A stretch of DNA of 64,000 bases, from positions 1-64,000 of the forward strand of contig JAGAJN010000024.1 in NCBI GenBank assembly GCA_017828975.1. Direction: 5' to 3'. The notes beneath the pieces are model-generated. The model was not told the DNA's origin. It saw nothing but the letters and a program-made list of their open reading frames with translations, and searched no databases. The translations under genes were made by a program, and so were the position numbers. Numbering within the stretch: the first letter of the stretch is position 1; each line of letters begins with the position of its first letter. Positions 1-64,000 of this stretch are shown here, one piece after another. The DNA is from Oscillospiraceae bacterium. Its GTDB lineage: Bacteria; Bacillota; Clostridia; Oscillospirales; Ruminococcaceae.

Positions 1-216
1 CAATTTGATTTTGCTCCAGCAAAATCAATGCTTGTTAAATGTAAACACAATTCTCCCAAGTTGAAAACCATGCAATACGTTTTTACAACTGAATATCCAT
101 AAAAAAGCGAAGCTTTGAAGACTGTTATGCAGTCCTCAGAGCTTTGCTTTTTTAGATATTTGATTTTAAGGATTGGAATAACAAATAATTAATAAAGTGC
201 AGAATCTGATACAAAC

Positions 217-500
217 ACGTCCCTAAAAATCAAAATAATACAATATCACATAAGTGTTTACAAATTGTTCAGGCACAAAATTTCTGTGAAGATACTATGA
301 ATATTCATCAGATATTCTGAGATTGTGAGATAATTTGCGTTCATTTGAGATAATTTGAGATAATTTAGAGTAATTTGCGATCACTTTCTTCAAGGCAATT
401 TTCAAAAATCAAATATGATATAATAGACTTACCGGAATGATAAAACGTAATAACACGAAAGAGGATGATCCCAATGCACTTGTACAGATAAGGAAGATAA
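217..500 (+). repeat. Long direct repeat, copy 1: iterons, promoter and mini-ORF
   Basis: This is the first of two about 280-bp direct repeats upstream of parM (the other is at 554-833). Both begin with ACGTCCCTAAA and run through a shared AATATCACATAAGTGTTTAC block. At 327-376 lie five helically phased 10-mers: GAGATAATTT at 327, 347 and 357, a diverged unit at 337, and AGAGTAATTT at 367. An extended -10 (TGATATAAT, 416-424) follows, then a GATGATC dyad and a five-codon ORF (474-491). Ten-bp iterons ahead of a parM gene are the classic layout of a parC centromere bound by ParR. The centromere role is inferred from position and periodicity. Confidence 0.7.
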
Positions 501-553
501 AAAATCGAACATAAGAGAAAAAAATATATAACAAAAGGAAAAATTGACATCAA

Positions 554-833
554 AACGTCCCTAAAGCACAAAATAATACAATATCACATAAGTGTTTACA
601 AAATGTTCAGGCACAAAAATACTGTGACAATACTATGAATATTCATCAGATATTCTGAGATTTTGAGATAATTTGAGTATATTTAAGTAAACTTAAGTAT
701 ATTTAGGTATATTTGCGTTCAGCAATTACAAGGCAATTTTCAAAAATCAAATATGATATAATAGATTTACCGGAAAGAAAAAACGGAATAACACGAAAGG
801 GGATGATCCCAATGCACTTGTACAGATAAGTAA
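554..833 (+). repeat. Long direct repeat, copy 2: iterons and promoter of parM
   Basis: This is the second copy of the upstream repeat. At 665-714 it carries five contiguous 10-mers: GAGATAATTT, GAGTATATTT, AAGTAAACTT, AAGTATATTT and AGGTATATTT. The flanks match copy 1 closely but the iteron block has diverged, so the arrays may bind the same protein with different affinity. An extended -10 (TGATATAAT, 754-762) is the likely parM promoter. A GGGATGATCCC palindrome (800-810) and the five-codon ORF at 812-829 follow. Autorepression by ParR binding over the promoter is expected by analogy with ParMRC of plasmid R1. Confidence 0.7.
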
Positions 834-877
834 GAAAAATCTTAATTGAATAAAAAAATTACAAGGAGGTTTGCCAA

Positions 878-1813
878 TTGGCAGAAAAATATAATGGCGT
901 ATATATCATCGCAGCGGACACAGGCAACGGCAATGTAAAAACTGTGAGCACTTGCACACCCACATCAGTGTCCAAGCATAACAGCAAGCCGCTGACTACA
1001 ACAAATGTTATTGAGTACAACGGCAGCTACTATGTTATCGGACAGGGCCACAAGGAAGTGGTCAGTGACAAAACCCAGGACGAGGATTACTATATACTCA
1101 CGCTGTTCTGTATCGCAAAGGAGCTTTCAAGAGATAATGTGACTGAAGCAAGCGTGCTCATTGCAGCGGGACTGCCTGTTACATGGTATGGTAATCAGGC
1201 AGAATCATATCGGAATTATCTTCGTCAGAATAAAGAAGTTCAGTTTTCCCTTGATGGCGTTACATATAAAGTGGAGATAAAGGACGCAGTAATTCTCCCT
1301 CAGGGATATGCAGCCATCATTGAAAATCTCAAGGACATGAAGGGCGATAATATGCTTGCCGACATCGGGAATGGCACCATAAATATTCTAAAAGTGCGAA
1401 ACGGTATGGTTATTGAGGATAGCTTCAAAACCGAGCTTATGGGCGTAAACGAATGCGTCAAGGATATTCTGAAATATCTGAAAGACAGAACTCACACCGA
1501 TGTTGACGAGTATGTTGCTCTTGAATTTATAAAAACAGGTCAGAGCAGTATCTCGGAAAAATATGTTGATGAAATGAAAAGGATAGTTGAGATATATTGC
1601 AGCAAGGTTCTGAAAGTTCTCGCCCGATATGGCTACAACAGAGATTTTATGAAGCTGTATATCTGCGGCGGCGGAGCGAGGGTGATGAAAAGATTCTGTC
1701 CCGCTGTTGCGAATGATGAGCGTGTGATAATGCTGACAAACATCTGCGCCACCGCAAGAGGATATGAACTTATGACCCTGAAAATGCTGAGGGATCAGTA
1801 TGAAAAGAAGTAA
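878..1813 (+). CDS. parM: ParM-like actin-type segregation ATPase
   Basis: The protein has 311 residues and belongs to the plasmid actin-like (ParM/Alp) family, which forms filaments that push replicated DNA copies apart. The phosphate-1 loop DTGNGN is at about residue 14, the phosphate-2 motif DIGNGT at about 162, and the adenosine-binding ICGGGAR motif at about 262. The start is TTG at 878, placed by a strong AAGGAGG at 863-869. It lies directly downstream of two iteron arrays and overlaps the next gene by 14 bp, the standard parC-parM-parR order. An actin partition locus on an integrated element suggests that the element has a circular, plasmid-like phase. The family call is firm; the exact subfamily is not resolved. 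Confidence 0.88.
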   Translation: MAEKYNGVYIIAADTGNGNVKTVSTCTPTSVSKHNSKPLTTTNVIEYNGSYYVIGQGHKEVVSDKTQDEDYYILTLFCIAKELSRDNVTEASVLIAAGLPVTWYGNQAESYRNYLRQNKEVQFSLDGVTYKVEIKDAVILPQGYAAIIENLKDMKGDNMLADIGNGTINILKVRNGMVIEDSFKTELMGVNECVKDILKYLKDRTHTDVDEYVALEFIKTGQSSISEKYVDEMKRIVEIYCSKVLKVLARYGYNRDFMKLYICGGGARVMKRFCPAVANDERVIMLTNICATARGYELMTLKMLRDQYEKK

Positions 1814-2234
1814 CGAATTCAACACTTGTCTGCATTTTGACTTGTCGGACAGCCTACATCGCAAGGCAGTGGATATACTCGAAAACTATGATAAGAAAAG
1901 ATTTCACTCATACACGAATTTCATAGCAACGGCATTAACGGAATATTCGGAACATCGGGACGATGACATTTTTATTGAAAAGATCACAGAAGCACTTACT
2001 CCGAAAATTACAGAAATCGTAAGAAGAGAGATAGGCGGTTATGAGGGGAAGATAGTTATTCCGGAAAGAACGGTTTCGCAGAAATCGGAAATACTTGGGA
2101 CTAATGAAATAAATGATAAAGCGAAAAAAGAGAATTCTTTACCGGATACCGATATGGAAGAAATCATAAATTCAATAGATTCATCATTCATGAGTACATT
2201 CAGTACCATTCTCAATATCGGTACCGAAAACTAA
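1800..2234 (+). CDS. Putative ParR-type centromere-binding protein
   Basis: The protein has 144 residues and overlaps the 3' end of parM, so translation is probably coupled. The N-terminal 55 residues (CLHFDLSDSLHRKAVDIL, then YTNFIATALTEY) look like a ribbon-helix-helix fold: a short strand and two helices. The C-terminal half is charged and low in complexity, as in ParR proteins, whose tails contact ParM. The assignment rests mainly on position after parM and the predicted fold, because ParR sequences are poorly conserved. The last 40 bp of the gene already belong to the GTAC-rich array that continues downstream. Confidence 0.7.
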   Translation: MKRSNEFNTCLHFDLSDSLHRKAVDILENYDKKRFHSYTNFIATALTEYSEHRDDDIFIEKITEALTPKITEIVRREIGGYEGKIVIPERTVSQKSEILGTNEINDKAKKENSLPDTDMEEIINSIDSSFMSTFSTILNIGTEN

Positions 2235-2415
2235 GTACCAAAGCTGTATTTATGAGGTACAGATGTGGGAAATGTACTGCATCTGTACTTCTAAAGTACC
2301 GAAAATAGGTACTGTTCCGGTATCATTTGGGTACATAAGCATCAAGTCCAAAGAAAAGTATATGAAATGTACCGATATGATACCGGAATAAAAATACCTT
2401 ACTCAAAATAAGTAC
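2194..2415. repeat. Cluster of twelve GTAC motifs
   Basis: Twelve GTAC tetramers occur in 222 bp (at 2194, 2203, 2221, 2235, 2257, 2274, 2285, 2296, 2309, 2331, 2369 and 2412), about one being expected by chance. Several extend to AGTACCGAAA or GGTACC, in both orientations. The cluster covers the parR 3' end and the whole intergenic gap before the next gene. It looks like a binding array for a DNA-binding protein, possibly the HTH/coiled-coil protein encoded immediately after it. The ligand is unknown. Confidence 0.7.
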
Positions 2416-2431
2416 CGAAAGGAGGAAGGCT

Positions 2432-3016
2432 GTGACAATAATTGAATTCTGCAAAATATATCAAATATCTCATCAGGCTGTTTACTCTGCAATTCGCAGA
2501 CATGAAGAAGAGCTGAAAGACCACATTACTAAAAAAAGCAACGGAGTTAAGCTGCTTGATGAATATGCAGTTGAATTTCTGAAACCGAAGAATGTTTCAC
2601 CGGAGAAATACATAGCGGTCTGCGAAGAAAACGATAAACTGCGAGTTCAGAACATTTCGATTACTATGGATAATGAAGATTTACAGAAACGAATAACTGA
2701 GCTTGAAAGCAAGGTACAGAAAGAAAAGGCTGCTGCGGAAAGTTTCAGATCCGATTCAAGCAAGTATTTTCAATTATCTCAAGAAAAGGACAAGCGCATA
2801 AAAGAGCTTGAAAAGCATATATCCGATGTTACGGCATTACTTGATGAAAAGGATAGCCGCATTTCAGATCTGGAGCGTGAAATATCATCGTTAAGAGAAC
2901 TCTGCGATAGTCAGAAATCGGCAATATCGGAGCTTAAGCAGAGATGTGCGGAGCAGGAAGAAGCACTTTCTGCGGCAAAGGGAAATAAAGTTATTTTCGG
3001 CCTTGGAAAGAGGTAG
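2432..3016 (+). CDS. HTH plus coiled-coil DNA-binding protein
   Basis: The protein has 194 residues and starts at GTG 2432 after GGAGGA. The first 40 residues form a helix-turn-helix (IIEFCKIYQISHQAVYSAIR). From about residue 60 to 180 it is a long heptad-repeat coiled coil (many KELE, DLER and ISELKQR blocks), ending in a short basic tail. This architecture is like the single-protein plasmid partition protein Par of staphylococcal pSK1 and like DUF536-type plasmid maintenance proteins; the similarity is one of layout, not alignment. It follows the GTAC cluster, its probable binding site. A regulator or a second segregation factor are both possible. Confidence 0.6.
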   Translation: MTIIEFCKIYQISHQAVYSAIRRHEEELKDHITKKSNGVKLLDEYAVEFLKPKNVSPEKYIAVCEENDKLRVQNISITMDNEDLQKRITELESKVQKEKAAAESFRSDSSKYFQLSQEKDKRIKELEKHISDVTALLDEKDSRISDLEREISSLRELCDSQKSAISELKQRCAEQEEALSAAKGNKVIFGLGKR

Positions 3017-3039
3017 CTTGCAACGTGTTGAAAGGGGGG

Positions 3040-3108
3040 ATGCAACTCTGTTGCATGAAAGGGCGGGTCAGGAAGATAGCAAGCGTAGATTTTGTATCCC
3101 ACAAAATC
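3040..3108 (+). other. Candidate origin of transfer (oriT)
   Basis: The 145-bp gap before the first mobC-like gene holds two perfect hairpins: ATGCAAC/GTTGCAT with a TCT loop (3040-3056) and GATTTTGT/ACAAAATC with a 5-nt loop (3088-3108). Relaxosome accessory genes usually sit next to oriT, and oriT regions carry inverted repeats beside the nick site. No nick consensus could be assigned, so this is an inference from position and structure. Confidence 0.45.
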
Positions 3109-3161
3109 GTTTCTGAGGCACATCCCCAGCCCCCTGATTTAGGAAGGAGATAGCAATAATT

Positions 3162-3509
3162 ATGGCTAAAAGAAATATAGAAAAACATATCAGATTAAGC
3201 GAAAAGGAAGATGATATTCTCAGAAGAAAAGCGTATAAATCCAATGTGAGCGTCTGCGAATACATACGCCGAATGGCTGTGAACGGCAAAATCCTTAAGT
3301 ATGATATTTTGTCGCTGCATGATGATTTGATTAGTTTCAGAATGGTGGGAACCGAGCTGAATGCCATTGCTAAGGAGATAAACACTTACAGAACAATCAG
3401 CGACAAAAACATCAATGCGCTGAATACACAGCTTGACTTTCTTGAAAGTTACACTGAAAATTTCCGTATTCCGACTCCTGAAATTATCGGGGAGGGAGAA
3501 AATCCATGA
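3162..3509 (+). CDS. MobC-like relaxosome accessory protein
   Basis: The protein has 115 residues, with a ribbon-helix-helix-like N-terminus (KHIRLSEKEDDILRRKA) and the MobC-type continuation (VCEYIRRMAVNG, then FRMVGTELNAIAKEIN). MobC proteins bind oriT and help the relaxase open the DNA. The start at 3162 follows AAGGAGA with good spacing. It overlaps the next, paralogous gene by 4 bp (ATGA). No relaxase gene follows, which is unusual because mobC normally precedes mobA directly. Confidence 0.75.
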   Translation: MAKRNIEKHIRLSEKEDDILRRKAYKSNVSVCEYIRRMAVNGKILKYDILSLHDDLISFRMVGTELNAIAKEINTYRTISDKNINALNTQLDFLESYTENFRIPTPEIIGEGENP

Positions 3510-3838
3510 GCAGAAACATCGTTCGTCATCTGAGATTTTCAAAAAGCGAATATGAAGCTATCAGCAGAAAAGCAGCATATCTGAAAATTCCCGAAGGAAG
3601 ATTTATACGCAAAATTGCAATTCAGGGAAATCTGAAAAGATATGATCTGTACGAACTAAGAAAAATCACAAGAGCGTTTCGTTACTGCGGCGACTCTCTT
3701 GAACAGATAAGAAAAATTGCCGAAACAGAAAAATCCGAATATCTGCCTGAGATAAAAAACTTGCAGGACAGATTTTTGATTATAAGCAAATCTTTTGAAA
3801 GAGAAATAAAGAAGCTCAGACCCAATGTGTTGCTCTGA
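3506..3838 (+). CDS. Second MobC-like/RHH protein
   Basis: The protein has 110 residues and is a diverged tandem paralogue of the preceding gene. It shares the layout NIVRHLRFSKSEYEAISRKA, then GRFIRKIAIQGNLKRYDL and FRYCGDSLEQIRKIAE. It is translationally coupled to its neighbour by an ATGA overlap. Two MobC-like proteins side by side suggest a heteromeric oriT-binding complex or duplication followed by specialisation. It lacks any relaxase or nuclease domain. Confidence 0.65.
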   Translation: MSRNIVRHLRFSKSEYEAISRKAAYLKIPEGRFIRKIAIQGNLKRYDLYELRKITRAFRYCGDSLEQIRKIAETEKSEYLPEIKNLQDRFLIISKSFEREIKKLRPNVLL

Positions 3839-3857
3839 GAGAAAAAGGAGAATGTTT

Positions 3858-4148
3858 ATGGAGAAAAACAAAACTGAAATCATTGCACAGATTGTTACGC
3901 TGTTGTCACTGCTTGTTGATGACAATGATAATCAGCAGAAATCATCTGATGCAAAAAATCCCGAAAGTCCTGTTGAGATGCTCACAATCAAAGAGTGTGC
4001 CGAAGCTGTAACAGGCTTATCGGAGCATACGATTCGTCAGCTTGTGGTGCAAGAGAAGATACCGTATATCCGAACAGGCAAGGGTAAGCGTGGGAAAATA
4101 CTTATTAGCAAAGCAGCGCTTTTTGATTATTTGGAATCACAGCATTAA
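3858..4148 (+). CDS. xis: Excisionase-like HTH protein (Xis)
   Basis: The protein has 96 residues. The C-terminal half is a winged-helix/MerR-like excisionase domain (TIKECAEAVTGLSEHTIRQL, then IPYIRTGKGKRGKILIS and FDYLESQH) of the type encoded just upstream of tyrosine integrases. The N-terminal 40 residues are helical and not conserved. Of two possible starts, ATG 3858 is preferred because AAAAAGGAG (3842-3850) is then 7 nt away; ATG 3852 would be too close. It probably bends attachment-site DNA and biases the integrase towards excision. Confidence 0.8.
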   Translation: MEKNKTEIIAQIVTLLSLLVDDNDNQQKSSDAKNPESPVEMLTIKECAEAVTGLSEHTIRQLVVQEKIPYIRTGKGKRGKILISKAALFDYLESQH

Positions 4149-4190
4149 ATAAGAAGATATATTCGTTGGCATATTTCTGTAAAAACAGTC

Positions 4191-4219
4191 TTGACTTTCT
4201 GGTGGTAAAGTGGTAAAAT
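4191..4219 (+). promoter_or_regulatory. Integrase promoter
   Basis: TTGACT (4191-4196) and TAAAAT (4214-4219) are separated by 17 bp, with an extended -10 TG at 4211-4212. This gives the integrase its own promoter, separate from xis. A TGGTAAA motif is repeated inside the spacer, a possible repressor or Xis site. Confidence 0.65.
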
Positions 4220-4267
4220 GAGTATTGCAGAAATATGCCACGGTCAAACATACAAGGAGGTTTGCCC

Positions 4268-5500
4268 ATGGCATCAATAGAAAAACGAGGCGATTCATAT
4301 CGCATCAAAGTATCCTGCGGATACAAAGCAAACGGACAGCAGGTCACACAGAAAATGACCTGGACTCCCGACCCTAAAATGACAGAAAAGCAGATCGAAA
4401 AGGAATTACAGCGTCAGGCAATTCTGTTCGAGGAGGAATGCAGACACGGTCAGATAGTTTCGGCAATAAAGTTTGAAGCTTTTGCTGAGGAATGGTTCGA
4501 GGATTATGCAAAGCTGAATCTGAAAAGCACTACATACACCAGACAGCGTCAGCTTACGAAGCGTGTTTATGCTGCCATTGGTCACATTCGTCTTGACAAG
4601 CTGACCACTCGTGAGATTCAGAAGTTCATCAACAGCCTTGCTAAAGACGGCGTGAATGAGCACACCGGCAAGCCTTTATCCAGAAAAACTATGATCCATT
4701 ATCTGTCGTTTATCTCAACGATCATCGACTATGCGATCAAGATGGATATGCTCAGCGACAATCCCTGCAGGCGTGTGACAATTCCTAAAGGCAGCAAGAA
4801 GGAACGCAAGATTCTCACCATTGAAGAAACCGAGGAGTTTTTCAAGCTCTTAAAGACCGCACCTCTTAAATATCGTGCATTTTTCACTCTTGATATTTAC
4901 AGCGGAATGCGCAGGGGAGAGATGCTCGGTCTGGAGTGGAAGGACATTGATTTTCAGACGGGGGTTATTCATATTCAGCGCACGTCCAATTACACCAAGA
5001 CTAATGGCATTTACACCGATACCACTAAAACGGAAAGCTCTGTGCGATTTGTAAAGGTTCCTATGGAAGTCATTGATGTACTCTTGCTCTATAAAGAAGA
5101 GCAGGACGAGGAGCGCATTAAGCTGGGCAGCAAGTGGCACGATACTGACAGGCTCTTCGTAAAGTATGACGGTCAGCCTATGAATCCGCAGACTCCCTAC
5201 GGCTGGTTGAAGGAATTCTGCGAGAGGAATGATTTTCCGTTTTATGGTATTCATCAGTTCCGTCATCTACATACAAGTTTGCTGATCGGTGCAGGCATTG
5301 ACCCTACCACAGTTTCGGGTATCTTAGGGCATTCTCAAGTTTCAACGACTTTAAATTTGTATAGTCATATGTTCCGAGAAAATCAGATAAAAGCCTGTGA
5401 CGCTGTTGCAAATGCTCTCAGCTTTACGTCAAAGGAGCCTGAGGAAACAAAAAATCCGCATCACACAAATGATACGGAAAGTTATGAGAAGATAGGATAA
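4268..5500 (+). CDS. int: Tyrosine recombinase, element integrase
   Basis: The integrase has 410 residues. It has an N-terminal arm-binding domain (about 1-55), a SAM-like core-binding domain (about 60-165) and a catalytic domain with all key residues visible: Arg215 (SGMRRGE), His329 and Arg332 (HQFRH), His355 (LGHSQ) and the nucleophile Tyr365 (LNLYSHMF). The start ATG 4268 has a perfect AAGGAGG 7 nt upstream; an in-frame ATG 33 nt earlier lacks one. Integrases of this type occur on Firmicutes integrative elements and recombine at tRNA or similar short sites. The gene ends 85 bp from tRNA-Glu, pointing to that locus as the attachment region. Confidence 0.93.
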   Translation: MASIEKRGDSYRIKVSCGYKANGQQVTQKMTWTPDPKMTEKQIEKELQRQAILFEEECRHGQIVSAIKFEAFAEEWFEDYAKLNLKSTTYTRQRQLTKRVYAAIGHIRLDKLTTREIQKFINSLAKDGVNEHTGKPLSRKTMIHYLSFISTIIDYAIKMDMLSDNPCRRVTIPKGSKKERKILTIEETEEFFKLLKTAPLKYRAFFTLDIYSGMRRGEMLGLEWKDIDFQTGVIHIQRTSNYTKTNGIYTDTTKTESSVRFVKVPMEVIDVLLLYKEEQDEERIKLGSKWHDTDRLFVKYDGQPMNPQTPYGWLKEFCERNDFPFYGIHQFRHLHTSLLIGAGIDPTTVSGILGHSQVSTTLNLYSHMFRENQIKACDAVANALSFTSKEPEETKNPHHTNDTESYEKIG

Positions 5501-5517
5501 GTCCCATATAAGTCCCA
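5498..5517 (+). repeat. Direct repeats, possible integrase arm sites
   Basis: TAAGTCCCA occurs twice, at 5498-5506 and 5509-5517, exactly 11 bp apart, overlapping the integrase stop codon. Short helically phased direct repeats next to an int gene are typical of arm-type binding sites in attP. Confidence 0.5.
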
Positions 5518-5532
5518 AGCCCGATTTTTAGA

Positions 5533-5575
5533 CAAAAAGAAAACTCGCAAACAACGTACCTACGTTGTTTGCGAG
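5533..5575 (-). terminator. Terminator of the tRNA transcript
   Basis: A perfect 15-bp inverted repeat, CTCGCAAACAACGTA/TACGTTGTTTGCGAG, with a 2-nt centre lies at 5544-5575. On the minus strand it is followed by TTTTCTTTTTG. It begins 10 nt after the tRNA-Glu 3' end and so terminates the minus-strand tRNA operon. Confidence 0.8.
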
Positions 5576-5584
5576 CAAGTGAAC

Positions 5585-5659
5585 TGGTGACCCGTACGGG
5601 AATTGAACCCATGATTACGCCGTGAAAGGGCGTCGTCTTAACCTCTTGACCAACGGGCC
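5585..5659 (-). tRNA. tRNA-Glu (anticodon TTC)
   Basis: This is a 75-nt cloverleaf with encoded CCA. The minus strand starts GGCCCGTTGGTCAAGAGG, the anticodon loop reads CTTTCAC, and the T-arm GGTTCAATTCC is intact. Its 3' end faces the integrase gene. It is the likely attachment neighbourhood of the element. Confidence 0.95.
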
Positions 5660-5688
5660 AAAAACGGAGGACTGATCCTCCGAATTTG

Positions 5689-5765
5689 TGGTAGCGGCAA
5701 CTGGATTTGAACCGGTGACACCCTGGGTATGAACCAAGTGCTCTAGCCAACTGAGCTATGCCGCC
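5689..5765 (-). tRNA. tRNA-Met (anticodon CAT)
   Basis: This is a 77-nt tRNA with encoded CCA. The minus strand starts GGCGGCATAGCTCAGTTGG and the anticodon loop is TTCATAC. It is probably the elongator tRNA-Met; tRNA-Ile with a modified CAT anticodon cannot be excluded. It is co-transcribed with tRNA-Glu, 29 bp upstream of it. Confidence 0.92.
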
Positions 5766-6032
5766 GTGCAACGTTAATTATTATACCCCAAATCCGACAA
5801 ATTGTCAAGGGTTTTTGATGAAAAAATCAATTTCAGCGATATTTACAGTGTCAGCAGGATATTTTACCGTATATTGTACATTTTAAACAAATAACCTGAT
5901 TTCAACACAAATTTTTAGATTTTAGCAGAATATAACATTATTTACTGCTCATTATGAAATCCTATGAATTCCATAAAATTGTACATATTATAAATAAACT
6001 GACGTTCAAAAATCGGATGACTGTAAAGCATA

Positions 6033-7478
6033 TTAACTTAACACATCGTATTCAAGGTTTTCTTTAAGGAAATCAACAGTTTCTTTGTAGGGGAGGTAAC
6101 GAATTCTGTGGGAGCGTCCATTTTCGGCGGCGGTCCTGACAATAATATCGCAGGTGCCGTTAGCGAGCTGGAAAATCGTCCGACGTATCTTTATTGAGGC
6201 TATTCTATCCGCGGGGACAGCAACCGTGTGCAGCTTGAACCATTTTCCATAACGAAGCGTGAGGAATCCGTCGGCAAAACCTATCCCCGAAAAAGAGAAA
6301 GCCACACTCTCAACGATCAGCAGCCACGCAACAGGTATCAGCACCATTACAGAAGTAAACTGCAGCAATTCCCGAAACTCCGCAAAAAACACCAACCCGA
6401 CAACATTCACCACCAGCGAGGCAAGCACCATAAGCATCCCGCCGGATAGGTAAACGAACACCGCCTTCAGACCCGGCTCCAGCGAATTTCCGGAAACGGA
6501 AAAACCCGGCAGCAGCATACGCAGCGACGCATCCGCCTCCCTGTCGGTGGTTATCGGCACGAACACGGGGATCTCCTGCTTTCTCTTGCCGTAGCCCGAG
6601 CAGCTCACCTGAATGGACCGAACCTTGAACAGCCGCATCAGCACACTTTGGCTGAAATCGGCGTAGTTGATCTTTCGTATATTTATACTATATAAAAAGC
6701 GGGAAAAGAAACCGTTCTCGATTGCCACCCTTCCCCCCTGCCGATATATCCTGAACCCGATATGCCTGAGAATGTTGGAGATGAAGGAGAACAGCCACCC
6801 CGTAATGACCACCAAGCCCAGACCAATGGCAGCAGGCGGAGCGGCTATCGCAATTTTCGACGAAACATCGTTTACAACATTAAATATATCCTCTTCCACC
6901 GAGCGTCCGAAAAGTCGTCCACCCTGAATGAGCAGCGTTGCAATATATGCAGTTCCCGAAGTGGCAGAAGAAAATAGAAATGAAAAAATAAGCAAATTCC
7001 ATTTTGACGGATAATAGAAATATTTTGTCCCGACCTGTCTATCTGTTAATTTCTGTATTAGATATTTCGTTTCTTTTTCTGGTAAAACCATCTTCAGATC
7101 TGCGTTTTTTTCTTTAACTCCGCCAAAATTGCTGTCCGTTTCAATAAAAATATCGGCAGCTTTCAAAGGGCGTTTGAAAAAGGAAAACTGAAAAGTCGCA
7201 GAGCTAATAACAGAAAATGGAATTTCATACCTATACTTTCCAATTATTCCGCCCTCAAAATAAATAGAATCCTCCCTGATCTCGTAGGTCATGAACCGCC
7301 AGCGCAGATAAGCCAGCAGAAGTATCGCCAGCAGGGTCAAAATGTCAATATATGCGCCCTCCAGCCAGTGCCGCCAGTCAAACCGCAGATTTATCAGACC
7401 TCTGACCAGCGGTATCAGCAGCAGCCAGAAATTTTTGAGCGTCAGGCTGAATATTTTTATGGGATGTTGCCGCTTCAT
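6033..7478 (-). CDS. YdbT-like membrane protein with bacterial PH domains
   Basis: The protein has 481 residues. Pairs of transmembrane segments alternate with PH-like (bPH2/DUF304) domains: TM at about 15-60, a first PH domain at 63-140, TM at about 160-235, a second PH domain at 240-310, TM at about 330-390, and a third near the C-terminus (GFADGFLTLRYGKWFKLHTV). This is the YdbT architecture, usually encoded beside a smaller YdbS protein, as here. The B. subtilis pair has been linked to tolerance of membrane-active peptides; the function in this organism is not shown by the sequence. The start has a good AGGAGGG. Confidence 0.82.
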   Translation of the reverse strand: MKRQHPIKIFSLTLKNFWLLLIPLVRGLINLRFDWRHWLEGAYIDILTLLAILLLAYLRWRFMTYEIREDSIYFEGGIIGKYRYEIPFSVISSATFQFSFFKRPLKAADIFIETDSNFGGVKEKNADLKMVLPEKETKYLIQKLTDRQVGTKYFYYPSKWNLLIFSFLFSSATSGTAYIATLLIQGGRLFGRSVEEDIFNVVNDVSSKIAIAAPPAAIGLGLVVITGWLFSFISNILRHIGFRIYRQGGRVAIENGFFSRFLYSINIRKINYADFSQSVLMRLFKVRSIQVSCSGYGKRKQEIPVFVPITTDREADASLRMLLPGFSVSGNSLEPGLKAVFVYLSGGMLMVLASLVVNVVGLVFFAEFRELLQFTSVMVLIPVAWLLIVESVAFSFSGIGFADGFLTLRYGKWFKLHTVAVPADRIASIKIRRTIFQLANGTCDIIVRTAAENGRSHRIRYLPYKETVDFLKENLEYDVLS

Positions 7479-7530
7479 TTTGCCCTCCTATCTATACAAA
7501 TAGTATTATTTTAGCTTGATTATACTGATT

Positions 7531-7692
7531 TTATGTGATTTTACTTTGTGAAAACCGCAGCTTTAGCGCTTTTACGTCCCTTTTGTGACCGCTGTAAAAA
7601 AGTTTTGACCCCGCAGCGATAGACATGATCTGCCGCATCTCCTCCCTGCTGACACTTTGCATTTGCCCCTGTCCCCCCGCAGCTTTAGCCAT
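7531..7692 (-). CDS. Possible small ORF between ydbS and ydbT
   Basis: This is a 53-codon ORF beginning with the ATG inside the ydbS stop region (ATGGCTAA overlap), filling the otherwise empty 207-bp gap to ydbT. The product is basic with a Gln/Gly-rich start and ends KALKLRFSQSKIT. No family is recognised. The overlap would allow translational coupling, but no separate ribosome binding site is visible and it may be spurious. Confidence 0.25.
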   Translation of the reverse strand: MAKAAGGQGQMQSVSREEMRQIMSIAAGSKLFYSGHKRDVKALKLRFSQSKIT

Positions 7693-8131
7693 TTTCTGCC
7701 ACAGCATGCTGTATCTTTGAATATATCTCGGTCGCATCGCTGTAAGAAAGAAACGGTATCACAGCAAACCCGCCGAGGAAATTCAGCGTAACAAAATTCA
7801 TTCCCGTATATCTCGAAAACGGCGTAGTTACAAGGACAATATGCTGAACTGACGCAATTTTCACCAGCTGACAGTTCTTTATAAATATACCCGTGCAGAT
7901 GGACGCCGTTTCTCCCGAAATGCAGCAGTAAACGCTCCTATACCAAATCGGCAGAATAATCAGCGCAGCTGCCGCATAAATTGAAGCAACAGCAACTATT
8001 ACTATCTTAGCAATTACAGTAAACCGCTCAAAAAGAAAATAGTAAGCCGCTCCGATAAGCAGACCCGCAACTATCAATAAAAGGAAACGCATTAAATTCA
8101 TCGAATTTCTGTCGGCATAGTATTTTTTCAT
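7685..8131 (-). CDS. YdbS-like PH-domain membrane protein
   Basis: The protein has 148 residues with two N-terminal transmembrane helices (about 14-34 and 40-62) followed by one bacterial PH (bPH2) domain from about residue 68, including the typical start RSVYCCISGETASICTGIF and the internal KIASVQHIVLVTTPFSR. It is the small partner of the YdbT-like protein encoded downstream on the same strand, and the two probably form a membrane complex. The ATG at 8131 follows GGGAG at moderate distance. Confidence 0.8.
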   Translation of the reverse strand: MKKYYADRNSMNLMRFLLLIVAGLLIGAAYYFLFERFTVIAKIVIVAVASIYAAAALIILPIWYRSVYCCISGETASICTGIFIKNCQLVKIASVQHIVLVTTPFSRYTGMNFVTLNFLGGFAVIPFLSYSDATEIYSKIQHAVAENG

Positions 8132-8293
8132 TTATATTTCACTCCCGAGATAATTGTCAAAAAAGGAAATTTACATTTCTATTTTTTCGGCAAAATAGAA
8201 ATACGGTTGTCGAAAATGGAAAAAGGAAATCAAAAATTCCAATAAAATAGAAATATTACAAAATCATTAACATACAGGTGAGAAGGTGGATTT

Positions 8294-9691
8294 TTGCAGA
8301 TCTCCGTTATAGCAGAGAAAATTTCCTCATTGGTCTGGGGAAACGGCACACTTTTGCTGATCTTGGGCACGGGAATTTATCTGACTATTCGTCTAAGGTT
8401 CTTTCAGGTGAGAAAATTCCCCGAGATACTGCAAAAAACCATATTTTCACTGTTTAAGCCCTGCAAAAAATCCAAAGATAAGACAAGCTCCACACAGCTT
8501 CAAGCAATTTCGGCAGCTCTGGCGGCATCTATGGGAACGGGGAACATTGTTGGCGTCGCATCAGCTCTCGCTATCGGAGGGCCGGGGGCGATCTTCTGGA
8601 TGTGGGTGTCTGCAATTTTCGGAATGGCAACGTCCTATGCGGAAAATTTCCTCGGCTTATACTATTATAATCTGCAGGAAAAGCAAAAAAAGTCGGTTTC
8701 AGAAATAGAAAAATCAACAATAGAGAAGAAATTGGAAATCGGCGGTGTTTTCCTTTATTTTGAGTGCGGTTTGCAGTCGGAAAAAGCTGCAATTTTCTTT
8801 GCTTTGGTCTGCACCTTTGCGTCATTTGGCATCGGAAATCTCACCCAGGCAAACGCCCTCGCCAATGCCGCCGCCTATTTTTCCGTAACTCCGACAGTCT
8901 GCGGTGCAATTTTTGCATTGACGGTTGCAATAATCGCATTCATGGGGAGCGGCATGATTCTCCGTGTTACCGAACGGATCCTGCCTTTTATCACTGTTTT
9001 TTACATATTCGGAGCTGTTTATTTGCTCATAACCAACATTTTTGCACTCCCAGGCTGCCTGATGGGCATCGTAAAGTCAGCATTTGGCATTGAACAGGCG
9101 GTCGGCGGCTTCTGCGGTGCAATTATTAAGCGTTCGATGACCTGCGGACTGCAAAAAGGTGTGTTTTCAAATGAAGCGGGCATGGGCAGCAGCGTTTTCG
9201 CCCACACCTCCGGTCCCTGCAAGGATCCCGTAACTATGGGCTGCTGGGGGATCTTCGAGGTTTTTCTGGACACTATCCTCTGCTGCACGCTGACTGCGGC
9301 TGCGATACTCGTCACAAACTCCCCCATAGACGCCGCAAACCCCACGCAAACGGTAATTTCCGCATTTGAAACAGGTCTGGGACGCTTCGCAGCGCCGTTT
9401 GTTGCGTTTTCTATCGGTATTTTTGCATTTGCCACCCTGCTCAGCTGGATATATTACGGCGAAAAGTCCGTCCGTCGGCTTTTTATTTCCTCCGAAAAAT
9501 CGACCAAAGCTGCATTGACGGTCTATCGTATACTTTACGCCGCCGCAGTTTACATCGGCTGCACATCTCTGCCCGACATTGCCTGGACGGTCGCCGACAT
9601 TCTCAACGGCATACAATGTATACCAAATCTGGCGGCAATTCTCCTGTTAAGCGGCAAGGTCACTTCGGATACTGACGATTTGTCGCCGTGA
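8294..9691 (+). CDS. Sodium:alanine (AGCS) symporter
   Basis: The protein has 465 residues and belongs to the alanine/glycine:cation symporter family, which imports small neutral amino acids with Na+. Family signatures are visible: the N-terminal WGNGTLLLILGTGIYLTIRL helix, SAALAASMGTGNIVGVA (about 75-91), WMWVSAIFGMATSYAE, and FSNEAGMGSSVFAHT. About ten hydrophobic helices are seen. The start is TTG at 8294, with AAGGTGG just upstream (short spacing) and AGGTGAG further away. It is the only plus-strand gene in this arm of the origin region and stands alone. Confidence 0.92.
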   Translation: MQISVIAEKISSLVWGNGTLLLILGTGIYLTIRLRFFQVRKFPEILQKTIFSLFKPCKKSKDKTSSTQLQAISAALAASMGTGNIVGVASALAIGGPGAIFWMWVSAIFGMATSYAENFLGLYYYNLQEKQKKSVSEIEKSTIEKKLEIGGVFLYFECGLQSEKAAIFFALVCTFASFGIGNLTQANALANAAAYFSVTPTVCGAIFALTVAIIAFMGSGMILRVTERILPFITVFYIFGAVYLLITNIFALPGCLMGIVKSAFGIEQAVGGFCGAIIKRSMTCGLQKGVFSNEAGMGSSVFAHTSGPCKDPVTMGCWGIFEVFLDTILCCTLTAAAILVTNSPIDAANPTQTVISAFETGLGRFAAPFVAFSIGIFAFATLLSWIYYGEKSVRRLFISSEKSTKAALTVYRILYAAAVYIGCTSLPDIAWTVADILNGIQCIPNLAAILLLSGKVTSDTDDLSP

Positions 9692-10307
9692 CATTATACA
9701 ATTTGTATTATAAGTATATATAACACTATTTGTATATCTTCATTCCATATTTATTTTTCAATGCAATCTCTTGCCTTTTCAGCACAAGTACCTGTTTTTC
9801 CGAGATTTTTGAGCATTGTTTTTTAGCTGTGTATTTTTACTATCAGTATTATCTAATTTAATACTTCTATATGTATAATACAAATTGTATTATAATTATT
9901 TGGTATACATATAGTAATCATTTCTCATATCCATTGGCAGATTCATATCCGTCAACTTGCCGAATAACGAGTATCGGGAACAACAGCAGCTGCCGGGCGG
10001 CGCAAAATTTTTCAGGACATCAACTGCGGAAATGTTGGGCAAAGTACCTCCCCGAAGCGGCGCTATTCTGCAAAATCGCTCAAGCCACGCTCAAAACCCA
10101 AGCTTCGGCGGACAAGCTTATATAACAGTTCAGCCTGACTTTTATAATAGTATACCACACTTTATTATAGTATGCAAGGTGTTTAATTGATACAATTAGT
10201 ATAGTATTATAAATCATTACTATTTGTAATTCTAATTACCATTTTAACAACACTAAAAGTATTATTTTATTTGAGATATACTAATGGTAATTGGAATGAA
10301 ATGTTAT

Positions 10308-10800
10308 TTTCAACTTGACTTTCAACAAATTAACGTAAAATGTTGAAAGTCAAGTTTAAACCCGTTTACAAATAGGAATATTTATCCTAATTGTAGATTT
10401 ATTGGTGTTTTATACATCGCAATTGTTGAATAAAAAACATTGATTTTCCGTCGAAACAACTGTTTTTAAGCCGATATTTGCCGCTAAAAATGCCTATATC
10501 AGGCGGTTTGCAAATCATGCGGCGGCTTACGTTAATGCGTTTCAACAGTTTCAACTATATGATTGTTGAAACTTAAATGGGTAACTGTTAATTTAACAGC
10601 TGCAAAATAAAGGGTATTTTGTCAGGAAACCATTTGTATTTTTGCTAAATTATAATACTAAACGTAAATCAACGAAACGGCTTTTTTCGTAATATCCGCT
10701 GATGCTTATACCAAAAGTTTTCAACACTATCTTGAAAGTTGAGTTGAAAACCGAGCATTTTCGGGTGAAAACTTTTGGTATAATAGCGGTAATGTTGAAA
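10308..10800. repeat. TTTCAAC dyad cluster with two large inverted repeats
   Basis: Nine TTTCAAC/GTTGAAA motifs are found. A perfect 16-bp inverted repeat (arms 10312-10327 and 10341-10356, AACTTGACTTTCAACA) and a perfect 17-bp repeat (10707-10723 and 10766-10782, TATACCAAAAGTTTTCA) are present. A 35-nt block at 10718-10752 matches 28438-28472 in the dnaA-dnaN gap at about 29 positions, differing mainly in the central 5 nt. TTTTCAACA resembles a DnaA box (7 of 9 to TTATCCACA), so this may be a DnaA-box cluster. Confidence 0.5.
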
Positions 10801-11040
10801 CTATTTGTTATTTTTATGATATATATTACAATTTGTAGTGTTTGTATTTCCTAAACGTATATATATATAAGTTATTACTAATTGTATCATACAATTTCAA
10901 ACGTTTAAGGAGAACAATTCTTCCATGATCTATGCCGATGGTTCGGGCAGTATTATTTCGGTGATACGGCGTTGAACTATTTTGGGGAGATCACTGTCCG
11001 GAAGCTTTCAGCGGCATACTTTACAAAAATAGAGATACTA

Positions 11041-11385
11041 AAGTGTCAGCCGAAAATGAAAAGCCGTAGTTACGACCGAAGCTGCGGTTTTTGCAAAGCT
11101 GCGGCTGTAACCGAGGTAAATCACCCTAAAAAATAAGCGGCTTGCTTTGCAAAAATCGGGACACTTAAGTGTCAGGCGAAATACAAAATCGTGGTTGCTG
11201 CCAAAGCTGCGTTTTTTTGCAAATTTACGGCTATAACCGAGGTAAATCACCTAAAAAAATCAGCGGCTTGCTTTGCAAAAATCGGGACACTTAAGTGTCA
11301 GGCGAAATACAAAAGTCGTAGTTGCTGCCAAAGCTGCGTTTTTTTGCAAATTTACGGCTGTAACCGAAGTAAATCGCCCTAAAAA
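11041..11385. repeat. 126-bp tandem repeat, 2.7 copies
   Basis: Units begin at 11041, 11167 and 11293, giving an exact 126-bp period; the third unit stops near 11385. Each unit junction contains the perfect palindrome ACACTTAAGTGT, complete at the second and third units. Because 126 is divisible by three, open frames run through on both strands, but neither resembles a gene. Confidence 0.85.
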
Positions 11386-11424
11386 TAAATAGAAATACCA
11401 CAAAATTGGATATAAAAAACAGAA

Positions 11425-11463
11425 ATATATAAAAAACCGCCCCGAATTAAATCCGAGGCGGCG
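11425..11463 (-). terminator. guaB terminator
   Basis: On the minus strand an 11-bp stem (CCGCCTCGGAT pairing with ATTCGGGGCGG, with G-U pairs) is followed by TTTTTTATA, beginning 17 nt after the guaB stop codon. Confidence 0.8.
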
Positions 11464-11479
11464 GTAATTAATGCAATTA

Positions 11480-13015
<1,536 letters not shown>

Positions 13016-13133
13016 TCAATGATTTTTATATGAATTTTATGGACAAAGTTTTATATGTGAAACCGCTGTTTTTTGCAGCTGTAATTCACAAATATATAAT
13101 ATTTCTGTTTATTTAAAACTGAAATATTTCACA

Positions 13134-13913
13134 TTATTCCAAATATTTATCTGCTTCTTGTATATCCGATAGCGTATTATACTGATTGTTAATTATCTCG
13201 TACTCGAAACAGGTCTTTTCTCCCGTTTTTCCGATTATTATGGTGGAATTTGCACCGTCTGAGCGGAACAATTCTATCTTCTCACCGTTCTTTACCTCGC
13301 TGACAAAATTTATCCGCATATCGCTGATGTCCGCTTCAAACTCCTTGGGGGACATTATATTGGACGCTATGTCGGCGTACACGGCGTTGTAGACGTGTCC
13401 GTTGGCATCTATGTCGGTGTTGTGGGCTGTCCATTCTCCTGCCCTTACAACGTCCTCTGCGGCGATCTTGGCTATGGGCAGGGCTTTCAGCTGTCTGTCG
13501 GTGACCTGGGGCATATCATAGCCGAATTGTCCGGGACGGTAGATGCGTCTGGTGTTCGGGTCCACCAAAAGCCAGCCTGTAAGCGCTTCTATTAGTATAT
13601 TTCCTGTGGATTTATCCTTAAAGTATATTCCTCGCAGAAACATTGCTCCCTTTTTGCCACATTCCCAGGTGGAAACTGTCAGCTTTTGCTTGGACGTGGG
13701 ATAGCTGTTGATATGCACCGACGCTCTGGACGTCAGGAAAACCATATTCATATCCCACAAAACCTCGTGCGAAAAGCCCTTTTCGGTATAGTCATACCCT
13801 GCGACCTCGGCACATATCCGCAAAATTGCCGACATTTTCATTCTGCCCTTATAATCGCAGTCGAAAAACTGCACGTTGTAATCGAAGCTTGAAACTGCTT
13901 TATACTCGCTCAT
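13134..13913 (-). CDS. Acyl-ACP thioesterase
   Basis: The protein has 259 residues and belongs to the acyl-ACP thioesterase family (double hotdog fold), which releases fatty acids from acyl carrier protein. The first hotdog holds FFDCDYKGRMKMSAILRICAEVAGYDY; the second holds the catalytic-region motif NTDIDANGHVYNAVYADI with the Asn and His of the family, followed by FEADISDMRINF. The start follows AGAAAGGAAA. The family is common in Firmicutes, where it may supply free fatty acids for lipid remodelling. Confidence 0.85.
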   Translation of the reverse strand: MSEYKAVSSFDYNVQFFDCDYKGRMKMSAILRICAEVAGYDYTEKGFSHEVLWDMNMVFLTSRASVHINSYPTSKQKLTVSTWECGKKGAMFLRGIYFKDKSTGNILIEALTGWLLVDPNTRRIYRPGQFGYDMPQVTDRQLKALPIAKIAAEDVVRAGEWTAHNTDIDANGHVYNAVYADIASNIMSPKEFEADISDMRINFVSEVKNGEKIELFRSDGANSTIIIGKTGEKTCFEYEIINNQYNTLSDIQEADKYLE

Positions 13914-14048
13914 TTTGCATTTTCCTTTCTTACAAATTGGTAATTTCTGTTTATTTTATAATACTAAAAGTATTATTCAAAATAATATAACGTTTTGTAT
14001 TATAATAACGGTGTGTTTTCAACACTTTTTACTATATTTGTTGATACA

Positions 14049-14167
14049 TTATAATTTATCATCGACATAAAAATCCAGATTAAAGGAAAAGACATTTTTC
14101 ATAAAATATAAAGGTGTTGCTGCTATCAGGAACGCTATTGTGATAGTAATCAGTATTTTTTCTTCAT
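14049..14167 (-). pseudogene. Small membrane protein ORF broken by a one-base deletion
   Basis: An ATG at 14167 with a strong AAGGAGTG upstream opens MKKKY and stops after five codons. If the run of six A's in codons 3-4 were seven, the frame would continue as a 39-residue protein with one transmembrane helix (ILITITIAFLIAATPLYFM) ending at 14049. It may be a frameshifted small gene, a slippage-dependent gene, or a homopolymer sequencing error. No family is recognised. Confidence 0.4.
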
Positions 14168-14274
14168 CGCAAGCACTCCTTACAATGACAGTATATGATT
14201 TAACCCCGTTTTCGGGGCTGTTTTATGCCCGAAAACAGGGTGTGTTTAACTTTCGCACGGCAATCCGCCGAAAT

Positions 14275-15159
14275 TTATTCTTCTGTCAACTTATGCACCA
14301 GCTCGGTGAGATCGTCCTTGCCGTAGAACTCGAAGCAGAGCTTTCCGCTGCCGTTTTTGGTGTCTATGGTGACCTTTCTGCCCAGAAGATTTGTCAGGCT
14401 AAGCTCCATTTCCGTGTAAAAACTGTCCTTTCCATCGAAAAACTGCGGGTCATCGGCGGGGTCAACGTCAATATTAACGGGCGGTTCGTGCTTTGCGGGA
14501 ATGTCATTTTTGCCCTGTGCAAGCTTTTCCAGCGCTCTTACGGACATTCCGTTCATTGCCTTTGCAGCGAAATTCATCTGCATTTCTCTGTCGTTTAATC
14601 CACAGATAACCTTTGCATGACCTGCGGTAATGTCGCCCTCTGTGACCATCTGCTGCACCTCCGGGGGGAGATTGAGCAGTCTGAGAGCGTTTGTAACGGC
14701 AGTTCTGGACTTTCCCACGACCTTTGACACCTGGTCCTGTGTCATGCTAAACCGTTCGATAAGGTCCTTATAGCCCTGCGCTTCTTCGATAGGATTCAGG
14801 TTTTCTCTCTGCAGATTCTCGATAAGGGCGATCTGCATGGTTTCCTGGTCATTCAGGTCACGGACGATTATAGGAACTTCGCTTAGTCCCAGCATTCTGC
14901 AGGCTCTCCAGCGGCGTTCTCCCGCTACTATCTGGTAGCCTCCGCTCTCCAGCGGGCGCACCAAAATTGGCTGTATAAGCCCGTGCTGGCGTATGGAATC
15001 CGCAAGAGCCTGTATTGACGCCTCGTCAAAGCTGCGTCTTGGCTGGCTTTTATTTGGCTCTATTTCGGATATTCTTGCGGTCTGTGCGTTCTTTGAATCT
15101 ATGGAATTGTCGTCGAGAAGGGCATCCAGACCCATTCCCAGCACTTGCTTTTTTGCCAT
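14275..15159 (-). CDS. parB: Chromosome partition protein ParB/Spo0J
   Basis: The protein has 294 residues. It has the N-terminal ParA-interacting stretch (MAKKQVLGMGLDALL), the ParB/Srx CTP-binding core with GERRWRACRMLG (about residues 80-90) and ENLQRENLNPIEEAQGY, then an HTH (MTQDQVSKVVGKSRTAVTNALRLL), and a C-terminal dimerisation domain. It loads on parS sites (three are present nearby) and, with Soj, organises and separates the origin region. It lies downstream of soj in the same direction. Confidence 0.95.
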   Translation of the reverse strand: MAKKQVLGMGLDALLDDNSIDSKNAQTARISEIEPNKSQPRRSFDEASIQALADSIRQHGLIQPILVRPLESGGYQIVAGERRWRACRMLGLSEVPIIVRDLNDQETMQIALIENLQRENLNPIEEAQGYKDLIERFSMTQDQVSKVVGKSRTAVTNALRLLNLPPEVQQMVTEGDITAGHAKVICGLNDREMQMNFAAKAMNGMSVRALEKLAQGKNDIPAKHEPPVNIDVDPADDPQFFDGKDSFYTEMELSLTNLLGRKVTIDTKNGSGKLCFEFYGKDDLTELVHKLTEE

Positions 15160-15349
15160 TTTATCCTTATGTTCCCGTTTTTATGGAAACATTCTCCTTT
15201 CCGGTGAATTATAACACAAACTGTCAGACGGGAAGCAAAGGCTGCTCCTTTTACTATCGCAGAGGCGATGTGAAACAAGCTTTATTTTCCCGCTAAACTG
15301 CCTTTAAAATCGCTAATTACAAGATTTCACAAAGTAAAATCTCAAAAAA

Positions 15350-16147
15350 TCAAACCTTTGCAGGCGTTTTCTTCTTTCTGGTAACATTCTCCCTTGCCAG
15401 AACCTCAAGACAAAGCTTTTCGTAATACTCCGCACCCTTGGACGCCTTGTCGTAATAGCAGACAGGCTTTCCAAAGCTGGGAGCCTCGGAAATGCGCACA
15501 TTTCTCGGTATGCAGGTCTTGAACACCTTTTCGGGGAAATGCTTCTTGACCTCTCTGACTACCTGAGCAGTGAGATTTAGTCTGCTGTCGTACATGGTGA
15601 AAAGTATTCCCTCAATGTCGATGGTGGGATTGTAACGCTGCCTTACCAGCCTGATGGTTTCTATCAGCTGCGACAGGCCTTCCAGCGAGTAGAATTCGCA
15701 TTGCAGCGGTATCAGAACAGTATCGCAGGCGCAGAGGGCGTTCAGCGTGAGCAGGCTGAGGGACGGAGGACAGTCCAGCAATATGTAGTCATAGTCCTGC
15801 TTACAGGTCAAAACCTGCATTTTCAGACGATTTGTGCGGTTATCCAGCTCGACCAACTCAATATCTGCACCCGCCAGCGAGGACGAAGATGTCACAACAG
15901 AAACATTTTTGAATTCGGTTTCGATGATAGCGTCCTTGATAGGTCTTTCGCCGATAAGAACGTCATAAACCGTGACTTTTACGTTCTTCTTTTTGATACC
16001 GAAGCCTGTCGTTGTGTTGCCCTGCGCGTCCATATCAATGCAGAGCACCTTTTTGCCGTGAATTCCCAGCACTGCCGCCAGATTTACGGTTGTCGTGGAC
16101 TTTCCTACACCGCCTTTCTGATTGGCAATCGCTATAATTTTAGCCAT
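15350..16147 (-). CDS. soj: ParA-type ATPase Soj
   Basis: The protein has 265 residues. A deviant Walker A KGGVGKSTT lies at residues 11-19, Walker A' DMDAQGN at about 40, and Walker B LLDCPPSL at about 121. It is the ATPase partner of ParB in chromosome segregation and, in B. subtilis, a regulator of DnaA. A GGAGG precedes the ATG. It sits between noc and parB, all on the minus strand. The extended basic C-terminus (ENVTRKKKTPAKV) is slightly longer than usual. Confidence 0.95.
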   Translation of the reverse strand: MAKIIAIANQKGGVGKSTTTVNLAAVLGIHGKKVLCIDMDAQGNTTTGFGIKKKNVKVTVYDVLIGERPIKDAIIETEFKNVSVVTSSSSLAGADIELVELDNRTNRLKMQVLTCKQDYDYILLDCPPSLSLLTLNALCACDTVLIPLQCEFYSLEGLSQLIETIRLVRQRYNPTIDIEGILFTMYDSRLNLTAQVVREVKKHFPEKVFKTCIPRNVRISEAPSFGKPVCYYDKASKGAEYYEKLCLEVLARENVTRKKKTPAKV

Positions 16148-16314
16148 ATTAAACCTCCGCTGTATACTTGTTCTGATAGTTTCTGCCCATCAAACGGGAC
16201 AAATCTCATATTTATATTATATCACATTCTCAGATTAAATCAATAGCTTTTGACAAAATTCTATAATTTGTGCAGTTTCAAGCATTTTTTCCTGATGTTT
16301 TGCACATACAGGAA

Positions 16315-16330
16315 TGTTTCACGTGGAACA
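16315..16330. promoter_or_regulatory. parS: parS site 1
   Basis: TGTTTCACGTGGAACA is the reverse complement of the well-known B. subtilis parS variant TGTTCCACGTGAAACA. It lies one base beyond the noc stop codon, between noc and soj. Confidence 0.92.
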
Positions 16331-16331
16331 T

Positions 16332-17138
16332 TCAAATTGGTATCCGGATAACGTACTCAATACAGTTGTCATTCTGCGTTTTCTTGGAATCCGCATTGAT
16401 GCCCGCAGCCCTCATCATATCAATTGCATGATTGATCGTGTTCACAAACAGCTTGACATTTTTAAATGCGCCGCTTCTCCGTCTAAGGCTTGCCCGCTCG
16501 TTTTCCTTGACAATCATATTGTTTATGTAACGCTCAGTCTGTTCGACATTAAAGTTAAATTTTCTGATTTTTTCGATAGTATCAAGTCGTTCTTCGGGAG
16601 ATTGCAGCTTCAGAAGTGCCCTAGCATGACGTTCGGTAAGATTCAACTCCACTATCTGACGCCGCTCAGCTTCTGTAAGCTTCAACAAACGCAGTTTGTT
16701 AGCAATGGTAGACTGCGATTTTCCAAGCTTAACAGCAGCGTCCTCCTGTGTCATTCCGTAGAAATCAATTAACTTCGCAATTGCACAAGCCTCATCAAAG
16801 AAATTCAGGTCCTTTCTCTGAATGTTCTCTACCAGCGCCATAACCGCCGAATTTCGCTCGCTGATATTCATAATTATACACGGAACCGTCCTCATTTCAA
16901 GAAGCTTTGCCGCTCTTAAACGCCTCTCACCCGCTATCAACTCATAACCGAATTCTATTTTCCTGACCGTAAGCGGCTGGAGAATACCATTGCACTTGAT
17001 GCTGGCAGCCAACTGACTAAGTCCTTCATCGTCAAAGTTTTTGCGTGGCTGATGCGGATTGGGTGTGATCATATCAGTTTGTATCTCAACCACCTTATTA
17101 ATCGCCGTTTTATCTATCAGACCAAAGAAATTACTCAT
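16332..17138 (-). CDS. noc: ParB-family nucleoid occlusion-like protein (Noc/ParB2)
   Basis: The protein has 268 residues with the same ParB fold as Spo0J: NPHQPRKNFDDEGLSQLA, GERRLRAAKLLEM, ENIQRKDLNFFDEACAI, and the HTH MTQEDAAVKLGKSQSTIANKL. It is encoded upstream of soj and is clearly a paralogue of the ParB at 14275. In Firmicutes the second ParB next to rsmG is normally Noc, which binds NBS sites and prevents division over the nucleoid. Which DNA site this protein reads cannot be told from sequence alone, since parS sits right beside it. Confidence 0.82.
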   Translation of the reverse strand: MSNFFGLIDKTAINKVVEIQTDMITPNPHQPRKNFDDEGLSQLAASIKCNGILQPLTVRKIEFGYELIAGERRLRAAKLLEMRTVPCIIMNISERNSAVMALVENIQRKDLNFFDEACAIAKLIDFYGMTQEDAAVKLGKSQSTIANKLRLLKLTEAERRQIVELNLTERHARALLKLQSPEERLDTIEKIRKFNFNVEQTERYINNMIVKENERASLRRRSGAFKNVKLFVNTINHAIDMMRAAGINADSKKTQNDNCIEYVIRIPI

Positions 17139-17430
17139 ATTGATACTTCCTTTCTCTTTTTAATACAAATACATTTGAAGCTGCTAATTGATTCGCAAAA
17201 TTCAAACAGAAGCTTGTACCTATCTGCCAATGATATAGGTATCGTCGGTCATGTTTTCTTTGCTATGTTGATTATATCATAAATATACAATTTTTTCCAG
17301 TAAAAATATTCGACATAAAACTTGATTTCTCATTTTTATAACATACTTTTCTTATAGATTCTTTATAATAATGTGCTGGTATACGCTATTTTTGTCGATA
17401 ACTGCGATATTTTTTTAAGATTCTTACGTT

Positions 17431-17472
17431 AATATAAAAATACGGAGCAATTCAATCGAATTACTCCGTATT
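17431..17472 (-). terminator. Terminator downstream of the rsmG/GNAT transcript
   Basis: A 15-bp stem with one mismatch (AATACGGAGCAATTC, 17439-17453, with GAATTACTCCGTATT, 17458-17472) is followed on the minus strand by TTTTTATATT. It separates the upstream minus-strand genes from noc. Confidence 0.75.
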
Positions 17473-17524
17473 CATATCGTGCTATTCTGATAGGCGGAAT
17501 ATATATATTATGCATGTCGAAAAA

Positions 17525-17540
17525 TGTTTCACGTGGAACA
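17525..17540. promoter_or_regulatory. parS: parS site 2
   Basis: TGTTTCACGTGGAACA, identical to parS site 1. It overlaps the 3' end of the decayed GNAT gene. Confidence 0.92.
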
Positions 17541-18074
17541 TTCTAGTTTCCTGTTGTTAAAATAATCTTTTGCTGTTATCGAAACATTACAAATATGATT
17601 TTTCTCACAATCGATCATAAATCCCGAATTCAGATGAGTTTTCAATGCGTCCGAATGAAAACTCTCAAAAAAATTATGCACAGAAGCTGCTCCCGGTTCA
17701 CAAAAAGCAACATCTAAAACATTTTAAGTGCTTCCTTCCATACCCAAACATCTGAATCTATTTTCAATAATTATACCCATTTCGTAATAATCATCATAGA
17801 AGCCGATTTTTTCATTCTTATGTAACCAAACCTCTCCGATAAATGTATCATCAGAAACCCGAACAACATAAGCATAGTACCGCATAGGAAACCCATTTAT
17901 CCAATAATTATACCAATCAGAAAAAACATCATCAAGAAAACCAATACAGTCGCAATTATCGGAGGATCGATTAAAACACATTGTATCAGGATCAGACAGC
18001 AGCTTCTGCCGATACCATAATTCCGTCAAATCAGGAATATGCAACCGCAAACGTTCCATTCTCCACCTCTTCAA
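17529..18074 (-). pseudogene. GNAT acetyltransferase gene with frameshifts
   Basis: The first 116 codons read as a GNAT-type N-acetyltransferase (MERLRLHIPDLTELWYRQKL, then FIGEVWLHKN and MGIIIENRFRCLG) and stop abruptly where the acetyl-CoA loop should be. The same frame resumes after the stop with VLDVAFCEPGAASVHNFF, then LKTHLNSGFMID and AKDYFNNRK, ending at 17529. The intervening 36 nt fits an intact loop (roughly GYGREALKMFL) if three single bases, each in a homopolymer run, are restored. It is either a recent pseudogene or a run of homopolymer sequencing errors. It lies between noc and rsmG, outside the usual gene set there. Confidence 0.7.
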
Positions 18075-18143
18075 ACTATAAAAACTCTACTCTATCGGTG
18101 CTCCAGAAAATAAAGAGACTTATCGGTTACCACTCATAAAAGC

Positions 18144-18854
18144 TTAAAGTGATTTCTTGGCGATCTGACCGGCATTTCGGGGATATTTTGCCGATGTCGA
18201 TGATAACTTGCTAATTACCGCAAGTATCCTTTTATCTCCGCACGGAAGAGAATAATCAACAGTTTTTTCTATCCTTCCGCCTAATAATTTAACAGCATTC
18301 TCCCCCGCAGAAATATCCTCATTAGGACCTTTCATAGCTAAAAAATATCCGCCGACTTTAACAAAAGGCATGCAATATTCTGCTAAAACAGGCAGCGGAG
18401 CAACAGCTCTTGCCACAGCGAAATCAAATTTCTCTCTTAGCTGCTGGTCCCTTCCTCCATCTTCGGCTCTGGAGTGTATGCAGGTGAATTCTGAGCGTGT
18501 GATTTCTGCAGCCTCCTTCAGAAAATTCACTCGTTTCGCAAGACTGTCCAATAGTGTCATCTGAATATCGTCACGATAAAGCTTCATTGGGACTCCGGGA
18601 AATCCTGCGCCTGTTCCGACATCTATGACTGAAGCATTGTCGGGTATCGTGACCATTGTCATAGGCAGCAAGCTATCAAGGATATGTTTTTCACTTATAC
18701 CCTCACTATCTGTTATTCCTGTCAGGTTCATTACCTTATTTTTTTCCACAAGAAAGTCTGTAAATTTGTTGAATTTATCGTAAGCTTCTTCTGTCAATTC
18801 TAAATTATTGTCCGAAAATACATTTTTCATTTTTTCAAATTCTATAATCAACAT
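18144..18854 (-). CDS. rsmG: 16S rRNA (guanine527-N7)-methyltransferase RsmG
   Basis: The enzyme has 236 residues and methylates G527 of 16S rRNA using S-adenosylmethionine. The Rossmann SAM motif VIDVGTGAGFPGVPMKL is at about 90-106, followed by LLDSLAKRVNFLKE and FDFAVARAVAPL. The N-terminal NKVMNLTGI motif is typical. AGGAGA stands 5 nt before the ATG. It lies downstream of mnmG, in the conserved mnmE-mnmG-rsmG-noc-soj-parB origin cluster. Confidence 0.95.
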   Translation of the reverse strand: MLIIEFEKMKNVFSDNNLELTEEAYDKFNKFTDFLVEKNKVMNLTGITDSEGISEKHILDSLLPMTMVTIPDNASVIDVGTGAGFPGVPMKLYRDDIQMTLLDSLAKRVNFLKEAAEITRSEFTCIHSRAEDGGRDQQLREKFDFAVARAVAPLPVLAEYCMPFVKVGGYFLAMKGPNEDISAGENAVKLLGGRIEKTVDYSLPCGDKRILAVISKLSSTSAKYPRNAGQIAKKSL

Positions 18855-19016
18855 AACATCTCCTAAACTAAAAATAAATTGAAATTACAATTTCAGTAAG
18901 TTTTATTATATATCTATTTATGCAAATATTTGAAGTGTGTATATTTCTGTTTTATATTTCCAATTATAATATTTTTCTATTATATAACAACCGGTATTCT
19001 ATTACAAATCAAGTCA

Positions 19017-20891
19017 TTAATTCTTATGTGCCGCCAACCAAATAAGCAGTACCGAAACATCAGCAGGTGACACACCCGAAATTCTGGAAGCCTGACCAAT
19101 ATTCTCAGGCTGTATCTTGTTTAATTTTTCGTACGCTTCAAGACTTAATCCGCCTATCTCATGGTAATCAAAATTCAAAGGAAGCTTTTTTGTTTCAAGA
19201 GTTTTCATCTGTTCAGCCTGCATGATCTGGCGGTCAATATACCCCTCATACTCGATTTTTAACTGTGCCTGCTCCCAAACTTCATAAGGAAGATCGGGGC
19301 GCTCAGGATCAAACGGTGCAAGGTCAGTATATGAGATCTGCGGCCTTCTGATAAGATCAGCCATCTTAACACCCGTCTTAATCGCAGATGTACCCTTCGC
19401 CTCAAGCATTGCATTAAGCTCAGCAGTCGGACTTATAGTTACCTTGCGAATACGGCTGACTTCTTTTTCGATGAGTTCTTCCTTCTTAAGGAAAGCATTA
19501 TATCTCTCCTCGCTTATCAAACCGATCTCATGACCGATTGCAGTCAGACGTTCATCAGCATTATCCTGACGAAGCAGCAGCCTGTACTCACTCCTGGAAG
19601 TCATCATACGGTACGGGTCGGAGCAGCCCTTGATAACAAGATCATCTATCAAAGTTCCAATATAAGACGACATTCTGGTGAGCGAGATAAGCTCCTTGCC
19701 GTGAGCACGCCTTGCAGCGTTGATTCCAGCGATAAGTCCCTGAGCGGCGGCTTCTTCGTACCCCGATGTTCCGTTGAACTGTCCCGCACCGAAAAGTCCG
19801 CCGATTTTTTTGAATTCCAGAGTATTTCTCATCTGAAGCGGATCAACACAGTCATATTCGATTGCATAAGCATTTCGCATAACTTCGACATTTTCCAAAC
19901 CTTTTATAGTCCGTAGAAAAGCAAGCTGCACATCTTCGGGAAGCGATGACGACATTCCCTGCAAATAATATTCATCTGTCCCCAAACCCATAGGCTCAAT
20001 AAAAAGCTGATGCCTTGGCTTATCGGAAAATCTCACTATTTTGTCCTCAATAGACGGACAGTATCTAGGTCCAACACCATGAATCCTGCCCGAATACATA
20101 GGCGAACGATGGATATTCTCCCGAATCACCTTGTGAGTTTCCTCATTGGTATAGGCAATATAACAAGAAGCAATATTTTCCATTTTGTCACGATCGGACT
20201 CAAAAGAGAAAGGCTGAATGAAATCATCACCGTCCTGGCGCTCCAGAATATCAAAATTAACGCTTCTCTTGTGAACACGTGACGGCGTTCCTGTCTTGAA
20301 ACGGCGAAGTTCTATCCCCAGCTTTTCAAGGCTATCGGACAATTCCTTTGCAGGCAGCGCAGAATCGGGACCGCTCTCATAGGAAACATCGCCCACATGG
20401 ATAAGCCCGTTCAGATAAGTACCTGTCGCAACGATCACGCACTTGACCTTATACTCGGCACCAAGCTTTGTGACAACGGCAGAGACCTGCCCATTTTCCG
20501 CCTTTATCTCACATATTTCTGCCTGCTTTATGTCAAGATTTTCCTGATTCTCGCAGACCTTTTTCATATGATTGTGATATTTCACCCTGTCGATCTGCGC
20601 CCGCAGGCTATGGACAGCAGGACCTTTTCCAAGGTTCAGCATACGGCTTTGGATAAAGCAAGCGTCGGCAGCCTTGCCCATTTCACCTCCGAGAGCGTCA
20701 ATTTCACGCACCAAATGACCTTTTGCAGTTCCGCCGATGGAAGGATTGCAGGGCATATTTGCGATTTGATCCAGCGATATAGTAAAAAGCGCAGTCTTTG
20801 CACCCAATCTTGCGGAAGCCAGAGCAGCCTCAACCCCAGCATGACCTGCGCCAATGACCGCAACATCGTATTCACCCATAAAATAAGACAT
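19017..20891 (-). CDS. mnmG: tRNA uridine-34 carboxymethylaminomethyl enzyme MnmG
   Basis: The protein has 624 residues. With MnmE it installs the cmnm5 group at wobble U34 of tRNAs. The FAD-binding GAGHAGVEAALASARLGA is near the N-terminus; GGTAKGHLVREIDALGG and GTPSRVHKRS are family signatures; the helical C-terminal domain (ASRISGVSPADVSVLLIWL) binds MnmE and tRNA. The start ATG 20891 (MSYFMGEYDV) is preferred over upstream in-frame codons because GAGGAGA lies 6 nt before it. Confidence 0.96.
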   Translation of the reverse strand: MSYFMGEYDVAVIGAGHAGVEAALASARLGAKTALFTISLDQIANMPCNPSIGGTAKGHLVREIDALGGEMGKAADACFIQSRMLNLGKGPAVHSLRAQIDRVKYHNHMKKVCENQENLDIKQAEICEIKAENGQVSAVVTKLGAEYKVKCVIVATGTYLNGLIHVGDVSYESGPDSALPAKELSDSLEKLGIELRRFKTGTPSRVHKRSVNFDILERQDGDDFIQPFSFESDRDKMENIASCYIAYTNEETHKVIRENIHRSPMYSGRIHGVGPRYCPSIEDKIVRFSDKPRHQLFIEPMGLGTDEYYLQGMSSSLPEDVQLAFLRTIKGLENVEVMRNAYAIEYDCVDPLQMRNTLEFKKIGGLFGAGQFNGTSGYEEAAAQGLIAGINAARRAHGKELISLTRMSSYIGTLIDDLVIKGCSDPYRMMTSRSEYRLLLRQDNADERLTAIGHEIGLISEERYNAFLKKEELIEKEVSRIRKVTISPTAELNAMLEAKGTSAIKTGVKMADLIRRPQISYTDLAPFDPERPDLPYEVWEQAQLKIEYEGYIDRQIMQAEQMKTLETKKLPLNFDYHEIGGLSLEAYEKLNKIQPENIGQASRISGVSPADVSVLLIWLAAHKN

Positions 20892-20911
20892 ATCTATTCT
20901 CCTCAACAAAA

Positions 20912-20927
20912 TGTTCCACGTGAAACA
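20912..20927. promoter_or_regulatory. parS: parS site 3
   Basis: TGTTCCACGTGAAACA, an exact match to the B. subtilis parS form, in the 41-bp gap between mnmE and mnmG and in opposite orientation to sites 1 and 2. Confidence 0.92.
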
Positions 20928-20932
20928 TTTCT

Positions 20933-22306
20933 TTACTTTCCAACACAAAAATGCGAAAATACTTCGTTGACCACATTTTCTGTTGCCCGTTCACCCGTCA
21001 GTTCAAGCAGATAATTCAAGGCATTGTCCAGAACAACATTGACCGCATCAAGCGTATAACCTAAGTTCAGTGTTTCCAGAGCCGCATTTATCTCGGATAA
21101 TGCGTTGTAACATGCCACCCTCTGTCGCTCATTGGAAATGACAGCACCATTCAGATCAACGTTGTCAAGCAAAAATATCTCCCTAACAGCAGCTTCGATA
21201 ATCGCAGCCGAGTTTCCGTCATTGGCAGAAATTGTAACTGTTTTAAGAAATCTACCCTCCATAAACTGCCAATCCTCGGTAGTGCCCTTGTCGGATTTGT
21301 TTATGACGGCAAGGATTTTCTCAGAAACATCAGCCTGTGAAAGCAGCTCGATCAATCTCTGATCGTCCGTGTCCGGCGGACAGCTTCCATCAAAAACCGC
21401 AATTATAAGCGAAGCCCCGCCCAGCCGTTCGACTGCCTTCCGAACGCCGAAATTCTCCACAACGTCCTTGGTGGAATGAATACCCGCCGTGTCCGCCAAA
21501 CGCAAAGTAATGTCCCCCAAGCGAACACTTTCCTCAACAATATCCCGTGTTGTCCCGGCAATATCGGTCACAATACTCCGTTCGCAGCCGCTTAGAAGGT
21601 TCATCAAAGTGGATTTACCCACATTAGGCTTGCCCACAATGCACGTATCAATTCCGTTTTTCAGGATAATTCCCGAATTATAGGTTTCCAGAATGTTTGA
21701 AAGCTCACCGCTCAGTTCGGACAATTCCGCAGCCATAGCAGCTTCGGACACCTCCGCAATGTCCTCCTCGGGATAATCCACCCAAGCCGCACAGCTGCCG
21801 AGAAGGGTTTGCAGCCTGTCCGAAACGGACTTTATACTTTTGAAAAGCTTGCCATCTCTCAGCGAAACAGCGCACTTATGAGCCGCCTTACCCTCTGCGG
21901 AGATAATATCCATAACGCCCTCCGCCTGAGTAAGGCTGAGTTTCCCGTTAAGGAACGCTCTTTTCGTGAATTCTCCCGCCTGAGCAGGGACGGCACCGCT
22001 TGCCAAAACTGCCTGCAGAACGCTGTCCGCAACGAAAACACCTCCGTGACAGGAGATCTCGCAAACGTCCTCCCCCGTGTAGGAATGGGGAGCGCGGAAA
22101 ACCGTAAGAATACCGTCGTCCAGCTTACCGCCGCAGCCGTCACCGATAATTCCGTAAGCGCAGGTGTAGCCTTCCATCTCGGAAACAGCCTTGCCGTAGG
22201 GCTTGAACACCTTCTCAGCGCACTTTATGGCACCGTCCCCGCTGATACGGATAACGGCAATTCCTCCCGCAGCACGGGGAGTAGATATTGCAGCAGCAGT
22301 AACCAT
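20933..22306 (-). CDS. mnmE: tRNA modification GTPase MnmE
   Basis: The protein has 457 residues. It has an N-terminal tetrahydrofolate-binding domain (GGIAVIRISGDGA, SYTGEDVCEISCHGG), a helical domain, and an inserted G domain with G1 GKPNVGKS, G3 DTAG (LADTAGIHST) and G4 NKSD. It ends in the family's CxGK motif (CVGK), whose cysteine and lysine are conserved. It acts as a complex with MnmG, encoded directly downstream. GGAGGAT precedes the ATG. Confidence 0.96.
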   Translation of the reverse strand: MVTAAAISTPRAAGGIAVIRISGDGAIKCAEKVFKPYGKAVSEMEGYTCAYGIIGDGCGGKLDDGILTVFRAPHSYTGEDVCEISCHGGVFVADSVLQAVLASGAVPAQAGEFTKRAFLNGKLSLTQAEGVMDIISAEGKAAHKCAVSLRDGKLFKSIKSVSDRLQTLLGSCAAWVDYPEEDIAEVSEAAMAAELSELSGELSNILETYNSGIILKNGIDTCIVGKPNVGKSTLMNLLSGCERSIVTDIAGTTRDIVEESVRLGDITLRLADTAGIHSTKDVVENFGVRKAVERLGGASLIIAVFDGSCPPDTDDQRLIELLSQADVSEKILAVINKSDKGTTEDWQFMEGRFLKTVTISANDGNSAAIIEAAVREIFLLDNVDLNGAVISNERQRVACYNALSEINAALETLNLGYTLDAVNVVLDNALNYLLELTGERATENVVNEVFSHFCVGK

Positions 22307-22348
22307 TGTTTATCCTCCATAAATCTCAAAACATCTAAATAAATTATT

Positions 22349-22386
22349 ACAAAAACAAAAGGCTGCTTCGATGAAACAGCCTTTAT
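22349..22386 (-). terminator. Terminator between jag and mnmE
   Basis: On the minus strand, AAAGGCTG and CAGCCTTT form a stem followed by TGTTTTTGT. It lies just after the jag stop and separates the rpmH-jag transcript from mnmE. Confidence 0.72.
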
Positions 22387-22409
22387 CATCTGCCTATCGA
22401 CAGAAAGAA

Positions 22410-23213
22410 TCAAATATCAATTTTACCGTAAAGCTCGCCGATCATGGAATCCTCGGGCTTCGGCTTCTTATAATCCTTCTCAAAAGAGGTCTTAGCCATG
22501 TCGAAGGAGCGAGGAACGGGCTTGGAATCGCCTCTGCCCTTGCCGTAACCGCCCTTGCGCTTGTTATCGAAGCGCTTGCCGCCTCTCTGCTCTCTCTTGG
22601 GAGGATTTGTGCAGGAAATAACGACCTTTCTGTAAGGCTCCTCGCCTGTGGAATGGGATGAAACGCCCTCGATCTCGGAAACAGCGGAGTGAATGATGCG
22701 TCTTTCGTAGGGGTTCATAGGCTCAAGAACGGTAGTCCTGCCTGTACGGAGAACGGTCTTGGAGATCTTAACAGCCAGCTCCTCAAGAGTAGCCTTTCTC
22801 TTCTCACGATAACCGCAGGAATCCACGCTGACACGGTAATAATCCTTGTCGGAGCGATTGCAGACCATAGAAGCGAGATACTGTATAGCGTCCAGAGTTT
22901 CGCCGCGTCTGCCGATAACGGTACCGGAGGTATCGCCGACGATCTCAATAAGGCAGCCGTCCTCGGAGGGAGTGACATTCAGCTCAGCCTCAACGCCCAT
23001 GCCCTTGAGGATACCTCTGATATAATCAGCGGCAACATCGCATCTTTCGGGCTCAAAGCTTGCCTGAACTTTCGCCTCGCCCTTAGTGAAAAACAGCGTT
23101 TTCTTGGGCTCTTCAAGTATTTCAAAGGTAATCTTGGACTCATCTGCGCCGAAGAACTTAACAGCCTCTGCCTTGGCTTCTTCGATTGTTTTTCCTGTAA
23201 AAATCTCGGTCAT
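22410..23213 (-). CDS. jag: RNA-binding protein Jag/KhpB
   Basis: The protein has 267 residues and has the three-part Jag layout: an N-terminal Jag domain (TGKTIEEAKAEAVKFFGADE), a KH domain with the GXXG loop VIGRRGETLDAIQYLASM, and an R3H domain (MNPYERRIIHSAVSEIEGVSSHSTGEEPYRKVVI; the R-x3-H motif is visible). A basic low-complexity tail follows. Jag/KhpB pairs with KhpA to bind RNA and affects cell division and envelope genes in Firmicutes. It is encoded directly after yidC, as usual. Confidence 0.93.
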   Translation of the reverse strand: MTEIFTGKTIEEAKAEAVKFFGADESKITFEILEEPKKTLFFTKGEAKVQASFEPERCDVAADYIRGILKGMGVEAELNVTPSEDGCLIEIVGDTSGTVIGRRGETLDAIQYLASMVCNRSDKDYYRVSVDSCGYREKRKATLEELAVKISKTVLRTGRTTVLEPMNPYERRIIHSAVSEIEGVSSHSTGEEPYRKVVISCTNPPKREQRGGKRFDNKRKGGYGKGRGDSKPVPRSFDMAKTSFEKDYKKPKPEDSMIGELYGKIDI

Positions 23214-23236
23214 AAGAATTAACTCCTTTCAACGGA

Positions 23237-24388
23237 TCATTCGTCATCGGTATATTCATCGCCGTATTTTTCCGCCTGTCTGCGTCGTGCCTCGGCGATA
23301 ATTTTACTTTCCAGCTCTTTCTGCTTTGCCTTAGAAAGCTTGATATCCTGGGCTTTTTTCTCGGAATCAGCCTTTGCGCTTTCGGGTAACTTGCCCTGAG
23401 CCTTCATCTGTTCAAGCTGCTGCTGATACATCATCTGCATCATATTCGGCTTATTTTTCTTCTTGGCGTTGTCCTTTTTGATAAGCTCGGCAACGTATTC
23501 GGGGGTATAGATCTTGTTCAGAACGATGGTCTGAATAAGGCTGACGATCGAAGAGATTATCCAGTAAAATCCGATACCTGCGGGCAGGCTGTACGCAAAG
23601 AATACGGAAACAAGGGGCATTGTGTACAGCATAATGTTCATACTCGTCATAGACGGATTTGCTGCGGAATCGGGGTTCTGCTTTTTCATTCTTACCTGGG
23701 AATAGATAGTGATGATAAGCTGAAAAAGACCGGAAAGAATGGGTATAAGGATAAGAGCGACAGTCTGTGCGGGAGTGATGCCCATAAGAGCCTTCTGCTC
23801 GGCGTCGAAGGCATACTGCGGAACAAGTCCCAGATCGAGTCCGAGGAAGGTATTGTTGAAATCTGCCAGCTTTTCGGTCAGCTCGGGAAGCTCGGCAAGC
23901 TTATCGGGGTCTGTCTGAAAAAGCTTGATAATAAACAGCTCGGGACGGCTTGTGAAGTTATTTCCCTCGCTTGCGAAATACTCCTTTGCGATCTCGGTAG
24001 CCCTAGCCAGAACGTCCTTATTTACACGGAGAATGTGGGTAATAGGGCGGTAAACAACGTCGATGATACCGAAAAGGAAGGGAAACTGAATAAGCGCCGT
24101 GGAGCAGGAGGACATAGGATTGATATTCTCCTCCGCATAGAGCTTCATAGTTTCCTCGTTGAGCTTCTCCTGATTGTTTCCGTACTGTTTTTTCAGACGC
24201 TCCAGCTTAGGGTTAAGCGCCTGGAGAGCAGCGGTAGACTTCTGCTGCTTAATGGAAAAGGGGAAGAGTATCAGTCTTACGATAAGGGTAAAAATTATAA
24301 TGGAAACGCCGTAATTTTTTACGATCGAATAAATGAGCCACATAATGAAGCCCATAGGGTAGCCGCAAATTTTGCCAATTAAACCCAT
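23237..24388 (-). CDS. yidC: Membrane protein insertase YidC/SpoIIIJ
   Basis: The protein has 383 residues with five hydrophobic helices of the YidC/Oxa1 core. The conserved hydrophilic-groove arginine lies in the IIIFTLIVRLILFPFSIKQQKS helix, followed by the coiled-coil hairpin LKKQYGNNQEKLNEE. ATG 24388 (MGLIGKICGY) is chosen over the longer frame because GGAGGTAACA precedes it. There is no lipobox cysteine after a signal peptide, unlike B. subtilis SpoIIIJ. The C-terminal tail is long and highly charged, which may help in ribosome contact. Confidence 0.95.
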   Translation of the reverse strand: MGLIGKICGYPMGFIMWLIYSIVKNYGVSIIIFTLIVRLILFPFSIKQQKSTAALQALNPKLERLKKQYGNNQEKLNEETMKLYAEENINPMSSCSTALIQFPFLFGIIDVVYRPITHILRVNKDVLARATEIAKEYFASEGNNFTSRPELFIIKLFQTDPDKLAELPELTEKLADFNNTFLGLDLGLVPQYAFDAEQKALMGITPAQTVALILIPILSGLFQLIITIYSQVRMKKQNPDSAANPSMTSMNIMLYTMPLVSVFFAYSLPAGIGFYWIISSIVSLIQTIVLNKIYTPEYVAELIKKDNAKKKNKPNMMQMMYQQQLEQMKAQGKLPESAKADSEKKAQDIKLSKAKQKELESKIIAEARRRQAEKYGDEYTDDE

Positions 24389-24501
24389 TGTTACCTCCGA
24401 ACAGACGGTATTTTTCAATACTATCCGTATAAATTAAAAACTTTAATACAATTAATATAATAATCGGGAAAAATCAGCCCGTTATTTTCGTTATCAAACG
24501 C

Positions 24502-24747
24502 CTAATTTTTAGGCTTCTTAAAGAAGTAAAATTCATCGGGAACGTAATCCACACCACCGGGGTTGAAAGGGTTACACCTTAACAGCCGCCTGACAGTCAG
24601 ATACCCGCCCTTAATGAACCCGAACCGTTCCACCGCAATAAGAGCATACTTTGAACAGGTCGGATAAAAACGGCAGCAGGGCGGAAAAAGCCCCGAAATG
24701 AACCGTCTGTAAAATTTTATCAAAAGCAATAGAAGCTGTTTCATCAT
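24502..24747 (-). CDS. yidD: Membrane protein insertion efficiency factor YidD
   Basis: The protein has 81 residues. The family signature [27 protein letters not shown] is complete, with its cysteines, followed by [17 protein letters not shown]. YidD is a small membrane-associated protein that assists YidC. It overlaps the rnpA stop by 4 bp and is probably translationally coupled. Confidence 0.95.
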
Positions 24748-25124
24748 TTTTTATGATTTTTGCCGCCCTTGTTACGGGGCTTGAAAGCGTCGGGATCATT
24801 CATTTTCGGGATAAGCCGTCTGCGGAAAAACGACGCTATTTCGTAGCTTTTGCACTCCGCGGCACCTTTTCTGGCGCACACAACGATGTCAAAACCGATA
24901 GGCATCAAAAGCTCACATTCACGGTAAGCTTGTCTGATGACACGCCTTGCCCTGCTTCTTTTTACAGCATTTCCCATTTTTTTACCTGTGGAAATGCCAA
25001 TACGATTTACAGGGAGTTTATTTTTACGAAAATATACCAGACAGTTATTATCCGAAACTGCCGCACCTTTGTTATAAAGAGCAAGGAAATCCTTATTTTT
25101 GTTGATTTTAACGGTAAAAAGCAA
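24744..25124 (-). CDS. rnpA: Ribonuclease P protein component
   Basis: The protein has about 126 residues. It binds the catalytic RNA of RNase P, which matures tRNA 5' ends. The family motif [23 protein letters not shown] is present. The start is uncertain: TTG 25124 gives the typical N-terminus [13 protein letters not shown], whereas the longer GTG 25133 or GTG 25163 frames add hydrophobic residues not typical of RnpA. No strong ribosome binding site distinguishes them. Confidence 0.92.
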
Positions 25125-25245
25125 AGGAAGCACCGTCCCGAATATTCTAAAAAATAAGACCACAAACCAAAGTTGCGGCCATAGTTGTCAATGGGTGGAA
25201 ACGCCGTAGCCGAAACCGCAGGACGCGGCTCGGCGGCGAATCTGA

Positions 25246-25380
25246 TTAGTGAGTGAGTCTGGCTCTGCCCTTAGCGCGTCTGCGTGCCAGCACCTTGCGG
25301 CCGTTTCTTGTAGCCATACGCTTCATAAAGCCGTGCTCTTTCTTTCTGTGGAGCTTCTTAGGCTGATAAGTTCTCTTCAA
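25246..25380 (-). CDS. rpmH: 50S ribosomal protein L34
   Basis: The protein has 44 residues ([20 protein letters not shown], then [20 protein letters not shown]). It starts at TTG 25380 with GGAGGG upstream. It is the first gene of the rpmH-rnpA-yidD-yidC-jag cluster that conventionally sits next to dnaA. Confidence 0.97.
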
Positions 25381-25466
25381 AACAATTCCCTCCTTTTATT
25401 TTCAGAAACCGACGGGGGACACCCGCCGAACTCAATTAATGCTTACAAATATCCTTGCAATTATTT

Positions 25467-25496
25467 AGTATAGCCTATTTCAGGTGGTTCTGTCAA
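25467..25496 (-). promoter_or_regulatory. rpmH promoter
   Basis: On the minus strand, TTGACA (25491-25496) and TATACT (25467-25472) are separated by 18 bp, about 85 nt upstream of the rpmH start. Confidence 0.75.
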
Positions 25497-25879
25497 GTAT
25501 TTTTTCAAAAAAATATTCTAAAAACCTATGAAAAAATCGTTTTCGGGGATTTACACAAAACTATTTGTATATTTTTACAGTATTATACTATCTATTAATT
25601 TTTACCATTATTACAATTTGTATAGTACCATATAAATTAACCTAATTGTAAAATAAACAATCACCATTCAACTATAATACTATCCGTAAAATACATTTTA
25701 ATTATACTATTTGATTATTTTATTTTTATGAGATTTAGTTACTATTTGTAATATTACTTTGTAATTCTCCTGTTAGTTAAGTTATAGATAATACTTTTCG
25801 TATATTCTCCCACAAATAGTACCATCTGTTTCGTTTGTCGTTCTACTGACAGTTTAGTAATTGCCGATTTCTACTAAAT

Positions 25880-26400
25880 GTGAAGTGTGAAAAACTGCAT
25901 TTAGTGTGAAGAGTGAAAAGTGGAAAGTGAAATTATTAGTGTTGAGTGATGAAAGTTGAGAGTTGAATTTTATGTGAAGTGCGAAAAGTGAAGTTTTTCT
26001 GTTAATCCAACAAAAGCCCGTCCCGCAGTTACGCACTTTTTTCGGATTTCAGCAAAATCAGCAAAATCGGCAAAATCAGCAAAATATCAAACTCACAAAT
26101 CCCACAAACAAATAGTAACAACACAAACAAACACAAATTAGCATAAAAAATCAACCATATCCTCTCACAAAATGTAAAGCAGGGTAAATAGGGCTAAATA
26201 AAAGGGAAGGGTGAGTGCAAATTCTTCCTAGCGGAATAATTAGGGGGAACCGATAGGGGCGGGGGAAACTCCCTGCTTTGCGTTAGGGTTTGTTGTGTCC
26301 CATTGCATTTTTGCATTGCCCATATAGGTTCCCCCTCTGCGGGAGTTGCGCAAAATTAGAGAGGTCACTTAGGTGGTGTCGCCAAAAGAAAGTAGGACAG
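25880..26400 (+). repeat. Dispersed intergenic repeat, copy A (upstream of dnaA)
   Basis: This is similar in order and sequence to 44996-45411. Shared blocks run from the GTGGAAAGTGAAATT heptads through GCAAAATATCAAACTCACAAA and ATGTAAAGCAGGGTAAA to TGTCGCCAAAAGAAAG. The best-conserved core, 26243-26356, is bounded by GGGGGAACC and GGTTCCCCC, able to form a 9-10 bp closing stem. The core is nearly identical in both copies except for an extra 14 nt or so in copy A after GTGTCCC. Confidence 0.75.
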
Positions 26401-26678
26401 GCGGGAAAAGTCGGTATTTGCGCCACTGCGGGTAGTTTGCGAGTTTACCGATTTGTGACTTTTCACCGCCTTTGTGTGACGAAAGTCGAAAAACGTGAAC
26501 GTTTTTCTCTTTCTGTTGGGAGATTGTGGCTTTACTCCTGCCTTATTGTTAGCTTTTCTTGTAAGGCTTGGTTTCTATTGATGTTTGGTAAATTCTCTTT
26601 ATGGGCTTTTCTTTTGATTGTTCTGTCGGTTTGATACCTTTTATGTAAGAACTTTTGTAATTGTTAATTACGGATTTC

Positions 26679-26725
26679 GCTCTCTGCGGAGAGCGACCAG
26701 CCCTTCCTAGCGTCGAAGGGCTGGA
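26679..26725. repeat. Two adjacent strong hairpins upstream of dnaA
   Basis: CGCTCTC/GAGAGCG with a TGCG loop (26680-26697) is immediately followed by CCAGCCCTTC/GAAGGGCTGG with an 8-nt loop (26698-26725). Neither has a clean T-run directly after it. T-rich tracts follow 25-45 nt later. Confidence 0.6.
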
Positions 26726-26834
26726 TCCCAAGACGCTTTTGATGCCTGCGGCGCTTTTTCTTTTTTTCTTTTTGCCTGCGCACGCTTTTTTTGCTTTCCA
26801 ATTTTCCTCCTTGTTTTTTGTCCAATTTTAATAC

Positions 26835-26863
26835 TTGATTTCACAATCATTTTCTGTTATAAT
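26835..26863 (+). promoter_or_regulatory. dnaA promoter
   Basis: TTGATT (26835-26840) and TATAAT (26858-26863) are 17 bp apart, with an extended -10 TG at 26855-26856. The start codon of dnaA is 48 nt downstream of the -10. Confidence 0.75.
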
Positions 26864-26911
26864 ATTATTATCTATTACATATTCACTGCCGAGAAAGGGG
26901 AAGTCAAAAAA

Positions 26912-28264
26912 ATGAATTCTTTCGGCGAAGTCTTTGAAATGGTCAAAACCTATTGCCTTGAAGTCGCTAACGTCGGGGATATCGCTTTTAAACTCTGGAT
27001 AAATCCCCTTGAACCCGTTAAGCTGGAGGATAATGTTGCCTATTTTACCGTGAAATCCTCATTCCAGAGAAATATTATTACCAAGAATTACGAGAAAATT
27101 CTCCTCGCAGCCTTCGCAAATACTCTCGGATTTGACGTCAGCATACATATCGACGTGACCGAAGAGGAGGAGGAAAACGGCGAAGGCGACCCCATCTCCG
27201 AGGATTCCGCAGTTAAACAGGCGGAGCTTATGCAGACCTTCCGGGGTGCCGAATATGACTATACTTTCGATACTTTTATAGTGGGACGTTCCAACGAGTT
27301 CGCATATGCAGCCTGCACAGCCGTTGCGAAAAACTGCGGAAGTACCTATAATCCCCTGTTTCTCCACGGTCCGTCGGGACTTGGCAAGACACATCTGCTG
27401 AACGCTATCAGCTATGAAATAAAAAAGAACGCCCCCGATACCAATATTATATATGTAACGGGCGAAGTGTTTGCAAACGAGCTTATCGCCGCTATCCAGA
27501 ATAAGGACACCTCGCAGTTCCATAAGAAATACCGCAGCGCCGATGTCCTTCTTGTGGACGATATTCAGTTTATTGCGGGTAAAGAGTCCACTCAGGAGGA
27601 ATTTTTCCATACATTTAACGAGCTGCATCAGGTCAACAAGCAGATAGTTCTGACCTCCGACCGTCCGCCGAAGGACATAAAAACTCTGGAGGACCGCATC
27701 AGGACACGCTTTGAATGGGGACTTATCGCAGACATTTCCCTGCCCGATTTTGAAACAAGAGTTGCTATCATCAAGCGTAAAGCCGAGCTTTTGCAGCTGG
27801 ACATTTCCGATGAGGTTGCCGAATTCATCGCAAACCGCCTGAAAACCAATATCCGACAGCTGGAGGGCGCAGTCAAAAAGCTGAAAGCCTCAAAGCATCT
27901 GGTGGGAACTCCACCGTCCATCGCAATGGCGCAGAACGTTATCCGTGAGATCCTGAACGACGACCAGCCCGAACCCGTTACCGTTGAAGCTATCATTGGC
28001 GAGGTGGCAAACATCTACTCCGTCACCACCGATGACATCAAGTCCAACAAGCGTTCACAGCAGGTTTCTCTTGCCCGAAAGGTGGCTGTTTACGTTATCC
28101 GTGAGATAACTCAGATGTCCTTGGACGCTATCGGAATGGAGATCGGCGGCAGAGATCATTCCACCATCGTTTACTATAATAATGATATTGAAACCAAAAT
28201 GAAGAAAAATCCTCAGCTGAAAGAAACGGTTGAAGATATAATCAAAAACATCAGCGCAAGGTGA
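26912..28264 (+). CDS. dnaA: Chromosomal replication initiator DnaA
   Basis: The protein has 450 residues. Domain I comprises residues 1-80; a short acidic linker (EEEEENGEGD) follows. The AAA+ domain has Walker A GPSGLGKTHLL (about 153) and Walker B VLLVDDIQFI; the C-terminal DNA-binding domain carries the signature GGRDHSTIVYYNND. It binds DnaA boxes and opens the origin. GAGAAAGGGG precedes the ATG. The downstream 640-bp gap contains its binding sites. Confidence 0.98.
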   Translation: MNSFGEVFEMVKTYCLEVANVGDIAFKLWINPLEPVKLEDNVAYFTVKSSFQRNIITKNYEKILLAAFANTLGFDVSIHIDVTEEEEENGEGDPISEDSAVKQAELMQTFRGAEYDYTFDTFIVGRSNEFAYAACTAVAKNCGSTYNPLFLHGPSGLGKTHLLNAISYEIKKNAPDTNIIYVTGEVFANELIAAIQNKDTSQFHKKYRSADVLLVDDIQFIAGKESTQEEFFHTFNELHQVNKQIVLTSDRPPKDIKTLEDRIRTRFEWGLIADISLPDFETRVAIIKRKAELLQLDISDEVAEFIANRLKTNIRQLEGAVKKLKASKHLVGTPPSIAMAQNVIREILNDDQPEPVTVEAIIGEVANIYSVTTDDIKSNKRSQQVSLARKVAVYVIREITQMSLDAIGMEIGGRDHSTIVYYNNDIETKMKKNPQLKETVEDIIKNISAR

Positions 28265-28292
28265 TGCTTTAATATAAGCGCAAGATATTTTT

Positions 28293-28318
28293 TGTAGGGG
28301 ACGGGTTTCCCGTCCCGC
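28293..28318 (+). repeat. 26-bp dispersed hairpin repeat, copy 1
   Basis: The 26 bp are identical to 57901-57926. The centre GGGACGGG/CCCGTCCC folds as a hairpin. Here it lies 28 nt after the dnaA stop; the second copy follows the DUF975-like gene. Confidence 0.8.
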
Positions 28319-28429
28319 TGCATTGTCCCGCTTACATCATCTTTAAAAACGTGAAACACCCGTTCCCTATAAAAATTCCGCATGAAACTGCGGTTTATTT
28401 TTGTTCAAAAAAGCGATTACATAAAGTTG

Positions 28430-28740
28430 ATTTTTGAGTTTTCAACAGGGTGTTGAAAGTTAAGTTGAAAACTTTGGTAAACAGAAAAATCTAAGAAAAC
28501 AGACCATATTTCAACAATATTACCGTCTGTATAATGATTTTTTCAACCATTTGTCAAAAAAATTCCGCAGGGTAAAGATTTTCAACGAAATTATCCACAT
28601 AAATTCAACTTCAACTCCACAGTATTTAACACTTTCAACGGCAGATTTTCTCTTTTGACTTTTCAACAAGTTTTCAGCATACAGGCTGTTGACAAATATT
28701 CTCCGCAGTTACAGGGTTTAAGGCGGTTTTCAACAATTTA
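28430..28740. other. oriC: Replication origin region (oriC)
   Basis: The dnaA-dnaN gap has one perfect DnaA box TTATCCACA (28591-28599) and about nine TTTCAAC/GTTGAAA motifs, several extending to TTTTCAACA, which differs from the DnaA consensus at two positions. A dyad TTTTCAACA/TGTTGAAA is at 28439-28459. The strand switch of the genes on either side supports an origin here or immediately upstream of dnaA. Confidence 0.8.
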
Positions 28741-28932
28741 ACCGTCCCTACTGCTACGACTGTTTATATTTATATTATTTTATTATTATTTGATGCAGCA
28801 CAGGGGGTTTTTTTCAGTTTTCTGCGGCTCCGCCTGTTGAATTCCGATTAAGGTAAGTAAACGCTGCTTACCGATGATTATGCAGACAAAATGAATATGC
28901 AGATGCTGCACCAAAGAAAGGATTTCAGAATT

Positions 28933-30033
28933 ATGAAAATGTCTTTTTCCAAATCAGAAATGAGTGAGGCGCTCAACAACATTTCAAGGGCTGTCCCCCA
29001 GAGGGCAACTATCCCTGCGCTGGAGGGCGTCAAGCTTTGTCTTATAAACGGCAAGCTGGAGATCACCGGCTATGACCTGGAGATCGGCATACAGACGGTC
29101 ATTGACGCAAAAAGCGATGATTACGGCGAATATGTATTCAATTCCCGCCTTTTTTCGGATATTATCAGGAAAATGCCCAACGAAATCGTTACAGTGGAAA
29201 TTAATACCAATCTCACCTCAAGGATATTCAGCGGAAATGCGGAATACAACATTATGGCAATGTCCGCAGATGAATATCCCTCTATCCCCGAAGCAAATCA
29301 GGAAAGAAAGATAACTATCCCCCAGCCGCTGCTTAAAAATATGATAAATCAGACCATATTTGCGGTAGCCGTATCGGAAACAAAGCCAATTCTCACGGGT
29401 GAGCTTTTCGAGATAGAGGACGGCAGCTTCAACCTTGTTGCCATCGACGGCTACAAGCTGGCTATCAGAAACGAAATGCTTAAAACCGACCAGAACTACA
29501 ACTTCGTTATCAAAGCAAGGTCACTTTCGGAAATTGCCAAGCTTCTGGGCGATGACGACAGCAAAATGGCGGAGATTTTTGTCAGCAAAAAGCATATTAA
29601 CTTCAAAATTTCCAATTATACCGTTATATCAAGACTTCTTGAGGGCGAATTCCACAATTACAGAGGAGCGATGCCCAAGGAATACGAAACGGAAGTCATT
29701 ATCGACACAAAGCCCTTTATCGACTGCCTCGACCGCTGCACCCTGCTGCTCAATGACAAGGTAAAAGCCCCCGTAAGATGCGCATTTGCCGATAATGAGA
29801 TAAAGATAAGCTGCACATCGACCATAGGAAAGCTTTCCGACGAGATGAACGCAGAAATAAACGGCCCCGAGGTGGAGATAGGCTTCAACTGCCGCTATCT
29901 GCTTGACGCCCTCAGAGCCGCCGAGTCGGACAAGGTAAGGCTTTCCCTGAACGGTTCCGCATCGCCCATGAGGATAACACCCATCGACGGCGACAGCTTT
30001 ACATTCCTTGTTCTTCCCGTAAGACTGAGATAA
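28933..30033 (+). CDS. dnaN: DNA polymerase III beta subunit (sliding clamp)
   Basis: The protein has 366 residues and forms the dimeric ring that tethers polymerase to DNA. Three clamp domains follow in order, with ISRAVPQRATIPALEGVKL, FSGNAEYNIMAMSADEYPSIP, and the C-terminal FTFLVLPVRL typical of clamps. ATG 28933 is chosen because it gives the canonical N-terminus (MKMSFSKSEM) and has AAAGGA upstream; a longer in-frame start at 28891 is less likely. Confidence 0.96.
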   Translation: MKMSFSKSEMSEALNNISRAVPQRATIPALEGVKLCLINGKLEITGYDLEIGIQTVIDAKSDDYGEYVFNSRLFSDIIRKMPNEIVTVEINTNLTSRIFSGNAEYNIMAMSADEYPSIPEANQERKITIPQPLLKNMINQTIFAVAVSETKPILTGELFEIEDGSFNLVAIDGYKLAIRNEMLKTDQNYNFVIKARSLSEIAKLLGDDDSKMAEIFVSKKHINFKISNYTVISRLLEGEFHNYRGAMPKEYETEVIIDTKPFIDCLDRCTLLLNDKVKAPVRCAFADNEIKISCTSTIGKLSDEMNAEINGPEVEIGFNCRYLLDALRAAESDKVRLSLNGSASPMRITPIDGDSFTFLVLPVRLR

Positions 30034-30045
30034 GGAGTATCCCAA

Positions 30046-30249
30046 ATGGAAATAAAGATAACTACCGAATATATAAAGCTTGACCAGCTTCTGAAATTCT
30101 CGGGTGCAGTTGTGACCGGCTCGGAGGCAAAGGAGCTTATTTCGGAAAATAAGGTTTCCGTCAACGGCGAGATATGCACGATGCGGAGGAAAAAGCTCCG
30201 TATCGGCGATGTTGTGTCCGTCGGCGGAAATGAGTATACGATCATCTGA
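30046..30249 (+). CDS. S4-domain RNA-binding protein (YaaA/RlbA type)
   Basis: The protein has 67 residues consisting of a single S4 domain (IKLDQLLKFSGAVVTGSEAKELI, then ENKVSVNGE). It is encoded between dnaN and recF, the conserved place for the YaaA/RlbA family, which has been linked to ribosome assembly. Only 12 bp separate it from dnaN. Confidence 0.88.
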   Translation: MEIKITTEYIKLDQLLKFSGAVVTGSEAKELISENKVSVNGEICTMRRKKLRIGDVVSVGGNEYTII

Positions 30250-30264
30250 GAGGACGCGGTTCAT

Positions 30265-31410
30265 ATTTATATTACCCGAATGAAAGCGAATGGCTTTAAA
30301 AATCTCGAAGAAGCCGACCTTTCCCCCCACAGATATATGAATATCCTCTACGGCAGCAATGCCCAGGGGAAAACCAATTTCATAGAATCGGTGTGGGTGT
30401 GTACCGGCTGCCGCAGCTTTCGTGGTACCAAGGAAAGGGATTATGTCGGCTTTAACAAACCTCGTTCGGAGATCATAATGGAATTTTGCGACAGCGAGCG
30501 GCGGCAGTCTGTCGCTATCCGTCACGACAAGGAGCGGAAATTCCGAAGAAATATGGCACTGAACGGTGTTAACATAAACTCACTTTCTCAGCTGTTCGGC
30601 AGCTTTGAGGCGGTGGTGTTCACGCCCGAGGACCTGGAGCTTTCAAAGGGTTCCCCCGATGCCAGAAGAAATTATATGAACACGGGCATTTCACAGCTGA
30701 GAAAAAGCTATCATATCGACGTGGTAAGCTATAACCGAGCGATAATGCACAGAAATGCCGTTATCAAAAATATACTTCTTGGAATGGCGAAAAAGTCCGA
30801 CCTTGACATCTGGGATACACAGCTTGCCCGCTTCGGGGCAGCAATTATTTCCGCAAGAAGCCGTTATATACGGGATATTGCCAAAAAAGCCGAGCAGCTT
30901 TATAACGATATTTCCTCGGGTAAGGAAAGGCTGGAGCTTTACTACCTGTCAAGCGTTTTCCGTGATGTCAGGGAGTACGGGGAAATGGACTTCTGCAATC
31001 CCTTAGCTATCCCCGAAATAAGACGCAGATACGAGCTTGCCCTTAACAGGTGGCAGGACAGCGACATAAAATCGGGAATGACGGTAAACGGCGTCCACCG
31101 TGACGATATAATCACAAAGATAAACGGCGTAATGTCCCGTGAATTCGGCTCACAGGGGCAGTCAAGGAGCATCGCACTTGTTATGAAGCTGGCACAGGCT
31201 CAGCTTATTGAGGAAACAGTCGGGGAAGCTCCCGTGGTTCTTCTGGACGATGTTCTCAGCGAGCTTGACCCGCAGCGTCAGGAGTTCGTTTTAAGGCGGC
31301 TGGACGGGTTTCAGGTGTTTGTCACCTGCTGCGACAGGGTTTCTGCTATGCGGTTCGGTGAGGGAAAGATATTTTACGTCGAAAACGGAAAGATCCGGGA
31401 GGAAAATTAA
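30265..31410 (+). CDS. recF: DNA replication and repair protein RecF
   Basis: The protein has 381 residues if the start is ATT 30265, or 376 from ATG 30280. It is an SMC-like ATPase: Walker A GSNAQGKTN at about 35, signature GSQGQSRSIALVMKLAQ, Walker B VVLLDDVLSELD. It loads RecA at gaps. The ATT reading aligns residue for residue with the B. subtilis N-terminus (MYIQNLELTSYRNY against xYITRMKANGFKNL) and follows GAGAGGA (30248-30254); the ATG has no ribosome binding site and would delete part of the first beta strand. Confidence 0.94.
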   Translation: MYITRMKANGFKNLEEADLSPHRYMNILYGSNAQGKTNFIESVWVCTGCRSFRGTKERDYVGFNKPRSEIIMEFCDSERRQSVAIRHDKERKFRRNMALNGVNINSLSQLFGSFEAVVFTPEDLELSKGSPDARRNYMNTGISQLRKSYHIDVVSYNRAIMHRNAVIKNILLGMAKKSDLDIWDTQLARFGAAIISARSRYIRDIAKKAEQLYNDISSGKERLELYYLSSVFRDVREYGEMDFCNPLAIPEIRRRYELALNRWQDSDIKSGMTVNGVHRDDIITKINGVMSREFGSQGQSRSIALVMKLAQAQLIEETVGEAPVVLLDDVLSELDPQRQEFVLRRLDGFQVFVTCCDRVSAMRFGEGKIFYVENGKIREEN

Positions 31411-31411
31411 T

Positions 31412-33656
<2,245 letters not shown>

Positions 33657-33677
33657 CTACCAAAAAGGAAAGAAAAA

Positions 33678-34319
33678 ATGCTAGATAAAATGTTTGATGA
33701 AAGCATCGACGGTGAGGATTTTTATCAGACCGACCCCATGGGCGGCGACCCAATAGCAGGCGGCGTTTACCTCTCCGACACCGAGCTTATTATGAACGGC
33801 TTCAGGCTGTTTCAGAAACGCTACGGAATGAAAAATATCATTATCCAGCTGATACTTATTGCGCTGGCTATCGGCGTGCAGATAACGGCTCTTGTTATCG
33901 ACAGGGGCGCACAGTCGGCGTGGGCACTCATAGGCGTTTGCGTTGCGCTGGCGGTCATTATTCTGCTGCGTCCGAGGAAAATTGCCAAGGACCTGGAAAA
34001 CAATATCAAGGAGCTGGAAGGTACAAAATACAGCTGCATCGTCTACCCTCTTGCGGTGAAAATATCCACCGAGCAGGACAGAATAGATTTTGAAAACAGG
34101 GAGAAAAACGGAGAAACCGACGCTGACGAGGAAATTCCCGCCACCGTCATTCATCTGGACAATCCCGCCGTTGAGATGGTGGAGGACAGCGATAAATATC
34201 TCCTCTACATCAAGAAAAGCAATATGTACGTTATCCCGAAATCTGCATTTTCCGATGAAGATAACAAGCTTATCTCCGAAAGGCTGCAAAAAATTATGGG
34301 AATACGCTACAAGGTCTGA
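33678..34319 (+). CDS. YcxB-like membrane protein between gyrB and gyrA
   Basis: The protein has 213 residues. An N-terminal soluble stretch leads to two transmembrane helices (about 57-76 and 83-100) and a C-terminal YcxB-like domain (IHLDNPAVEMVEDSDKYLLY, then NMYVIPKSAFSDEDNKLISE). The role of the family is not known. It lies 21 bp after gyrB and 14 bp before gyrA, so it is co-transcribed with gyrase, where most relatives have no gene or a different one. Its own AAAGGAAAG ribosome binding site is clear. Confidence 0.75.
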   Translation: MLDKMFDESIDGEDFYQTDPMGGDPIAGGVYLSDTELIMNGFRLFQKRYGMKNIIIQLILIALAIGVQITALVIDRGAQSAWALIGVCVALAVIILLRPRKIAKDLENNIKELEGTKYSCIVYPLAVKISTEQDRIDFENREKNGETDADEEIPATVIHLDNPAVEMVEDSDKYLLYIKKSNMYVIPKSAFSDEDNKLISERLQKIMGIRYKV

Positions 34320-34333
34320 AAGGATAGGATAGA

Positions 34334-36889
34334 ATGAACGACAGTGAAAACAGCAAGGTAATACACGTTGACGTTGAAAAGGAAATGCGGGAATCCTTCC
34401 TGCAATACTCTATGTCCGTTATCGTGGCAAGAGCGCTCCCCGATGTCAGGGACGGTCTGAAGCCAGTTCACAGGCGTATCCTTTACACAATGTACGAGGA
34501 CGGTCTGACTCCCGATAAAAAGTACCTAAAGAGTGCTACCACCGTCGGTGACGTGCTGGGTAAATATCACCCCCACGGCGATGCTTCCGTTTACGATGCT
34601 CTCGTAAGACTGGCGCAGGACTTTTCCATGCGCTATCCGCTTGTTGACGGTCACGGAAACTTCGGTTCGGTGGACGGCGACCCCCCTGCTGCTTACCGTT
34701 ATACAGAAGCAAAAATGTCCAAAATATCCGTGGAAATGCTCACGGACATTAACAAGGAAACCATTCCTTATACCTCAAACTATGACGACCGTCTGAAAGA
34801 ACCCGTGGTGCTGCCCAGCCGTTACCCGAATATTCTGGTAAACGGTTCGACCGGTATCGCCGTAGGTATGGCTACAAATATCCCGCCCCATAATTTACGG
34901 GAAACTATTGACGCCGTAAATCTGCTTATCGACAATCCCGAAGCGTCCCTTGATGAAATAATGGAGTGCATAAAGGGTCCCGATTTCCCCACAGGCGGCA
35001 TTATTATGGGCAGAGCGGGCATCAGAGCCGCTTATGCGACAGGTAGAGGTAAGATAACTCTCCGTGCAAAGACGTCCATTGAGGAGATAAACGGCAGAAA
35101 CTGCATTATCGTCCACGAAATTCCCTATATGGTCAACAAGGCAAGGCTTATCGAGGCAATGGCTCAGCTTGTCAAGGATAAGAGAATTGACGGAATCCAC
35201 TTTATCCGTGACGAATCGGACAGAGAGGGTATGCGTATCGTTATCGAGCTGAAAAAGGACGCTATCCCACAGCTGGTGCTGAATAAGCTGTTTAGCTTTA
35301 CACAGTTACAGGACACAGTAGGCGTTATCCTCCTTGCCCTTGTAAACGGCGAACCGAAAATTCTGACACTCAAGCAGATATTGCAGGAGTATATAAAATT
35401 CCAAGAGGAAGTAATCCGAAACAGGACAAATTTCGACCTGAGAAAGGCAAAGGAAAGAGCCCACATTTTAGAGGGCTTAGTCGTTGCTATCAACAATATT
35501 GACGAAGTTATCGAGATAATGAAAACCTCCAAGTCTATCCCCCACGGTAAGGAAAGACTTCAGGAGCGCTTCGGCATCACCGAAATTCAGGCGGAAGCTA
35601 TCGTTCAGATGACTATCGGACGTTTAACAGGCTTGGAGGAGCAGAAAATTCTTGATGAACTGGCTGCACTTCACAAGAAAATTGCCGAGCTGGAGGAAAT
35701 CCTCGCAAATGAACATAAGCTTCTCGGCATCATCAAGGACGAAATAAACGTTATCAAGGATAAGTACGGCGACGACAGAAGAACACAGATAGAGTCCGTC
35801 AGCGGCGAGGTGGACATTGAGGATCTTATCCCCGTTGAGGACTGCGTTGTGACATATACAAATATCGGCTACATCAAGCGTCAGCCCGTTTCCGACTATA
35901 AGATACAGAACCGAGGCGGCAAGGGCGTTACGGGTATGAAGCAGCGTGACGAGGACTTTGTTCAGGAGATGTTCATTTCTTCGACTCACGACAACGTGCT
36001 TTTCATCACCAACAAGGGCATTATGTATAAGCTGAAATGCTATGAGATCCCCGAGGGTTCAAAGCAGTCCAGAGGTGTGAACGCCGTTAATCTGCTGCCC
36101 CTTACCGACGGCGAAAAGATAGCTGCAATGATAAAGACCTCCGATTTTGACGAGAACAAGTTTATCGTTATGGTAACGAAAAACGGCAAGATAAAGCGCA
36201 CCTGCCTTGCGGAATATAAGAACGTCCGCAAGAACGGACTTATCGCTATCGGACTTGACGAGGGCGACGAGATAGAGGGCGTAAGAATGACCGACGGCAG
36301 CGCACAGCTTATCGTTGCGACCCGCGGCGGCTATGCTATCAGGATCGAGGAAAACACTATGCGTCCTCTGGGACGTTCCGCTCACGGCGTTAGGGCTATC
36401 AAGCTCAGAGAGGGCGACAGCGTTGTTTCCATGGCAAGAGTCAGAGATGGGGCGACTGTCCTCACCGTCAGCGAAAAGGGTCTTGGCAGACGTGCAGACC
36501 TTTCGCAGTACAGGATACAGAACAGGGGCGGCTACGGCTTGAAGAATTACCCTGTTTCCAACGAAAAGGGTTATGTATGCGGCATAAAGGTCGTTGACGA
36601 TACGGACGATATTATCCTTATCTCCGACGACGGCGTTATCATCAGGATAAGGGCGAATGATGTCCGTGTTATGAGCAGATATGCGTCCGGCGTAAGGGTA
36701 ATGCGTGTTCAGGGCGACAGCAAGGTGGTTGCGTTCACGAGAGCAGAGCATGACGAGAATGCCGACGTTCAGAAGGTCGAGCAGCCTGCCGAAGCCGAGC
36801 TTGCAAAGGAAGAAGCGGAGGCTTTGGAGATGGAGAAGAACGAGGTCATTGTTGATGAACCCGTTCCCGATGACGGCGACGAGGAATAA
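34334..36889 (+). CDS. gyrA: DNA gyrase subunit A
   Basis: The protein has 851 residues. The winged-helix catalytic region is present, with the active-site tyrosine Tyr123 in AAYRYTE. The C-terminal beta-pinwheel includes a GyrA box ([12 protein letters not shown]) and further RGGY blades. The quinolone-determining stretch reads [17 protein letters not shown], so the position equivalent to E. coli Ser83 is alanine. The tail is acidic and low in complexity. Confidence 0.98.
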
Positions 36890-36913
36890 TTTTCCCCGAA
36901 AATAAACAATAAA

Positions 36914-36950
36914 AATGTCACCCGTCAAAAAAGCGGGTGACATTTCTGTA
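36914..36950 (+). terminator. Terminator after gyrA
   Basis: The stem GTCACCCG/CGGGTGAC with an A-rich loop is followed by ATTTCTGT. The T-tract is weak, so read-through into ymdB is possible. Confidence 0.55.
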
Positions 36951-36962
36951 AAAGGAGCAAAT

Positions 36963-37730
36963 ATGAAACTACTCTTCATCGGCGATGTAGTCGGAAAAAG
37001 CGGCTGCGATTTCCTTGCGGACAGGATATACAGCTTAAAAAAATCGGAAAATATCGACATAACGGTCATAAACGGCGAAAATTCCGCCGAGGGAAACGGC
37101 ATCACCCCGCAGTCCCTTGCAATGCTGAAAAAAATGGGCGCAGATGTCGTGACCACGGGAAACCACTGCTTCCGCCGCAAGGAGATAATGAGCTTTTACG
37201 ACAGCGAGGACATTCTCCTCAGACCCGCAAACTATCCCGAGGGCGTTGTGGGAAAGGGCGTATGCACCCTCGATTTCGGGAGATATTCCATTGCCGTTGT
37301 GAATATTCAGGGAACGGTCTACATGGATCAGCTGGATAACCCGTTTACCGTCATTGACAGAATTCTGAGCGAGCTTGACACGCCCAATATTTTTATAGAT
37401 TTCCACGCCGAAGCCACCTCCGAAAAGAAGGCTATGGGACACTACCTGACGGGAAAAGTCACCGCCGTTCTGGGGACGCACACTCATGTCCAGACCGCAG
37501 ATGCTATGGTTTTAGGAGAACACACCGCCTATATCACCGACGTGGGAATGACGGGTCCCGAGCTTTCCGCATTAGGCGTTAAGTCGGAGATAATCATCGA
37601 AAAGCTGAGATTTCATCACCCGGTCAAGTTTGAGGAATCGACAAATCCGTGCTTTATTAACTGCGTTTGTGTGGAATTTGACGAAAAAACAGGTAAAGCA
37701 TACAGAATAACCCCTATGCAGATTAGGTAA
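36963..37730 (+). CDS. ymdB: YmdB-type metallophosphoesterase
   Basis: The protein has 255 residues and belongs to the TIGR00282 metallophosphoesterase family. All metal ligand motifs are present: FIGDVVGKSG, INGENSAEGNG, TTGNHCFRRKE, DFHAEATSEK and GTHTHVQTAD. B. subtilis YmdB hydrolyses 2',3'-cyclic nucleotides and influences biofilm and motility decisions. ATG 36963 is placed by AAAAGGAGC. Confidence 0.92.
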   Translation: MKLLFIGDVVGKSGCDFLADRIYSLKKSENIDITVINGENSAEGNGITPQSLAMLKKMGADVVTTGNHCFRRKEIMSFYDSEDILLRPANYPEGVVGKGVCTLDFGRYSIAVVNIQGTVYMDQLDNPFTVIDRILSELDTPNIFIDFHAEATSEKKAMGHYLTGKVTAVLGTHTHVQTADAMVLGEHTAYITDVGMTGPELSALGVKSEIIIEKLRFHHPVKFEESTNPCFINCVCVEFDEKTGKAYRITPMQIR

Positions 37731-37754
37731 ATTTCACAATCTTCACAATACTTG

Positions 37755-37783
37755 TTGAAATTTTATAAGAGAAGTTGTATAAT
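37755..37783 (+). promoter_or_regulatory. spoVS promoter
   Basis: TTGAAA (37755-37760) and TATAAT (37778-37783) lie 17 bp apart. A leader of about 105 nt follows, with a hairpin at 37792-37828 and a smaller one, CCGAAA/TTTCGG, at 37866-37879. Confidence 0.75.
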
Positions 37784-37895
37784 ATAAATATGGAAGCTTT
37801 ATTTGATTAATAGAATAAATCAACTTCCAAGGGGGTATTTTATTTCAGAGAAAGGAGATACTTATCCGAAAAATTTCGGGTAAAGTGACTTAATT

Positions 37896-38156
37896 ATGGA
37901 AGTACTAAAGGTTTCATCAAGATCTTCACCAAACTCTGTTGCGGGCGCAATAGCCAGCGTCATCAGGGACAATTTCTCTGTTGAGGTACAGGCTGTGGGG
38001 GCAGGCGCCGCAAATCAGGCTATCAAAGCAATAGCTGTTGCACGAGGGTATCTTGCGCCAATCGGAATAGACCTTATTTGTATTCCCGCCTTTGCAAGCG
38101 TTATCATTGAGGGCGAGGAAAGAACAGCTATGAAGCTTATCTGCGAAAGAAGATAA
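37896..38156 (+). CDS. spoVS: Stage V sporulation protein S
   Basis: The protein has 86 residues and matches the whole SpoVS/Alba-like family (VLKVSSRSSPNSVAGAIASV, QAVGAGAANQAIKAIAVARG, ICIPAFASVIIEGEERTAMK). SpoVS affects septation and spore coat assembly in B. subtilis but is also found outside spore formers. The strong AAAGGAG (37851-37857) is 38 nt away, with a hairpin in between; nearer the ATG only a weak AAAGTGA is seen. It is usually found beside ymdB, as here. Confidence 0.95.
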   Translation: MEVLKVSSRSSPNSVAGAIASVIRDNFSVEVQAVGAGAANQAIKAIAVARGYLAPIGIDLICIPAFASVIIEGEERTAMKLICERR

Positions 38157-38222
38157 TATTTGCCGTTCGATGCCGATAAATTTTTGTCGGTGACGAACGG
38201 CGGTTTTTTGGAGGTGACGGGC

Positions 38223-38903
38223 ATTAATAGAATATACAAGGTAAACACAAACAAGCTCGCCGCCAAATATAACCGTGCACTGCTTATAGTAAATCTCCCG
38301 TCCATAGCCGCCGTCCTGACGCTGCTTGCGGTGACGCTGATAAACGACGGAAAGCCGCTGACCATCTTCAATTACAAGGTGAATTTCTACATTCTCACGG
38401 GCGCTGTGGCTATTGCATTTTTCACCTCGCTTATATCGGCGGTGCTGACAAATCCCGTTTTAAAGGGACATTCCAAGGAAACGTATATCGAAATATGCGG
38501 CGGGGATATGGTCATATCTCAGTTTGTGGAATCCGCAAAATGTGAGGGAAAAGGTCTTTGCTACAAAAAGCTGTGGGTAATAAAAATGGCTGACATCGAG
38601 GACGTTTTCTACACGGGACGCTATATCGTCATCAGCGGAAAAGCCCGCCTTTTCACCGAACGCTCCGACAGACTCCGCTACACCGAAACTGAAAACGGCA
38701 TCGAGTTCGAGCATTGGTGGTACAACGAAAACGGCGGTCAGACACTGGATTACATACAGTTTCGTGACTACTATCCCCACGGAAAATGGCTCACCCGCCG
38801 AATTTTCAATACCTCCGAAAAATACAAGGAGCAGCAGGAACGCCGCCGTAAGTTCAATGACCGTATGATGAGCATTTATAAGAAAGTGAAGAGCGGAAAT
38901 TAG
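38223..38903 (+). CDS. Uncharacterised two-helix membrane protein, PH-like domain
   Basis: The protein has about 226 residues. Two transmembrane helices (about 20-42 and 52-75) are followed by a soluble region with a PH/YcxB-like feel (DIEDVFYTGRYIVISGKARLF) and a basic helical tail (KYKEQQERRRKFNDRMM). No family is assigned. The start is unusual: GGAGGTG (38210-38216) points to ATT 38223, because the in-frame GTG (38214) and TTG (38208) overlap the ribosome binding site and the TTG at 38160 has none. It is separated from spoVS by little more than this leader. Confidence 0.7.
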   Translation: MNRIYKVNTNKLAAKYNRALLIVNLPSIAAVLTLLAVTLINDGKPLTIFNYKVNFYILTGAVAIAFFTSLISAVLTNPVLKGHSKETYIEICGGDMVISQFVESAKCEGKGLCYKKLWVIKMADIEDVFYTGRYIVISGKARLFTERSDRLRYTETENGIEFEHWWYNENGGQTLDYIQFRDYYPHGKWLTRRIFNTSEKYKEQQERRRKFNDRMMSIYKKVKSGN

Positions 38904-38918
38904 TGTTGAGTTTAATAC

Positions 38919-38960
38919 AAATGGGTGTTTCCCCGACAATGGAGAAACACCCATTTTATA
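38919..38960. terminator. Bidirectional terminator
   Basis: A 13-bp stem AAATGGGTGTTTC/GAAACACCCATTT (38919-38931 and 38944-38956) sits between converging genes. Heptad-like GTTGAGT/ACTCAAC repeats flank it on both sides (38901-38913 and 38976-39004). Confidence 0.75.
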
Positions 38961-39008
38961 GTTATCCGCAAAAAATTCAACATTCAACTCTCATCACTCA
39001 ACACTAAA

Positions 39009-39467
39009 TCAAACGTGCTTCGGCAGCCTTCTTCTGTCTAAAACTATCCTGATAAGCTCGTCAATGACCTGTCTGCGGTGACGGGTTTTCAGCTCCTCGG
39101 CGGCCTTCATATCGTTTTCCGTGCGGATAGTGACCTTCACGGAGGTAAGGCGTGTCAGCGCTTCAACGGACATTTCCGCCTTGCACAGGTCGCAGGTACA
39201 GCAGTTAAAGCGTTTGAGAACGGCGGGCATAAGCTCGGAAATAAGCTCGGAAATAACGTTTATCTCCACCCCCGCAGTATAAGCGGGACGGGGTGCGGGC
39301 TGCTTCCTTGCTTCCCTTTCTATTTGTTCCGCAATAATGTTTTGTTCCTTGAATTTATCGTCCAGAATGGGATTTTTTTCAGCCGCAGAACGGTTCAGCA
39401 GATTCAGTACCGCATTTGTTTTGTTTGTTTTTGTAGATGATTTATCAGATGTTTTAACATTGCTCAT
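39009..39467 (-). CDS. ComFB-like protein
   Basis: The protein has 152 residues. The first 60 residues are polar and probably disordered. The rest resembles the ComFB domain: a helix ISELISELMPAVLKRF, then CCTCDLC with Cys89, Cys90, Cys92 and Cys95, then SVEALTRLTSVKV. B. subtilis ComFB has the matching CTCQVC cluster. ComFB-domain proteins have been reported as c-di-GMP receptors. It overlaps the upstream ParA stop by 4 bp (ATGA), so the two proteins are made together. A zinc site from the cysteines is possible. Confidence 0.6.
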   Translation of the reverse strand: MSNVKTSDKSSTKTNKTNAVLNLLNRSAAEKNPILDDKFKEQNIIAEQIEREARKQPAPRPAYTAGVEINVISELISELMPAVLKRFNCCTCDLCKAEMSVEALTRLTSVKVTIRTENDMKAAEELKTRHRRQVIDELIRIVLDRRRLPKHV

Positions 39468-40219
39468 ATGTTACCGTACAACTCCTCTGCAAGTGCCTTG
39501 TATTCCTTTGCCGCCTTGCATCTCGGAGCGTACCGCCTGACGGTTTTCTGATGGGCGGGAGCCTCCGCCGCCGAAATACAGGGGGATATTTTCGTGTTAA
39601 GTATCACCGTGTCCAGCTGGTCGGCGACTATCTGCACCATTTCCTCAACGTCCTTGGTAAGCTGATATTTCGGGTTATATCTCGTAAGGAGAATTCCCCT
39701 TACGTCCATTTCCTTGTTATAGTATTTTTTCACGGCAATGATGGTTTCCTTCAGCTGCGCAATTCCCTGCAAGGACAGAATTTCCGCCGTCATGGGGATA
39801 ATAAGGTCATTCGCCGCAGTATAGGCGTTTATTGTAAGTATATTCAGCGCAGGGGGCGTGTCCAGAAGGATATAATCGTAATCTTCGGCAGCTTCACGAA
39901 GCTTATTTTTCAGGATAAACTCTCTGCCCTTGGTTTTCAGCTCCAGCTCCGTGCCGCTCAGGAGAATGTTTGAGGTGATAACGTCGCAGTTGTCGGTGTG
40001 CTTGATGGCAGATGCAAGTGTCGCCTCCCCTGTCAGCACCTCATGAATGGTAATTCCCAGCTCATCGGCACCCAGACTGAAGCTGAGATTTCCCTGCGGG
40101 TCAAGGTCGATGGCAAGGACACGTTTCTTTTGTGCGGTGAATTCCCCCGCAAGTCCCGAAACGGTGGTGGTTTTCCCGACGCCGCCCTTCTGATTTGTAA
40201 CAGCTATTATCCTAGCCAT
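39464..40219 (-). CDS. ParA-family ATPase (second, non-chromosomal type)
   Basis: The protein has 251 residues with a deviant Walker A QKGGVGKTTT (10-19), A' DLDPQGNLS and Walker B LLDTPPAL. It has no N-terminal HTH. It is clearly distinct from Soj at 15350 and has no ParB partner; instead it lies between a PilZ gene and a ComFB-like gene. Such ParA/MinD relatives often position other machinery, such as flagella, pili or chemoreceptors. ATGGAGGAAG precedes the start. Confidence 0.88.
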   Translation of the reverse strand: MARIIAVTNQKGGVGKTTTVSGLAGEFTAQKKRVLAIDLDPQGNLSFSLGADELGITIHEVLTGEATLASAIKHTDNCDVITSNILLSGTELELKTKGREFILKNKLREAAEDYDYILLDTPPALNILTINAYTAANDLIIPMTAEILSLQGIAQLKETIIAVKKYYNKEMDVRGILLTRYNPKYQLTKDVEEMVQIVADQLDTVILNTKISPCISAAEAPAHQKTVRRYAPRCKAAKEYKALAEELYGNI

Positions 40220-40284
40220 ATACTTCCTCCATGATTTGAATACGGCTTTCCCCGAAAAACAGGAAAAGCCGTCCGATTCTTATA

Positions 40285-40941
40285 TCAAAGTCCGCCCGCA
40301 AGCTTTCTTTTTCTTTCTCTTTCGGCAAGCTGCACCTCGAAGATATACCTTGCTATCTTCTCCTCCTGCTGAGGGGTAACGCCCTGAAATCTGCAGCCGT
40401 AGCCCATGAGATCGCCGTCATTATTCAGCTGGAGCCGTAAAATTTCCGTAAGGATATCCATCTGCCCGTCAAACAGAGAAAGGAAAATGCAGTCGCCTGT
40501 TTTAAATTCGTAATCGCAGGAAAAGAAAACTCCTCCCAGATTGATATTTTTTATATTGCATTCGATAGGGTCTTCAAACTGCAAGGTTTCCTCGTCCCTT
40601 GTGAAAAAGGAGATATATCCCGGCAGTTCGACACTTATTTTGAAGGAACATCTGCGCTCCTCCAGCACCTTGCCGTCATCGACATGGATATTTATCTGAT
40701 GCTCCGTGCAAATGTCAATGACCGTGTCGCACTGCACTCTTGTTCCGTCACGGTACTCGAAAATCACGGTAACGGGAGTGTCCTTGTGCATTTCGGGGAT
40801 ATTTTTGCCCTTGATAACGCAAAGCTCCTTGTGTTTGAACTTAAAAAAGTCCCTCGGCCAATCAATGGAATTGGAGGAAAACAGCATTTTGCCGTCGCTG
40901 CTGTAAATGGTGACCTTGATTATTTTATCCTTATTTACCAT
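40285..40941 (-). CDS. PilZ-domain protein
   Basis: The protein has 218 residues with a YcgR-like two-part layout: an N-terminal beta-rich domain (1-90) and a C-terminal PilZ domain. The c-di-GMP motifs are degenerate but recognisable: EERRCSFKI at about 94-102 (RRxxxK in place of RxxxR) and NINLGG at 132-137 (D/NxSxxG type). The C-terminal helix is basic. It may bind c-di-GMP weakly or act as a PilZ scaffold. It is the first gene of an operon with ParA (66 bp downstream) and a ComFB-like protein. Confidence 0.75.
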   Translation of the reverse strand: MVNKDKIIKVTIYSSDGKMLFSSNSIDWPRDFFKFKHKELCVIKGKNIPEMHKDTPVTVIFEYRDGTRVQCDTVIDICTEHQINIHVDDGKVLEERRCSFKISVELPGYISFFTRDEETLQFEDPIECNIKNINLGGVFFSCDYEFKTGDCIFLSLFDGQMDILTEILRLQLNNDGDLMGYGCRFQGVTPQQEEKIARYIFEVQLAERERKRKLAGGL

Positions 40942-40970
40942 TAATGCTCCTCCTTTTCATACATACTTCT

Positions 40971-40999
40971 ATTATACTATTTTCTTCCCCGTTTTGCAA
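40971..40999 (-). promoter_or_regulatory. Promoter of the pilZ-parA-comFB operon
   Basis: On the minus strand, TTGCAA (40994-40999) and TATAAT (40971-40976) are 17 bp apart, and AAGGAGGAG precedes the pilZ ATG. Confidence 0.72.
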
Positions 41000-41101
41000 T
41001 AGCTTTTTTGTGATGTTGTGGATTTTTACGATTATTTTTGGTTGGTTTTGTATATATTGAATATGAGAATATACGATTATCATATGCTGAAACTATTTCG
41101 C

Positions 41102-41135
41102 TTGACAATTGAAGATATGTACAGTATAATGTACT
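41102..41135 (+). promoter_or_regulatory. Toxin-antitoxin promoter and operator
   Basis: A perfect TTGACA (41102-41107) and TATAAT (41125-41130) lie 17 bp apart. TGTACA (41118-41123) and TGTACT (41130-41135) flank the -10. TGTACA is the known core of the E. coli YefM operator, which fits autorepression by the antitoxin. Confidence 0.75.
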
Positions 41136-41155
41136 TAAACAAAGGAGGTTTTTCT

Positions 41156-41407
41156 ATGACTAATACAAACATAACCAATCTGCGAAAAAATCTGTTTGAA
41201 TATATCGAACAGGCAGTTTCGTATAACGACGTTATAAATGTCAGCTCAAAAAACGGAAACGCCATTATTATGAGTGAGCAGGATTACAGAAATATTATGG
41301 AATCGCTGTATATTACGTCTGTTCCGGGTCTGGAGGATGAAATATTAGCAGCTTCAAAAGAACCTCTGAACGAATGCTCGGTATATGACAAAAATGAGGA
41401 ATGGTAA
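41156..41407 (+). CDS. Antitoxin, Phd/YefM family
   Basis: The protein has 83 residues. The N-terminal DNA-binding part (TNTNITNLRKNLFEYIEQAV, then INVSSKNGNAIIMSEQDYRNIMESLYI) is typical of YefM. The acidic C-terminus (LNECSVYDKNEEW) would wrap the toxin. The start follows AAAGGAGG. The stop codon overlaps the toxin start (TAATG), which keeps synthesis of the two linked. Confidence 0.88.
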   Translation: MTNTNITNLRKNLFEYIEQAVSYNDVINVSSKNGNAIIMSEQDYRNIMESLYITSVPGLEDEILAASKEPLNECSVYDKNEEW

Positions 41408-41676
41408 TGTATACGATAAGATTTTCAAAGGCAGCCGAAAAGCATAAGAAAATGCTTAAACAGGCAGGTCTTGAAGAAAACGCAAGACGTTTGCTGAATG
41501 TAATATCCGAAAATCCATATCAAAATTCGCCGCCCTATGAAGCTCTTGTGGGCAATCTGAAAGGCTTTCTGTCCCGCCGAATAAATATCCGGCACAGGCT
41601 TGTTTATGAGGTTTTCGAGGAAGAAAAAACGGTCAGAATACTCAGTATGCAGTCACATTATGAGAATGTCAGATAA
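41407..41676 (+). CDS. Toxin, YoeB/Txe family mRNA endonuclease
   Basis: The protein has 89 residues with a RelE-superfamily fold: MYTIRFSKAAEKHKKMLK, then GFLSRRINIRHRLVYEVFEEE and the C-terminal SHYENVR, which contains the catalytic His and Tyr of YoeB (…HYE). It cleaves mRNA in the ribosome when free of antitoxin. ATG 41407 is preferred over the in-frame ATG 41401 because GAGGA lies 7 nt upstream and the TAATG overlap is typical. Confidence 0.88.
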   Translation: MYTIRFSKAAEKHKKMLKQAGLEENARRLLNVISENPYQNSPPYEALVGNLKGFLSRRINIRHRLVYEVFEEEKTVRILSMQSHYENVR

Positions 41677-41718
41677 TCGGTTTATCGGGAATTTAACAAT
41701 TTAACACAAAATAAACAG

Positions 41719-41747
41719 TTGACAAATTATGAAAACGGTAATATAAT
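41719..41747 (+). promoter_or_regulatory. serC-serA promoter
   Basis: A perfect TTGACA (41719-41724) and TATAAT (41742-41747) lie 17 bp apart, leaving a leader of about 175 nt before serC. Confidence 0.8.
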
Positions 41748-41778
41748 AAAAGTGTATATGTTGGACGCTTTTGTGTTT

Positions 41779-41877
41779 ACTAATTTCCTATCGTAAAAGT
41801 TGACAAAAAATCAAACAAAATCTTGCGTATATGGATTTTGTGCAGATTTTTTGTCGAAACTTTGATAAGAAATTAGT
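41779..41877 (+). promoter_or_regulatory. Very long leader hairpin upstream of serC
   Basis: Nested complementary arms are ACTAATTTC (41779-41787) with GAAATTAGT (41869-41877), then GACAAAAAATC with GATTTTTTGTC, then CAAAATC with GATTTTG. Together they form a hairpin about 40 bp tall with a few mismatches. No poly-U run follows. It may control serC expression or be a miniature inverted-repeat insertion. Confidence 0.65.
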
Positions 41878-41927
41878 ATTAGGGAGAGAAAGAGTCGGAC
41901 ATCAATATTTAATTGGAGGTCTTTTCA

Positions 41928-43010
41928 ATGTCAAGAGTTTATAACTTCAGTGCAGGTCCGGCTATGCTTCCGGAATATGTTCTTAAAAAGGCAGCAGAGG
42001 AAATGCTCGATTACAACGGCACAGGCGAGTCCGTAATGGAAATGTCCCACCGTTCCAAGGAGTATGACGCTATCATCAAGGAAACCGAGGCAATGCTCAG
42101 AGAGGTAATGTCTGTCCCCGATAACTACAAGGTGCTTTTCCTCCAGGGCGGTGCGTCCACACAGTTTGCAATGATACCTCTCAACCTGATGAACAAGAAC
42201 AACAAGGCTGATTTCGTTATCACAGGTCAGTGGGCTAACAAGGCTTATCAGGAAGCTTCCAGATACGGCAAGTGCAATGTTATCGCATCTTCCAAGGATA
42301 AGACCTTCTCTTATATCCCCGAGCTGGATAAGTCCAAGTTCGACCCCGAGGCTGACTATTTCCACATCTGCCAGAATAACACCATCTACGGCACACGCTT
42401 CACCGAGCTGCCCGACACGGGAAATGTTCCCCTGGTAGCAGACCTGTCCTCCTGCATTCTGTCCGAACCCGTTGATGTTTCCAAGTACGCTATGATCTAC
42501 GCAGGCGCACAGAAGAATATGGGTCCCGCAGGTCTGACCGTTGTTATCATCAGAGAGGATCTTATCGGCAATGCTATGGACATCTGCCCTACAATGCTCA
42601 ACTATCAGATACACGCAGATAACGGCTCTATGTACAACACACCTCCTACATACTCCATCTACATTCTGAAACTCGTCCTTGAATGGGTTAAGCAGATGGG
42701 CGGTCTGGAAGCTATGAAGGTCCACAACGAGAAGAAGGCAGCTATCATTTACGATTTCCTTGACAGCTCCGAAATGTTCTCCGCGACTGTATCGGGCAAG
42801 GACCGTTCTCTTATGAATATCCCCTTCGTAACAGGCAACGAGGAGCTGGACGCTAAGTTCGTTTCCGAAGCTAAGAAGGCAGGATTTATCAACCTTAAGG
42901 GTCACCGCTCCGTCGGCGGCATGAGAGCTTCCGTTTACAACGCTATGCCTATCGAAGGCTGCGAGAAGCTGGTTGCATTTATGAAAGAATTTGAAGCAGC
43001 AAACAAGTAA
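41928..43010 (+). CDS. serC: Phosphoserine aminotransferase
   Basis: The protein has 360 residues. This PLP enzyme converts 3-phosphohydroxypyruvate to phosphoserine. It has the family start YNFSAGPAMLPEYVLKKA and the PLP lysine in IYAGAQKNMGPAGLTVVI. It ends with the SerC motif GHRSVGGMRASVYNAMP. ATG 41928 is set by GGAGGT. It is followed 22 bp later by serA, so two steps of serine synthesis are co-transcribed. Confidence 0.97.
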   Translation: MSRVYNFSAGPAMLPEYVLKKAAEEMLDYNGTGESVMEMSHRSKEYDAIIKETEAMLREVMSVPDNYKVLFLQGGASTQFAMIPLNLMNKNNKADFVITGQWANKAYQEASRYGKCNVIASSKDKTFSYIPELDKSKFDPEADYFHICQNNTIYGTRFTELPDTGNVPLVADLSSCILSEPVDVSKYAMIYAGAQKNMGPAGLTVVIIREDLIGNAMDICPTMLNYQIHADNGSMYNTPPTYSIYILKLVLEWVKQMGGLEAMKVHNEKKAAIIYDFLDSSEMFSATVSGKDRSLMNIPFVTGNEELDAKFVSEAKKAGFINLKGHRSVGGMRASVYNAMPIEGCEKLVAFMKEFEAANK

Positions 43011-43032
43011 TTCAACTCGGAGGTAATTTCCA

Positions 43033-44196
43033 ATGATAAATGTTCAGACATTAAACAAGATCTCAGCCTGCGGTACGGATAATTTTGACAAGGCAAAATA
43101 TAACGTAGCAGACGATATTCAGAACCCCGACGCTATTATGGTACGCTCCGCCGCTATGCACGATATGCAGTTCGGTGACAACCTTCTGGCTATTGCAAGA
43201 GCAGGCGCAGGCGTAAACAATATCCCTATCGACAGATGCTCCGAGCAGGGTATCTGCGTGTTCAACACCCCCGGCGCAAACGCTAATGCCGTTAAGGAGC
43301 TGGTTCTCTGCGCACTGCTTATGACCTCCAGAAAGATCTCCGACGGTATCGCATGGGCAAACTCCCTCAAGGGCAACGGCGCTGAGGTCGGCAAAATGGT
43401 CGAAAAGGGCAAATCTCAGTTCGTTGGACCCGAGATAATGGGCAAAACTCTCGGTATCATCGGTCTGGGTGCGATCGGCGCTCTGGTGGCAAACGCTGCT
43501 ATCTCTCTCGGTATGGACGTTGTGGGATATGACCCCTTCCTGTCCGTAAATGCGGCGCTCAGCCTGTCCCCCTCCGTTAAGGTTGTCACCGATCTGAAGG
43601 ACCTGTATGCCGTTTCCGATTACATCACTATCCACGTTCCCTACAATGCCGAAACTAAGGATACGATAAGAGAAGAAACCATCGCTCAGATGAAGGACGG
43701 CGTCCGTATCCTCAATTTTGCAAGAGGCGAGCTGGTAAACAACGCAGACATCACCAAGGCTCTGGAAAGCGGCAAGGTTTCCGCATATGCCGTTGACTTC
43801 CCCGCAGATGATATTCTCGGCGTGAAGAATGTTATCCCCACTCCTCATCTCGGTGCATCTACACCCGAATCCGAGGACAACTGCGCAGTAATGGCTGCCA
43901 AGGAGCTTATCGACTATATCGAAAACGGAAACATCAGAAACTCCGTAAACCTGCCCAACGCAGAGATGTCCGCAGTGGGCACAAAGGTATGCGTTATCCA
44001 CAAGAACGTCCCCGCTATCATCTCCCAGCTGACCACCGTTCTGGGCGATGCGGGCATCAATATCGAGAATATGCTCAACAAGTCCAAGAAGGACTACGCT
44101 TACACCATCATTGACGCTGTCGGCGACGTTACCGGCGAGATAACAAGCAAGCTCTCCGCTATCGACGGCGTTATCAGAGTAAGAGCTATCGGCTGA
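43033..44196 (+). CDS. serA: D-3-phosphoglycerate dehydrogenase
   Basis: The protein has 387 residues. The first step of serine synthesis is oxidation of 3-phosphoglycerate with NAD+. The NAD fold GKTLGIIGLGAIGALVANAA is at about 138, followed by FARGELVNNADITKALESG and the active-site His in TPHLGASTPESEDN. A C-terminal ACT domain (CVIHKNVPAIISQLTTVLGD, NIENMLNKSK) suggests feedback by serine. It is coupled to serC. Confidence 0.96.
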   Translation: MINVQTLNKISACGTDNFDKAKYNVADDIQNPDAIMVRSAAMHDMQFGDNLLAIARAGAGVNNIPIDRCSEQGICVFNTPGANANAVKELVLCALLMTSRKISDGIAWANSLKGNGAEVGKMVEKGKSQFVGPEIMGKTLGIIGLGAIGALVANAAISLGMDVVGYDPFLSVNAALSLSPSVKVVTDLKDLYAVSDYITIHVPYNAETKDTIREETIAQMKDGVRILNFARGELVNNADITKALESGKVSAYAVDFPADDILGVKNVIPTPHLGASTPESEDNCAVMAAKELIDYIENGNIRNSVNLPNAEMSAVGTKVCVIHKNVPAIISQLTTVLGDAGINIENMLNKSKKDYAYTIIDAVGDVTGEITSKLSAIDGVIRVRAIG

Positions 44197-44238
44197 TACT
44201 TACAAAAAAAATCCCCAAAAGAGAAAGGAGATACATTT

Positions 44239-44592
44239 ATGAAGATTCAGGAGGATAAGACATTTGATTACACCTATGACGACATGAGCAACAACAGGAT
44301 AGTGGCAGCACTCAGCGTTGTTCCCGTGCTTTTCTGGATAAAGATGGTAATGGGAGATTCCAAGTACATCAATTTCTACGCCAATCAGGGCTGTTTCCTG
44401 CTGATTGTGGGAATAGTTATGAACATTATTCTGGCGATAGTAAAAAATGTACCCTTTTTCGGCGGGATAATCGGCTGGCTGTTCGGGATCCTTGACGGAA
44501 TTCTCGGCATTATAACCATCTTCCAGATAATAAACGCCCTGCGAATGAAGGCAAAAACCCTTCCCTTCGTAGGCGACATATCAATCATATGA
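44239..44592 (+). CDS. Small membrane protein, DUF4870-like
   Basis: The protein has 117 residues with three or four hydrophobic helices. The pattern IVAALSVVPVLFWIKMVMG, FYANQGCFLLIVGIVMNIIL and a terminal FQIINALRMKAK resembles DUF4870/Tic20-like small membrane proteins. A good GAAAGGAG precedes the ATG. It overlaps the next membrane gene by 4 bp. The function is unknown. Confidence 0.65.
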   Translation: MKIQEDKTFDYTYDDMSNNRIVAALSVVPVLFWIKMVMGDSKYINFYANQGCFLLIVGIVMNIILAIVKNVPFFGGIIGWLFGILDGILGIITIFQIINALRMKAKTLPFVGDISII

Positions 44593-44918
44593 CAGAGTTT
44601 CTGAAATGCCTTGCCAGCGGCGTTCTGGGGTATCTGCTCAGTATGCTGTTTTTCAGCTGGCAGTCGGACAGTCAGGCGTTCCGACATAGGTTTATGTTTC
44701 GCATCTATTATTCAAAAGGGATATTCTGCGGAAAAAAGCGGAGTGCCGTTGCGAAAACTATGCTGATATTGGGAACCTCCGTGTTCTCGCTGCTGACGCT
44801 GTTTGCCGTATTTTCGGGGATAGAGCCCGTTGCTTACGGCAGCAGGATAGCAAGCATAGGCATGGGTGCTTTTGTTCACGCTATGGTGCTGGAGGATAGT
44901 GTTAATCGCAAAGACTGA
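44589..44918 (+). CDS. Uncharacterised small membrane protein
   Basis: The protein has 109 residues with an N-terminal hydrophobic stretch (LASGVLGYLLSMLFFSW) and two further helices (ILGTSVFSLLTLFAVFSGI and ASIGMGAFVHAMVLED). It is coupled to the previous gene by an ATGA overlap. No family is recognised, and it probably works with its neighbour. Confidence 0.6.
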   Translation: MTEFLKCLASGVLGYLLSMLFFSWQSDSQAFRHRFMFRIYYSKGIFCGKKRSAVAKTMLILGTSVFSLLTLFAVFSGIEPVAYGSRIASIGMGAFVHAMVLEDSVNRKD

Positions 44919-44956
44919 GTTACAGTGTTAAGTGATTAGTGTTGAATGTTGAATTT

Positions 44957-44992
44957 AAAGTGCGGTAGACGGTAACGTTTGCCGCACTTTTA
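44957..44992 (+). terminator. Terminator-like hairpin after the small membrane genes
   Basis: AAAGTGCGG/CCGCACTTT form a stem followed by TAATG. The T-tract is short. Heptad-like GTTGAAT repeats surround it. Confidence 0.45.
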
Positions 44993-44995
44993 ATG

Positions 44996-45411
44996 TTGAG
45001 TGTTGAATTTAATGTGAAGAGTGGAATTTTAGGTAATGTGGAAAGTGGAAAGTGAAATTTTCGGTAAATCCTGCAAAATCCCGCCCCGTAGATACGCACC
45101 ATTTTTTTTCGGCTACATAGGCAAAATATCAAACTCACAAAAATCACAAACAGATAGTAAAAAAACAAACAAACACAAATTTTCAAAAGAACATCATCTA
45201 AATCACCCAACAAAAATGTAAAGCAGGGTAAAGAGGGTGGGGTGAAAGGGAAGGGGAGTGCAGAGGGGGAACCGATAGGGGCGGGGGAAACTCCCTGCTT
45301 TGCGTTAGGGTTTGTTGTGTCCCCCGCCCATATAGGTTCCCCCTCTGCGGGAGTTGCGCAAAAGTATAGAGGTTACAAAAGAAGTGTCGCCAAAAGAAAG
45401 CAGTACAGTCA
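44996..45411 (+). repeat. Dispersed intergenic repeat, copy B (upstream of recG)
   Basis: This is the second copy of the element at 25880-26400, in the same orientation relative to the downstream gene. The core (45265-45364) is bounded by GGGGGAACC (45265-45273) and GGTTCCCCC (45335-45343). The core is far better conserved than its flanks, which suggests selection on structure or a recent mobile origin. The rest of the 44919-45569 gap holds no supported gene. Confidence 0.75.
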
Positions 45412-45569
45412 AGGCACAAACTCTCCGCCCCGCAGTTACCAAGTTGATATGACCGCAGTTTCTCCATAGTTTGTGAGAACTCCTGCCGCCTTTGAAAATG
45501 TGGACGAAACTTTTATATTGATTTTCTTTTGGTTTTGCGCTATAATTATAGAAAAGGACGGTGAACGCA

Positions 45570-47603
45570 ATGACCTTATCTGACCCCATAACAAACCTGA
45601 AAGGCGTCGGCGAAAAGCGGGCAAAGCTGTATAAAAAAATGGGCATAGAAACTGTCAGCGACCTGCTGAACAGATTTCCCAGAGGATATATCGACTATAC
45701 CTCACCCGTCAGTATCTCGGAAACCGTCCTGAACGAGTATAACGTCATCTGCTGCACCGTTAAACAGATAATGCAGCCCGCAAGGATACGCAAAGGGCTG
45801 ACCGTTTTCAAAATAATCGTCACCGACAGCACCGACGACCTGACCGTTGTCATCTATAACAACCCCTACGCCGCCGACGTTTTCAAGGCGGACGGCGAAT
45901 TTCTCCTCTACGGCAAGGTCACAGGCGGCTTCACACGAAAGGAAATGAATTCCCCACAAGTAATCCGTGGGGACGCCGACAGCAAGATACTCCCCCTCTA
46001 CCACCTGACCGAGGGGCTGACCAACCCCATGATAATCACCAACGTGAAGGAGGCAATAAGCAGCGTCGGGCACCTTCTCGTTGACTATATGCCCCGTGAT
46101 ATTTTGTCGGAAAATACGCTCTGCACCCGTGAATATGCCGTTGAGAATATCCATTTTCCCATGGACGACAGGGCAATTCTTCTGGCGAAAAAACGCCTTG
46201 CCTTCGACGAATTTTTCTTCCTTAGGCTGGGAATGTCCTATCTGAAAAATCATCAGCGGACAAAAAGCAGCTTCAAAATGAAGGCAGTTTCCATGGCACC
46301 CTTTGAAAAATCGCTGCCCTTTGAGCTGACAAATGCCCAGAAAAAGGCGGTTTCCGAGATATGCGGGGATATGCTGGGCGGATACCCCATGAACAGGCTG
46401 GTTCAGGGAGATGTCGGTTCGGGAAAGACCGCAGTTGCGGCGGCGGCTTGCTATTTTGCGGCGAAAAACGGCTGTCAGGCGGCGCTTATGGCACCTACGG
46501 AAATTCTGGCGGCACAGCATTTCAACACCCTTTCGGCAATGCTTGAGCCGCTGGGGATAAAGACCGCACTTCTGACGGGCTCCCTGTCCGTCAAGGAGAA
46601 AAACGCCGTCCGCAGGGGGCTGAAAAACGGCGAGATACAGGTCGTTGCGGGGACTCATGCGCTTATCTCAAAGGCAACGGAGTTTTCGTCGCTGGCACTT
46701 GTCATCACCGACGAGCAGCACCGCTTCGGCGTAAATCAGCGGGCAATGCTGGCGGACAAGGGGGCAAATCCCCACAAGCTGGTAATGTCTGCAACGCCTA
46801 TCCCCCGCACACTGGCGCTGATGATATACGGAGATCTGGACATTTCGGTGCTGAACGAATTACCGAAGGGCAGGCAGCCTGTGGACACCTTCGCCGTTAC
46901 GGGAAAGCTTCGGGAGAGGGCTTACGGGTTCGTCAGAAAGCAGCTGGACGAGGGCAGACAGGGGTATATAGTCTGTCCGCTCATCACGGACACCGAGGGA
47001 GATTCCGAGCTTATCGCAGCGGAAAAATATGCCGAGGACCTGAAAAACGGATCATTCAAAAACTACTCTGTGGGACTTCTCCACGGCAAGATGACAGCCG
47101 CCGAAAAGGACGAGGCAATGCAGCGGTTCAAGGACGGAGAAACTGCGCTGTTAGTGGCAACTACGGTGGTTGAGGTAGGCGTCGATGTGCCCAATGCCGC
47201 TATAATGGTAATAGAAAATTCAGATAGATTCGGACTGTCCCAGCTGCACCAGCTGAGGGGCAGAGTGGGACGTGGACAGTATAAAAGCTACTGTATTCTT
47301 ATTACGGACAATCCCACCGAGGAAACAAGACAGCGGCTAAAGATAATATCCTCCACCTCCGACGGCTTCAGGATCGCCGAGGAGGATCTGAAGCTGAGAG
47401 GTTCGGGGGACTTTTTCGGGGACAGGCAGCACGGTCTGCCGCCGCTGAAATTTGCGGAGATGTCCTCTGACAGGGAGCTTTTAAATGCCTGTCAGAATGC
47501 AGCAAAAAAGATAACCGACAGCGACCCCATGCTTGAAGATCACCCCAAGCTGCTTGAAGCGGTACAAAAGATGTTTGAGTGCGGGGAAAACGGGCTGAAC
47601 TGA
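45570..47603 (+). CDS. recG: ATP-dependent DNA helicase RecG
   Basis: The protein has 677 residues and remodels stalled forks and branched DNA. It has an N-terminal wedge domain with OB fold (about 1-230), then helicase motif I GDVGSGKTAVAA, Ia APTEILAAQH, II DEQHRFGV, III MSATPIPRTLAL, V VVEVGVDVPNA and VI QLRGRVGRG. ATG 45570 is preferred because AAAGGA is at a workable distance, while the GTG 45561 would be too close. It is somewhat distant from its neighbours, with its own leader. Confidence 0.96.
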   Translation: MTLSDPITNLKGVGEKRAKLYKKMGIETVSDLLNRFPRGYIDYTSPVSISETVLNEYNVICCTVKQIMQPARIRKGLTVFKIIVTDSTDDLTVVIYNNPYAADVFKADGEFLLYGKVTGGFTRKEMNSPQVIRGDADSKILPLYHLTEGLTNPMIITNVKEAISSVGHLLVDYMPRDILSENTLCTREYAVENIHFPMDDRAILLAKKRLAFDEFFFLRLGMSYLKNHQRTKSSFKMKAVSMAPFEKSLPFELTNAQKKAVSEICGDMLGGYPMNRLVQGDVGSGKTAVAAAACYFAAKNGCQAALMAPTEILAAQHFNTLSAMLEPLGIKTALLTGSLSVKEKNAVRRGLKNGEIQVVAGTHALISKATEFSSLALVITDEQHRFGVNQRAMLADKGANPHKLVMSATPIPRTLALMIYGDLDISVLNELPKGRQPVDTFAVTGKLRERAYGFVRKQLDEGRQGYIVCPLITDTEGDSELIAAEKYAEDLKNGSFKNYSVGLLHGKMTAAEKDEAMQRFKDGETALLVATTVVEVGVDVPNAAIMVIENSDRFGLSQLHQLRGRVGRGQYKSYCILITDNPTEETRQRLKIISSTSDGFRIAEEDLKLRGSGDFFGDRQHGLPPLKFAEMSSDRELLNACQNAAKKITDSDPMLEDHPKLLEAVQKMFECGENGLN

Positions 47604-47673
47604 ATGTTGAATGTTGAGAGTTGAATGATGAATTATTGCAGCACTTAACACTAATAAAGAAAGGAAGATAGAA

Positions 47674-48405
47674 TTGCACCCTAATTCGGGAAAAATACGG
47701 CTTGACAGGTATCTGTCCGAGCAGACAAGCTATTCACGAAATGAGATAAAGGAATTCATAAAGCGGCGTGTAGTCACGGTAAACGGCGAAACTGCCCGCC
47801 TGTTTGATATGAAGATCGCCCCGGGGACGGACGCTGTTTCCATTGAGGGAAATGCCGTGGAATACCGTGAGCACGTCTACCTTATGCTCAACAAGCCCGC
47901 AGGGACGGTCTGCGCCACCCGTGACGAGCTTAGCGAAACCGTTTTGCAGCTTATCCCCGAAAACCTCCGCAGAAAGGGACTTTTCCCTGCAGGACGCCTT
48001 GACAAGGACACCGAAGGCTTCGTGTTCATCACCGACGACGGGGACTTGGCACACCGTATGCTCTCCCCGAAAAATCACGTCGAAAAGCTGTATTACGCCG
48101 AATTGTCCGAGCCGCTTTCCGAGTCTGCTATCGAGCTTTTTGCATCGGGAATGACCGTTGACGGCGGCGAAAAATGTCTGCCCGCAAAGCTGACATTCCC
48201 CGACCCATCCGACAGAAAAAAGGTGCATATCACCCTTTGCGAGGGGAAATTCCATCAGGTAAAAAGAATGGTTCATGCGGCAGGCAGCGAGGTGGTATAT
48301 CTCAGGCGGATAAGGATAGGCGGGGTGACCCTGGACGAAAATCTGCCCCTTGGAGCCGTTCGGGAAATGTTGCACAAAGAAGTCGAAAATATTATTGCAC
48401 TTTAA
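47674..48405 (+). CDS. RsuA-family 16S rRNA pseudouridine synthase
   Basis: The protein has 243 residues. An N-terminal S4 domain (IRLDRYLSEQTSYSRNEIKEFIKRR) precedes the synthase domain with the catalytic aspartate Asp110 in GRLDKDTEGF and a typical end FHQVKRMVHAAGSEVVYLRRIRIGG. Size and the absence of a long tail favour RsuA (U516 of 16S rRNA) over RluB. The start is TTG 47674 with AAGGAAG. Confidence 0.9.
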   Translation: MHPNSGKIRLDRYLSEQTSYSRNEIKEFIKRRVVTVNGETARLFDMKIAPGTDAVSIEGNAVEYREHVYLMLNKPAGTVCATRDELSETVLQLIPENLRRKGLFPAGRLDKDTEGFVFITDDGDLAHRMLSPKNHVEKLYYAELSEPLSESAIELFASGMTVDGGEKCLPAKLTFPDPSDRKKVHITLCEGKFHQVKRMVHAAGSEVVYLRRIRIGGVTLDENLPLGAVREMLHKEVENIIAL

Positions 48406-48492
48406 CATATTTCCGACAATAAAAGAATTTTCGGCGGTTTTTTTTCGTCAAACTAAATAAATACCGAATTGTAAGTTTGGATAATTATAGTC

Positions 48493-48521
48493 TTGAAAAA
48501 AATTGAAAATATTGTTATGAT
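48493..48521 (+). promoter_or_regulatory. msmK promoter
   Basis: TTGAAA (48493-48498) and TATGAT (48516-48521) lie 17 bp apart. A leader of about 120 nt with no clear structure precedes the gene. Confidence 0.65.
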
Positions 48522-48649
48522 AATAACAGAGCCGAAATTGTGTTGTTATTCCGTACGGATATTTTTATCCGATTGGAATTCAAGTCGGAGCATCAATGCG
48601 GAAACATAACGCTGCGGCAGAATTAATTCTTTAGGGAGGTCCTCAAAAA

Positions 48650-49792
48650 ATGGCAAGTTTGTCACTCAGAAACATTTATAAGAAGTATCCCGGCGGCGTA
48701 GTAGCCGTTTCTGACGTAAACCTCGAGATCAAGGACAAGGAGTTCATCATTCTCGTTGGTCCTTCCGGATGCGGTAAGTCTACTACCCTCCGTATGATCG
48801 CCGGTCTTGAAGAAATCTCCGAAGGTGAGCTGTACATCGGCGACCGTCTTGTTAACGACGTTGCTCCTAAGGACAGAGATATTGCGATGGTTTTCCAGAA
48901 CTACGCTCTGTATCCTCATATGACAGTATTCGAGAACATGGCTTTCGGTCTGAAGCTCCGTAAGGTTCCTAAGGACGAGATCGCTCGTAAGGTTGAGGAA
49001 GCTGCTAGGATCCTCGACATCTCTCACCTTCTCGACAGAAAGCCTAAGGCTCTTTCCGGTGGTCAGAGACAGCGTGTTGCGCTGGGCCGTGCTATCGTAC
49101 GTGAACCTCAGGTATTCCTCCTCGACGAGCCTCTGTCCAACCTGGACGCTAAGCTGAGAGCTCAGATGAGAACCGAGATCTCCAAGCTCCACCAGAAGCT
49201 GGGTACAACATTCATCTACGTAACTCATGACCAGACTGAGGCTATGACGATGGGTGACCGTATCGTTGTTATGAAGGACGGTTTCGTTCAGCAGGTTGAT
49301 TCTCCTCAGAATCTGTATGCTTCTCCCGTAAACCAGTTCGTTGCAGGCTTCATGGGATCTCCTCAGATGAACTTCGTTGATGCTGTTCTCAGAAAGATCG
49401 ACGGAAGATACAACATCGAATTCGGTTCCGAGGACACCAAGACCTCCAGAGGAAAGAAGTACTATGTTGAGCTGCCCGATGCTAAGGTTGATGACATTGC
49501 ACTTTCCGAGCTGGTTGACAAGGAGATCATCATGGGTGTTCGTCCCGAGAACATTCACGACGAGGAAATGTTCCTCTCCGCTGCTAAGACCGGTATCATC
49601 GAGTGTAACGTTGAAATTACCGAAATGATGGGTGCTGAAACATACCTGTACCTGAACTGCGAGGGTATTCCTCTTACTGCAAGAGTTGACCCCAGATCTA
49701 CCGCAAGACCTCAGGACGTTATCAAGGTTGCTATCGATCCCAACAAGATCCACATCTTCGACAAGGAAACCGAAAAGACCGTTATCAACTGA
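48650..49792 (+). CDS. msmK: Sugar ABC transporter ATPase, MsmK/UgpC type
   Basis: The protein has 380 residues. Walker [11 protein letters not shown] lies near residue 38, the signature [19 protein letters not shown] near 135 and Walker [13 protein letters not shown] near 157. The C-terminal regulatory OB domains are typical of MalK/MsmK. No permease or binding protein is adjacent, so it is probably a shared ATPase energising several sugar importers, as described for MsmK and MsiK. Codon use (CGT, GCT, GTT, CTC) is much more biased than its neighbours, which suggests high expression. Confidence 0.94.
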
Positions 49793-49815
49793 TAATTGTT
49801 TCATCGAGATATTTT

Positions 49816-49846
49816 CCGCCGTGCCCTTGGGTGCGGCGGTTTTTTT
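49816..49846 (+). terminator. msmK terminator
   Basis: The stem CCGCCGTGCCC/GGGTGCGGCGG (imperfect) is followed by seven T's, 24 nt after the stop codon. Confidence 0.88.
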
Positions 49847-49889
49847 GTATAAAAATGGACTTCCGTTGAATTCGGAAGCCCGTTTTTTA

Positions 49890-50291
49890 TCATTCTATCC
49901 ATTTGTTTTTGACGGAAATGCCTATTAATGTTAATGCGCCCGAAATTATATTCATTACGCAATACCAGAATAAAAATCTGCTGAATACCTCGTAAGATTC
50001 CCGCTGCGGGATCTTGGTCGAAAGTATGATAACACCCAAAGCTATCTCAAAAAGAGAATATATCAAGATCGGCAAATGCTTCTCCTCGTTTTGCCTGAAA
50101 TATTCCTTGACAAGGCACCATTGAAAAATGGGGATAAACAGAAACACAAACGGGTCAAGCCAAATAAACAGGACTAAAAGCGCATCATCTCCGCCGTAAC
50201 AGCTCAGAACCATATAAAGGGCGAAAACATTCGGCAGAAAAACATTCACAAGCCCCTTCGGAAGCTCGATTTTTTGTTTCAAGTCAAGCAT
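49890..50291 (-). CDS. Uncharacterised four-helix membrane protein
   Basis: The protein has 133 residues with hydrophobic helices at about 15-30, 38-60, 75-90 and 105-125. Its start codon has GGGGGGAAC upstream. No family is recognised. It is a lone minus-strand gene between msmK and the flagellar operon. Confidence 0.6.
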   Translation of the reverse strand: MLDLKQKIELPKGLVNVFLPNVFALYMVLSCYGGDDALLVLFIWLDPFVFLFIPIFQWCLVKEYFRQNEEKHLPILIYSLFEIALGVIILSTKIPQRESYEVFSRFLFWYCVMNIISGALTLIGISVKNKWIE

Positions 50292-50467
50292 AAGTTCCCC
50301 CCTTTTGACATTATATCATCGAAAATCGGCAGTGTCAACCGACTGTTTTGCAAAATGAGATAAAATATGACAAAATTTTCACAATGTAAAATAATTATTA
50401 TCCAAAATACACAAAAATGCCCGCAGTTTTTTGTATTAAATTCAGCTTATTTTGTTAATATTCGGTC

Positions 50468-50496
50468 TTGAATTTAATAGGAAAAAGGTGTATAAT
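50468..50496 (+). promoter_or_regulatory. Flagellar operon promoter
   Basis: TTGAAT (50468-50473) and TATAAT (50491-50496) lie 17 bp apart, about 97 nt before flgB. It has the housekeeping sigma form rather than a SigD type. Confidence 0.75.
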
Positions 50497-50593
50497 TAAT
50501 AATGATACTATGTGATAAGTATGCCATTTTTTAAGAATGTGAATAAAAATAACCGAGAATGATACAAAATTATAGCCGAAAGGAGCGGTTTTT

Positions 50594-50980
50594 GTGGCTT
50601 TATTTCAGAATACCCCCTTTAAGCTGATGGAACAGGGTCTTGACGCCGTATGGTACAAGCAAAAGGTCATCAGCCATAACATTTCTAATTCAGATACACC
50701 TAATTATAAGGCTAAAAATGTTGACTTCGGACTTGTCCTCGCCGAGGAGCAGTGCAAGTGCGCTTACCATTCCGCAGATCAGGAAAAGGAGATACGGCGC
50801 CCCGTTTCCCTGCGTGTGGTCACGTCCACAGAGCCTGACACAAACTTCACCCTCGATGAAAACAACGTAAACGTCGAAACCGAGGCCATGAAGCTGGTGG
50901 ACGCTCAGTATCAGTACAGCTCGCTTATTGACCATATGAACAATGAGTTTGATATGATCTCCGCCGTTTTGCAGAAGTAA
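50594..50980 (+). CDS. flgB: Flagellar basal-body rod protein FlgB
   Basis: The protein has 128 residues. It is a proximal rod subunit. It has the family N-terminus (YKQKVISHNISNSDTPNYKAKNVDF) and C-terminal helix (AMKLVDAQYQYSSLIDHMNNEFDMI). The start is GTG 50594 after AAAGGAGC. It opens the fla/che-type operon. Confidence 0.95.
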   Translation: MALFQNTPFKLMEQGLDAVWYKQKVISHNISNSDTPNYKAKNVDFGLVLAEEQCKCAYHSADQEKEIRRPVSLRVVTSTEPDTNFTLDENNVNVETEAMKLVDAQYQYSSLIDHMNNEFDMISAVLQK

Positions 50981-51009
50981 TAACCGTTGAATTTTGAAAG
51001 GAGCGGCTT

Positions 51010-51456
51010 ATGTCGTTTATAAATTCGCTTGATATAGGTGCTTCGGCACTTTCCGCTCAGCGCCTGAGAATGGACGTTATCTCACAGAATATCGCAATGT
51101 CCGATGCTTACGAAACCGAGGAGGGCGGGGCGTACCGCCGTCAGATGGTGGTGTTTGTGGAGAAAAAGAGCTTCGCAGATACCCTTGAGGATCAGGTTTC
51201 CCGCAGACATTCGTCGAAATACAGGCTTTCGGGCGTTAAGGTAACTCAGGTGGTGGAGGACGAAACTCCCCTCGTTCCCGTTTATGACCCGGAAAATCCC
51301 GCCGCCGACGAGGAAGGCTACATATATATGCCCAACGTCGACAAGACCAAGGAAAACATCGACATGCTGGCTGCTCAGCGTTCCTACGAGGCAAACGCTT
51401 CCGCAATCGCCGCAGTTAAGGCAATGCTTACAAAAGCTATGGAACTTGGAAAATGA
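51010..51456 (+). CDS. flgC: Flagellar basal-body rod protein FlgC
   Basis: The protein has 148 residues and is the rod partner of FlgB. Signatures are LDIGASALSAQRLRMDVISQNIA and the C-terminal YMPNVDKTKENIDMLAAQRSYEANASAI. AAAGGAG precedes the ATG. Confidence 0.96.
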   Translation: MSFINSLDIGASALSAQRLRMDVISQNIAMSDAYETEEGGAYRRQMVVFVEKKSFADTLEDQVSRRHSSKYRLSGVKVTQVVEDETPLVPVYDPENPAADEEGYIYMPNVDKTKENIDMLAAQRSYEANASAIAAVKAMLTKAMELGK

Positions 51457-51474
51457 CCGAAAGGATAAAATATT

Positions 51475-51792
51475 ATGTTTATTGTACCTTTAAGCCCGAC
51501 TATAACCCCTCTTAACACCCCCGCACAGCTGGGACTCGAAAAGACCGCCGCTGCTTCGGAGGATAACTCTCAGCCCTCCTTCAAGGACGTTTTCAAGGAG
51601 GCTTATGACGCTGTTACAGAAACTCAGCGTGTCACTCAGGAGGACAGCGTCAAGCTTGTTATGGGCGAGATAGACGACCTTCACACCATCAATCTGAACG
51701 CTAAAAAGGCTCAGATGGCGGTGCAGACCTTTGTTGCTATCAAAAATACCGCCGTTGATGCCTACAAGGAGCTTATGGGCATTTCGCTGTGA
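51475..51792 (+). CDS. fliE: Flagellar hook-basal body protein FliE
   Basis: The protein has 105 residues. FliE joins the MS ring to the rod. The C-terminal half (DIDDLHTINLNAKKAQMAVQ-like segment, then KNTAVDAYKELMGISL) is diagnostic. It starts 18 bp after flgC. Confidence 0.93.
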   Translation: MFIVPLSPTITPLNTPAQLGLEKTAAASEDNSQPSFKDVFKEAYDAVTETQRVTQEDSVKLVMGEIDDLHTINLNAKKAQMAVQTFVAIKNTAVDAYKELMGISL

Positions 51793-51851
51793 TCGGCAAA
51801 AATCTAGATAAACGCCGTTTTTCCGACGGTTAAGGAAGGAAACACATAAAG

Positions 51852-53528
51852 ATGGAAAACCCTTTCAGCAAGGTTTTAAGCTCCTTTTCCCAGTTCTGGG
51901 AGGCTCAGGAGAAGAAAAGAAGAATACTTATAATTGCTGTTGCCGCTGCGATAATCGTGGCTGCGATAGTTATTACAATTATACTGAATGTAAAAAAGGA
52001 AGTCGTGCTTTTTGACGGTCTGGATTCCGAGGAGGCTTCGCAGATAGCCACGATCATTCAGGGCGAAGGCTACGATGTTACCGTCAGATCGGGCGGTAAG
52101 ATCATCGTCGAAAAGGGCACCGAGGACGAGCTGACTATGAAGCTCGCCGAGCAGGGTTATCCGAAAAATTCTCTGGATTATACTACCTGGATAAATAACG
52201 TGGATATGTTCTCCACCGACTACGAAAAGCGTGAGTACGCAAGGATCCAGACACAGGAAAGACTTGCCGCTACTCTGGAAACCATTTCCGGCGTTCGTCA
52301 GGCGATAGTGAACATCTCCCTGCCCGAGCAGAAAAACACGGTAATTGTGGAGAACAAGCTCCCCGCTACCGTTTCCGTTACGCTGCATCTTGAAAACGGA
52401 GTTACCCTCACCAACAATCAAAAGGCGGGTATCTACTCCCTGATAATGCACGCTCTGGGAGGTACTGGACTTACCGAGGACAATATCACCGTCACCGACG
52501 GAAACGGAGTTCTGCTGTTAGTCGGCGAGGAAAGCGTTGACGTTGTTGCCGACGAAACAAGAAAGTTCAAGTTCAAGTCGGATTTTGAGGAATCCATCAG
52601 ACAGAAGATCCTCTCAATGCTGGTAAGAGCCTATGGTGAGGACGGCGTTGAGGTTGCCGTAAATGCAGTCCTCGACTTTGACAAGCAGGTCCAGGAAAAC
52701 ACCGAATATGCCGCAGAGGGCGAAAATCCCGACGGCTATCAGGCAGGCGTTCTCCAGCACCGTGACGAGAGCTATGCCGCAGGTTCAACAGATGCTGCGG
52801 GCGGTCTTGCGGGACTTGAGCCTAATGCCGACGACAACTATCCCACGGGAAATGCGGGCGAGGACGGCATTTGGCGTGAAAGCGACGATTCCGAAACCTA
52901 CCTTGTAAGTACATACAAGACTCAGCTGGAAAAGCAGGGCTACTATATAAAGGGACTGTCCGTTGCAGTCGTTATCTACACGGACTATCTCTCCGACGCT
53001 CAGAGAGAGCAGATCGCAGAAAGCTGCGCAAGGGCAAGCGGCGTAAACGACGACCTTGTTTCCGTTATCAATCTGCCGAAGCTTACCGAGAATGTTCCCG
53101 CTATGCAGGAGGAGGTAATGTTCGGTCTGAACGCTCAGGAGCTTATTGTGGGCGGTGCGGCAGTAGTTGTTCTGCTTATCATTATCCTGCTTATCTGGTT
53201 TATTGCTTCCAGAAATGCCGCAAGAAAGAAGAAGAAATTCGAGAAGGCTCTGCTGGAGGCTCAGCAGGCGGGCGCAGGCGGCATTATCGACGAGGTGTTC
53301 AATCCCCAGGATACGGAGGGACTCAACATTGCCAGCCTTTCCGATTCCGACCAGGAAACAAAGGAAGTTATCATCAGACGCGAGATCTGCGAATTTGCAC
53401 AGCATAGTCCTCAGATCGTTGCTCAGCTGCTCAAGAACTGGATGAGAGAGGGCGAGGACGAACAGGCAAATAACGGCAAAAAGTCGGCAGCGGCAGCGTC
53501 CGCAGACGGAGGTACGAACAATGAGTGA
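51852..53528 (+). CDS. fliF: Flagellar MS-ring protein FliF
   Basis: The protein has 558 residues. It forms the MS ring in the membrane. TM1 (about 25-46) is followed by ring-building motifs (LFDGLDSEEASQIATIIQGE, EKREYARIQTQERLAATLE) and a periplasmic region, then TM2 (about 437-456) and a cytoplasmic tail that binds FliG. It overlaps fliG by 8 bp. Confidence 0.96.
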   Translation: MENPFSKVLSSFSQFWEAQEKKRRILIIAVAAAIIVAAIVITIILNVKKEVVLFDGLDSEEASQIATIIQGEGYDVTVRSGGKIIVEKGTEDELTMKLAEQGYPKNSLDYTTWINNVDMFSTDYEKREYARIQTQERLAATLETISGVRQAIVNISLPEQKNTVIVENKLPATVSVTLHLENGVTLTNNQKAGIYSLIMHALGGTGLTEDNITVTDGNGVLLLVGEESVDVVADETRKFKFKSDFEESIRQKILSMLVRAYGEDGVEVAVNAVLDFDKQVQENTEYAAEGENPDGYQAGVLQHRDESYAAGSTDAAGGLAGLEPNADDNYPTGNAGEDGIWRESDDSETYLVSTYKTQLEKQGYYIKGLSVAVVIYTDYLSDAQREQIAESCARASGVNDDLVSVINLPKLTENVPAMQEEVMFGLNAQELIVGGAAVVVLLIIILLIWFIASRNAARKKKKFEKALLEAQQAGAGGIIDEVFNPQDTEGLNIASLSDSDQETKEVIIRREICEFAQHSPQIVAQLLKNWMREGEDEQANNGKKSAAAASADGGTNNE

Positions 53529-54531
53529 TATTTCCGAGCTTACCGCAATTCAGCGGTGCGCAACGGTCATTACCGCTATCGGTGCGGAGAATGCCGCCAA
53601 TGTTTACCGCTTTCTCGGGGACGACGAGGTGGAAAAGCTCACCTACGAGGTTTCCACTCTTCCCTATACAGATGTTACTACCGTTAATGAGGTTCTGAAT
53701 GAATTCTACGAGCTTTGCCTGACGCAGAAGGTCATTACCGAGGGCGGCGTGGTTTACGCAAGAAATATCCTGGAAAAGGCTTTCGGCGAGGAACAGGCAA
53801 GGGTGCTTATGGACAAGGTTTCACGTTCCTTGCAGTCCAAGGCGTTCGAGTTTGTCAGAAAATCCGATTACAAGAATCTGCTGGCTATCGTGCAGAACGA
53901 GTACCCGCAGACTATCGCACTTATTCTTTCCTATGTCAACTCCGACCAGGCGGCTGCCGTTCTCAGCGAGCTGCCTAAGGAAAAGCGTGTTGAGGTCGTT
54001 GAGCGTATCGCTAAGATGGACTCCGCCTCCCCCGAAACTATCAAGGCGGTGGAGGATATTCTGGAGAAAAAATTCGCAGATGTCATTTCCATGGACCTTA
54101 CAGAGGTCGGCGGTATCAACTACATTGCCGAGGTACTCAATCACGTGGACAGAGGAACGGAAAAGTTCATCTTCGACGAGCTGGCTGTCAAGAATCCCGA
54201 CCTTGTTGCCGAGATCAGACAGAAGATGTTCGTTTTCGAGGATATTCTTTCGCTGGACTCTATGTCTATCCAGCGTTTCATCAGAGATGTGGAAACCAAG
54301 GACCTGGCGGTGGCTATCAAGGGTTCGTCCCAGGAGGTTGCCGCAGCCCTTTACGCAAATATGCCGAAGAGAATGCAGGAGTCTATCCAGCAGGAGATCG
54401 AATATCTGCATAACGTTCGTATGCGTGACGTTGAAGAGGCGCAGCAGCGTATCGTTGCAGTTATCCGTCATCTGGAGGAGGAAGGCGAGCTGGTTATCGG
54501 AAAGGGCGGAAAGGACGAGATAATTGCTTAA
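53521..54531 (+). CDS. fliG: Flagellar motor switch protein FliG
   Basis: The protein has 336 residues. Armadillo-like domains lead to the C-terminal torque helix (FVFEDILSLDSMSIQRFIRDV). The EHPQ-like middle motif here reads NEYPQTIALILSY. It overlaps fliF and fliH by 8 bp on each side. Confidence 0.96.
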   Translation: MSDISELTAIQRCATVITAIGAENAANVYRFLGDDEVEKLTYEVSTLPYTDVTTVNEVLNEFYELCLTQKVITEGGVVYARNILEKAFGEEQARVLMDKVSRSLQSKAFEFVRKSDYKNLLAIVQNEYPQTIALILSYVNSDQAAAVLSELPKEKRVEVVERIAKMDSASPETIKAVEDILEKKFADVISMDLTEVGGINYIAEVLNHVDRGTEKFIFDELAVKNPDLVAEIRQKMFVFEDILSLDSMSIQRFIRDVETKDLAVAIKGSSQEVAAALYANMPKRMQESIQQEIEYLHNVRMRDVEEAQQRIVAVIRHLEEEGELVIGKGGKDEIIA

Positions 54532-55399
54532 AGTCGTTAAGCCTTCACAGGCAGTTTTCGATTACAATAACAGCGTTGCCATCGACAACACCGTGGTGCT
54601 CCCCCCGCCCCCCGAGGACAGCGACGAGTTCATCTCCTTCCGTGAGCAGAAGCAGCGGGAGGAAGAGGAACGTATCCGCAAGATTCAGGAGCAGGCGGAA
54701 ACGGAAGCCCGTATTCAGCGTGAGATAGAAGCAGGCATCGAGCGTGCCATGAACGAACGCCATATGGTCATCAACGGCGAACGGGACAGGATACTTGAGG
54801 AAGCCAAGGCTCAGGCAAATCATCAGATAGCCGAAGCTAAGGCAGCCGCCATGCAGTATCTCAAAAGGGCAGAGCAAGAGGCAGCCATTGCCATGGAAAA
54901 CGCCCGCAAGGACGGTTACAAGGACGGCTATGCCACGGGCAAAAAGGAAAGCCTTGCCAAATGCGAATCCTACCTTAAGGCGGCGGCAGGCTTCTTAAAC
55001 GAAATAAACTCCCGAAAGGAAGCTTATTATATATCAAATCAGGAGGAAATGAAGGACACGGTCATGGAGCTTGTGCGGAAAATTACCCTCACAGAGCTGA
55101 AAACCGACCCTCATATCCTTGAAGAGATCATCGCACAGGCGGCGAAAAACTTCCGAAATTCCGACTTCGTGAAGATCTCGCTGGCAAAGGGCGAGGTTTC
55201 CGAAAAGCTGAAAACCGACGCAAAATTCCTGAAAGAGCTTATCTCCTTTATCCCCGACATCGAGATAGAAATTCTTCCCGAAGCGGAGGATAACACCGTA
55301 ATTCTCGACAACGGCTCGGAGATAATAGATGCGTCTGTTCCCACTCAGCTGGACTTTTTGCAGGAAATAATCAAGAATACCCGAAGCGCAAGAGGTTAA
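54524..55399 (+). CDS. fliH: Flagellar assembly protein FliH
   Basis: The protein has 291 residues. It regulates the export ATPase FliI. A long acidic and glutamate-rich coiled coil covers about 35-140, followed by the conserved VRKITLTELKTDPHILEEII region and C-terminal FliH/V-ATPase-E-like domain. The start is TTG 54524, inside the end of fliG. Confidence 0.9.
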   Translation: MLKVVKPSQAVFDYNNSVAIDNTVVLPPPPEDSDEFISFREQKQREEEERIRKIQEQAETEARIQREIEAGIERAMNERHMVINGERDRILEEAKAQANHQIAEAKAAAMQYLKRAEQEAAIAMENARKDGYKDGYATGKKESLAKCESYLKAAAGFLNEINSRKEAYYISNQEEMKDTVMELVRKITLTELKTDPHILEEIIAQAAKNFRNSDFVKISLAKGEVSEKLKTDAKFLKELISFIPDIEIEILPEAEDNTVILDNGSEIIDASVPTQLDFLQEIIKNTRSARG

Positions 55400-55404
55400 A
55401 ACAC

Positions 55405-56709
55405 ATGGATTTTTCCGCTGTCAGAAATGCCGTGAGAAACACGGAGCTTTACAGATATATGGGCAAGATCGAGAAGATAATCGGTATGACTATCGAATCG
55501 AGCGGTCCTGTCTGCAATATCGGCGACGTGTGCAGGATATTCAAAAAAGGCTCCGACGACTACATTTTTGCGGAGGTCGTGGGATTTTCCAACGGCAGAG
55601 TCATGCTGATGCCCTATACCGATTCGGACGGCATAGGTCCCGGCTGTATCGTTGACAATACGGGCGACAAGCTTACCGTTAAGGTGGGAAATCAGCTTAT
55701 CGGACGGATAATCAACGCCATCGGGCAGCCTATTGACGGCAAGGGAAGCATCGAAACCACCGACAGCTATTCCATTGCAGGCGAACCCGTGAACCCCCTG
55801 ACCCGTCCGAGGATAGAGGACATTATGCAGTTCGGCGTTAAGGCTATCGACGGTCTGCTGACTATCGGCAGAGGACAGAGAATGGGCATTTTCGCAGGCT
55901 CGGGCGTTGGTAAATCCACACTTCTCGGTATGATAGCCCGTGAGGTCAAGGCGGACGTCAACGTTATCGCCCTTGTGGGTGAGCGAGGACGTGAGGTCTT
56001 AGAGTTCATCGAAAGGGACTTGGGAGAAAAGGGTATGGCACGTTCCGTTCTGGTAGTTGCCACCTCCGACCAGCCCGCTATGATGCGTAACCGCTGCCCC
56101 ATGACCGCTACCGCAATTGCCGAATATTTCAAGGACCAGGGCAAAAACGTCCTGCTGATGATGGACAGTCTGACACGTTACGCTATGGCGCAGCGTGAGA
56201 TAGGTCTTGCCGTGGGCGAAGCGCCTATTGCAAGAGGTTACACGCCGTCCATCTACACCGCAATGCCAAAGCTTCTGGAGCGTGCGGGGAACTTTGAAAA
56301 AGGCTCTATCACAGGCGTTTACACCGTTCTCGTTGAGGGCGATGACACCAACGAGCCTATCTCAGATACGGTAAGAGGTATCATCGACGGACATATTATC
56401 CTGTCGAGAAAGGTGGCGGCGAGAAACCATTATCCCGCTATTGAGATTCTGGAAAGCGTTTCCCGTCTGATGAGCGAAATTACCGACAAATCTCAGCAGC
56501 AGACTGCCGCAAAGCTCAGAAATCTGCTGTCCGTATACAACACGAACTTCGACCTGATAGCTATCGGCGCATACAAAAAGGGTTCAAATCCGGCTCTGGA
56601 CGAGGCTGTCAAGAAGATAGACAAGATAAACGCATTTTTGCAGCAGGCAACGGACGAAGCGTTCTCCTTCGAGGAAACGGTCCGCCTGATGACAGAAGCG
56701 GTTTCCTAG
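55405..56709 (+). CDS. fliI: Flagellum-specific export ATPase FliI
   Basis: The protein has 434 residues. It has an F1-like ATPase domain with Walker A GSGVGKSTLLGMIA at about 171, DSLTRYAMAQREIGLAVGEAP, and the type III ATPase signature PKLLERAG. It drives export of rod, hook and filament subunits. It lies 5 bp after fliH. Confidence 0.97.
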   Translation: MDFSAVRNAVRNTELYRYMGKIEKIIGMTIESSGPVCNIGDVCRIFKKGSDDYIFAEVVGFSNGRVMLMPYTDSDGIGPGCIVDNTGDKLTVKVGNQLIGRIINAIGQPIDGKGSIETTDSYSIAGEPVNPLTRPRIEDIMQFGVKAIDGLLTIGRGQRMGIFAGSGVGKSTLLGMIAREVKADVNVIALVGERGREVLEFIERDLGEKGMARSVLVVATSDQPAMMRNRCPMTATAIAEYFKDQGKNVLLMMDSLTRYAMAQREIGLAVGEAPIARGYTPSIYTAMPKLLERAGNFEKGSITGVYTVLVEGDDTNEPISDTVRGIIDGHIILSRKVAARNHYPAIEILESVSRLMSEITDKSQQQTAAKLRNLLSVYNTNFDLIAIGAYKKGSNPALDEAVKKIDKINAFLQQATDEAFSFEETVRLMTEAVS

Positions 56710-56752
56710 TTTCAACAAAATTTACGAATATTGTTGATAAGAGGTGGTTTCT

Positions 56753-57208
56753 ATAAAACGGTTTCAGTTCACCCTTGATAAGCTAAAGGGCTATAAGGAA
56801 CAGGTTTTATCCAAGGAAAAGGGCGATTTAGCCGCTCTCAGGGCGCAGCAGGCAAAATATGCCGCAGAACAGGCAAGGGTACAGGCGGAGCTTGATGAAG
56901 CAAATGAGGAATTCCTCAGAAAATCAGGCTCGGGCATGACAATTATGGAAATGACCCTCTTTAAGGAGTATCTCAACTCGCTTTCCGACCAAATAAGGGA
57001 GCTTGAACGAAAGATACAGCTTGAGGAGGAGAAAATAAAATTTCAAACCAAGGTCGTTGTAGAGGCGAACAAGGACGTTTCCTCCCTGGAAAAGCTTGAG
57101 GATAAGCAGCGTGAGGAGTATAACTTCAAGGTCGCTAAGGCGGAGGAGCAGTTTATTGAGGAATATGTTTCCAACAGCGTCTATTTCAAGACCGCAAATC
57201 AATGTTAA
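56753..57208 (+). CDS. fliJ: Flagellar export chaperone FliJ
   Basis: The protein has about 151 residues and is a long antiparallel coiled coil (KGYKEQVLSKEKGDLAALRAQ onwards) that couples FliI to the export gate. The start is unusual: ATA 56753 gives the canonical N-terminus (xKRFQFTLDKL) and has GAGGTGG (56741-56747) 5 nt upstream. The in-frame GTG 56744 lies inside that ribosome binding site and would need another one. Confidence 0.88.
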   Translation: MKRFQFTLDKLKGYKEQVLSKEKGDLAALRAQQAKYAAEQARVQAELDEANEEFLRKSGSGMTIMEMTLFKEYLNSLSDQIRELERKIQLEEEKIKFQTKVVVEANKDVSSLEKLEDKQREEYNFKVAKAEEQFIEEYVSNSVYFKTANQC

Positions 57209-57221
57209 AGGGGTAATTAAA

Positions 57222-57893
57222 ATGGGATTTGACAGAGCAGCTATAAAGGCAAATGCAAGACTTCACGTTAAGAACAACTACGGTCCGAACATTCTGGTTT
57301 TCGTTATTTATGTGGCGATATGCACCGTATGCGCAGCTATACCCGTTGTGGGCTGGGTCGCCGAGCTTTTGGTAACACCGCTTATGCTGGTGGGATATAT
57401 TGGCTGGTTCCAAAAGTCTATTTATCAGCAGGGACTGTCCTCGGGCGAGATTTTTGCCCCCTTTAAGGAGAATATGTGGGGAACAATGGGCACCATGCTT
57501 CTCATGTCCCTGAAGGTAATGCTTTGGTCGCTGCTTTTATATATCCCCGGAATTGTTAAGTCCTACGAATATTTTGCAGTTCCCTTCTTAAAATCCGAAA
57601 ACCCCAATATCCCCTGCGACAGATGCTTTCAGATGAGCAAGGCAATGACTGACGGTCATAAGATGGACATTTTCATTATGCAGATAAGCTTTCTCGGCTG
57701 GATAATCCTGAGCTGCTTTACCTTCGGTATACTCACGATATTCTACGTTCAGCCCTATATGATGGCTGCAAACGCCTTTGCTTACGAGCAGATAAAGGCG
57801 GAGGCTATCGCTAACGGCAGGATAAATCCCATGGAGATAGACCCCGCTTACGGCGGCGGCAGCTTTATGGGCAGCGATAAGGTCGGTTTCTGA
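57222..57893 (+). CDS. DUF975-like membrane protein in the flagellar operon
   Basis: The protein has 223 residues with about five hydrophobic helices (VFVIYVAICTVCAAIPVVGW, LLVTPLMLVGYIGWF, MLLMSLKVMLWSLLLYIPGI, IMQISFLGWIILSCFTFGI). The DUF975 motif GIVKSYEYFAVPFLKSENP, then SKAMTDGHKMDIF, is present. It is not a known flagellar component, and most flagellar operons run fliJ-fliK directly. AAAGGGG is upstream. The 156-bp gap after it carries a dispersed hairpin, so it may be a passenger gene. Confidence 0.8.
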   Translation: MGFDRAAIKANARLHVKNNYGPNILVFVIYVAICTVCAAIPVVGWVAELLVTPLMLVGYIGWFQKSIYQQGLSSGEIFAPFKENMWGTMGTMLLMSLKVMLWSLLLYIPGIVKSYEYFAVPFLKSENPNIPCDRCFQMSKAMTDGHKMDIFIMQISFLGWIILSCFTFGILTIFYVQPYMMAANAFAYEQIKAEAIANGRINPMEIDPAYGGGSFMGSDKVGF

Positions 57894-57900
57894 TAAAAAA

Positions 57901-57926
57901 TGTAGGGGACGGGTTTCCCGTCCCGC
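57901..57926 (+). repeat. 26-bp dispersed hairpin repeat, copy 2
   Basis: This is identical over 26 bp to 28293-28318. It forms a GGGACGGG/CCCGTCCC hairpin 8 nt after the DUF975-like gene; a further GGGACG/TGTCCC element follows. Confidence 0.8.
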
Positions 57927-58049
57927 ATACGCAGCAGTTGGTAAAACGGGACGTGATGTGTCCCGCATATTCAAATGCAGCTGTTTTATGGTAGCAACAG
58001 TTTTACAAATCGTATAGACTGTTTCTATATACACATTCTGTAAAAGGAG

Positions 58050-59624
58050 GTGAAAAGAATGGATAGTGCAGTTCTTGGAATGGCAATTGCGTCAATGTCG
58101 GGCTTTTCAAACGGCTTCGTGTCGGACGGCTCAAATACCGCTGTTACGGGCGAAAGCTTCGGTGATGTGCTGTCAAGCGTTTCGCTGAAAAATCCCTCGG
58201 AAGTGATAAATTCGCAGCCCGTTAAGGATATGCTTACCGAAATGTACGGTGACGGCGGGGAAAACGCTTCACTCTTCGACCTTTTAAAGGCGGTGGGCGA
58301 TGTTCAGCTTGACGACAAGGCAAAGGAGGTCCTCACAAAGCTTTTCGAGGATATTTCCGACGATGATTTTGACCCCGAGGAGATAGTTCTGAAGCTTTTA
58401 AAGGGCGATGAAAGCCTTACCGAAAGCGATATGCCCGAGGATTGGGCGGGAATGTCCCTTGACGACAGCAAAAAGCTGCTGAAAATTATCGACCTGATGC
58501 TCTATGCGGCGTCCGAGAAGAAGCCTTACGGCGAAAAGGGCGTGGAAAGCATCTTCGATATTCTGTTTGACGACAGCGAGGACGAGGATAAGATACCCGA
58601 AATGGCGGCGGCAAGCGGAAATGTTGTGGGCGACACAATGTTCTGGCAGACAATGGCTCTGTCGGTGACGGCAAAATATACCGAAAGTAATGTTGACGGC
58701 GAAATCACTCCTGTTGATAATACCGAAAGTATTATTGCTGCGGCAAATGTCCCCGAAATAACGGCAAATGTTCCTCAGACGGCGGCAAATGTCCCCGAAA
58801 ATACGGAGAATGTTTCTCAGACAGCGGAAAATATCCCCGAAACGGTTGAGAATATCCCCGAAAAGGAGATGATAACTCTCCCGAAAACCGAAAACGGCGA
58901 TTCTAACGAAATGCCGAAAACGGAGTTTGTGGAAAGACTGACAAAGCTTTCCGAGGCGTTGAAGGCAGAGATCCCCGAGAAGATTGGCGAGGTTTCCGAA
59001 AGAAATATCCCCGCAGAGGAAGGAATTTCTCAGGCGGACAGGGAGAAAATGAACGTATTTGCGGTCAAGAGAGTGAACGTCAGCTTCGCAGCGAGCGAGA
59101 TAGAGGCCCTCACAGGCGCAGAAACGGCAGCACCCGACATTACGGAAATAGCCGAAAATACGCAGTTCTCCAACATCTCAGCGCAGATAGAAAGAGTCAT
59201 GAAGGCGGAAATGGCGGTTATCCCCGAAAAGGATACGGTCAGGGAGCTGAATATTAAGCTCACACCCGACGAGCTGGGCGAGATAAACGTTAAGCTCACA
59301 ACCGACGGCGAAAGGCTCACGGTAGCATTTACCGCAGAAAACAGTTCCACGGCAAAGCTTCTTTCCGATAACATCAGAAGTCTTGCGGCGGCTATAAGCA
59401 GGAACGACAGCGAAACCGAAACGGTATACCTTATTCAGGCGGCGGACGGTTCGGAGGGTGCTTCACTTAACCTTTCCGCAGGCTTTTCAGACAGCTTCGG
59501 CAGAGGTGAACCGCAGAACAACGGCGGAAATCGGAGCGTTTACGGGAATTCTTCTTCCGAAACGGACGAATCCGCACAGGAAACAATTTTGATCCGGGAG
59601 GCGAAATTATGGCAAACAGTATAA
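58050..59624 (+). CDS. fliK: Flagellar hook-length control protein FliK
   Basis: The protein has 524 residues. The N-terminal two-thirds is acidic, low in complexity and probably disordered, with a short imperfect repeat around residues 230-270 (ANVPEITANVPQ, AENIPETVENIPE). The conserved C-terminal FliK domain is near the end (LNIKLTPDELGEINVKL, then LLSDNIRSLAAAI). It acts as a molecular ruler during hook export. It overlaps flgD by 16 bp. Confidence 0.88.
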   Translation: MKRMDSAVLGMAIASMSGFSNGFVSDGSNTAVTGESFGDVLSSVSLKNPSEVINSQPVKDMLTEMYGDGGENASLFDLLKAVGDVQLDDKAKEVLTKLFEDISDDDFDPEEIVLKLLKGDESLTESDMPEDWAGMSLDDSKKLLKIIDLMLYAASEKKPYGEKGVESIFDILFDDSEDEDKIPEMAAASGNVVGDTMFWQTMALSVTAKYTESNVDGEITPVDNTESIIAAANVPEITANVPQTAANVPENTENVSQTAENIPETVENIPEKEMITLPKTENGDSNEMPKTEFVERLTKLSEALKAEIPEKIGEVSERNIPAEEGISQADREKMNVFAVKRVNVSFAASEIEALTGAETAAPDITEIAENTQFSNISAQIERVMKAEMAVIPEKDTVRELNIKLTPDELGEINVKLTTDGERLTVAFTAENSSTAKLLSDNIRSLAAAISRNDSETETVYLIQAADGSEGASLNLSAGFSDSFGRGEPQNNGGNRSVYGNSSSETDESAQETILIREAKLWQTV

Positions 59625-60862
59625 ACAACTACGGCATTGACGGCATCGGAGTTTATGACAAATACTCAAACACGCTTATCAACAGCGAGGAAAAGAAATC
59701 ATCTACCCTCGGTCAGAGCGATTTTCTCAAGCTTATCGTTGAGCAGATGAAAAATCAGGATTTCAACAATACCACCGACAACAACGAATTTATTGCGCAG
59801 ATGGCTCAGTTCTCGTCCCTTGAGGCTATGCAGAATCTCACAAACTATTCCAACCTTTCCTACGGCACATCTCTGGTAGGCAAGTATGTTACCGTTAAAA
59901 CGGGTGACGAGGATTATGTTACGGGACTGGTTGACTGCGTTGCGGTGGACGGCGGCACATACAGCCTTGTTATCAACGGCAAGGAGTATCCTTCAAACGG
60001 CGTTGTTGAGGTGATCACCAAAGAAGTATTTGACAGACTTCAGCAGGAAAATACCGAAAATACCGAGGAAAGCGGCATTATCGACACCGAGGAGGAAACC
60101 AAAAACAGTGCTTCCCCCAATGCGGATGTTCAGGCAAGACTTGACAAGCTGATGGAGGAATACGAAAAGGCTACCTCCGAGCTTTATGCAGAGCTGCAAA
60201 AGTCCATCGAGGAGATAAAGGCTGAGGTATTTACCGACGAAAGCCCCGTTATGACAGAAGCAACCGTGAATTCTTACGATTACACAGCCACAAGAGTTGA
60301 TGTTGTTGAGTCAAATGTGAGATCGGCAGCTCCCGACAGCTATTCCGTAAGCCAGAGCAATGCGGCAGCGGGAATTTCGGGAAATTACAGCAATGTTAAC
60401 AGCACAGGCGTTACCGAGGATTATCAGCTTTGCCTTGAAAGAGCAAAGGAAACAGGCACAAGAATGGCTGCTCCTCAGTACATCTTCAACACATCTATCA
60501 CAGGCAAGATCGACACATCTACCATTCTCGGCAGAACAGAATCGGGCAGAGCATTCACCGACATCGGTTTTTCGGGCGTTGGCAGACTTGGTGAGGTAGT
60601 TACATGGGCAGACGGAACTCAGCGTGTAGAGGTCATCTCTCCTTACGGATACTCCGTTTACTTTACCACCTCGGGCGAACATACCCTTGACGAGATCTGC
60701 AATTTCGACTGCGCTCCGGGACAGTATGCGGGCGAATTCAACGGAAATGAGCTGGCTATCAGATACTATTCAAGAGCATACACGGCTGCGGAAAAGCAGG
60801 CTATGGAAACCTTTGAAAACAATATCAGTCAGATGAAGTTCGTTAAAAACACAGAGATCTGA
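59609..60862 (+). CDS. flgD: Flagellar hook scaffold protein FlgD, extended
   Basis: The protein has 417 residues. The N-terminal FlgD cap domain is clear (STLGQSDFLKLIVEQMKNQD, then EFIAQMAQFSSLEAMQNL). It is much longer than usual FlgD (about 140-230 residues in Firmicutes): residues 150-210 form an acidic coiled coil, and 290-417 a novel-looking globular tail (GRTESGRAFTDIGFSGVGRL onwards). The tail function is not recognised. Confidence 0.88.
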   Translation: MANSINNYGIDGIGVYDKYSNTLINSEEKKSSTLGQSDFLKLIVEQMKNQDFNNTTDNNEFIAQMAQFSSLEAMQNLTNYSNLSYGTSLVGKYVTVKTGDEDYVTGLVDCVAVDGGTYSLVINGKEYPSNGVVEVITKEVFDRLQQENTENTEESGIIDTEEETKNSASPNADVQARLDKLMEEYEKATSELYAELQKSIEEIKAEVFTDESPVMTEATVNSYDYTATRVDVVESNVRSAAPDSYSVSQSNAAAGISGNYSNVNSTGVTEDYQLCLERAKETGTRMAAPQYIFNTSITGKIDTSTILGRTESGRAFTDIGFSGVGRLGEVVTWADGTQRVEVISPYGYSVYFTTSGEHTLDEICNFDCAPGQYAGEFNGNELAIRYYSRAYTAAEKQAMETFENNISQMKFVKNTEI

Positions 60863-60881
60863 CAGGCGGAAGTGAGAAATT

Positions 60882-61292
60882 ATGCTTATCAGCGAATATT
60901 TGCAGCTGAGAAATAATATTTCCGTCACAACGGGAAACGTTTCCCCGGGAAGCTTCAAGGAGAATAATCCCAAAGTCAACGAAAACGGCGCTACCTTCGC
61001 ACAGGAGCTGGAGCGGGCAAACCGTCTGGCGGCATCTAAGGTGCAGTTTTCAAAGCACGCTATCGAACGGCTGGACAACAGGGACATCGACATTACAGAG
61101 GGCGATATGCTGGGCAGGCTCAACAAGGCTGTTGAACTGGCGGAAAGCAAGGGTTCAAACGATGCTCTCGTTATCGTGGATTCTGCGGCGTTTCTTGTGA
61201 GCGTGAAAAATAACAAGGTCATTACCGCTATGAATACAGGGGAAATGACAGGCAGCTGCTTTACAAACATCGACTCGACCGTTATTATGTGA
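60882..61292 (+). CDS. TIGR02530-type flagellar operon protein
   Basis: The protein has 136 residues. The core FSKHAIERLDNRDIDITEGD, then GSNDALVIVDSAAFLVSVKNNKVITAM, matches the small protein family often placed between flgD and flgE in Firmicutes operons. Its function is not established. Confidence 0.85.
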   Translation: MLISEYLQLRNNISVTTGNVSPGSFKENNPKVNENGATFAQELERANRLAASKVQFSKHAIERLDNRDIDITEGDMLGRLNKAVELAESKGSNDALVIVDSAAFLVSVKNNKVITAMNTGEMTGSCFTNIDSTVIM

Positions 61293-61385
61293 TCGGACCT
61301 TTCAGGAGATCATTTCGTCCCGACCGACTGACGGACGGAAAACGGTTGAAAATACAAATTTATATTAAAAGGAGTAGATTCAGCT

Positions 61386-62321
61386 ATGATGAGGTCACTT
61401 TATTCCGGCGTTACCGGATTGACAACACACCAGACAAGAATGGACGTTATCGGCAATAACATCGCAAACGTCAATACATACGGCTTTAAGGCTTCCCGTA
61501 CGACCTTCAAGGATATTTACTATCAGACAGTAAAATCTCCCTCAGGCGGTACTGCAAGCGAAAAGGCAGGTAACAATCCCACAGAAGTAGGTTACGGCGT
61601 TCAGCTGGGTTCTATCGACAAGAATATGTCCCGTTCAAGCTTTGCGGGTACCGACAGGACCTTCGACCTTGCTATCAGCGGTGAGGGCTTCTTCATCGTC
61701 GGCAAGCCCGAGTCAACAGGCGGAAACAACACAACAGGCGGCGAAATGGTAGACATCACCTACACAAGAATGGGCAACTTCGGTCTGGACAGCACGGGAA
61801 ATCTCGTAAATGCCAACAACAAGTTCGTTCTCGGTACCTGCAATGACGGCGATTTCGACGCAAAGGCAATGTCCGAAAAGGACCCTGCCGATGAAGCTAA
61901 GAGCCTTCAGATCATCAATGTCAACTCCCTTATTCAGGATGCTTTCGGTGATGACGAGCTTACCTTCAAGGATCTGGAATCCTTCTCTATCGGTTCCGAC
62001 GGCGTTCTTACCGCTACTTATAAGGGCGACATCAAGGCTCTGGCAAGAATCGAGATCGCCATTTTCGATAACCCCGAGGGACTTCTCCAGGCAGGAAACA
62101 CCGACTTTATGGTTTCCGCTGCTTCCAATCAGCCCGGCATCAACAAGCCCGGCGACCCCGGTACAGGTACTACCGAATCAGGCAAGCTGGAAATGTCCAA
62201 CGTAAACCTTGCTCAGGAGTTCTCCGATATGATCATAACTCAGAGAGGCTTCCAGGCAAACTCCCGTATTATCACCACCTCCGACTCCATGCTGGAAGAG
62301 CTTGTAAATCTTAAGAGATAA
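61386..62321 (+). CDS. flgE: Flagellar hook protein FlgE
   Basis: The protein has 311 residues. The N-terminal SLYSGVTGLTTHQTRMDVIGNNIANVNTYGFK and C-terminal SNVNLAQEFSDMIITQRGFQANSRII motifs are diagnostic of the rod/hook family. Position after flgD and the TIGR02530 gene supports hook rather than distal rod (FlgG); at 311 residues it is short for a hook, so the domain between these motifs is reduced. Confidence 0.88.
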   Translation: MMRSLYSGVTGLTTHQTRMDVIGNNIANVNTYGFKASRTTFKDIYYQTVKSPSGGTASEKAGNNPTEVGYGVQLGSIDKNMSRSSFAGTDRTFDLAISGEGFFIVGKPESTGGNNTTGGEMVDITYTRMGNFGLDSTGNLVNANNKFVLGTCNDGDFDAKAMSEKDPADEAKSLQIINVNSLIQDAFGDDELTFKDLESFSIGSDGVLTATYKGDIKALARIEIAIFDNPEGLLQAGNTDFMVSAASNQPGINKPGDPGTGTTESGKLEMSNVNLAQEFSDMIITQRGFQANSRIITTSDSMLEELVNLKR

Positions 62322-62397
62322 TTTTTAGGGGAACTTTCCCTTTCTGCGGGGCGGCGGAGCATACTGCCGCCTTTGCGGATAAACATTGAGGTAAAAT

Positions 62398-62616
62398 ATG
62401 ATACAGCTTACAAGACTTAACGGAACTATCCTCCTTGTGAATGAGGAATTTATCGAAATAGCCGAGGATACCCCCGATACCGTGATAACTATGCAGAACG
62501 GTCATCGCTATGTGGTCAAGGAAAAAACTGCGGAGATAATGGAACATATCGCCGAGGCAAAGACCGAATATGCCGAAAAGCTGTTTGCAAGGCTCATTGC
62601 CGAAAAAAATAACTAA
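62398..62616 (+). CDS. flbD: FlbD-family small flagellar protein
   Basis: The protein has 72 residues. The whole protein fits the FlbD/YlzI family (MIQLTRLNGTILLVNEEFIE, ITMQNGHRYVVKEK). It is commonly encoded between flgE and motA or fliL; its function is unclear. Confidence 0.9.
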   Translation: MIQLTRLNGTILLVNEEFIEIAEDTPDTVITMQNGHRYVVKEKTAEIMEHIAEAKTEYAEKLFARLIAEKNN

Positions 62617-62675
62617 AGAATATCCCCGCCGTTTGTGCGGATAACATAAACAAATAAACAAGGAGCTGCTTTTTT

Positions 62676-63479
62676 ATGAATATAACCGGAATCATCGGTC
62701 TGGTCATAGCCTTCGGACTTATTGTCTGGGGTATTATGAGCGGAGGAGAGCTGAAAAATTTCTGGGACTTCTCCTCGGTAGCTATCGTTCTCGGCGGTAC
62801 TATCGGTGCGGTCATCTTTACCTTCCCCGCTTCGACGCTGAAAAAGGTGGGCGTTATGCTCAAGCTGACCTTCGTTCAGCCGAAATATGACCCAAACAAG
62901 TACATAGACGAAATGGTCGAATACTGTAAAACTGCCCGTCTTAAAGGTATCTTACAGCTGGAAGAAGCGGCAAATGCCTGCTCCGATCCCTTCGTAAAAT
63001 CTGCGCTGATGCTTATAGTTGACGCAAACGATTCCGAAAAGGTGCAGTCTATGCTGGACGACTCCATCGACTTTATGTGCGACAGACACGAATCCAACTT
63101 CGCCCTCTGGACAAAGGCGGGTGCTATCGCTCCTGCAATGGGAATGGTAGGTACGCTGGTTGGTCTTATCAACATGCTGAAGGGTCTGGATCTCTCCAAC
63201 CCGAATGCGGCGGCAAGCCTTGGTATCAATATGTCCACGGCGCTGGTTACTACATTCTACGGCTGTATCCTCGCCCACGTTATCTTTAACCCTATCGCAA
63301 ATCAGCTGAAATATCTCCATAATAAGGAAGTTCTCTGTATGCAGATAGTCAAGGAGGGCGCGCTGGCTATCATCAGCGGCGCTAACCCTCGTTATGTCGA
63401 AGAAAAGCTTCGCATGATGCTCCCCGCAAAGGCAGATAAGCCCAAGGGCAAGGCGGCTGCTTCCTCCGAAGGCGAATAA
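62676..63479 (+). CDS. motA: Flagellar motor stator protein MotA
   Basis: The protein has 267 residues. It is a four-helix stator subunit with TM helices at about 5-20, 30-50, 150-170 and 180-200, the motif AIAPAMGMVGTLVGLINMLKGL and a MotA-type C-terminus. It conducts ions with MotB. AAGGAGC precedes the ATG. Confidence 0.95.
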   Translation: MNITGIIGLVIAFGLIVWGIMSGGELKNFWDFSSVAIVLGGTIGAVIFTFPASTLKKVGVMLKLTFVQPKYDPNKYIDEMVEYCKTARLKGILQLEEAANACSDPFVKSALMLIVDANDSEKVQSMLDDSIDFMCDRHESNFALWTKAGAIAPAMGMVGTLVGLINMLKGLDLSNPNAAASLGINMSTALVTTFYGCILAHVIFNPIANQLKYLHNKEVLCMQIVKEGALAIISGANPRYVEEKLRMMLPAKADKPKGKAAASSEGE

Positions 63480-63573
63480 TTGCGGAAATTATGAAAATAT
63501 AATAGATTTTACAGGTTTTTTTCATCATTTCGCACAATATTTATCAAAAGCTATGGTAATATCAATTAATATG

Positions 63574-63582
63574 TGTTATAAT
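63574..63582 (+). promoter_or_regulatory. Extended -10 element before motB
   Basis: TGTTATAAT is a clean extended -10 in the 201-bp gap between motA and motB. No good -35 was found. It suggests separate transcription of motB. Confidence 0.5.
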
Positions 63583-63680
63583 AGTAGAATGATAGAATAG
63601 ACTAGGTGGCGGAATTTGCGAAAATCATAATTTCGTTACCAAATGTCATATTATCCCAATTTGAAATCGAGGTGATCTCT

Positions 63681-64000
63681 ATGGCAAGACGACCCTCCGA
63701 GCCCGCAGAAGAAGGCAGCTGGATGGATACATACGGCGACATGGTTACGCTGCTGCTGACGTTCTTTGTGCTTCTGTTCTCTATGTCCTCTATGGAGGAT
63801 TCCAGGACGCAGATAGTTATCGCTTCTCTCAGCGGTCAGCCCGTTGAGGTAATTGCTGAGATCATCGCACAAAATTCGGGACCCAAGGACACCGACTCCG
63901 TTCTCTCCATCTTCGACCCCGAAGGCGAAAAGCAGGACGATGCGTTCGAGGACATCTACCAGTTCCTGAAAGAGGTCATTGCCGCTACGGGAAATACCGA
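63681..64000 (+). CDS. motB: Flagellar motor stator protein MotB (cut by window end)
   Basis: This is the first 106 residues of a gene running off the window. A single TM helix holds the essential aspartate Asp20 (DTYGDMVTLLLTFFVLLFSMS), which accepts the driving ion. An OmpA-like peptidoglycan-binding domain would follow beyond the window. GAGGTGA precedes the ATG. Confidence 0.93.
   Translation, partial: MARRPSEPAEEGSWMDTYGDMVTLLLTFFVLLFSMSSMEDSRTQIVIASLSGQPVEVIAEIIAQNSGPKDTDSVLSIFDPEGEKQDDAFEDIYQFLKEVIAATGNT

Follow-up and report, generated by a model that had tools for sequence, protein, structure and literature searches.

We identified a conserved flagellar ParA-ComFB gene pair in Bacillota, in which the gene of a ParA ATPase adjoins that of a ComFB-like protein. 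Among the genomes tested for FlhF, the pair has so far been seen only where FlhF was not found. As judged from genome context, it probably controls flagellar placement or number where FlhF-FlhG is missing, and on balance we lean towards a ParA/partner system dedicated to the flagellum that sets the place or number of flagella.

The pair was located in a 64,000-nucleotide stretch of DNA, called the window throughout. A preliminary description had proposed three minus-strand genes there, with the comFB-like gene overlapping parA by 4 bp and a flagellar operon about 10 kb away. The ORF coordinates confirmed the frames at 40285-40941 (218 aa), 39464-40219 (251 aa) and 39009-39467 (152 aa) as well as the 4-bp overlap, and flgB starts at 50594, 9.7 kb from pilZ. 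The features of the region are as follows.

40285..40941, minus strand: pilZ, an N-terminal part of about 95 aa and a PilZ domain with RxxxK and NxNxxG (Pfam, 13-sequence alignment)
39464..40219, minus strand: parA, classed as a Soj-type ParA ATPase with intact KGGVGKT and, by eye, without an amphipathic C-terminal tail (Pfam, alignment, tree, C-termini)
39009..39467, minus strand: gene of the comFB-like putative ParA partner, with an N-terminal K-T motif, a linker and a C-terminal ComFB domain
39384..39431, minus strand: N-terminal motif I of the partner, codons 13-28, KTNKTNAVLNLLNRSA, proposed ParA-contact peptide
39183..39203, minus strand: CCTCDLC cysteine cluster (C89-C95) in the ComFB domain of the partner, including CxCxxC
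40971..40999, minus strand: promoter-like site TTGCAA-17-TATAAT upstream of pilZ, a consensus match only (10/12)
40242..40272, minus strand: 13-bp hairpin in the pilZ/parA gap without a T-run, from folding; no terminator-like site listed there
38160..38903, plus strand: gene of a 247-aa protein with no Pfam match over the cut-off, convergent with comFB
50594..56709, plus strand: flgB-flgC-fliE-fliF-fliG-(291-aa gene)-fliI by Pfam, flgB and flgC being named from rod-domain matches and gene order

One promoter had been assumed for all three genes. A promoter-like site does lie 5' of pilZ, and no minus-strand terminator-like site was found inside the three-gene operon, but promoter-like sites in the region exceeded expectation (9 observed vs 4.3 expected), and one shared promoter for pilZ, parA and comFB is plausible only. 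Divergent from pilZ, Phd/YefM-type antitoxin and YoeB-type toxin genes were seen at 41018-41676 (plus strand), with a perfect TTGACA-17-TATAAT site at 41102-41130 in this toxin-antitoxin region. A SpoVS gene was also observed close to the operon, at 37896-38156 (plus strand).

To assess conservation of the pair, we searched 148 genomes from the window's family and recovered the partner in 40, with parA adjoining in each. From the 39 partner genomes other than the window's, 40 regions were fetched, of which 38 had parA next to comFB on the same strand. Of the remaining two, L047 breaks off at its contig end within a ParA-like frame beside comFB, as judged by eye, and L062 is an additional, short ComFB gene from a genome that has parA at its other locus (L069). 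With 38 pairs whole, L047 cut by the contig end and L062 an extra locus, all 39 genomes carry the pair, and the proposed linkage thus held in every other partner genome. Partner-positive genera amounted to 34 of the 123 among these genomes. Two types of loci were distinguished: type I loci are close to the window, with ParA 51-69% identical outside the genus, and type II loci are more distant (35-49%). The three-gene make-up held in its parA-comFB core, but its pilZ member was frequent in type I only and was not found upstream in type II. In a sample of the phylum, the pair was present in five further genomes of three further families (G758; G643; G610, G633, G732). For this sample 44 loci were scanned for ParA (the loci of two genomes twice) and 16 were fetched, mostly chosen for long reading frames, so it gives no frequency. 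The G758 pair has flgK and a flagellin-like gene close by; of the neighbours of the G643 pair, two were checked, RNase J and an amino-acid kinase, neither of them flagellar.

The parA product matched Pfam AAA_31 with 177 bits, and a solved-structure sequence search with it matched Soj/ParA chains. Its deviant Walker A motif (KGGxGKT) and Walker B motif are intact, basic C-terminal residues are present in the tail, and K11, G12, G13, G15, K16, D38, D40, D115 and D120 were invariant in 17 sequences, one of which was Soj. In a ParA tree made by a quick method, type I and type II both fell outside the Soj branch (99); the type II branch had a support of 96, and type I a weaker one of 80 and was drawn open. 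FlhF-FlhG likewise has a ParA/MinD-family ATPase tied to flagellar genes, but the flagellar ParA was far from FlhG and MinD in this tree (split support 100), and the partner here has a ComFB domain. DQAxxLR, the N-terminal motif of FlhG, was close to the start in 9/9 FlhG proteins fetched, whereas the window ParA begins MARIIAVTNQKGG, without the motif. By eye, the C-terminal tails of two of three FlhG proteins looked amphipathic, compared with none of four flagellar ParA. Judged by sequence, the window ParA is Soj-type and not FlhG. Among the other ParA-type genes of its own genome, a search with the window ParA gave only Soj and one gene best matching MinD (188 bits vs a cut-off of 213).

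As the preliminary description had noted, no ParB adjoins parA, and the partner in that place is the ComFB-like protein; this differs from ParABS, for which an adjacent ParB is the criterion. A separate Soj (15350-16147) and a ParB/Noc-type gene (14275-15159) lie elsewhere in the window. The partner scored 20.5 bits against PF10719, under the cut-off of 25, a score that by itself does not establish it as a ComFB member. Nineteen of 25 partner homologues matched PF10719 at E 0.01 or better (best 2.7e-20), and a profile built from partner homologues recovered ordinary short ComFB proteins; through these matches the supposed ComFB kinship of the cysteine-rich protein was borne out. The CxCxxC cluster was found in 21/22 type I and 26/26 type II partners. 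CCTCDLC includes this CxCxxC. In B. subtilis ComFB the motif provides three of the four residues that bind zinc, reported as C25, C27, C30 and C88 (PMC4381287, excerpt). A solved-structure sequence search with the partner gave no credible relative (best E 0.3), and a scan of named genomes with it gave one relative, on an uncultured Ruminococcus contig. The window's genome also has a second, short, typical ComFB gene (L001; G000:C24 41311-41553), beside what is presumably the gene of a MoxR-like ATPase; this other ComFB gene of the genome scored 71 bits.

The partner consists of a conserved lysine-bearing N-terminal motif, a variable linker and the ComFB domain. K16 and T17 were invariant in 14 aligned partner sequences. 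With patterns composed after viewing the alignments, KTxx[VIL][LMF]x[LM][LIMV] near the N-terminus was present in 22/22 type I partners (window included) and 3/86 short ComFB proteins, and [DSN][KRT][DEQ]x[MIL][YF]xx[ILM]MP in 26/26 type II partners and 0/86 short ComFB proteins. The type of N-terminal motif thus tracks the type of the adjoining ParA across families (22/22; 26/26). The first 25 residues carried a mean charge of +3.4 in type I (n=12) but only +0.8 in type II (n=23). Partners of ParA/MinD ATPases have been shown or suggested to contact the ATPase via a positively charged, disordered N-terminus (PMC10241942, consulted in part). The motif was kept in the L041 partner (L041:2859-3284), which lost the ComFB cysteine cluster, and in the L210 partner (L210:8757-9320, genome G015), which had no match to the ComFB profile.

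ParA proteins abound, and the window protein scores below the Pfam cut-off for ComFB, as might be expected of a remnant of plasmid or chromosome partition or of a chance neighbourhood. Such an origin is extremely improbable and was rejected: it is refuted by the conservation of the pairing across families, the Walker motifs are intact, the motif type matches the ParA type, and the genome has its separate Soj-ParB pair.

The PilZ domain of the 40285-40941 product matched Pfam with 45.1 bits (cut-off 22.5), and the N-terminal part of about 95 aa had no Pfam match over the cut-off. Degenerate binding motifs had been described for it, and RxxxK and [ND]xNxxG indeed occurred in 13/13 aligned sequences, window included. 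The canonical motifs of PilZ c-di-GMP receptors are RxxxR and [DN]xSxxG, neither of which is present in the window protein; with the altered forms in 13/13, binding of c-di-GMP by the PilZ protein is doubtful. YcgR/MotI-type PilZ proteins resemble it in length (about 218 aa), in having an extra N-terminal part before the PilZ domain and in their flagellar setting, but differ in that the N-terminal part here lacks a Pfam match and both c-di-GMP motifs are altered. A solved-structure sequence search with the protein gave no credible relative. In 14 of the 22 other type I loci pilZ lies upstream of parA on the same strand, directly in 11 and with a GGDEF-type gene between in 3; type II loci gave no pilZ in that position. 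Downstream of comFB, pilZ is present in three genomes of another family (L264 and L265 by Pfam, L266 by our own profile only). In the place of pilZ upstream of parA, a 701-aa frame with a weak SHOCT match was seen in L036 (L036:5680-7785), and a 351-aa frame reaching the contig end in L038 (L038:2708-3763). In ten type I loci that do not come from the window's genus, the gene of a homologue of the 247-aa protein (38160-38903) diverges from pilZ, which suggests that this protein may belong to the system as a possible fourth partner.

As for the flagellar connection, a probed flagellar gene was found within 7 kb in 31 of 48 parA loci (the 49th row of the synteny table, L062, is not a parA locus). 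In eight type I loci (L034, L035, L036, L038, L039, L041, L042, L044), flgB lies on the same strand 0.7-1.1 kb past parA, and in seven of them fliE and fliF also follow. The flgB operon is on the opposite strand at 4.2 kb in L049 and L210, fliD on the opposite strand at 0.1-0.3 kb in L108, L109, L110 and L214, and flgM, flgN or flgK on the opposite strand within 1.4 kb in sixteen type II loci; L215 has flhA at 6 kb. The identities of FlgM, FlgN, FlgK and FliD were confirmed by Pfam in representative loci. In the other 17 parA loci no probed flagellar gene was found within 7 kb; ten of these had too little flank on one side or both, six had ample flank (L046, L056, L058, L070, L211, L212), and the same-genus L033 shows the arrangement of the window, at about 10 kb.

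In the family, flhA scored over its cut-off in 50/148 genomes and was present in 39 of the 40 partner genomes. Among the 11 flhA genomes without a partner match, six yielded a close relative when searched with ParA: in G033, G036, G051, G099 and G140 the locus has comFB, and in G015 it has an adjacent partner with the N-terminal motif and without a ComFB profile match. In flhA-positive G023, G053, G064, G068 and G087 the pair was not found, and only a more distant ParA or none was seen. The locus was therefore present in 45/50 flhA genomes vs 1/98 without flhA (Fisher p 4.3e-31, kinship ignored), the 97 remaining flhA-less genomes being covered by the partner search alone; the exception is G047, a genome 73% complete in which the pair was present but flhA was not found. 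Together with the synteny, this co-occurrence bore out the flagellar connection proposed in the preliminary description.

Flagellar neighbours may also be read in other ways. The pair might control flagellar gene expression, with ParA-ComFB acting on a regulator in response to c-di-GMP, as FlhG/FleN does on FleQ/FlrA. The gene of the anti-sigma factor FlgM adjoins type II loci, and CdgR, described as the ComFB homologue of Anabaena/Nostoc (PMC12313861, in part), acts partly via the transcription factor DevH (excerpt of PMC13075795); the neighbour may, however, be the flgB operon, fliD or flgM-flgK, so that no single regulator is constant, and short ComFB proteins without ParA beside them are common (86 loci). 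We consider this explanation unlikely. That the cargo is the chemotaxis array, which ParC and PpfA position, and that the flagellar linkage is indirect, seems to us quite unlikely: a Soj-type ParA with no obvious membrane tail is reminiscent of systems that position clusters on the nucleoid and cheC lies within the flagellar operon of the own genome, but the neighbours found were structural flagellar genes (the probe set was without che genes).

Returning to control of flagellar placement or number, we determined the distribution of FlhF. In the 148 family genomes none was found when at most the 15 top-ranked candidates of each were scored; both search controls, B. subtilis and Thermotoga, were positive. 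In the own genome 69/69 candidates were scored, and the best reached 75.4 bits vs a cut-off of 174.15; flhA is followed there by a sigma-factor gene (fliA-like), two FlgE/F/G-type genes, cheC and fapA, the 160-aa frame between cheC and fapA being left out of the Pfam scan. A sample of the class comprised 292 genomes at least 85% complete, with FlhF called from the 8 best-ranked candidates per genome. It showed flhA in 118, FlhF in 108 and ComFB in 90 genomes, and FlhF in 107/118 flagellates. ComFB was confined nearly to flhA genomes (89 of its 90 genomes), and 29 flhA genomes had no ComFB match. This near-exclusiveness suggests that the name 'late competence protein' is a poor guide to the role of ComFB in the class.

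Cyanobacterial transformation does need ComFB (PMC12313861, partial text), but deletion of comFB in B. subtilis leaves DNA uptake unchanged (PMC4381287, excerpt). A competence or DNA-uptake operon, as the ComFB name would have it, is very improbable, and with this deletion result and the flhA restriction it was rejected.

Most ComFB of the class sample were short proteins without ParA beside them (86 loci). Eighty-one FlhF genomes, one of them without flhA, had a ComFB match; 85 loci were fetched from them, usually with a flank of at least 1.5 kb, and ParA was found beside ComFB in 0/85. The pair was thus present in 0/107 FlhF flagellates (in 80 of these the ComFB loci were scanned for ParA, and the other 27 had no ComFB match) and in 5/11 flagellates without FlhF (G000, G015, G253, G291, G367), with a Fisher p of 2.6e-6, kinship ignored; G000 and G015 were counted in both the family and the class sample. 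It was not found in the other six class flagellates without FlhF (G157, G190, G228, G298, G313, G413). Flagellates without the pair, 5/50 in the family and 6/11 in the class sample, indicated that loss of FlhF does not require it. A strict replacement of FlhF-FlhG was weakened by these 11 flagellates (five family, six class), which showed neither.

A cyclic-dinucleotide input was suggested from both the literature and the gene neighbourhoods. Cyanobacterial ComFB proteins bind c-di-AMP and c-di-GMP (PMC12313861, in the part consulted). A GGDEF-type gene lies between pilZ and parA in L049 (by Pfam) and in L210 and L211 (motif seen), an EAL-HDOD gene adjoins comFB in L108 and L109, and the own genome has 28 GGDEF matches. 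The ComFB partner probably senses a cyclic dinucleotide; that both ends of the operon would sense c-di-GMP is something we only infer.

Within the favoured reading, a system setting the place or number of flagella, the parts may work together as follows, in a scheme that covers the ParA-partner contact, surface, ligand, cargo and function. ParA would bind ATP and dimerise on a surface, most likely the nucleoid, given that it appears to be without the membrane tail of FlhG and MinD. The lysine-bearing N-terminus of the partner would contact ParA and stimulate ATP hydrolysis, as is believed of ParB, McdB and other such partners. The partner's ComFB domain, which forms a dimer in B. subtilis, would bind a flagellar component or a cyclic dinucleotide and so might couple the ParA cycle to flagella and to the c-di-GMP (or c-di-AMP) level, with the PilZ protein as a putative accessory module of the same signalling. 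The system would then determine the site or number of flagella, as FlhF-FlhG does in most other flagellates of the class. In its most specific form we hold the proposal only tentatively, at somewhat short of an even chance: FlhF-FlhG-independent control of flagellar placement or count by a nucleoid-based ParA and a ComFB partner, with ParA contact gated by c-di-GMP (or c-di-AMP), which would have emerged in, or spread through, several Bacillota lineages and would take the place of FlhF-FlhG in the window's family.

We know of no ParA/MinD positioning partner with a ComFB domain. None was met in the open-access literature searched, and no description of a ParA-ComFB flagellar system appeared in that literature, which was represented mostly by titles and abstracts. 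ParAB, McdAB and ParC/PpfA resemble the pair in having an ATPase gene beside a partner with a conserved lysine-bearing N-terminus (PMC10241942, consulted in part), but here a putative cyclic-dinucleotide input and a flagellar genomic context are added. ComFB and CdgR receptors share the ComFB domain with its CxCxxC cluster, whereas the partner has an N-terminal extension of motif and linker, adjoins parA in the family loci examined and lies outside a competence operon. A 2025 review considered that absence of FlhF-FlhG possibly results from newer regulatory systems or genome streamlining (PMC12826062); a word search of its text gave no instance of Clostridi-, Firmicutes or Bacillota. The locus is a concrete candidate for controlling flagellar placement or count without FlhF-FlhG in a large group of anaerobes. 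ComFB gains a new setting by its pairing with an ATPase, and direct control of a ParA system by c-di-GMP becomes testable.
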